Of a stretch of DNA of 29,201 nt, positions 1 to 29,201 are shown piece after piece. The notes under the pieces were generated by a model. It did no database searches and was not told the origin of the DNA. It saw only the letters and a list, made by a program, of their open reading frames with translations. The position numbers and the translations under genes are program-made. Source of the DNA: a virus; the IMG/VR virus record IMGVR_UViG_3300027881_000056, positions 1 through 29,201 of that record. The stretch is one strand, 5' to 3'. Within the stretch, counting starts at the first letter, position 1; each line of letters opens with the position of its first letter.

Positions 1-73
1 TGTTCGCAGAGCGTCCGATACTCGTGCGTCGGTGCGGTTGCGTCGGCGGTCGTTCAACCTTGTGCTTTGACAT
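1..73 (-). CDS. Start of a small basic protein, cut by the window edge
   Basis: An ATG at 73..71 shares its A with the TAA stop of the helicase gene (TAATG), the same coupling used throughout this genome. The frame stays open to the edge of the window and gives 24 residues, beginning MSKHKVERPPTQPHRRTSIG, rich in Arg, Lys and Pro. I do not recognise the family. The strongly basic start would fit a small nucleic-acid-binding protein, but that is inference from composition only. The case for a real gene rests on the translational coupling and on the absence of stops. Confidence 0.5.
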   Translation of the reverse strand, partial: MSKHKVERPPTQPHRRTSIGRSAN

Positions 74-1863
74 TAGATCCAAGTCCTCCACCCATCTTTC
101 ATGATCTGCGCGCTGATCTCGACGTTGGCACGCATGGTCGCGATGATCTTTACGTCCACCGTGTTCGGCGCAATGATGTCGAAGTAGGTAATTTTCTCGT
201 GCCTCTCAGAACCGATGCGGTGTGTCCGGTCCTCGGATTGAATGCGTTCCTCGGTGTTGTAGCTATTCGAGTAGTAGATGACGATGCTCGCAGCCTTGAA
301 CTCATCGATGCCGATACCCCCGGCTGCAGCATTTCCTACAATACCATCGATATCACCACGCGCAAAGGACTTTCTTATGGAGACACGCTCACTCTCTGGC
401 GTGTCTCCATAAAACTTAGCTACGCGGTAGTCTTTAGCCGTCAAGAGGACAGCTAAAGCATCGATCTCGGCCTTGAACCGTGACCAGACCATGAACTGCT
501 GGTCCCCTGCTTCGTCGAGGATATCCAAGACCTCTAGCATCTTGGGGTTCTTCGAGGGTGGGATGATCTCGTGTGTGCCCACTCGCACACCGTCCTCTAT
601 CATCGGGAGGTAGCCACCGACAATCTCCTGGAAGCGTAGCAGTTGAGTCAGTACGATAGGCGCCTCTATCACGTCGTCCTTCCAGTGAACCATAAGCTCT
701 GCTGCCATCTCTGCGTAGGCAGTAGTCTGGGCAGGGGAGATGTTGACGCGACGTTTTAGGTGGACCTTTGGCGGAAGGTCAAGACACTCTTCCTTGGTCA
801 CACGGTAGGAGCACGACGCGATGCTCTCCGATAGCTCGTCGAGGTTCTTGTACTGGATGATCTGATAGTTCTTGAAGCCGCCCATCGTACAGTAGTGATT
901 GCGGAAGCTATAGAAATTTCCGAACCCAAGCACGTCCTCGTGCAAGAAGCCGAACTGAGCGAAGCTGTCCAATGGTCGTTTGATAACTGGTGTACCGCTC
1001 AGAATTCGGGCTAAGACACAGTGTGACCGTAGCTTCATTGCGGCCTTCGTCCGCTTGCTCGTCCTGTTCTTCAAGCGTGTACTTTCGTCTACGACTATCA
1101 TCGTTTGGAAAGCTTGAACAAACTGTTGCAAGAATTCGTAGCAGCGACCCACATTCAGGGCATCGACGTTCACCGTCAACACAACCAAAGATTTCGGCGT
1201 GCGCTTTAACCACGTCTCTTTTAGCTGATGTTCGAACTGTTTCCATTCCCACGCTTCTTTTCCGTTGGGCTGACTAATCCACACACCCTTAGTGACGGGG
1301 ATGTCCGATGCCATGTGATCTTCGATAGCGTCCTTATCGTCGGGGTGTTCCTTGTGACACTCCCACATGACCCAGTTGGTCTTGACCGAGTTGGGACAGA
1401 TCACCAGCATCGCATCAATGACGCCCTCGCGGTAGTTATGTGCCGCATCATCGATAGCCACCTTGGTCTTGCCGGTGCCCTGGTCCATGAGGTATGCGAA
1501 GTACGGCATGTCCCTGCCCAGCAGGAGGGCTTTCTTCTGGTGCTCCATCGGAGGGTATTTGAACGGGACGTTGTCGAGCAGGGACACGTCGATGGTATCT
1601 TTACCGTCGCGTATCTTGTCGCGCTGCTGTTTCTCTTTCAGGGCATCGAAGTGACACTGTAGCGCGGGCTTCGTCCATTGAGCACGAGGCCAAGCCATCT
1701 TGACGTAGTCCATGTTGGTGAGCGACGCCCGACACACCCACGCCTTACGAGGATTGCTCCAACGACACTGTGGGATGTTGCGCGCCTTCATCATGTTAAC
1801 GTCGTTGAGCGGCGTCGCCACGACTATGTTGGTGTCTTCAAGACTAACAGTAGTCACTGCCAA
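73..1863 (-). CDS. SNF2-family (superfamily 2) DNA helicase/ATPase
   Basis: A 596-aa superfamily 2 ATPase. Visible motifs are Walker A MDQGTGKT (residues about 126-133), a DEAH-box-like DEST (about 259-262), motif III SGTP (289-292) and SNF2-type motif VI QSEDRTHRIG (about 542-551). The first ~100 residues (WSNPRKAWVC region) resemble the HARP-like module found before SNF2 cores in other phage helicases. Such proteins move on duplex DNA or remodel branched DNA during phage replication and recombination; the exact role here is inferred. The first codon is TTG at 1863, behind a G-rich stretch. A GTG two codons later (1857) is an alternative. The start lies inside the end of the 62-aa ORF upstream, and the stop is coupled to the next gene by TAATG. 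Confidence 0.93.
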   Translation of the reverse strand: MAVTTVSLEDTNIVVATPLNDVNMMKARNIPQCRWSNPRKAWVCRASLTNMDYVKMAWPRAQWTKPALQCHFDALKEKQQRDKIRDGKDTIDVSLLDNVPFKYPPMEHQKKALLLGRDMPYFAYLMDQGTGKTKVAIDDAAHNYREGVIDAMLVICPNSVKTNWVMWECHKEHPDDKDAIEDHMASDIPVTKGVWISQPNGKEAWEWKQFEHQLKETWLKRTPKSLVVLTVNVDALNVGRCYEFLQQFVQAFQTMIVVDESTRLKNRTSKRTKAAMKLRSHCVLARILSGTPVIKRPLDSFAQFGFLHEDVLGFGNFYSFRNHYCTMGGFKNYQIIQYKNLDELSESIASCSYRVTKEECLDLPPKVHLKRRVNISPAQTTAYAEMAAELMVHWKDDVIEAPIVLTQLLRFQEIVGGYLPMIEDGVRVGTHEIIPPSKNPKMLEVLDILDEAGDQQFMVWSRFKAEIDALAVLLTAKDYRVAKFYGDTPESERVSIRKSFARGDIDGIVGNAAAGGIGIDEFKAASIVIYYSNSYNTEERIQSEDRTHRIGSERHEKITYFDIIAPNTVDVKIIATMRANVEISAQIMKDGWRTWI

Positions 1864-2032
1864 TCGCCCCCGTAAGATGTATTGTCCTGTCGATGAACTC
1901 TATATCCTGCTTAGGATCATCGAAGTAATTATTCTCCAGACCGACAGAACTTACATCGTTAAGACTGACGAGAATTATATCGTCTGTAATGACTTGCTTA
2001 ACGAACCTCTTGGTGCTTCTATCGTAACGCAT
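1844..2032 (-). CDS. Hypothetical 62-aa protein
   Basis: A 62-aa ORF fills the space between the carbamoyltransferase-like gene and the helicase, overlapping the first by 14 bases and the second by 20. The sequence (MRYDRSTKRFVKQVITDDII...) has ordinary protein composition, mixed charge and no membrane segment. I do not recognise it. Its ribosome binding site is weak, so translation would probably depend on coupling to the upstream gene. Without it there would be a 155-base non-coding gap in a genome where gaps are rare, which favours a real gene. Confidence 0.55.
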   Translation of the reverse strand: MRYDRSTKRFVKQVITDDIILVSLNDVSSVGLENNYFDDPKQDIEFIDRTIHLTGAIGSDYC

Positions 2033-2855
2033 TGATCAAGACCGCTGCTCGCACGTCCACGGAATACTGGACCTGTTGTCGTATTAGACAACGTGCATGG
2101 TTGAAGAGAGAGTGGTCAATCTCGTCGATGACGGGGCCGGGTGCCATGAGGTAGGTGCCGCCCGGAATATATGTAATGGGGTCGGTGCAGGGGGTGCCGT
2201 CTTGGTTGCGATAAACAATAAGAACACTAGTGCTCGGTAATTGCCACCCCCTCACGAAGTAACACCTATGGCCGCGCCCGGAGAACATATTTACATCGCT
2301 TGTGGCAGCGCGTGAACCGATGTCGCCGGACATAACTATATTGAGCGGCCCCTTACCACAGTGCTTTTCTGCGGTGTAGATATTGATCAGGGACTGGGTA
2401 GGATGCTCGCCCTTACTGCCGGCGTTGATCACAGGGATCGGTGGGTCTTCGTACTCACCGAAGCCACGATATACGATGGCATCGTAGCCCATATCAGCAA
2501 GCGCCAGGAACGTGTGGGTCAGGGTCTCGCCCTTCTCCATAGACGTCATGCCCATCGGCTTAGGGTCAGGGATGGCACCGATCTTGTGACACGCTAGGCG
2601 GAACGACATATCCGTGCGTGTCGACGGCTGGTCGAACACCAGTGCGATGTTCTTGCCAACGGTCCAAGACCTCGGCCAACAACCCGTATTTAGCGTATTG
2701 AATGTCTTGTCGACGTCGTACATGTGCCCTCCAAAAATTGGCGGGGGCAGGAGACGCGCCTCCCTTGTGGTCATAACCACTAGCCCCCATGTTCTAGCCG
2801 TATCGAACGGCTTACCCCCACCAGACAGGGCCGCATTCCGCGCTCGAACAAACAC
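2019..2855 (-). CDS. Aspartate carbamoyltransferase-like protein (compact)
   Basis: Resembles the catalytic chain of aspartate/ornithine carbamoyltransferases, which transfer a carbamoyl group from carbamoyl phosphate to an amino group (in PyrB, the first committed step of pyrimidine synthesis). Landmarks in order: PSTRT carbamoyl-phosphate loop (77-81), TSMEKGETL (104-112), IVYR (127-130), HPTQ (151-154), GDIGSRAATS (177-186), YRNQ (215-218, matching the Arg-x-Gln aspartate clamp) and APGPV near the C-terminus. The stretch between the SRA arginine and YRNQ is about 28 residues shorter than in E. coli PyrB, so the second-substrate domain is reduced. The GTG at 2855 gives the longest form (278 aa). 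An ATG at 2723 behind GGAGGG (234 aa) and an ATG at 2774 are credible alternatives. It follows the ribonucleotide reductase, which suggests nucleotide supply. The true substrate is unknown. Confidence 0.82.
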   Translation of the reverse strand: MFVRARNAALSGGGKPFDTARTWGLVVMTTREARLLPPPIFGGHMYDVDKTFNTLNTGCWPRSWTVGKNIALVFDQPSTRTDMSFRLACHKIGAIPDPKPMGMTSMEKGETLTHTFLALADMGYDAIVYRGFGEYEDPPIPVINAGSKGEHPTQSLINIYTAEKHCGKGPLNIVMSGDIGSRAATSDVNMFSGRGHRCYFVRGWQLPSTSVLIVYRNQDGTPCTDPITYIPGGTYLMAPGPVIDEIDHSLFNHARCLIRQQVQYSVDVRAAVLINALR

Positions 2856-2868
2856 ACTATCTCACATT

Positions 2869-4833
2869 TTAGCGCACGGGGCAAACACCATTTTCACAAT
2901 CTTCGTCGACAAGGTCAAAGCCTGTATCGTCGTCGATATTTACAGGCTGCAGCCTGTTAGTATACTCTTCGAAGACGTCCTTGGTCACGGCCTGTTGTGG
3001 CAGATAGGCATAACCTACGTCTTCGGCTGTCATGGTGGGGTCGATGCGAGGCATGAACGACACGCCCACATACGTGTCCCAGTTCTTATCAATCCAATCG
3101 ACCATAGCGGGGATTTCCTTCTGGTCGTAGCTCACGGTGATCGAGCAATTGTGATCGACATAGTTGCTCATGAGCATCTTATACCGGTTAAGCTGCTTTA
3201 CTGCGCTCTCAGTGTTGACCTCCATACCATTGACCACGTCGAAGTTTGCCGAGTCATTCTGGACCGGGAAACGCACGATCAGGGTGTCGGTATCGGTCGG
3301 GTTCGGGCTCTCGAATATGTGGTAGCCAGACGCTTCGAGCTTAGGAATCAAGGGGTCGTGTGAGCCTATCTTGATATGGTTCCACATGTACCTACCCATA
3401 GACTTATGGGCACCCTCTCCATCGCTGTCCATGATCTTGGAGAGGGTTCCGCTGGGCTTGATAGTGGTGGTTAACTTGGGGCGCGGCAGGCCAAGCTCGT
3501 CAGCCATGCCGTACGTCCCAAGTATGGCATTGTTCCGCAGCACACCATAATCGTATGGTGTCAGATCGGGACGCCCTGTTACACCCGTAAGACCGACGCC
3601 GCAGAGCCGCAGGAACTCATTGTTCTCATGCCACGCTGACTGTAATACACCATCGCGAAGATCGACGCAAGTCTGTCGGTAGTTGGCGCGACCCATAATC
3701 TGCATGGCCCGGTGTAGACCAGATGGATTACCACGGAACGCACTCAGACAAATCTCTACCAGATTACAGAACGACTTATTGGCGAGCAGGATCTCGGCAC
3801 ACGGGTTCACACCAGAGAACCAAGGGGCACGGATCATGGCAGCGACAGCATTAATGAAGCCGGGCTCGCTTCCGCCAGACGCGACCATCATGTCGAAGAT
3901 TTCTCTTAGTCCCGCTTTACTTGGCTTCGAGTAGAATAGGATGGAATTGTTGGACTGCTGTCGGTGTTGGTTGTCGTGGAGCCAGAAGTCTTTCTTGAAG
4001 GTGGCGAAGTGCTCCCAGCCGATTTCTCCGTGAGGATATAAGATGATCTCCGACGAGCGACGCGAGCTAAGGATCGTTCCAAGCCAGTTGATGATGTCAT
4101 GGATGTTGTGCCTGTCTAGGAGTTGTCCCGCCTTGCGAGATAGGATCTCACAGATCGCACGAAATGCAACGGCAATCGCAGTATCCCCAGAGCTAATCCA
4201 ACCGTAACCAGATAAACGAAGCCCAGCAGGACGTAACTCAGAAAAGTCGAGTACAACACGATCAGCAGGATACTTACCAGCAAGGAGCTTACCAACGGAC
4301 TTTGCCCACGCTTCCGCGCTATCGCCAATCTTAATAGTCCAAGTCTTGGTGTCAGCATTCCATATCTCAGTGTTGAAGTCCTCACCACCCTTACTGGTGC
4401 GGGAAGAGTGAATGATCTCACATTCCATCGGCTTGGCAAACCCATTGAGTGTGCCGGCGACAGGAAGACCTCCAACCCCACAGCCCTGCAGGAGTAGCCA
4501 TAGGAAGTCGACCATGTCGTGGACGGTCTCGGCACGGGCGAACGAACAGTTGAACTGTGACGCCTCGCGACGGCGGGCGACATCAGTCCCACCAAGCCAC
4601 AGCGTTCGCCCTGACACAGACGTCTTGCGCTGATACATGAGACCACGAAGCTCGTTCAACTCAGCCTCGTTGTGAACACCAAGCTTCCTCCCCCGCGCCC
4701 GCTCCCACAGCCACCGCTGATGATCGATGACACGGTCGATGGTCTGTTCCCAGGTCTCGAAGACACCGTTAGTCTCGTCGATAGGGCGGTTGTATGTACG
4801 GCGCGTGATGATATTAGCTCTGGTCGAAACCAT
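2869..4833 (-). CDS. nrdJ: Adenosylcobalamin-dependent (class II) ribonucleoside-triphosphate reductase
   Basis: Reduces ribonucleoside triphosphates to deoxy forms using B12 radical chemistry, with no oxygen requirement and no second subunit. It matches the monomeric class of Lactobacillus leichmannii. FNCSF carries Cys96 (partner of C119 there), NPCAEILL carries Cys345 and Glu347 (thiyl-radical Cys and catalytic Glu), SFCNL carries Cys356 (partner of C419), and the tail CENGVC has Cys646/Cys651 spaced like the C731/C736 shuttle pair. TIKPSGT and GEGAH phosphate-binding segments are also present. At 654 aa it is about 85 residues shorter than the 739-aa reference, so allosteric parts may be reduced. 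ATG at 4833 is preceded by GGAGGG. In a phage it would supply dNTPs for replication in a B12-containing host. Confidence 0.95.
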   Translation of the reverse strand: MVSTRANIITRRTYNRPIDETNGVFETWEQTIDRVIDHQRWLWERARGRKLGVHNEAELNELRGLMYQRKTSVSGRTLWLGGTDVARRREASQFNCSFARAETVHDMVDFLWLLLQGCGVGGLPVAGTLNGFAKPMECEIIHSSRTSKGGEDFNTEIWNADTKTWTIKIGDSAEAWAKSVGKLLAGKYPADRVVLDFSELRPAGLRLSGYGWISSGDTAIAVAFRAICEILSRKAGQLLDRHNIHDIINWLGTILSSRRSSEIILYPHGEIGWEHFATFKKDFWLHDNQHRQQSNNSILFYSKPSKAGLREIFDMMVASGGSEPGFINAVAAMIRAPWFSGVNPCAEILLANKSFCNLVEICLSAFRGNPSGLHRAMQIMGRANYRQTCVDLRDGVLQSAWHENNEFLRLCGVGLTGVTGRPDLTPYDYGVLRNNAILGTYGMADELGLPRPKLTTTIKPSGTLSKIMDSDGEGAHKSMGRYMWNHIKIGSHDPLIPKLEASGYHIFESPNPTDTDTLIVRFPVQNDSANFDVVNGMEVNTESAVKQLNRYKMLMSNYVDHNCSITVSYDQKEIPAMVDWIDKNWDTYVGVSFMPRIDPTMTAEDVGYAYLPQQAVTKDVFEEYTNRLQPVNIDDDTGFDLVDEDCENGVCPVR

Positions 4834-4837
4834 TTAA

Positions 4838-4843
4838 CCCTCC
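4838..4843 (-). promoter_or_regulatory. Strong Shine-Dalgarno site of the reductase gene
   Basis: GGAGGG on the minus strand, four bases before the ATG at 4833. It lies just after the T-rich tail of the terminator hairpin at 4848-4878. Any readthrough transcript would therefore present a fresh, strong ribosome binding site immediately after the hairpin. Confidence 0.7.
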
Positions 4844-4847
4844 GGTG

Positions 4848-4878
4848 AGAAAGAAAGGGCACCCGGTCAGGGGTGCCC
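4848..4878 (-). terminator. Rho-independent terminator after the metallophosphoesterase gene
   Basis: On the minus strand a perfect 8-bp stem, GGGCACCC/GGGTGCCC (4871-4878 with 4857-4864), with a 6-base loop is followed by TTTCTTTCTC. It begins about 33 bases after the stop at 4911. It separates the structural/envelope genes from the nucleotide-metabolism genes. I see no clear promoter in the 77-base gap, so it may act as an attenuator with partial readthrough. Confidence 0.8.
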
Positions 4879-4910
4879 CAAGGCGATAACAAGGTGGCTG
4901 TTTGGCAGAG

Positions 4911-6182
4911 CTATGCGCTCCCCACCCACTCCATTGTTACTGAAATCATGTCTGCCGTTGTGAGTGTTCGCTGCTCTTTCCACTCTACCCAAGCTGGAAT
5001 GTTTTCCAATGCGGCTGGTTCGTCACAGAGTACAGGCATGAAATGATTGATACCGTGACGCTCGTGCGTCATCCACAGGGCTTGCTGCGGCGGCTGGTAG
5101 GAGAAGTTGTTCGCGAGGCTATACTCGTCATAGCCCTTGGTTGAACCATTCATGATCAGCCTTGACGACTGGAATAGTTGATGGAAGTGACCGACGAGCA
5201 GGGTGTCATACATCTCGCGGTCGTGCGGCATGCCCATCGCCATCGTTCGTTTCTTCTGGTCACCACGTGTGATGGGACCGATAGGACCGATGATACCATC
5301 TCCACCACGGAACTGGTCCCCGTGTGTGAGACGATAACCCCTGCCTGCCACGCGGAACGTAACGTCTCGTGCAGGGGGGCACATGAAGACAACATCACCA
5401 CGTGCTACTTGCTGTGCGAGGTAGCGTTCGAGCAACTGATAAACGAGCCAGTCCGCGTTGGTCGCGGCTGTGAACTTGGTCCACGTTTTATGGGTTACTC
5501 GACCGTGGTTGCCGGGAACGCCAGGAATGAACACACGTCCATAGATCTTGAGCATCTTGAGGACGACACCGTGCAGGATGTCGCTGATACCAAGGATCTG
5601 ATCCATCAGGCGCTTGTCGCTACCGACAGTAAGCTCCTCGTGGATCATACCGTTGATGTTGTCGCCGCCAAGAACTAGAACAATACCGGGAAACTTGGGA
5701 TCTCTAAGAACCTCCTTTGTGAGATGTATCGTCCGATCCACTGTCTCACGTATACGGGTCTCTGCGATCTCGCTGTCGTACTCATTGACGAAGAATACCT
5801 CTTCTGCGTTAACGACCTCTCCGTAATGGAGGTCAGATAGCATGAGAGTAGGTACGCCGTGATTATAAGGGTGATTACGTCTATCATTGACCCACTCCGG
5901 TGGCTGTGAGACGTGTGCTCCAAGGTCTAGGATATAGTGTCGGACCTCGTCAGCCTCGATAGTGTCCTTCTCGCGGCTGATCAGTTCGCGCTGCAGGGTG
6001 CGTACCTGCTGTTGAAGGACGTTCATCTGGACGTCGGCGGTCTGCGGGATGACGTCATCCTTTGAGTCTAGGATACGTCTGAATGTGGTGCGGGACAGCC
6101 CAAGATTGTTAGCAGCGAGGGTCTTGTTGCCCCCTGCTGCCGCTAATGCTTCGACGACACTGTTGCGTCGGGGATCATCCAT
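4911..6182 (-). CDS. Metallophosphoesterase with N-terminal Fis-type helix-turn-helix
   Basis: A 423-aa two-part protein. Residues 5-38 look like a Fis-family helix-turn-helix (GGNKTLAANNLGLSRTTFRR), followed by a predicted coiled coil (about 50-75). The remainder carries the calcineurin-like metallophosphoesterase motifs in order: SDLHYGE (Asp117, His119), GGDNIN (Asp174), PGNHG (Asn225, His226), THGD (His287) and GHFH (His332, His334). These bind two metal ions and cleave phosphoester bonds. SbcD/Mre11-type nucleases belong to the same fold, but no nuclease-specific feature can be asserted here. The DNA-binding head suggests a DNA substrate or recruitment to DNA, by inference. The ATG overlaps the preceding stop by one base (TGATG). 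A hairpin terminator follows the gene. Confidence 0.9.
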   Translation of the reverse strand: MDDPRRNSVVEALAAAGGNKTLAANNLGLSRTTFRRILDSKDDVIPQTADVQMNVLQQQVRTLQRELISREKDTIEADEVRHYILDLGAHVSQPPEWVNDRRNHPYNHGVPTLMLSDLHYGEVVNAEEVFFVNEYDSEIAETRIRETVDRTIHLTKEVLRDPKFPGIVLVLGGDNINGMIHEELTVGSDKRLMDQILGISDILHGVVLKMLKIYGRVFIPGVPGNHGRVTHKTWTKFTAATNADWLVYQLLERYLAQQVARGDVVFMCPPARDVTFRVAGRGYRLTHGDQFRGGDGIIGPIGPITRGDQKKRTMAMGMPHDREMYDTLLVGHFHQLFQSSRLIMNGSTKGYDEYSLANNFSYQPPQQALWMTHERHGINHFMPVLCDEPAALENIPAWVEWKEQRTLTTADMISVTMEWVGSA

Positions 6183-6382
6183 CAGGATACGGCGTCGAGT
6201 GCGCGGACCGTATCCGTGATCAGCATGTCGCGGTTAGTCTTTATCTCTTCCATCTCTTCGTTGGTCAACTCCCTGTTTTCGGCACGCGCCTGGGCGATCT
6301 TCGCCTGCGCGGCCTGTGACTGGAGAAGATAATTAATCCCTGCGGAGAGCAGGAGGTCGGCTATAGCTACGGCTGCGGTCAT
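6182..6382 (-). CDS. Hypothetical 66-aa helical protein of the envelope-gene cluster
   Basis: A 66-aa protein with a hydrophobic or amphipathic N-terminal helix (about residues 1-22, ending NYLLQ), followed by a charged, Ala/Gln/Glu-rich helical part likely to form a coiled coil. Its ATG overlaps the lipoprotein stop (ATGA) and its stop overlaps the metallophosphoesterase start. Family not recognised. Position and shape would fit a membrane-associated lysis accessory protein, but no diagnostic motif is present. Confidence 0.75.
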   Translation of the reverse strand: MTAAVAIADLLLSAGINYLLQSQAAQAKIAQARAENRELTNEEMEEIKTNRDMLITDTVRALDAVS

Positions 6383-6699
6383 ACGAGTGCCCTCGGTTGC
6401 AGTGATCGAAGAACCTCACGAACTGAGGTCAGTGCCAACAAGGCTGCAGTTTCAGCATTGAGGTTATCAGGGTTTATGGCCCAGATGTCAAGCGCCGTCT
6501 TTGTAGCAACAAGGGCACGCTTCACAGCGACAGCACCATCACCGTGGATTGTACCGCGAACAACACCATCTTGGACGGTGACGAGCAGGGCCTTAAAGGC
6601 AGCGTCGGCCACGACGTAGCGTTCCTGTCCGGTCTGCGGTACGATTGCGCCGGCACAGCCTACAACAAACAGGAGCAGGAGTGGAATTAACTTCCTCAT
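6379..6699 (-). CDS. Putative lipoprotein (outer-membrane spanin candidate)
   Basis: A 106-aa protein with a typical lipoprotein signal: MRK, a run of Leu/Val, then the lipobox VVGC with Cys15 as the expected lipidated residue. The mature part is mostly helical (Ala/Leu/Val-rich) without further membrane segments. Lipoproteins in phage lysis clusters are often outer-membrane spanin subunits, but this one is longer than most and lacks the usual Pro-rich character, so that role is tentative. It could instead act at the outer membrane, for example in superinfection exclusion. Both ends are coupled by ATGA overlaps to small membrane-protein genes. Confidence 0.8.
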   Translation of the reverse strand: MRKLIPLLLLFVVGCAGAIVPQTGQERYVVADAAFKALLVTVQDGVVRGTIHGDGAVAVKRALVATKTALDIWAINPDNLNAETAALLALTSVREVLRSLQPRALV

Positions 6700-6836
6700 T
6701 CTGGTGTCCCTTCAAATGCCGTCAGAATGTCCGCGAACAATTCTTGATCCGGTAGGACAACATCAGGAAAGATAACAGCCGCGACGGCGTAGACGACCGC
6801 AACCCCTGCTAGGATGATGGCGCGATATTTCTTCAT
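6696..6836 (-). CDS. Small single-span membrane protein, 46 aa
   Basis: A 46-codon gene read directly from the sequence. ATG at 6836..6834 overlaps the preceding stop (ATGA), and TGA at 6698..6696 overlaps the lipoprotein ATG. It begins MKKYR, followed by one hydrophobic segment (about residues 6-23, AIILAGVAVVYAVAAVIF), and ends in a short acidic tail. The basic N-terminus predicts N-inside topology. The double overlap on both sides makes it very likely translated. Function unknown; a holin-, antiholin- or spanin-like role is possible from size and position only. Confidence 0.75.
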   Translation of the reverse strand: MKKYRAIILAGVAVVYAVAAVIFPDVVLPDQELFADILTAFEGTPE

Positions 6837-7030
6837 GACTTCCTTCCAATTTCAGTGATCTTGGCATCCATAGCCTTCATTGTACCGTTGATACACGAGA
6901 GGGCGTGTGTATTCTCGTCGTAACTCTTAATGAACCTCTTGAGCAACCACACATATACGCCAGACAACCACACGATACCAAAAACCAGAACCATATTAAG
7001 GGGTGATAGCTGATCGAGCAGGGCTTCCAT
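6833..7030 (-). CDS. Small membrane protein, 65 aa (holin-like candidate)
   Basis: A 65-aa protein with one hydrophobic segment (about residues 12-30, NMVLVFGIVWLSGVYVWLL), followed by basic residues (KRFIK) and a soluble helical tail. By the positive-inside rule the C-terminus should be cytoplasmic. It starts by TAATG coupling to the secreted-protein gene and ends by ATGA coupling to the next small membrane protein. Size, topology and neighbours fit a holin-type or lysis-regulating protein, but no family signature is visible. Confidence 0.75.
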   Translation of the reverse strand: MEALLDQLSPLNMVLVFGIVWLSGVYVWLLKRFIKSYDENTHALSCINGTMKAMDAKITEIGRKS

Positions 7031-7362
7031 TACGAGGCGTCCCCATCGGCCTTAACACCGACGTATACAGTCTCACCAGACATCATCGTGATCGAATAGA
7101 CATCCACATATATTCCCATCTTTGAGTCGAACTTCGTGACATAAAACTTGGTCACCACGCCAGACGTCTCGGAAGAATTTATGAAACATCCCCCAGAATA
7201 AAGTATTTTATAGGTCTCCGCATTCGTCTTACTGGTGATGATATCTTTAATCTGTGCCTCTGTGCTGCAGAACCATGATGGGGTAATCAACATACCCTCT
7301 TTGGTCGCGTCGGCCAGGGCTATGGCCGGCAAGAACGCCAATAAGAATGCGAGAAATTTCAT
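7030..7362 (-). CDS. Exported small protein with Sec signal peptide
   Basis: A 110-aa protein. I choose the ATG at 7362 rather than the in-frame ATG at 7407. It has a good ribosome site (CAGGAG) and opens directly with a classical signal peptide (MKFLAFLLAFLPAIALA, cleavage before DA at about residue 18). The longer start would bury the signal and overlap the upstream gene. The mature part of about 93 residues has two cysteines (Cys32, Cys59) able to form a periplasmic disulfide, and a beta-rich second half. Family not recognised. A periplasmic phage protein could take part in lysis or in blocking superinfection; this is inference. Confidence 0.78.
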   Translation of the reverse strand: MKFLAFLLAFLPAIALADATKEGMLITPSWFCSTEAQIKDIITSKTNAETYKILYSGGCFINSSETSGVVTKFYVTKFDSKMGIYVDVYSITMMSGETVYVGVKADGDAS

Positions 7363-7394
7363 CGTCGACTCCTGTATAAAAGCGAATTGTACCC

Positions 7395-7976
7395 CTATGG
7401 GAGCCAAACTGCAAGCGGACTTATTGCGAAATTCATCCGGCCATTGGAGCCGTCCATAGTTCTGTTCACTCCAAACGAAGTGAACTCCATCTCAAAATAA
7501 TCACCGCTTCTAACGTCAATCGGCCCCGTAAGACACATCATTTCAGGGTTAGACTCGTTAATTAATTGGTTCTGCCATTGGATATTGGCGGAGCCAGTGC
7601 CAGTACCGCCATTCTTGGCGATCCTGATGCGAGTTTGAAACCCTGCATTTGTCGTACTTGTCCGTAACGTCCCACTAAGACGGACCCAGCCATTAAACCC
7701 ACAATGAATAATTCTTGGAGAAGAGGCATTCCAGAAATTCAGACCATCGTAGAACGCTGCGTCCCATGTGATCCAGTGGACACTATTCGCTACCGCAGTG
7801 AAACCGTTCGACCTTACGACCCACGCACCTAAAGGATGTCCTACGTGAGCCGCTAGAACGGCAGCACTTACCATTCGGTTGGTGCCGTTCAGATCGGAGA
7901 AGAGATTAACCGACGAATTATCCGTGATCGAATTGACGTTCGGCGCTCCAAGGTCGGTGAGGATTTGATTTGCCAT
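7395..7976 (-). CDS. Putative tail fibre / receptor-binding protein, third tandem paralogue
   Basis: A 193-aa protein and the last of three related genes in tandem. It shares with the 180-aa gene (8548-9090) the block GAWVVRSN...VHWITWDAAFYDGLNFWNASS (there GALVVRST...VVLWQAAVYDTDTWWDATS), and a late RSGDYFEMEF versus SSGDRLECVI block. The alternating beta pattern, aromatic residues and absence of charged helices resemble jelly-roll (C1q/TNF-like) receptor-binding domains, but the fold is inferred. Coupled to the previous gene by TGATG. Confidence 0.75.
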   Translation of the reverse strand: MANQILTDLGAPNVNSITDNSSVNLFSDLNGTNRMVSAAVLAAHVGHPLGAWVVRSNGFTAVANSVHWITWDAAFYDGLNFWNASSPRIIHCGFNGWVRLSGTLRTSTTNAGFQTRIRIAKNGGTGTGSANIQWQNQLINESNPEMMCLTGPIDVRSGDYFEMEFTSFGVNRTMDGSNGRMNFAISPLAVWLP

Positions 7977-8551
7977 CAGGTAAACCTAGCTTTAATAGGT
8001 TGTATCCAGAACATACTTGTCATTATCGTACCAGCAGTAATCGTATTTGCTAGAATGGACTTTGATCTGAGACCGAACGTGTCCCCGGAAACAACCTGGA
8101 TAGGGGCGCTTTCAATGACGCATACATACCCTCCGCCAGCGCCTATATTCTCATGTCTTTTCCACGGAAGCCCCCAGGTGTGTGCGGTGTTCTTAACGAT
8201 ATAGAAATCAGCAAAGTTTGCGTTGTTATATACCGTAGAGGCACCAACCTTAACGTACTCCCAGTGGTCATCTGGAACCTGAAAAATACCAAGGCTACTA
8301 GCAGGGATCCATCCACCGAAATCATATAGCTCTAAGCTGTACACCACCGGAGCAACCGAGTTGATATTAATGCCGATGTTTGTGCTGTCGGGCAATGCCT
8401 GCATAGCACCAATCTGACCCATACCATAGTCCTGTAATTGAGACATGGTTATGTACTTAGACTGCAATCTCTCAACGACATAAAGAAAAGCAGAGGTACT
8501 GTCTGTAATGGCGCCGCTTACAGTAGCAGTAAGGGAATTTACAACGGTCAT
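7976..8551 (-). CDS. Putative tail fibre / receptor-binding protein, second tandem paralogue
   Basis: A 191-aa beta-rich protein between two related genes. Its N-terminus (AITDSTSAFLYVVERLQSKY) parallels that of the third copy (SITDNSSVNLFSDLNGTNRM). A central ELYDFGGWIPASSLGIFQVP block parallels the YD...W.A.S block of both neighbours, and QVVSGDTFGL parallels their SGD block. It is the most divergent of the three. The shared architecture suggests duplication of a surface domain for host recognition. Coupled to its neighbours by ATGA and TGATG. Confidence 0.72.
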   Translation of the reverse strand: MTVVNSLTATVSGAITDSTSAFLYVVERLQSKYITMSQLQDYGMGQIGAMQALPDSTNIGININSVAPVVYSLELYDFGGWIPASSLGIFQVPDDHWEYVKVGASTVYNNANFADFYIVKNTAHTWGLPWKRHENIGAGGGYVCVIESAPIQVVSGDTFGLRSKSILANTITAGTIMTSMFWIQPIKARFT

Positions 8552-9090
8552 ACGAACCTCACCGGCTCAACAGAGAACCAAGCCTGCGTTGAAGCTACGA
8601 GATCAGTGTTGTTGTTCATGTTGATAACGCACTCCAGCCTATCACCTGAACTAACAGGGATTTGCCCTGATACAAGATTATCAACACGAACGTGGTCGTG
8701 AGCTACATTCCAGATCGGCAATGGATACATGAGGGCACCATTGTGGTGGAAGAAAACCTGATGAAAGCCGAACAGAGAGCGAACATTGAAGCTTGCGGTC
8801 AGCCTAACGTGAGAGATATTACCATGAGGAACACGTAGAACCCCAGCAGAGGTTGCGTCCCACCAAGTGTCGGTGTCGTACACCGCAGCTTGCCACAGTA
8901 CGACATCACCAGACACCATAGCCTGATTGGTAGAGCGAACGACAAGGGCGCCGACGTTATTTCCAACGACCTTACGAAGTGTCGTCAGAGTAAGGTTGAA
9001 GTCGTCATCAACAAACGTACCGTAGAAGTTGATACTGTTAACCTGTATCGAGCCGCTGCCCAATGCTGCGAGCGAATTGATCTGCGTCAT
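8548..9090 (-). CDS. Putative tail fibre / receptor-binding protein, first tandem paralogue
   Basis: A 180-aa beta-rich protein that opens the tandem set. Characteristic blocks are GALVVRSTNQ, VVLWQAAVYDTDTWWDATSA, a His/Phe-rich middle (GFHQVFFHHNG) and SSGDRLECVI near the end. The ATG overlaps the stop of the 57-aa gene (TTATGA). It sits directly downstream of the tail hub and the 264-aa protein, the usual place for host-recognition proteins. Small size suggests a trimeric globular tip domain rather than a long fibre. Function is inferred from position and paralogy. Confidence 0.75.
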   Translation of the reverse strand: MTQINSLAALGSGSIQVNSINFYGTFVDDDFNLTLTTLRKVVGNNVGALVVRSTNQAMVSGDVVLWQAAVYDTDTWWDATSAGVLRVPHGNISHVRLTASFNVRSLFGFHQVFFHHNGALMYPLPIWNVAHDHVRVDNLVSGQIPVSSGDRLECVINMNNNTDLVASTQAWFSVEPVRFV

Positions 9091-9260
9091 AACCTAGGAA
9101 AACTCCGACTGTTTTTCAGAGGAAACGTCCGAGAGATCTCAGTCGGAAAGACACGAAGTAGAGCCCCCTCTGCTGGACGCTCCTGTATACAGAGGAACCC
9201 CGCCTCGCCCACTAGGTCGACGTCTACCGCATCTTCAAACTCTACGGGCTCAGTAGCCAT
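9087..9260 (-). CDS. Hypothetical 57-aa protein
   Basis: A 57-codon gene read from the sequence. ATG at 9260..9258 shares its A with the TAA stop of the 264-aa gene (TAATG), and TGA at 9089..9087 overlaps the ATG of the first fibre paralogue. The product begins MATEPVEFEDAVDVDLVGEA, is acidic at the start and basic at the end (NSRSFPRL), and has no membrane segment. It fills the only gap between the tail and fibre genes, and the overlaps at both ends argue strongly for translation. Family not recognised. Confidence 0.75.
   Translation of the reverse strand: MATEPVEFEDAVDVDLVGEAGFLCIQERPAEGALLRVFPTEISRTFPLKNSRSFPRL
9104..9147 (-). repeat. Inverted repeat with alternative pairing inside the 57-aa gene
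   Basis: On the minus strand TCCGACTG (9147-9140) can pair with CAGTCGGA (9111-9104), an 8-bp stem followed by GTTTTCC. Its first five bases can instead pair with the nearer TCGGA (9132-9128). This could be a weak terminator or attenuator before the fibre genes, or chance within coding sequence. Confidence 0.35.
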
Positions 9261-10054
9261 TACCGGAACCGCTCCATAGTGAGCGTGACGCCGACGCTAT
9301 CACTCGCGACCGAAGCCGACAAGGTAGTGAGAGAACCATACAGCTTGCCGCTATATGTCGACGCATCCGTATTATAATAGGGAAATCCTGCTTGATCGAC
9401 GAAGCTTCCGATGACGGTGACGCCACCACTGACCGTGGAGTACAGCAGGGAGGGGTCGGTCCTTAAACTGTTTGCATACAGTTTAAGCTCCGTTAGATCA
9501 CCACTGGAACCCACCATATGGATACGACGAGACCAGCCACCACGACCGAAGTCCATCTGGAAGAGATGCAGGGAACCATTCACGGTGTCGATACTGGTTA
9601 CGTCCTCGATCAACTCCGGGAAGTGAGACGCGCTCGGCTGGAATACGAAGCCGTCCTCATAGTGGGCGAAGCCGACACCACGGTTGGCACCGCTGAAAGA
9701 TGACACCACCATGCCCGGTGTGAGCACGGAGACGAAGACCTCATGACCGGGGATTACGCCACCCCACACACCAAGCGAGCGCACAGAGCCGAATGCCACG
9801 AAGTTCGCTCCATCACCACTGGACAGTGCCGTGATTGAGAGGAGATGAGGCTTGATATCCTCGGAATTGGGGTCGAACCTCTTAGAGAAACCGTCAGAAC
9901 CAACCGTCACGATATCTCCGGTGTTGATGGCCTCACCAGCCTGTCCCTTAGCGCGGAAGCCGCTCTCCAATATAGCGAAGTTCGAATTCAGGGAAGCATC
10001 CCAGTCCGCAGCGCCAGCACTCGGCTGTTCAAAATTATTTTGGTCAGTCGCCAT
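9260..10054 (-). CDS. Putative tail tip / fibre-associated protein, 264 aa
   Basis: A 264-aa protein placed just after the tail hub. The N-terminal 30 residues (NNFEQPSAGAADWDASLNSN) resemble the short attachment segments of phage tail fibres. They are followed by beta-rich sequence with AGEAINTGDIVTVGSDG, typical of fibre-domain repeats, and a C-terminal beta domain (residues about 155-264). No catalytic motif is visible. It may adapt the small downstream receptor-binding proteins to the hub, by inference from order. It starts three bases after the hub stop and ends with TAATG coupling to the 57-aa gene. Confidence 0.75.
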   Translation of the reverse strand: MATDQNNFEQPSAGAADWDASLNSNFAILESGFRAKGQAGEAINTGDIVTVGSDGFSKRFDPNSEDIKPHLLSITALSSGDGANFVAFGSVRSLGVWGGVIPGHEVFVSVLTPGMVVSSFSGANRGVGFAHYEDGFVFQPSASHFPELIEDVTSIDTVNGSLHLFQMDFGRGGWSRRIHMVGSSGDLTELKLYANSLRTDPSLLYSTVSGGVTVIGSFVDQAGFPYYNTDASTYSGKLYGSLTTLSASVASDSVGVTLTMERFR

Positions 10055-10056
10055 GT

Positions 10057-13000
10057 TTACACCTGTTCAAAGAGACGAAGCTTCTTCGTCCTGTTGCGTA
10101 GAGCGTCACCAGAGTCATTGAATGGGGTGACCCGAACAGAGAAGCTTCCCTTCCATCCGTTGAAATCCGTGCTGTTGATGTCCGCCGAGTACACGAACCA
10201 CCCACTATCAACGGTAAGACACCGGACGACAGTAGCCTCATCCGATGATAGTACCTCAACCCGCCAGTTGTGGCTAGTGGTGTCGGTGGCGAAGCGCCCG
10301 TACAGGCCGCTCCCGTATCCGGCAGTGCCGTACCCCTTAACACGGGCGGCATCAGGCCACGTGAGCGTGACAGCGGTGCCAGACGAATGAACGTGCTTAG
10401 CCTCAATCCCGCCTAAATTATCCGAAGCCGTGCCAGTGATCAGGCTCTCTACGAACGTGCGTATAGGTGTCTGGACCTGTGGGCGGAAGTAAGTTCCCTG
10501 AATAGTGTACGTTCGAGCATCAATTGATGATATATCGTACTCTATACCATTGAAATTGAACGGGGATACCTTGTAATGGATCAGATTTCCAATACGATCT
10601 TCATTGAAACCCTGCGTGAAGACACCACCAGCCTGCTTATGCCAGTAGGATCCAGAGGTATGATCATGAATATGGGTTCCGCCCCAACCACGATACACCT
10701 TATCTAGACTGTAGTGGTTCTGTCCTATCAGGGTAACACCCTGATAAGCCAACATCTCGGAGTCGACGAAGATATTCCCTGCGCCAAGCGTACGACCCTC
10801 TACCCCAACATCGTCAAGCGCATGGGTCTGCACGTATACAGGGGAAGCAGGACTAAATCCTGTATCGGGCATAAGATAAATCTGGACGCCCTGTTCTACC
10901 CAGCCGGGCTCCCTATTTGGTAGGGCGTCGGCGAGAATGCCAGATATGATGTATGGCTGGACATCGGCGACCCTAGCATAGCTGGTTCCATCGGCAGAGA
11001 CATACAGGCGAGCACCCATAGCAGGGGAAAGCTGGTTCCATCCGACGTATAGAGAGGCGTTGGCACCCTGGAACTCACGCGGAAGCTCGTACATACTGAA
11101 GTCTGCGGGAGCTTTAGTAGGGCCGAAAAGCTGATTGAATGATGGCGCACTGACGGAGTTGATCTCCATCGTGCTGGTGTTGATGTATGCGACTTCCTTG
11201 ATGGCCCGCACGTGGAACTTATAAGGGTCTCTCTCATCCCAAGAGTATATGCGAGCACGGACCCCAGACGACAACTCACCGTCAGGGTGGAAGCTATCTA
11301 TCAGGGTGATAGGGTCGCCGGGCTCAAGGTCTGCGTCCTTTGGTCCAAGCGTGAAATCGTATATGTCCTTCGCATATAGGTTGGACCACAGAGTACGGAC
11401 TGCGATCTTCTGAGCAAGCTTCTCCTTCATAACAAACTTAGGGGGGAACTCACGAGCGCGTATGCCGTTTAGATCTTGATCAACCTCGTCGTTAATCTCT
11501 ATGAAGTTCTGACGATACTCCAGATCCCTGTCGAGATAGTTAACCTTTACCTTGTTATAGCTCTCTTGTCTGGCGCCTCGCGTGACAGTGACGGGAGCCT
11601 TACCATCGTCTACAACGAAGTGATGGTTGTCCAAGGTGCGGACAGGGTCAACTGACAGGTCAGAGATACCGAACTTTATCTTGCCACCACTCTCTGTCAG
11701 GTAGCCACCGTACACAGCGAGGAGTAATTCGATGTGCTGCAGGGCTCCCTGCTCCCTCATGTATATAGCACTAACGCGGATATCCTCCGCGTCGCAATAT
11801 TGCAGGGCGAGGTTATATGTGGTCGTATCGATATTAGCTGCGGGGATACCTATTCCAAAAACAGTGCTCGTTAGTATCTCGTGGATAATGAATGGGGGCA
11901 GAACGTCCTCCCCTCCACCAAGACTGTAGGTTCCAAACTTAGATATTATGATCTTGTCGTCTATCGCCGAGTCAGCAGACTGCTTATTCATGACCTCATA
12001 GACGGTCTTGTTTTCTTGGTCCATCATCAGCATTTGTATGTCTGCTGTGTGGTTGTATCTATTTGGTTCAGTTACTCCTACATCAGATACGCTGTCAAAC
12101 GTGGCGCCCTCGCCCGTACCATATTGAGTGAACACGCCACCCTTTGAATTATCTGTTCCCTCTGCTACAGGGTTGTAAAGGAACATCCTTCCCTTATTAT
12201 ATGATCCAGACGGAGAAAGATCTTCGCTTCCTGTAAACGATTTTGAGAAGACTATGATATAGGCGCCAGCCGCTTCTCCGCTTGTTACGATAGAGCAGAA
12301 CGGTGATGGATCGTAGTCATCGTTGTCATCAGTCGTTCCGTCTAGGTTCTCACCAGCGTCATCGAACGGTGCTATGACCTCTTGTGTTACGTTATCGATA
12401 AAATTGGAATTAACTATCGTTGGTCCATTAATAAGTACGGGCACACCACCAGTGAAAAACCCCACATTCATTGCTGCTAACCATCCGTTAGGGTTTGCAA
12501 CCCTATTAGAATTGATGTAGCTGTTAGCGTCTGAGGCAGCAGGGGTATCATTGTGGGCCTCAACATCAGCCTTACCAATATAGAAAAAGAAATTTGTATA
12601 AAATATAGGAGGAGCGTCTTCTCCAAGGGTGTATGTTATGTTGGGGAGAAAGAAACCAAAACCCTTATAGGAGCGACTGGACTGATGTATCCCAAAATAA
12701 TCTCCAACAGTAGCAGAGTAATCCTTTACCTTGCCATCAAAAGCTCCAGTGAAATCTTCTACGAGGACGTCTTTCATCTGTGCTATTGTTGCAACTGACC
12801 CTATACTAAAGTCACGGCTTGCCCCCGTATTATTTTCAAACGCAATTACAACAATCTGTTCCTCTACGTCGGCGAACTCAGCAGCATTTCTAGCAGCAAG
12901 ACCAGAAGCTAGAAGGGTGCTTATATTGGATGCAAGGTCGTTAGACCTAAATTGAGCACCACCAACCTGGGTTGCCAAACCATTAGCATCAATCTCACAA

Positions 13001-14082
13001 AGAACGAATGCGTGATTGGATCTAGTGCCAACCCCAATATCCTGACCATATAAAATAAAATAGTTCGTGCCAGGAATTACGAACGCGGTTACGTTGCTCG
13101 TGAAAGCGTATTGGCTTGAACCATCAAGGCCGGCAGCGGTAGCCAATGTATCAAGCTCTGCCCCCGTGATAAAATCTGTCTGAGTCCCATCCTCTACGCG
13201 ATGAACAGCACACGCATTGGTTCCGCCGTCCGTACCCACGATGACATAATGGTTTGAGTCAAGGCCCAATACCATAGAGCCGCCAATGACATATGACTTG
13301 GTTAAGCTATGGGCTGCATGTCCTATGTATGCGCTGTCGAACTCAATATCAGAGGCCCCAGGTCCAACCTCAAAAGACAACTGAGGAACGATTGCTGACG
13401 TTCCAAGGTTCATGGCCTTGAAACCTATATAGGACGTGTAAGGAAAACGATATGCACCTCCCTCAGTGGTCTCAAAATGATCCCAGTTCTCTGCTGTTAT
13501 ATTAGAGGTCTCAGCACCAGACCCGAAAAACCCCTGCTCAAATACGAGTGATGCTGTCTGGGGACGCTCTACGTCTGACTTGAAGAAGTTTATACTGCCT
13601 GCGCCGCCTTGAGTTATAGCTATCAGGGTGTCATCGTTCATGCGCTGGGCACCAACCCAGCCACCGAAAAGATTGAACGTCTGAGAGACCATGCCGAAAT
13701 GGTACAGCAGATCCCACTTATACTCGTAGCTCACCGTGGTCGACGTGTTCTTGCCACCTGACTTACCGCCCATACCAGAGCCGCCAGCCTTACCACCACC
13801 ACCGGAACTCTCTGCGGTCTCGTGGCGGATAACCTGAAAATTATTCTGCCACACCATGTTCGAAGACACACGATTAGTCCCGAACAGGATTGGCATCGTG
13901 ACACCGCGTAGAGCCTGATTGATGCGCGGCATCTCCTGCGCGCCAGGGTCTATAATGGAATTGAAATTTTCCTGATCAGGGGCGAACAGCCATGCTCCCA
14001 CGGCAGAGCCGATGGCGAACCCGATTGGACCACCAAAGTATGCACCGACTGCACCGAGAGCTAATTGACCAGCGAGAGCCAT
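10057..14082 (-). CDS. Tail hub / host-specificity protein (J-like, RcGTA megatron position)
   Basis: A 1341-aa tail-tip protein. The N-terminus has a Gly/Ala hydrophobic stretch (residues 2-35), then MPILFGTNRVSSNMVW (63-78) and a Gly/Ser-rich linker, as in phage tail proteins of the lambda J/GTA group. The conserved tail domain resumes at about 730 (PPFIIHEILTSTVFGIGIP, then YCDAEDIRVS) and continues through DADLEPGDPITL. Fibronectin-like beta sandwiches follow toward the C-terminus (ASLYVGWNQLSPAMGARLYV). Between about 245 and 720 lies a long beta-rich insertion (IVGTDGGTNACAVHRVEDGT, YFILYGQ, QIVVIAFEN, YIIVFSK) that may be a propeller-like domain. It follows the NlpC/P60 gene with a 22-base overlap. 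It should form the baseplate hub and contact the receptor. Confidence 0.9.
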   Translation of the reverse strand: MALAGQLALGAVGAYFGGPIGFAIGSAVGAWLFAPDQENFNSIIDPGAQEMPRINQALRGVTMPILFGTNRVSSNMVWQNNFQVIRHETAESSGGGGKAGGSGMGGKSGGKNTSTTVSYEYKWDLLYHFGMVSQTFNLFGGWVGAQRMNDDTLIAITQGGAGSINFFKSDVERPQTASLVFEQGFFGSGAETSNITAENWDHFETTEGGAYRFPYTSYIGFKAMNLGTSAIVPQLSFEVGPGASDIEFDSAYIGHAAHSLTKSYVIGGSMVLGLDSNHYVIVGTDGGTNACAVHRVEDGTQTDFITGAELDTLATAAGLDGSSQYAFTSNVTAFVIPGTNYFILYGQDIGVGTRSNHAFVLCEIDANGLATQVGGAQFRSNDLASNISTLLASGLAARNAAEFADVEEQIVVIAFENNTGASRDFSIGSVATIAQMKDVLVEDFTGAFDGKVKDYSATVGDYFGIHQSSRSYKGFGFFLPNITYTLGEDAPPIFYTNFFFYIGKADVEAHNDTPAASDANSYINSNRVANPNGWLAAMNVGFFTGGVPVLINGPTIVNSNFIDNVTQEVIAPFDDAGENLDGTTDDNDDYDPSPFCSIVTSGEAAGAYIIVFSKSFTGSEDLSPSGSYNKGRMFLYNPVAEGTDNSKGGVFTQYGTGEGATFDSVSDVGVTEPNRYNHTADIQMLMMDQENKTVYEVMNKQSADSAIDDKIIISKFGTYSLGGGEDVLPPFIIHEILTSTVFGIGIPAANIDTTTYNLALQYCDAEDIRVSAIYMREQGALQHIELLLAVYGGYLTESGGKIKFGISDLSVDPVRTLDNHHFVVDDGKAPVTVTRGARQESYNKVKVNYLDRDLEYRQNFIEINDEVDQDLNGIRAREFPPKFVMKEKLAQKIAVRTLWSNLYAKDIYDFTLGPKDADLEPGDPITLIDSFHPDGELSSGVRARIYSWDERDPYKFHVRAIKEVAYINTSTMEINSVSAPSFNQLFGPTKAPADFSMYELPREFQGANASLYVGWNQLSPAMGARLYVSADGTSYARVADVQPYIISGILADALPNREPGWVEQGVQIYLMPDTGFSPASPVYVQTHALDDVGVEGRTLGAGNIFVDSEMLAYQGVTLIGQNHYSLDKVYRGWGGTHIHDHTSGSYWHKQAGGVFTQGFNEDRIGNLIHYKVSPFNFNGIEYDISSIDARTYTIQGTYFRPQVQTPIRTFVESLITGTASDNLGGIEAKHVHSSGTAVTLTWPDAARVKGYGTAGYGSGLYGRFATDTTSHNWRVEVLSSDEATVVRCLTVDSGWFVYSADINSTDFNGWKGSFSVRVTPFNDSGDALRNRTKKLRLFEQV

Positions 14083-14555
14083 GTCTTACTCACATCGAAA
14101 TATTTCACGTCGCGGGCCTTACCACCGTTTCCCGTTCGAAAGAATTGTAGCGGACTTTCGACCGTAGATCCATCCTGAGTTCTCCCCCAGGCATGAATAA
14201 AAGTACCACGCTCGGTACACACAGCAGCGTGCGAAAAGTTCCTGCCTACCTTGAAGAGAGCGACACCACCGGGGACAGCACGCTTAACTTCCTCGACATA
14301 CGGGGCAATGAAGTCGAGGTAGATCTCGTTCTCCCTATGGACGGCCCAGTCCTGTGGGTAGTCGTTCGGAAATGGTTTGAACGGTCCCAGTAGGGGATTA
14401 TAGACTTGATAGATGATCCCTCCGCAATCACATCCAACGCCTTTAACTCTACCCTTATGTTGATATGGTGTACCCTTCCAAGTACGAGCTTCTTCGATAA
14501 TATACTTTCTCCATGTACCATCTTTTAGAAGGCGTCTTCTTGTATGGGGATCCAT
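14061..14555 (-). CDS. NlpC/P60 family tail-tip peptidase
   Basis: A 164-aa cysteine peptidase expected to cut peptidoglycan stem peptides during DNA entry. GTPYQHKGRVKGVGCDCGG holds the catalytic Cys44 in the DCGG box. NFSHAAV supplies His109, and IHAW (His121) the third polar residue. Length and position between the DUF2163 hub gene and the giant hub gene match the RcGTA gp14 peptidase. The ATG at 14555 overlaps the upstream gene by 31 bases. It is the only start before the conserved region, and its ribosome site is weak (GTAGG). No cell-wall-binding domain is present, consistent with a virion-borne enzyme rather than an endolysin. Confidence 0.92.
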   Translation of the reverse strand: MDPHTRRRLLKDGTWRKYIIEEARTWKGTPYQHKGRVKGVGCDCGGIIYQVYNPLLGPFKPFPNDYPQDWAVHRENEIYLDFIAPYVEEVKRAVPGGVALFKVGRNFSHAAVCTERGTFIHAWGRTQDGSTVESPLQFFRTGNGGKARDVKYFDVSKTWLSLVN

Positions 14556-15388
14556 TCAAAACCTACAAAGTTTTTAGCGTTGTTGTACAGCGACACGCAA
14601 TCATTTACGCGACGCTTACGACAACCTGGGAAGATCGTCCCTGCAATATTTGTAAGGCTGTTAATCGGCAGGGGGTGAGATAGGAACAAGAGATCTCCAG
14701 TGTGTGCCCTGACGGTTCTTTGGTGTCCAGAGTTTACGCCGTCTGTGACGGTGAACTTACCGAAGTCGAAGCGTCCATTAGAGAAGCTGCCCGTAAGCGT
14801 ACCGCTGGCAAGCAGGATGTTGAGTGTTGTCGAGCTACCAAGGTCGAAGCTCGCCAGCCCCAGTGTAAGCGTGACGGACGAGGTGTCGAAGCCACAGCCT
14901 GTCCCACCGAACTTCCAGATGCAAGTGTCTTGATAGTTGTAGTAGGGCCAGCGCGTATTGGCAGAGCCATATTGACTACGAGCCTGACCGCTGATCTGGT
15001 TGCGATCATACGAAAAGTCGCCAAGCTTGCCCTGAAAAATCTCCATCCGCCCAAGGTCTGGGGTGTCAGTGAATACGCGCCCGACATTGATCGTAGCCAT
15101 ATCGAAATCGTTCGAGACTATGAGGTCGGAAAATATCTGTCCCGTGTTAGCAACGATGAAGTCGATGATAGATACACTGAGATCAGTACTCTCCTTCACG
15201 CCACCTATCGTCTTACCGGGAAAGGGAGAATATTCCGTGAGCGTACCAGATAAGGTGTAGGTTATGGGCTGGTTCGCTGTCGTCCAGCGGAACGAAGGAC
15301 CATTAGTTTCAAGATCGATCAACTCACACAGGGATACATTGTCTGCCTGCAGCCGCGTGAAGAACGGAGTGTTAGGCAGGGTTCTCAT
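14525..15388 (-). CDS. DUF2163 tail hub protein (RcGTA gp13-like, Fe-S cysteine set)
   Basis: A 287-aa protein of the DUF2163 (BR0599-type) family, the baseplate hub in gene transfer agents and related siphophages. I place the start at ATG 15388, which makes the standard ATGA overlap with the upstream stop. An in-frame ATG at 15469 would add 27 residues and a long overlap. The four cysteines Cys156, Cys165, Cys256 and Cys264 (DTCIWKFGGTGCGFD and FPGCRKRRVNDC) match the arrangement that binds an iron-sulfur cluster in the RcGTA hub. The DUF2460 gene precedes it and NlpC/P60 follows, the canonical order. Confidence 0.9.
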   Translation of the reverse strand: MRTLPNTPFFTRLQADNVSLCELIDLETNGPSFRWTTANQPITYTLSGTLTEYSPFPGKTIGGVKESTDLSVSIIDFIVANTGQIFSDLIVSNDFDMATINVGRVFTDTPDLGRMEIFQGKLGDFSYDRNQISGQARSQYGSANTRWPYYNYQDTCIWKFGGTGCGFDTSSVTLTLGLASFDLGSSTTLNILLASGTLTGSFSNGRFDFGKFTVTDGVNSGHQRTVRAHTGDLLFLSHPLPINSLTNIAGTIFPGCRKRRVNDCVSLYNNAKNFVGFEWIPIQEDAF

Positions 15389-15957
15389 ACTATTTCCTCG
15401 ATCACCAAGTTCAAGCTGAACTGGTTCCATATGATACCTGTCTCCCGGTACGCCCTCTCGAACGCACACTTGCGGAAATACTGTAGACTATCGGCTCTCC
15501 AGAAGTCGTCGGTGTCAATGCTCTTGACAGTAAGGTTGCCTGTATCCTGATCGTAGTCGTACTCGCTGCCCAAGGTCACGAACCCGCTCTTGTTCGAGGT
15601 CATAGATCCTATGGTAGTGGTGTCGACACGAATAAAGAACGACGACAAATCAAACATACCTAGGCTGGCGGGCTCAGTAACATCCCCCGAAGTAACAAAA
15701 ACCGAGTTGACCCTGAAGTCAATCGGGTCTTTCATAAGGAACGGTGTCGTCATTCCCTTCTGAAGATTGTAGAAGCTGAACAACGCAGCTTGCTTTACCT
15801 CATTAATGTTGCGAAATGGAATAGTGTACTTAGTAAGAGGGCGCAGGTAAGGAGAGATACCCTGCCTAGCACCGCTGTCATACTTAGTCGTGCTCTCGTT
15901 CCAGAACGGCTCACGTGTCATGTTGGCCGGCAGGGGAGACGTTGGGAATATATTCAC
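15385..15957 (-). CDS. DUF2460 distal tail protein (RcGTA gp12-like)
   Basis: A 190-aa protein with DUF2460 features: FPTSPLPANMTREPFWNES near the start, then KYTIPFRNINEVKQAALFSF and MTTPFLMKDPIDF, which are typical of the family. Members form the distal tail ring joining the tail tube to the hub. The start codon is GTG at 15957, overlapping the tape-measure stop as GTGA. The downstream stop is coupled to the hub gene by ATGA. Position right after the tape measure supports the call. Confidence 0.88.
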   Translation of the reverse strand: MNIFPTSPLPANMTREPFWNESTTKYDSGARQGISPYLRPLTKYTIPFRNINEVKQAALFSFYNLQKGMTTPFLMKDPIDFRVNSVFVTSGDVTEPASLGMFDLSSFFIRVDTTTIGSMTSNKSGFVTLGSEYDYDQDTGNLTVKSIDTDDFWRADSLQYFRKCAFERAYRETGIIWNQFSLNLVIEEIV

Positions 15958-18767
15958 CTTATTCTCCCCACGCCACGGTTCAGATTATTCGAGCCGCGAA
16001 GCTGATTGATAATCTGATCTGAGTTCTTGCGAAGGAAGTCGGCGCCAGTCTGTGTGTCTATAGCCTGAATAGTGATGGCGAAATTATCACCCCCAGACCC
16101 CGTCGTATCGACGCCAAGCTTGCCACCCACGCGAGTCAGGGGCATGATTGCCTCATCTCCCGCTTCCCCGGCGATACCAAACATGGTCGGACCACGAATA
16201 ACATCTCCCTTGGCAAAGGGCTTCACCTGACCGCTGAACGCGCCACCCTTGGCGAATAGGCTACTCGCAAATGATCCCAAAATACTACCGAAACCACCCC
16301 CCCCTGAAGCATCTATAGATGCTATAAGCATCTTTTCGATCTTGATACGAATAAGCTTAACAAGGAATTTGATAGCCGCCTCAGTGATAGCGTTCATCGC
16401 ATCAAGCTGGACATCCTTGAACGACTTGGTGCCAGTGATCAATCCCTTGATACCATCCTCTGCGACGTTGACCATCGTATCACGAACTGTCATCCACATC
16501 TGATTGGCAGCTATACCAGCGGCTGTGGTATTATGCAGGGCTTTTATTTGCTCTTTTTCCAGCCGTTGGGTCATCTCAAGTTCCGCCCCAAGAGCGAGAA
16601 GCTTGGCGTCTGATATTTTAGGATCATTAATCTGCGTCTCGATATCAAGTAGGCGCTCTTTGGTCGCAAGAATGGACTGCTTAAGATCACTACGACGCTG
16701 CGACGCTTCATCACCGCTATCGGTAGACAGGATAGTTTCGAGACCACTGCGCGTGTCCCTCTTAAGCTGGTCTATCTGTGACTTAACCTTCAACTCTGCC
16801 ATGCGTGTCTGTATAGCCAGGATCTTTTCATCGATGACAATTTGTGACCTTGCAAGATTAAGGGCTTTTTCACGCTCTGCAGCATTCCTTGCCAACCTAC
16901 TTCTAGTACCTTCTAGGAGGGTAATCTTAGTCGCATCAAGATCAGATAGTGCAAGCTGGACCTTTAGCTGTTCCTTTAGACGAGCCTCTATATCGCGGAA
17001 GCTTTCTTTAATGCTATTTAGTTTACGATCACCTTCAGAAATACCAACCGTAAGCTTATCAAAATCAGCAAGAACCTTACCAGTTGCATCATTAGCCTTA
17101 GCTAGAGCCTGAGCAAATTTCTCTGCCTTTATAGCCTCAACGTCTTCCTTTACCTTTACAATAAGACCATCAGTCTTTTTAAGCTCACGATTAAGAGCTT
17201 CAAACTGAGCCTGTTCCATGTCGGTTCTACTAGCATTAGCAGCAAGTTTCTCTAACTGCTTACGAGGCCCTTCAAAATCCTTTATATATCCCTTAAGACG
17301 ATTAAGAGATGTCTCTGCGGTCTTAACGAACGGGAATGTGACGGCTCCAGCAAGGGCTGCTGATGTGCGTTCTGACAATTTTTCAAGCTGAGCAAAAGCG
17401 GCAGCGGCGGTTTTACCAAGACCCTCAGCGGCAAGCTTGAAATTTTTATTAGGATTTGCGGCGGCTGCATTGTTTGCAGTTATCTTTTTAATACGGTCTT
17501 CCTGGGCTGTAAAAACTTCGAATATAGACTTCTTCTTAGAGGCTTTTTCTACCTGCTTATCAAGCCCATCGAAAAAATCATTAACGGCACCGTGTGCTCC
17601 TTTAACGGCACCGCTTGCCCTTCCAAAATCTTCGACGAGACTATTACCCACGGTGATACCCGTGATAGACTCAAGAACGCCCTTTAGACCACCAAGCCTA
17701 TCTAATAAGGCATTAATTCCCACAACTATGCCGACAATGGCCCCGGCAGGACCAAACAGGACTAGTCCAATCAATCCCAAGCCACCAATAAGGGAGGCAT
17801 GTTCTCCAATTAGACCAGTAACAAAGTTAGAAAACATTAAGACGGATTTAGCTACCGCAATTACAGCAGTGGCAAGGGCAAGGGCAAATGTAGCCCCTGT
17901 GGCAAAGCCTTTAAAGAACTCATCTACGTCGGACTGGGTTATAGTCCGTATAAAATCTTCAATTACTTCGCCGACCTGCTGAATTATTGCCGTTATACGA
18001 ACTGCAACGTCGGTGTTACCTAAGAAAACATCCGCAATAGCCTTTGAGATCTTACTCTTAGCCCCCTGAATGGAACCAAGAACAGTGTCGCCAAGCTTGG
18101 CAGCAAACCCACCAAAACGAGCCTGCAAGCCCTTGGTAAGAAGAGTGATAAATTCATTTGCACTAATCCTACCCGCCTCGACATCCGTTATAACCTCTGA
18201 AATAGACCGACCACTCTCAGCGGCAAACACTTGCATAGCGACAGGCAGGGCTTCACCGATCTGCTGCCGCAACTCTTCCATCGACAGGACGCCCTTACCA
18301 GCGACCTGTTGTAAGCCGATAGAGAAGCGTTTTAGTTCTTCTGAGGTTCCTCCGAAGGCGGCAATGGCGTCCGCTCCTGCCTCGACCGCTTCAAACGCAA
18401 GTTTGCTTTCAATGCCCGCTGCTCGCAATCGCACAAAGCTGTCGGTGACAGCGTCGATTGTAAACGGACTCGATCCGAATGTTTTGAACAGTTTATCAAA
18501 GGTAGTCCTCGCCTGTTTTGCGCCGCCTTCTACGTTGGCAAGCCTAATGAGCATAAGCTGCAGCTTGCCAGTCGTCTGAACAAGCTGCTTTCCGAAGTTA
18601 ACTAGGACGCCGACAGCAATAAGACCAAGCGCAAGACGCAGACCTTTAAGAGCCTTCGTTGTCTGCTGAGCCTTCCTTCCGGTCTTGTCGAGGTCTTTGT
18701 TTACCTGACCAAGAGCACGACCGGAATTATTCTTGGCATTGACCGTTATGCCAATATTAAAAGCCAT
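15954..18767 (-). CDS. Tail tape measure protein
   Basis: A 937-aa protein, the longest in the tail assembly block, that sets tail length and is released with DNA. The tape-measure core spans roughly residues 70-250, including VLSMEELRQQIGEALPVAMQ. Hydrophobic segments lie at about 44-58 and 290-355, the second long and Gly/Ala/Ile/Leu-rich. A coiled-coil-rich, Lys/Glu/Ala middle follows (about 400-760). The C-terminal GPTMFGIAGEAGDEAIMPLT block is typical of siphophage tape measures. At about 1.5 angstrom per residue, a tail near 140 nm is expected (inference). The ATG shares one base with the TAA that ends the frameshifted chaperone frame, which ties its translation to that product. Confidence 0.95.
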   Translation of the reverse strand: MAFNIGITVNAKNNSGRALGQVNKDLDKTGRKAQQTTKALKGLRLALGLIAVGVLVNFGKQLVQTTGKLQLMLIRLANVEGGAKQARTTFDKLFKTFGSSPFTIDAVTDSFVRLRAAGIESKLAFEAVEAGADAIAAFGGTSEELKRFSIGLQQVAGKGVLSMEELRQQIGEALPVAMQVFAAESGRSISEVITDVEAGRISANEFITLLTKGLQARFGGFAAKLGDTVLGSIQGAKSKISKAIADVFLGNTDVAVRITAIIQQVGEVIEDFIRTITQSDVDEFFKGFATGATFALALATAVIAVAKSVLMFSNFVTGLIGEHASLIGGLGLIGLVLFGPAGAIVGIVVGINALLDRLGGLKGVLESITGITVGNSLVEDFGRASGAVKGAHGAVNDFFDGLDKQVEKASKKKSIFEVFTAQEDRIKKITANNAAAANPNKNFKLAAEGLGKTAAAAFAQLEKLSERTSAALAGAVTFPFVKTAETSLNRLKGYIKDFEGPRKQLEKLAANASRTDMEQAQFEALNRELKKTDGLIVKVKEDVEAIKAEKFAQALAKANDATGKVLADFDKLTVGISEGDRKLNSIKESFRDIEARLKEQLKVQLALSDLDATKITLLEGTRSRLARNAAEREKALNLARSQIVIDEKILAIQTRMAELKVKSQIDQLKRDTRSGLETILSTDSGDEASQRRSDLKQSILATKERLLDIETQINDPKISDAKLLALGAELEMTQRLEKEQIKALHNTTAAGIAANQMWMTVRDTMVNVAEDGIKGLITGTKSFKDVQLDAMNAITEAAIKFLVKLIRIKIEKMLIASIDASGGGGFGSILGSFASSLFAKGGAFSGQVKPFAKGDVIRGPTMFGIAGEAGDEAIMPLTRVGGKLGVDTTGSGGDNFAITIQAIDTQTGADFLRKNSDQIINQLRGSNNLNRGVGRIR

Positions 18768-19419
18768 TATCCCTTACCCTTAGAGATTTTCCGCTGCTCC
18801 TCGGAAATCATCTGGTTCATTGTCCGACAGATGACCTCAAGGCTATACCAAAAGAAGGCATCTTGGCGCATTATAGCGCGTCCGTCAGGGGTTTGGTAGG
18901 CATACCACCCCTGCTCAGACGCGCGATAAATCTTAAAGAACCAAGCTAGATAGAAATGCGCTGTCCGCTGTCTAGTTCTGATGCCCTTAACCAGCTTAGA
19001 ACTTACAGGGTGGGCTCCGAGACGGGCAGCGCGTTCGAGTTTTTTGTGTCGTCATCCGATGGGTTCGAGGCGTCGGCCAGTTTCATCAGCAACTCAGCCG
19101 CCAGGGATAGGAAGTAAGGGAACTCGACCACATCGTTGATGGTGATTTCGACCCCTGCCTCGTTACGGAGATTATTGATGATGACGTACTTGGGGAGAAG
19201 ATGTCCGTTCGTCTTAACGATTGGCTTCAACTCTTTCAGTCCAAGATCTACTTCAACCTGACCTTCGATCCCTGCCTCTGAGAAGGCATCAAGCAGGAAT
19301 AGGAGGTCTTCGACGGTGAGCAGGGTTAGGTCGACGGTGAACTGCTCTGCTTCTGGTAGATCTTTGTTGCCCTTCCACTCGGGGACATAGGTCTCCTGTC
19401 TCGAAAATGAGATCTGCAT
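18767..19419 (-). CDS. Tail assembly chaperone, -1 frameshifted long form (G-T type), 217 aa
   Basis: The first 127 codons are shared with the short chaperone up to the AAC at 19041..19039. A -1 slip there re-reads base 19039 and opens a frame with no stop for 90 codons, beginning LERAARLGAHPVSSK and ending EEQRKISKGKG, to TAA at 18769..18767. That TAA overlaps the tape-measure ATG. I read every codon of this segment. The extension contains aromatic blocks (TAHFYLAWFFKIYRASEQGW and DAFFWYSLEV) and no initiation codon with a ribosome site near its beginning, so it should be expressed only by frameshifting. The arrangement matches lambda G/GT and most siphophage chaperone pairs, which load the tape measure and recruit tube protein. 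Confidence 0.88.
19003..19419 (-). CDS. Tail assembly chaperone, short form (G type), 138 aa
   Basis: A 138-aa protein, acidic and helical in its second half (EFPYFLSLAAELLMKLADAS), lying between the tail tube and tape-measure genes as chaperones do. The start has a clear ribosome site (AAGGAG, about nine bases before ATG 19419). The zero-frame reading ends 11 codons after the slippery site, giving the short tail SNALPVSEPTL. Most ribosomes should make this form; a minority make the 217-aa form. It should bind the tape measure during assembly and be absent from mature virions (family knowledge). Confidence 0.88.
   Translation of the reverse strand: MQISFSRQETYVPEWKGNKDLPEAEQFTVDLTLLTVEDLLFLLDAFSEAGIEGQVEVDLGLKELKPIVKTNGHLLPKYVIINNLRNEAGVEITINDVVEFPYFLSLAAELLMKLADASNPSDDDTKNSNALPVSEPTL
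19039..19045 (-). promoter_or_regulatory. Programmed -1 ribosomal frameshift site A AAA AAC
   Basis: On the minus strand the zero-frame codons ACA AAA AAC contain the heptamer A AAA AAC in the correct X XXY YYZ phase, one of the most efficient bacterial slippery sequences. It is 12 codons before the zero-frame stop. The -1 frame then runs open to the tape-measure start. No strong stimulatory hairpin is obvious immediately downstream. Confidence 0.88.
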
Positions 19420-19429
19420 CGTGTGCTCC

Positions 19430-20512
19430 TTAGTTTTCGTATCCGCTCGTTACGTTCTTAAGTTCGAAGCGGAACATTTCGCCGATGGTATCGTCGTATT
19501 CTGCCTTCGCAGTGAAGCTCGACTGCAGCCTATTAGGACCGCCGATGGGAGTCGACCAAGACAGATATTTCATTGAGGGGATATGGATACGCATCCCGTA
19601 GTAGCCCAGGAAAGCATCGGCATCGAGAGAGGCGATGTTGCCAAGCGTCAGGGCACTGTTGACGTTCTGGATAGTGATACGCATACGCCTCGCCTCGTAG
19701 GCGATGAAGGCGTCGTATTCGGCATGGCTGGCAAACGACAGTGTGCCACTGATGTTCATGCGGCGGAAGTCATTCTGCTGGAACTCGGCGTAGTTCTTCG
19801 TACCGTCGAGCAGGACCACACCCTCATGCGGAGTCTCCAACGACAGGGTAAGCTGCTCGAAGTTGGTGTTGGCCGCGAGATTGGCTGACGTTGTGTCGGT
19901 CGAGACCTCGATAGATGCCATATCCCAAACGAAGGGACGACCACCAGAAGACACCAATGAGTTAATGGCCGCGATGCGCTCGATCCGACGAACCGTACGA
20001 GACATTGCCGTGGCAGTCGCACCAACAAGCTGTCCAGCCTGAATATCGAATTCCAGACCTGTCAGGATAGAGCCATCGAACATAAACGCCGATCCGAGAT
20101 CCCGATATACCATGATGCCATAGGGCTCAAGGAAAGAAGTCGGAGCGAAGGCGGTCTGCCGGGGAACAAAGACATGAGAGAAATAGGGCTTACCAGCTTC
20201 CGTGGTCGAGTTAGCCCCAGTCGAAGCGGCGTCAGTCACCAGCGTACCGACACCAGCACCCACGGCAGCGTTGAGGAACGCGCCGATGGCATTAGGGTTC
20301 GGCTCCATAACGATGTCACCACCACCGAAATCAATACCCTTATGGGACGGGGGAGCATCACGCCGGCCTGTAATCGAACCCTCTTCAAGCTCCTCCAGCG
20401 TATGTTCCATACTCTCGGATACAAAGTTCGTCCAAAGGTTCGCAGAGTTGACTTGGTTGCCAATCGACGTGACCTTTATGAGAGCAACCTGACCGCCTGT
20501 GCCGGATGCCAT
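19430..20512 (-). CDS. Major tail tube protein
   Basis: A 360-aa protein with the features of siphophage tail tube proteins (Phage_tube_2-like). The N-terminal ESMEHTLEELEEGSITGRRD is followed by KGIDFGGGDIVMEPNPNAIG, where a conserved G-x-I/V-x-M-x-P-N pattern introduces the beta barrel. Later LGNIASLDADAFLGYYGMRI leads to a C-terminal tube-fold strand set. It stacks as hexameric rings to form the tail tube. It has a strong ribosome site (TAAGGAG) before ATG 20512. It lies between tail terminator and chaperone genes, as expected. At 360 aa it may carry an extra surface domain compared with minimal tube proteins. Confidence 0.88.
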   Translation of the reverse strand: MASGTGGQVALIKVTSIGNQVNSANLWTNFVSESMEHTLEELEEGSITGRRDAPPSHKGIDFGGGDIVMEPNPNAIGAFLNAAVGAGVGTLVTDAASTGANSTTEAGKPYFSHVFVPRQTAFAPTSFLEPYGIMVYRDLGSAFMFDGSILTGLEFDIQAGQLVGATATAMSRTVRRIERIAAINSLVSSGGRPFVWDMASIEVSTDTTSANLAANTNFEQLTLSLETPHEGVVLLDGTKNYAEFQQNDFRRMNISGTLSFASHAEYDAFIAYEARRMRITIQNVNSALTLGNIASLDADAFLGYYGMRIHIPSMKYLSWSTPIGGPNRLQSSFTAKAEYDDTIGEMFRFELKNVTSGYEN

Positions 20513-20525
20513 TTCCTAGTTCTCC

Positions 20526-20951
20526 TTAGTCGACAAATACAATCACGTCCACTTGGAACGTAGCGAGAGCCATGAACGCGCCTGTGTCATTGTCCTTGGC
20601 ATTTGCGAACTGTGTTTCGCCTAGCATCGACGTCTCAAGATCCGTGTCGAACCTGGGGTTCGCCTTGACGGTTTCCTGGGACAGCTTAACCAGACCATTT
20701 CGAATTGTAGCGGCTTCCTTGTGTGAAGACAAGTCCAACGACTGTACGGTGACTAAGTATGACGCAGTGACAACATAGTCATTTCCTGCCCTAACCTCTG
20801 GATCAGCACGCAGGAGGACTATATCTCCATATGGCATATTGGCGAAGTTCTCGTCGCGCTCGTCTCCCTCATACCGAACCATCTTGAAATCGGTCACGTT
20901 GTTCTCGATCAGGGTTCGTAGGCTCTCGCCTATGCCATCATAGTCAATCAT
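20526..20951 (-). CDS. Tail terminator / tail completion protein
   Basis: A 141-aa protein with the size, order and beta/alpha pattern of siphophage tail terminators (lambda gpU group). It has an N-terminal helix (MIDYDGIGESLRTLIENNV), a central beta strand run (DYVVTASYLVTVQSLD) and a C-terminal strand (FMALATFQVDVIVFVD). Such proteins cap the tail and join it to the head. ATG is coupled to the upstream neck gene (ATGA), and it directly precedes the tail tube gene. No catalytic motif is expected or seen. The call rests mainly on position and secondary-structure pattern. Confidence 0.72.
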   Translation of the reverse strand: MIDYDGIGESLRTLIENNVTDFKMVRYEGDERDENFANMPYGDIVLLRADPEVRAGNDYVVTASYLVTVQSLDLSSHKEAATIRNGLVKLSQETVKANPRFDTDLETSMLGETQFANAKDNDTGAFMALATFQVDVIVFVD

Positions 20952-21475
20952 CGCCTTACCCTTTGTACGATCTTACGAACCCAAGCTTCAGCCTCGTTCT
21001 CTATAATAGCAAGAGCCTCTGACTCAGTAGAGAATACGCGACGAGCAGGGACTACGCTTGGCTTTGCGCCACGGATTGTAATGCTATTGCCCTGAATATT
21101 CCTTAATGCGGTGGGGTTTTTAAGAGGAATAGTAACCGTCTTACCTGTGAAGCCGGGCGTTACAAACCCCCTCTCGTGCATGGTGATGTCCCAGCCGGTG
21201 GCTGTATGCCCTATAATAAGCCTGGATCCGATCATCTGGAAGCTGATATTCTTCCTCTCTGTGATCAGGGCCTTGCGGCGCCCCGTCCTGGCGCGTGTCC
21301 ACTTCGACAGCTTATCGTAGGCCCCGTTGTCCTGAGTGGTGATACGCTTCCTAGCATCATCACGTAGGGAACGACCGATCCTATTGAACAAGGGATTGGT
21401 TTTACTCAGCGCACGCTTCAGCTTCCTCATCCCCGCCTTTGTTTCAGGGACGCCAGTGATGACTATTGTGGTCAT
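20948..21475 (-). CDS. Neck / tail completion protein (HK97 gp10-like)
   Basis: A 175-aa basic protein. Features typical of HK97 gp10/virion-morphogenesis proteins are the N-terminal MRKLKRALSKTNPLFNRIGR helix, a DDARKRITTQ segment, the central HERGF (residues about 95-99) and a C-terminal helix ending in KIVQRVRR. These proteins form part of the neck where head and tail join. Both ends are linked by ATGA overlaps to the connector upstream and the tail terminator downstream, the usual order. The exact family is inferred. Confidence 0.78.
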   Translation of the reverse strand: MTTIVITGVPETKAGMRKLKRALSKTNPLFNRIGRSLRDDARKRITTQDNGAYDKLSKWTRARTGRRKALITERKNISFQMIGSRLIIGHTATGWDITMHERGFVTPGFTGKTVTIPLKNPTALRNIQGNSITIRGAKPSVVPARRVFSTESEALAIIENEAEAWVRKIVQRVRR

Positions 21476-21981
21476 ACCGGACAGCCATCCGTTCCCAGCG
21501 GACCATCACCAGAGCGATCATCCCTCTCCTGCGTGACATAGTCTCGGTCAACCGCTTGATCCAGCGGATCGAGAACGGGAGAAAAGACAGGGTGATAGCT
21601 GCCGGTGCTGGACCAAGCCTCGCTGTCCCCCGATGTAACCTGTGTGGTTCCACTGGCGACCAGAAGCATCTCACCCGTAGTCAACTTTGTAAGGTATCCC
21701 TCGGCCCTATTGTACCGTCCCTGCATAAAGTCTGGGATTGCACCAAGCTTTTCAAACATCATATTGCTGATAGCGAGATCGGCTGCGATCATGGTAATTA
21801 AAGGCTCGGTCGTCACAGGGACGACATATCGCGCAGCCAAGAACGCATTCATAAATCCCTCTGCATCAGAGATGAATATGGAGGCCACGTCATCGCTGGT
21901 TACATCAAGGGAGCCCGCACCCACCATAGAACCGATGGGCTTGTACCGGGCGAACACGTCCGTGATAGTTGCATAAGCCAT
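21472..21981 (-). CDS. Head-tail connector (DUF1320 / Mu gp36-like)
   Basis: A 169-aa mostly helical protein. YATITDVFARYKPI at the start, ADLAISNMMFEKLGAIPDFM and RYNRAEGYLTKLTTGEMLL in the middle match the pattern of DUF1320 adaptor proteins. These bind under the portal as a dodecameric ring and complete the head. It begins by TAATG overlap with the stop of the 992-aa enzyme gene, so it is translated from the transcript that starts at the promoter near 25049. The gp10-like neck gene follows. Confidence 0.82.
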   Translation of the reverse strand: MAYATITDVFARYKPIGSMVGAGSLDVTSDDVASIFISDAEGFMNAFLAARYVVPVTTEPLITMIAADLAISNMMFEKLGAIPDFMQGRYNRAEGYLTKLTTGEMLLVASGTTQVTSGDSEAWSSTGSYHPVFSPVLDPLDQAVDRDYVTQERDDRSGDGPLGTDGCPV

Positions 21982-24959
21982 TAGTAATACTTGCTCCCTC
22001 TGCGCTTGAACTCGGGGTCAAGGATCTGCTTGAGCACACGAGCGATTTCGTCAGTGCTGGTGAATAGACCCTCAAGCTCGCAATTACGATCATCAAGGAC
22101 TAAGCCCAACTTAATCGGTGTGCCCACGCCAAGGAGCTTACGCGCCTCTCCGAGATACTGGATAGCCTGAAATGTCCCAGTCCCGAATGTCGCCATAGCT
22201 CTCCAATTATCATTGTAGTATGTCTCAGCCTCTTTCGCCAGAGTAAGAGCGTTCCCCATGTCGTTCTGCTGTTGACACCAGCGCATCCTATGGATGATGT
22301 CGCGGAACCACAGGTACTTACCGAGTTTACGGTCAGGGTTTGTTTCGTGGTCCCACACTAGGAAAGGGAAGTTACGATTGAACCGCGACCGCCGAACATC
22401 CTCGTTGACGTAGCCGGTATGTCCTAGATCGACATCGGAGATCATGAAGCATGTACCGGGGCCACCAGACGGTAGCTCGAAGTGCTCATGGATGTGACCG
22501 ACAGCACGGTAGCCACGATCAGTCCTGAACAAGCGAGCAGGGCGATCAATCTGGATCGGCGCCCCACGCGGCTGTACCGTGAAGTGATGCTGTGGGATTA
22601 GGTAAGCGTCGAGCGCATTATTGCGAAGGTAAGATCCGATCTTACCAGACAGATATTCATCGGTATCCATCCACAATACCCAATCAAACCAATCGGATAG
22701 ATCCTTAATGCTGTCGTTCCTTGCCATGCCAAACGAATAACCTGGGGTCCATTCTTCATTCTCTTTGAACGCGGACTCGATAGCAGGGACATCAATAATA
22801 CGATATTGCATGTGAGGATGATCGTTAAAGAACTGCTCGATCAACTGTCGCGTCCTGTCCGTGCTCGGACCCATAGCAAACTGGACAAACTGTACCTGTC
22901 GGTCGAGACTGTGCAGCATATGCAGGATAGTGTCTTCGTCATTCATGCAGATCGCAGCGACGGCACAGGTCTGCCGAGAGTGAGCAGACTTAGCTTTCTT
23001 CAATGCATTCAATGGCTTAATAGGCTTATGGTCGGCTATGAACGTATAGAACAAGTTGCCTACAGGACGTCCATCAGACTCGTCGGTCCCTGCGGTAAGA
23101 GACATCATTTCTATACCGGGTTTCTTTCCGAACATCTCCCGCGCTGCGGCCTTATCCAGATGCCATATATGATTGCGCCACTCCCACTCTTCGGGCTTAA
23201 CGGCGAATGTCATAGGCTCCCATGCACCTATAGGGGTGGTGATAACAACCCTACCACCCTCTTTTACGAGACCCTCAACACCGGTTGCGACTGTCCACGG
23301 CTCTTTACAATGCTCCAATACCTCGACACAGATGACAAAATCTGCAGGGCCGTCAAGTTTGTTTATCACATATGCTGGTTCATGAGCCACAAATGCCTTT
23401 AGGTTCACTGTGTTGAAGTCAACCTCCATTTGATTGACCATGTCGACATTCTGCTGAACCTGATCAAACGCAAGGAAGTTACGATCAGGGAAGTCTACGG
23501 CCAGGGGACCAGAGATATGGCCCTCGCCGCAACCGTACTCAACAATGGTGTCGCCGGGATTAGTAGACTTCTCAACAGCTTCCTTGATCATGGAGTACCG
23601 CTGAGAGTGACGACCATAGTCGACGCCGTAATTGATATCGGGCTTCTTGAACTCATAGAACCTCTTGTAGTAGGACGCCAAGCTCTCGAACTTGGGATCT
23701 TCTTCGTCGAGAATAAACGGATAGAATTCCTCGATCTGACGTGCGAGTTCAAGTGACGGAGGATCAAGTTGCTCCTGATCAGTCAGGAAGGCGTAAGCAG
23801 GGATGACGTCTCCGTCCTGCACCAGTGACCACGCGCGAGAGAATACCTTGGGCTCTGCCGGCTTCGCCAGCTTGAGGACTTGCTTGCACGCGGTGTCCCA
23901 TGTGAGATCGGTGCGCTCAAACATTTCGCTCGTGGCGCTATCGATAACAAGAGACATTCCCATTGCTTCTTTGAAGAACCTAGCGAATAGAGCACACCAT
24001 TCTGGAGATCCCTTTTCCGGTTCGATAATCGGACCCTGGACGTGACCACCAGACAACCATTCCTCGAAATATATGCCGGCATAATCAAGGGTCTCAGGGA
24101 GAGCACCAATCCTAGTAGTAAGGAACGGAGTACCAACGCTGATGCACTCACGCGCCAAGATGCACGACGTCTCCTCGAATTGTGTCGGGTAGATGTATGC
24201 CGCGCTGTCCGCGAGAAGCTGTCGCATCTCCTGTTGTGTCAAAGACCCCACGACCTCAACATTCGGAAGCTCCGCAATGCGAGCGAAGATCCACTGATAG
24301 AATTCCTTCATATCCTCTGGGAAGTGATCGTACATCGCTACCTTGAGATTGAATTCAGGAAGATTCTCCATGACGCCCCCCTCCTTAATCAAATTCTCAA
24401 GGCCGCGCTCGGGACGGGACGCATATACGAGTTGGGTCTCTGATCGAGGAGCAGGGATTGTCTCGATCTCTACGATACCATTGGTCACCACCTTGATAAA
24501 CTTGCGAGGATATCCTGTGACCTTATGGATCTGATCAGCGTGGAACTTTGATACCGCCCACAGTTCATCGACAGTCCAGTTTATCTGGTCCATTGCTGTC
24601 TGCATACCACGATGGGTGGCAAGGTCATGACACCAAAGAACTTTCTTCTTAGCGGCGCAGGGGAGGGCCACAAGGCGAGGATCGCGAGAAGCTATCAGGA
24701 GGTCACATTGTGTATTCGTTATGAAATTCTGATAGTTGTTTATATGGACATATCGAATGCCATCTTCGCTCTCTTCGCCATTATGGATGAAGTCTGGCTC
24801 ACCCTCTGCCGGCAGAGTGCAGAATACTGTGACTAAATGCCCCTTGGCCTTGAGCTTCTTTGCGAGCATGAGGACGGCAGTTTCGGAACCGCCAAGAGAT
24901 TTATGGGCCAACGTATCTGGACCAAAAGGCATTCCGCCTGCGGCGAGAACGATTTCCAT
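21981..24959 (-). CDS. Three-domain GT4 glycosyltransferase - SAM methyltransferase - GT2 glycosyltransferase
   Basis: A 992-aa fusion. Residues 1-365 form a GT-B glycosyltransferase: GGSE (23-26) in the N-terminal donor loop region, and FEETSCILARE (261-271), the E-x7-E nucleotide-sugar motif of GT4 enzymes, then VGTPFLTTRIGALPE. Residues 440-640 form a class I SAM methyltransferase: motif I VEYGCGEGH (473-481), acidic Asp499 in LAFDQ, and VEVLEH (545-550). Residues 664-985 form a GT-A, GT2-type transferase: CMNDEDTI, GPSTDRT (697-703) and the metal-binding DTD in WMDTDEYL (763-770). One polypeptide could build and methylate a glycan. It sits between capsid and connector genes with its own promoter and leader. 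Virion glycosylation is one reading; modification of a host surface glycan is another. ATG 24959 has GGGG in a small hairpin loop as ribosome site. Confidence 0.92.
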   Translation of the reverse strand: MEIVLAAGGMPFGPDTLAHKSLGGSETAVLMLAKKLKAKGHLVTVFCTLPAEGEPDFIHNGEESEDGIRYVHINNYQNFITNTQCDLLIASRDPRLVALPCAAKKKVLWCHDLATHRGMQTAMDQINWTVDELWAVSKFHADQIHKVTGYPRKFIKVVTNGIVEIETIPAPRSETQLVYASRPERGLENLIKEGGVMENLPEFNLKVAMYDHFPEDMKEFYQWIFARIAELPNVEVVGSLTQQEMRQLLADSAAYIYPTQFEETSCILARECISVGTPFLTTRIGALPETLDYAGIYFEEWLSGGHVQGPIIEPEKGSPEWCALFARFFKEAMGMSLVIDSATSEMFERTDLTWDTACKQVLKLAKPAEPKVFSRAWSLVQDGDVIPAYAFLTDQEQLDPPSLELARQIEEFYPFILDEEDPKFESLASYYKRFYEFKKPDINYGVDYGRHSQRYSMIKEAVEKSTNPGDTIVEYGCGEGHISGPLAVDFPDRNFLAFDQVQQNVDMVNQMEVDFNTVNLKAFVAHEPAYVINKLDGPADFVICVEVLEHCKEPWTVATGVEGLVKEGGRVVITTPIGAWEPMTFAVKPEEWEWRNHIWHLDKAAAREMFGKKPGIEMMSLTAGTDESDGRPVGNLFYTFIADHKPIKPLNALKKAKSAHSRQTCAVAAICMNDEDTILHMLHSLDRQVQFVQFAMGPSTDRTRQLIEQFFNDHPHMQYRIIDVPAIESAFKENEEWTPGYSFGMARNDSIKDLSDWFDWVLWMDTDEYLSGKIGSYLRNNALDAYLIPQHHFTVQPRGAPIQIDRPARLFRTDRGYRAVGHIHEHFELPSGGPGTCFMISDVDLGHTGYVNEDVRRSRFNRNFPFLVWDHETNPDRKLGKYLWFRDIIHRMRWCQQQNDMGNALTLAKEAETYYNDNWRAMATFGTGTFQAIQYLGEARKLLGVGTPIKLGLVLDDRNCELEGLFTSTDEIARVLKQILDPEFKRRGSKYY

Positions 24960-24960
24960 T

Positions 24961-24981
24961 GTGTACCCCTACACTTAAGTG
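24961..24981 (-). promoter_or_regulatory. Overlapping palindromes at the ribosome binding site of the glycosyltransferase fusion
   Basis: Two short inverted repeats overlap here. CACTTAAGTG (24972-24981) is a perfect 10-base palindrome. GTGTA-GGGG-TACAC (24974-24961 on the minus strand) puts the Shine-Dalgarno GGGG in the loop, two bases before the ATG. They could act as a protein operator or as an RNA switch controlling translation; this is inference. Confidence 0.45.
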
Positions 24982-24984
24982 GTT

Positions 24985-25021
24985 GGTGGCGGGACGCCGG
25001 GGCACGAAACATCCCGCCACC
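24985..25021 (-). promoter_or_regulatory. Strong leader hairpin upstream of the glycosyltransferase fusion
   Basis: A perfect 10-bp GC-rich stem (GGTGGCGGGA with TCCCGCCACC) and a 17-base loop lie between the promoter and the coding start. No T-run follows, so it is not a typical terminator. It would stabilise the 5' end of the mRNA or serve as a regulatory RNA element. Confidence 0.6.
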
Positions 25022-25043
25022 GGGTCCGATATCAGACCCATCT

Positions 25044-25072
25044 ATTATACCGTAAGGAAAGGGGCGCTGCAA
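25044..25072 (-). promoter_or_regulatory. Sigma70-type promoter (TTGCAG - 17 - TATAAT)
   Basis: On the minus strand TTGCAG (25072-25067) and a perfect TATAAT (25049-25044) are spaced by 17 bases, close to the bacterial consensus. Transcription would start near 25037, leaving a leader of about 78 bases before ATG 24959. The -35 box lies inside the loop and 3' arm of the capsid terminator hairpin. It would drive the glycosyltransferase fusion and probably the neck and tail genes. Confidence 0.72.
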
Positions 25073-25085
25073 TCCACAGCGCCCC
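25054..25085 (-). terminator. Rho-independent terminator after the major capsid gene
   Basis: A perfect 9-bp stem, GGGGCGCTG/CAGCGCCCC (25085-25077 with 25069-25061), has a 7-base loop and is followed by TTTCCTT. It begins 29 bases after the capsid stop. Ending the highly expressed capsid transcript here would make capsid mRNA more abundant than downstream mRNA. Confidence 0.85.
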
Positions 25086-25114
25086 AAGTTCCTTGTCGGG
25101 AATGTACCGTCCGT

Positions 25115-26077
25115 CTAAATGACCGACTGCACTCGGATGGCGAGATCGGTCGAAACGACCTTCTCAGCTTGGTAGTATCCAACTTCCATTTCGAAGATCT
25201 TCTTTTTCACATCGAAAGGATGACGCTGAACAGCGAAGGGAACGCCAAGCATGGGAGAAGTCCAGCGGAAGGCGTTGAGCCATGTGTCGGTCATGCGACC
25301 TTGCAGGAGGTTGATCTTGGCGAGCCAGATATGACTTCCCCAAGCATCGGCGAGAGACCACGAACCGTTCTCGGTCTCAGTCTCAGCGAAAGTATTGATC
25401 TGTGCAGCGGGAACAAGGATGCGGTCCACGCCGATCAGAGTAGCCAGTTGTGTTTCAGTAACGAGACCACCACGATCACCGAACAGAACATCACGAAGCT
25501 GGTCGTTACGACGGAGCACCGTCATAATCTGTTCCGGCACGATAAGCGTATTGGGCTTGAGACCAGTCGCCTGACGAAAATTCTCGACCTCTGAAGTCAA
25601 GTCGTCGAGTGGGCGAGAGCCCGTGGTATTCGACCAAGCGGTATTGATCGAAGTAACGGTCTGGACGTTGGTCGTATTGACGGCGAGATCAGCGATGCGG
25701 ATTTCGTAATCAACCATCAGGCGATCCGTGAGATTGATCGCTGAGGTTTCAGCCCAAGCCAGAACCTCGTCGTGGTTTACTTCGTCCTCAACCGGCCAAT
25801 CCGTAGCGAGTGCATAGTTGGGCGCGAAGTAGGTGTCGGACGACACGGTGAAGTGGACCTTCTTCGCCTCAGTCCCAGGGGCACGAGCCGAAAGGTTCAC
25901 TTCGTGACGACGGAAGTGACCGTGGTTATATTTGTAGAAGATATCGCTCTGCTTGGATACCGGAGTCACCGGAAGCAGTAGATCCGCGATAAAGCCCTCG
26001 GGACGACGCCCGACGACCACATTAGACAAGGGCACATCGACGTGTAGGTCGCGGCCTGTGGATGGAGTGCCGGGCAT
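25115..26077 (-). CDS. Major capsid protein
   Basis: A 320-aa protein located after the protease/scaffold and decoration genes, where the major capsid protein belongs, with a strong ribosome site (TAAGGAGGA). The sequence resembles phage capsid proteins that enter the fold without a long N-terminal delta domain: NVVVGRRPEGFIADLLLPVTPV near the start, then a His/Asp-rich N-arm region (YKYNHGHFRRHEVNL), a helical spine (NLTDRLMVDYEIRIADLAVN) and IVPEQIMTVLRRNDQLRDVLFG before the C-terminal axial region. The HK97 fold is inferred from family resemblance and context. Scaffold function is supplied by the fused upstream gene. Followed by a terminator. Confidence 0.88.
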   Translation of the reverse strand: MPGTPSTGRDLHVDVPLSNVVVGRRPEGFIADLLLPVTPVSKQSDIFYKYNHGHFRRHEVNLSARAPGTEAKKVHFTVSSDTYFAPNYALATDWPVEDEVNHDEVLAWAETSAINLTDRLMVDYEIRIADLAVNTTNVQTVTSINTAWSNTTGSRPLDDLTSEVENFRQATGLKPNTLIVPEQIMTVLRRNDQLRDVLFGDRGGLVTETQLATLIGVDRILVPAAQINTFAETETENGSWSLADAWGSHIWLAKINLLQGRMTDTWLNAFRWTSPMLGVPFAVQRHPFDVKKKIFEMEVGYYQAEKVVSTDLAIRVQSVI

Positions 26078-26089
26078 CAGATGTCCTCC

Positions 26090-26500
26090 TTATGCACTGT
26101 TGACAGTGACGTTATGCGGCGCCAGTTCAATCGTAAATACAGAACCGGACGCTGCCGTGGTCATTGCTCGACCCATCACCGTTTTGGTCTGCAGATACTG
26201 ACCAGCAGAACCCGCATTGATGGTGCCGAACGCGAGAGTTTCGCCGAAGCCCGACGCGGCACTAACGATCCAATCGCCAGCAGTCACAGACCCACCAGCA
26301 TCTACACGAACCCTGCCCGAAAGAGCTACCTGGGCATGCTCGCTGGCTTCCGGCTTGTTCATGAGAACACCCATCCCGCCACGAGCGAGAGCGTGTCCTA
26401 CGACACCGACACCAACATGGTCGACGAAGCGATGCTGCAGGGCAGACATGTCTCCAGAAGCCACAAAGGTTTCGGAGACGACTCGATTTGTGTCAGCCAT
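26090..26500 (-). CDS. Capsid decoration protein (DUF2190-like)
   Basis: A 136-aa beta-rich protein directly before the major capsid gene. It follows the DUF2190 pattern: an N-terminal NRVVSETFVASGDM, a Gly-rich GVVGHALARGGMGVLMN, GRVRVDAGGSVTAGDWIVSA, and a C-terminal GQYLQTKTVMGRAMTTA block. DUF2190-type proteins act as capsid cement, binding at three-fold or quasi-three-fold sites and stabilising the expanded shell. Gene order protease/scaffold, decoration, capsid is common. Confidence 0.82.
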   Translation of the reverse strand: MADTNRVVSETFVASGDMSALQHRFVDHVGVGVVGHALARGGMGVLMNKPEASEHAQVALSGRVRVDAGGSVTAGDWIVSAASGFGETLAFGTINAGSAGQYLQTKTVMGRAMTTAASGSVFTIELAPHNVTVNSA

Positions 26501-26503
26501 CGC

Positions 26504-27049
26504 TTAATCCTCCAGATTGAAGTAGCGGTCTTTTAGACTCTCGTCTTCCGCGAGAACCAATTGACGCGCCGTTGCATAATCGAGACCGTCTTTTGCAGCC
26601 ATCTTGGCCTTGGCCTTGGTGTCGATCTCAATACCGGCAGACGAGAACTCTTCCTTCTTGCCTCCAGTACCCTTCTCACCAAGCTGCACGGCGGTCGGCA
26701 GACCGTCGATAAACTCGTTGAATAGCTTGGAGAGAGACGTTTCCTTGTCACCGAACTTAACTGTGCCGGAAAGGTTCAAAGCGAATGCGAGAGCGGCATC
26801 CTTCTGTTTCGGCAGAAGCTTACCAGACTCGATTGCGGCATCGACCATTCGCGCAGCGTCGGCCTTTCGAGTATCGTCCTCGAAAGTGCGAAGGGCATCT
26901 TCGGCGGTCTTCTGCGCCTCAACGGCAGCGTCACGCTCGGACGTTAGAGTGGCAGTAACATCAGTGAACGTGGCAGTAACCTCGTTCTTGGCCTTGGAAA
27001 CCGCCGCCTCGACAAGAGAGTCGAGTTGTTCCTGAGTGTAGTTAGCCAT
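26504..27049 (-). CDS. Nested scaffolding protein from internal start (Z/Nu3-like), 181 aa
   Basis: Inside the protease-scaffold gene an in-frame ATG at 27049 (protein MANYTQEQLDSLVEAAVSKA) is preceded by AAAGGAG with a 9-base spacer, as good a ribosome site as those of separate genes. It lies exactly at the boundary between the protease domain and the helical scaffold. Mu I/Z and lambda C/Nu3 use the same nested arrangement to make excess free scaffold. The second product is inferred. Confidence 0.6.
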   Translation of the reverse strand: MANYTQEQLDSLVEAAVSKAKNEVTATFTDVTATLTSERDAAVEAQKTAEDALRTFEDDTRKADAARMVDAAIESGKLLPKQKDAALAFALNLSGTVKFGDKETSLSKLFNEFIDGLPTAVQLGEKGTGGKKEEFSSAGIEIDTKAKAKMAAKDGLDYATARQLVLAEDESLKDRYFNLED

Positions 27050-27556
27050 GTCTTCTTGCTCCTTTAGCTCTACACGCTCACCAGGGAAGTTAGTTTCTAC
27101 TTCCTCAGTAAACAAAGTGGCAGCGAGTTCCTTCAAACCCTTGACTGCCGGTAATTCCGCGCCTAAAAGCGCAACCGCCGTAAGCACGTTCTTGAACTGT
27201 TTCCCATTAAACTCGGTTTTAGGAAACATTTCAATACTTACGGAATTAAAGCGACGCTGTTTAATCAAATCAAACAGGGCATCGGGTACATTAGTGAAGT
27301 CGGCGAGGATTTTTGAACCCTCTATTCTAAGCTTCTCAACGAAACCAAGATTAGGGGCTCCCTTGCGAGCACCAAAGAAACTCATGACATCGTCGTGACC
27401 CAGTTTAAGCACAGGACGAAAACCTTCGACGCCAGTGGTAAGCTCATTGAAAGAGTTCACCATTTCCTGAAGATCGTTCTCAGTAATGGTGATAACGTCA
27501 CTTCCACGATGCTTACCAGTGGCAAATATCTCAACGCCTTCGATAGTTTTTGCCAT
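26504..27556 (-). CDS. Capsid maturation protease fused to scaffold (Mu I-like)
   Basis: A 350-aa two-part protein. Residues 1-145 resemble Mu protein I-type prohead proteases: TITENDLQEMVNSFNE, then FRPVLKLGHD with candidate catalytic His54, GFVEKLRIEG, and FNSVSIEMFP with candidate Ser105/Ser107, then ALLGAELPAVKGL. Residues about 170-350 form a charged, helical scaffold (QEQLDSLVEAAVSKAKNEV onward). The protease trims scaffold from the prohead before packaging. The ATG at 27556 shares a base with the upstream stop (TAATG). An internal start at 27049 may give scaffold alone. Catalytic residues are assigned by motif position, not by alignment. Confidence 0.86.
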   Translation of the reverse strand: MAKTIEGVEIFATGKHRGSDVITITENDLQEMVNSFNELTTGVEGFRPVLKLGHDDVMSFFGARKGAPNLGFVEKLRIEGSKILADFTNVPDALFDLIKQRRFNSVSIEMFPKTEFNGKQFKNVLTAVALLGAELPAVKGLKELAATLFTEEVETNFPGERVELKEQEDMANYTQEQLDSLVEAAVSKAKNEVTATFTDVTATLTSERDAAVEAQKTAEDALRTFEDDTRKADAARMVDAAIESGKLLPKQKDAALAFALNLSGTVKFGDKETSLSKLFNEFIDGLPTAVQLGEKGTGGKKEEFSSAGIEIDTKAKAKMAAKDGLDYATARQLVLAEDESLKDRYFNLED

Positions 27557-28470
27557 TACGAACCCTCAGTAATAAGGAAGGTCTTGACGACCGGAACAAT
27601 ACCACCAGTGAGTGATGCAACCGTGGGAGCCACGGTCACCGTCTCATTGCCAGTAGTGATGGAATAGCCAGCCGTGGCGGGCAGGGTAAGCGTTAGGACG
27701 GTTGAACTGGTACGAACGATATCGCCATGAGCCAATGCTACCTGTGCATTCCACCCTGCGGCATCTGCGAGATCTCCAGTGATTGCGGCCAGGAACGCGG
27801 TGGTTATGGCATTATCATCTGCCATCGTCGCAACCCAGGTATCACCTGTGAGAGTGATGATAACGGTCTCGCTACCAGTGACGATCTCGCTTTCGAGGAC
27901 ACCACCCGCGACAGCCGTGCCAGTGAGGGCGATGATAACGTCGGCAGTTAGAGTAAAAGTTGCCGAGGCAGGATTAAGACCCTTCGACGTGCAAACCCCA
28001 GGAATATCCATTGTGACGACCTCATCAGCCGCCAGGGCGAAGGAAGCAGAAGCAGGAAGGGTGATGGTGACCGCAGTATCACTCGTGCGAACAATATCAC
28101 CAAATGCCAAGGCACCATCCCCACCTACGATCTGAGCTATGAAGCCAGCCGCCTCTGCCTCTGCCGTAGAGAAGCCTGCGATCAGGGCATCAGTGATAGA
28201 ATTATCCGCACCGATATCCGTATGCCAAGTGTCTCCGGTTAGGGTCAAGATCAAAGTCTCGCTCCCCGTAACCATCATTTCCTCGGTGACGCCACCAGAA
28301 ATAGCCGTGCCGGTAAAGGCTACGGTAACTCCGCCAGCAGGGAATGGGCTTCCTGCCAAGGCGTCATTACGAGATTTAATGTTCCGCGTGGCAGCGTTGT
28401 AGATTTCCCTTCCCGCGATCTTGTCGCGCCGGGACGCCTCATTACGAGGAAAGCGCATTCGTTTCGGCAT
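27556..28470 (-). CDS. Virion protein with two tandem Ig-like repeats
   Basis: A 304-aa protein. A basic N-terminal segment (about residues 1-45, RRDKIAGREIYNAATRN) is followed by two copies of a ~130-residue beta domain (about 49-176 and 178-302). Matching blocks are AFTGTAISGGV / ALTGTAVAGGV, VTGSETLILTLTGDTW / VTGSETVIITLTGDTW, FGDIVRTSDTAVTITLPA / HGDIVRTSSTVLTLTLPA. The composition (Thr/Val/Ala/Gly, no cysteine pairs) suits Ig-like phage surface domains that bind carbohydrate weakly. It sits in the head module, so it may be a head-surface or decoration protein with the basic arm contacting the shell. Exact role unknown. Confidence 0.78.
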   Translation of the reverse strand: MPKRMRFPRNEASRRDKIAGREIYNAATRNIKSRNDALAGSPFPAGGVTVAFTGTAISGGVTEEMMVTGSETLILTLTGDTWHTDIGADNSITDALIAGFSTAEAEAAGFIAQIVGGDGALAFGDIVRTSDTAVTITLPASASFALAADEVVTMDIPGVCTSKGLNPASATFTLTADVIIALTGTAVAGGVLESEIVTGSETVIITLTGDTWVATMADDNAITTAFLAAITGDLADAAGWNAQVALAHGDIVRTSSTVLTLTLPATAGYSITTGNETVTVAPTVASLTGGIVPVVKTFLITEGS

Positions 28471-28471
28471 C

Positions 28472-28867
28472 TTAAACTCCTAAGAGGATCTTAAGGCTAT
28501 CCCCGCTGGCAATACTCACAACGTCGAACTGTATAGCAGCAGGTAGAAATCCATCGTCGAAAGAATACACCCCTTTTTCAACAATGTGAACCCCACCACC
28601 CCTTCTATGCTGATGCTTTCCACCAACTAAAGCAAAGCCGATGTCCTCACGCTGATTAGTCAGTAGTGAAGCGGTTACATCGACCCAATTCGAACCGACA
28701 TTAGCTGCGAAATCATAATCAAGGGTTGCGAACACGTTAACTCTGAATTTCTTATCCAGGGAAGAACCAATCTGAATATGAATAGTTCCGTGCATAGTGT
28801 CCTTAAACCCAATAGGACCGGCGATACCTATAGCCATGCTATCGGTTATAGTTGCGAACCTACTCAT
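28472..28867 (-). CDS. Hypothetical 131-aa beta-rich head-module protein
   Basis: A 131-aa protein of alternating strands (GTIHIQIGSSLDKKFRVNVF, NWVDVTASLL, GVHIVEKGVYSF, AIQFDVVSIASGDSLKILLG), probably a small beta sandwich. A His/Arg/Gly loop (GGKHQHRRGGG) stands out in the middle. It overlaps the repeat protein by ATGA and precedes the Ig-like protein by a few bases. No family is recognised. A minor virion protein is likely from position. Confidence 0.72.
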   Translation of the reverse strand: MSRFATITDSMAIGIAGPIGFKDTMHGTIHIQIGSSLDKKFRVNVFATLDYDFAANVGSNWVDVTASLLTNQREDIGFALVGGKHQHRRGGGVHIVEKGVYSFDDGFLPAAIQFDVVSIASGDSLKILLGV

Positions 28868-29201
28868 ATCGAAATACCCATGTGCCCCATTCCCATATCT
28901 GGATGAACTATGCCCGTATCGGCACCAGGAGAGGCAGACACTCCTGGTACAAATTCGGTCATTGTGATGGTGTCTAGCGGAACCTCGACATTAACGCCAA
29001 ACTCTAATGTCGGAATATTATCGGTCATCGTGAAGGTGTCGAGGGGGACATCTATATTTACCCCGGTTTCAACGGCGGGAGCGAAATCTGTCATAGTTAG
29101 GGCGTTCAGGGGGGTATCGATGTTCACCCCGGTTTCCACCGTGGGAGCATTGTCGGTCATCGTGAAGGTGTCGAGGGGGACATCTATATTTACCCCGGTT
29201 T
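28864..29201 (-). CDS. Tandem 22-residue repeat protein, C-terminal part, cut by the window edge
   Basis: The reading frame is open to the window end, so the ATG at 29160 is internal to a repeat and not the start. The visible part holds three full repeats and one partial repeat of 22 residues with the pattern M-T-[DE]-x-x-P-x-[VL]-E-x-G-V-N-[IV]-[DE]-x-P-L-[DN]-x-[FIL]-T, then a 32-residue Gly/Met/His-rich tail (ADTGIVHPDMGMGHMGISI). Acidic, regular repeats suggest an extended beta solenoid or fibre. The position at the start of the head module suggests a virion appendage, or a link to the portal genes beyond the window; neither can be tested here. Confidence 0.72.
   Translation of the reverse strand, partial: TGVNIDVPLDTFTMTDNAPTVETGVNIDTPLNALTMTDFAPAVETGVNIDVPLDTFTMTDNIPTLEFGVNVEVPLDTITMTEFVPGVSASPGADTGIVHPDMGMGHMGISI
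28963..29201 (-). repeat. 66-bp direct tandem repeats
   Basis: Units 29160-29095, 29094-29029 and 29028-28963, plus a partial unit to 29201. Alternate units are closest: 29021-29069 and 29153-29201 are identical over 49 bases at a spacing of 132, while adjacent units differ more. This points to amplification of a two-unit (132-bp) block. Confidence 0.85.

Follow-up and report, generated by a model that had tools for sequence, protein, structure and literature searches.

The gene between the major capsid protein (MCP) and head-tail adaptor genes of the window, a 29.2-kb viral contig (29,201 nucleotides) with its head and tail genes on the minus strand, encodes a 992-residue fusion of a GT4 glycosyltransferase, a SAM-dependent methyltransferase and a SunS-like GT2 glycosyltransferase. 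The fusion is probably a cytoplasmic, soluble glycosylation enzyme whose substrate is one of the structural proteins of the virion itself, a target deduced from its domain types and its place among the head genes. The features discussed below are collected in Table 1.

Table 1. Features of the fusion locus in the window.
Feature	Positions	Strand	Basis or remark
GT4 - helical linker - SAM methyltransferase - GT2/SunS-like fusion, 992 aa	21981-24959	-	ORF, Pfam, PDB profile, AlphaFold model
Domain 1: GT4, GT-B fold, residues 1-365, E263-x7-E271	23865-24959	-	PF13439 above cut-off; MshA structural match
Domain 2: class I SAM methyltransferase, about residues 441-645	23025-23639	-	PF13489 36.9 bits, cut-off 27; PDB profile matches 3mgg etc.
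Domain 3: GT-A/GT2 + C-terminal helices, residues 641-992, SunS/ThuS-like, D765-x-D767	21984-23039	-	PDB profile, structure match
Small head protein (decoration or scaffold-like), 136 aa, possible acceptor	26090-26500	-	phrog_673 3.6e-11
MCP, 320 aa, possible acceptor	25115-26077	-	phrog_1005 8e-49; upstream of fusion in 50/50 relatives
Head-tail adaptor; start codon overlaps fusion stop (TAATG)	21472-21981	-	phrog_195 2e-11
Tail tube / minor tail protein, 360 aa, possible acceptor	19430-20512	-	phrog_290 2e-16
Intrinsic terminator-like hairpin after MCP gene	25061-25085	-	stem kept with compensatory changes in relatives
Promoter-like TTGCAG-17-TATAAT, overlaps terminator 3' arm	25044-25072	-	read from sequence; close relatives have a TATAAT-like box as well
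Leader hairpin H2; apical loop GUGCCCC at 25005-24999	24985-25021	-	folding
Ribosome-binding stretch GGGGUAC, 7-bp complementary (one G-U) to H2 loop	24963-24969	-	

The open reading frame runs uninterrupted from its ATG at 24959 to a TAA ending at 21981. An initial annotation had claimed three enzyme signatures in this protein, and every motif it quoted lies where it had been placed: E263-x7-E271, SAM motif I (473-VEYGCGEGH-481), VEVLEH (545-550), GPSTDRT (697-703) and WMDTDEYL (763-770). In the alignment of 52 relatives, R182, E263, D765, D767, E768, H824, E825 and H826 are invariant, and E271 (Glu in 47 sequences), Gly480 of motif I (51) and D499 (49) are nearly so. The two GT2 motifs fared differently, as the aspartates of WMDTDEYL are retained throughout and D701 of GPSTDRT is an aspartate in only 25 of the 52. 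Pfam curated cut-offs were passed for GT4 (PF13439), Methyltransf_23 (PF13489) and PF08241; the window's fusion protein (P0001) searched alone reached no GT2 model in Pfam. A profile built from ten relatives and compared with the PDB matched ThuS-like 7msk (1e-7), GmaR (5e-7) and SunS over residues 641-877, the GmaR match spanning residues 663-872.

Structure prediction, recommended by the initial annotation, gave a confident AlphaFold model of the full fusion with the 52-sequence alignment (pLDDT 92.4, pTM 0.91), in which the GT4 fold, and separately the GT2 fold, could be matched to known enzymes. Residues 1-370 superimpose on retaining GT-B enzymes, with MshA reaching a Z score of 30.2 and an rmsd of 2.8 over 328 residues (VIA); for domain 1, Z is about 30 to MshA, PimA and HepE. 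Because VIA-align listed only GT4 matches for the full model, the GT2 module (residues 641-992) was folded alone (pLDDT 91.2). Its best structural neighbours are the glycosin S-glycosyltransferases SunS, the product of SPbeta yolJ (Z 22.3, 276 of 352 residues, rmsd 3.6), and ThuS (Z 21.2, 280 of 352 residues), the C-terminal helices being included in both superpositions. The best match after these has a Z of 16.8, and the next-ranked GT-A folds, WrtF, TarS and RmlT, act on polysaccharide or teichoic acid. The GT2 domain is thus real despite the absent Pfam match. As judged by sequence and model, the protein contains three intact catalytic domains in one chain: a CAZy GT4 domain with a GT-B fold and E-x7-E motif, a class I SAM-dependent methyltransferase with Rossmann motif I and a curated model match, and a SunS/ThuS-like GT2 with a GT-A fold, DxD and C-terminal helical module.

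Unlike domain 3, with which they share about 16-19% identity, SunS and ThuS are stand-alone peptide enzymes. GmaR, the Listeria flagellin O-GlcNAc transferase, is a host flagellar enzyme, and its matched chain has neither a GT4 nor a methyltransferase domain. The predicted GT2 fold does not by itself fix the acceptor. The kinship with SunS/ThuS/GmaR-type protein glycosyltransferases nevertheless favours a protein target.

Examination of the genomic neighbourhood bears out the position between major capsid and connector genes that had been claimed for the fusion, its neighbours being the phrog_1005 head protein and the phrog_195 adaptor. The proposed translational coupling to the connector is likewise supported, as the fusion stop and the adaptor start share one base in TAATG; in many relatives, too, the fusion and adaptor genes touch or have a few bases in common. 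Phage glycosyltransferases commonly glycosylate modified DNA bases, and this common role is the argument for hypermodification of the phage's own DNA through such bases. DNA-base glycosylation by these enzymes is also noted in PMC12619734. As the leading reading, DNA modification was nonetheless rejected, and we regard it as very improbable: the GT2 module is nearest to protein glycosyltransferases, and the gene is located among head genes, away from those for replication.

A search for the same fusion next to capsid genes in related phages, suggested in the initial annotation, yielded 54 non-redundant ORFs with all three domains in full, that of the window among them. Searches with the fusion as query retrieved relatives of 75% to 27% identity, and further ones came from a capsid-based search; the loci retrieved by the fusion query carry no bias towards the MCP. 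The MCP gene is found upstream in 50 of the 50 ORFs with that side present, so that the homologues do not show the consistent association with DNA-modification or lysogenic-conversion genes that would have spoken against a virion role. For the adaptor the figure is 43 of 49, the small head protein gene occurs in nearly all relatives with sequence on that side, and some divergent members carry extra genes between MCP, fusion and adaptor. In no case could the fusion be shown to be missing from a member of the MCP family: contigs apparently without it end before its position, and in L117 the fusion begins at the contig end. We left out L138, whose GT4 domain continues into a penicillin-binding-protein domain and which probably represents a chimeric contig or the junction of an insertion. 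Radical-SAM genes lie near the fusion in some distant relatives.

The genome-contig scan gave no match with the close alignment, and the deep alignment retrieved relatives in metagenome-assembled genomes (MAGs) labelled Deltaproteobacteria, Zixibacteria, Bacillota and others, including a full-length relative in an apparent provirus (L129) within a 982-kb Deltaproteobacteria contig. Among phage records, tblastn with P0001 and the divergent L041, L121, L140 and L136 found no whole fusion, returning only GT4 or SunS-like pieces and MW202524. The cultured cousins RDJL Phi 1, CRP-6 and KPP23, whose MCPs are 26-30% identical, are without the fusion. This distribution indicates that the fusion is a lineage-wide gene of uncultured tailed phages, not a one-off.

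The fusion evolves together with the structural genes, at a pace almost as slow as that of the MCP. Its pairwise distances correlate with those of the MCP (0.89) and the tail tube (0.91), values as high as those among the structural genes themselves, and its mean distance of 1.29 compares with 1.12 for MCP, 1.50 for tube, 1.60 for protease and 1.90 for adaptor. Between the window and L002, dN is 0.175 and dS is saturated, indicative of strong purifying selection. Since the full ORF is kept in 54 non-redundant sequences and non-synonymous change is strongly suppressed, an ORF arising by chance is excluded, and the relatives rule out a spurious joining of two genes through sequencing error.

A role in altering the surface of the host cell (O-antigen, capsule or flagellin), so as to block superinfection or change the serotype, must be weighed against this pattern. 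Both the similarity of the GT4 fold to the LPS and lipid glycosyltransferases PimA and WaaG and the role of GmaR as a host flagellin enzyme would agree with it. Yet the fusion is predicted to be soluble, with no transmembrane segment (maximum 19-residue hydropathy 1.18), and no membrane-anchored partner was noticed beside it; in place of the membrane association or membrane partner genes of lysogenic-conversion O-antigen glycosyltransferases, it has head and tail neighbours. Its place in the head block is fixed in all relatives, and it is conserved like capsid genes, not variable like conversion genes. Host-surface modification is therefore unlikely.

The same slot is occupied behind other capsids. 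In a MAG labelled Poribacteria (L136), a three-domain fusion follows an SU10-type MCP (PF17236, 1.5e-52), which by profile comparison has no similarity to the window MCP. In a MAG labelled Bacillota (L140), a two-domain GT4-GT2 protein that lacks the methyltransferase follows another SU10-type MCP (3.4e-78); downstream lies an adaptor candidate with a weak profile score and, separately, a Mu gp36-like match (E 0.0036, below the cut-off). In the podovirus-like MW202524, the gene of a GT2-GT4 protein follows the MCP gene, and further genes annotated as glycosyltransferase-like, two for methyltransferases and one for a synthase occupy the stretch up to the next annotated head gene. Of the arguments that these enzymes work for the head, this recurrence behind unrelated capsids is the strongest. 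In addition, a second GT4 gene in distant relatives accompanies a double-length decoration protein (5/6 versus 2/47; Fisher p 4e-5, with the relatedness of the genomes ignored), a hint that the decoration protein may be the acceptor.

Glycosylation of another polypeptide, be it a host protein or, as with SunS, a RiPP-like peptide, would account for the SunS/ThuS similarity and for the radical-SAM genes close by in some distant relatives. We consider it quite improbable, because no conserved small precursor-peptide gene was noticed beside the fusion and the head-gene location would be left unexplained.

For action on the virion speak the invariant head-block location, the core-gene behaviour, the slot kept behind other capsids and the lack of a transmembrane segment. 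Against it, position is indirect evidence, phage synteny can persist for reasons other than function, and the cultured cousins manage without the fusion. On balance, we infer a virion acceptor, an order of steps, a Ser/Thr linkage and host sugar nucleotides as donors. Most likely, the SunS/ThuS-like GT2 domain would attach a first host-derived sugar to Ser/Thr of a capsid, decoration or tail-tube protein; the retaining GT4 domain would extend it, and the central methyltransferase would O-methylate, and so cap, the sugar. Enzymes of the SunS/ThuS/GmaR type initiate on polypeptides, and this role, together with the action of a chlorovirus methyltransferase on a terminal sugar described below, suggests the order. 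A Ser/Thr linkage is likelier if the MCP, decoration protein or tail tube is the acceptor, since cysteine is absent from all three in the window. That the L140 version lacks the methyltransferase would agree with the cap being optional. The outcome of the three steps would be a coat of methylated glycan, which, speculatively, changes the virion surface in adsorption, stability or recognition.

The donors are probably supplied by the host, as no sugar-nucleotidyltransferase was found in nine virus records and no other GT4- or GT2-profile match among the ORFs of four relatives of 52-56 kb (both sets possibly incomplete). Methyltransf_23 gave one match per record in the nine, each inside a fusion-sized ORF.

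A comparison with known systems reveals precedents. In the cluster O mycobacteriophage Corndog, gp35-gp38 comprise an O-methyltransferase, two glycosyltransferases and a putative N-acetylglucosaminyltransferase between portal and protease; modification of the capsid subunit has been proposed as their role, the peptides predicted for that subunit having gone undetected (PMC4351075). The fusion loci likewise hold a methyltransferase and glycosyltransferases inside the head gene block. By the published description, the Corndog layout is one of four separate genes between portal and protease, in contrast to the single polypeptide between MCP and adaptor here. The earlier view that phage glycosyltransferases usually lie elsewhere thus overlooks mycobacteriophages such as Corndog (PMC4351075); the fusion loci, too, have theirs within or next to the head genes. 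For mycobacteriophage virions, Freeman 2023, as cited in PMC12619734, describes glycans attached to the capsid and tail-tube subunits.

A further precedent is A064R of the chlorovirus PBCV-1, which joins two glycosyltransferase domains to a methyltransferase in a single polypeptide and completes the glycan of the capsid protein, the methyltransferase acting on the terminal sugar (PMC9614988). Unlike the GT4-MT-GT2 fusion, A064R has the order GT-GT-MT, 638 residues, a GT-A first domain and a second domain of a new glycosyltransferase family, and it acts at the end of an N-glycan in an algal virus. Phage virion glycosylation beside head genes and a viral protein with two glycosyltransferases and a methyltransferase are therefore already known. 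Within the literature and sequence searches made, what is new is that GT4, MT and SunS-like GT2 domains form one chain in this order, that a whole lineage conserves this chain and that it turns up again behind unrelated capsid proteins. In the literature surveyed, virion glycosylation in phages has so far been mainly a mycobacteriophage matter; if the proposed function is true, particle glycosylation would extend to uncultured phages of many hosts. Initiation, extension and methyl-capping would likely be packed in one protein conserved as tightly as capsid genes, a compact soluble candidate protein-glycosylation enzyme that parallels A064R by a different domain order.

We further analyzed the gap between MCP and fusion, which in close relatives holds a terminator, a TATAAT box directly behind it and then a leader. 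The promoter-like sequence is absent from the consensus-scan listing. Hairpin H2 folds in all six sequences tested (leader z -2.3 to -3.6), and in 13 of 14 leaders 7-9 bp, G-U allowed, of complementarity link its loop GUGCCC(C) to the ribosome-binding stretch. The pairing averages 7.1 bp versus 4.2 (sd 0.4) in shuffled binding-site regions, a statistic inflated by shared ancestry and obtained on 14 leaders chosen for holding the loop motif. The arrangement was not seen in L018-L020, L027, L030, L033, L035 and L106, no Rfam family matches the window or seven relatives, and a DNA pattern scan for the leader returned contigs mostly outside the fusion family. In L111, both pairing sides are changed (GAUGCCCC/GGGGCAUC), and in L031, L032, L034, L108 and L111 the binding-site sequence is repeated in an upstream hairpin loop. 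The leader pairing suggests translational gating of the enzyme. It is possible, if doubtful, that throughout the lineage and its SU10-capsid members a single chain initiates, extends and methyl-caps a virion glycan under the control of a leader-RNA pseudoknot at the ribosome-binding site.

The leader also bears on the idea that the fusion protein is itself a virion component, with enzyme domains used for sugar binding or host-glycan editing, to which its large size and head-gene location would lend themselves. This is highly improbable, given that the catalytic residues are invariant in 52 sequences and that the separate leader of the close relatives suggests separate, probably lower expression. 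With a terminator-promoter leader of its own in the closest relatives, the fusion need not be expressed at MCP levels.

The gene of the GT4–methyltransferase–GT2 fusion protein is preceded by a conserved leader hairpin (Table), which also occurs in the leaders of relatives L003, L031, L032, L034, L105, L108 and L111. Judging from the sequence, the GUGCCC(C) loop of the hairpin could base-pair with the fusion gene's ribosome-binding site, and in L111 the loop and this site are altered jointly. No Rfam family was matched by the leader in the window and in seven relatives. The leader has the appearance of an undescribed translational switch.

Distant relatives L044, L048, L054, L055, L060, L065 and L066 carry an extra GT4 gene between the major capsid protein gene and the fusion, often accompanied by a double-length version of the decoration (or scaffold-like) head protein. 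Several distant relatives have radical-SAM genes adjoining the fusion; those of L062 and L121 have sequence relatives in L052, L055 and L126. Genes behind the fusion in distant relatives L041 (10917-11681) and L045 (9758-10627) encode carbohydrate-binding (CBM6/CBM35-like) and lectin-like (LamG) proteins.

In a Deltaproteobacterium (L316/L317; G010 contig 4, ~383-405 kb), the fusion lies in a ~20-kb head-tail-lysis block that is flanked on either side by bacterial genes. Neither a terminase nor an integrase was identified in this block, which may therefore be a particle locus that has been domesticated or has decayed. The L138 reading frame, with a broken major capsid protein gene alongside, is probably a chimeric contig or an insertion junction.

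The carbamoyltransferase-domain gene of the window is an unusual metabolic gene for a phage.

Features of the window and of related loci
Feature	Location	Strand	Remark
Leader hairpin	window 24959-25021	(-)	
Radical-SAM gene	L062:12052-12735		adjoins fusion
Radical-SAM gene	L121:7395-8225		adjoins fusion
Collagen-like Gly-X-Y repeat protein	L313:7179-8432		upstream of head genes in a relative
Penicillin-binding protein joined in frame to GT4 domain of fusion	L138:1297-4368		
Aspartate/ornithine carbamoyltransferase carbamoyl-phosphate domain gene	window 2019-2855	(-)	PF02729, 2.4e-22
B12-dependent (class II) ribonucleotide-reductase-like gene	window 2869-4833	(-)
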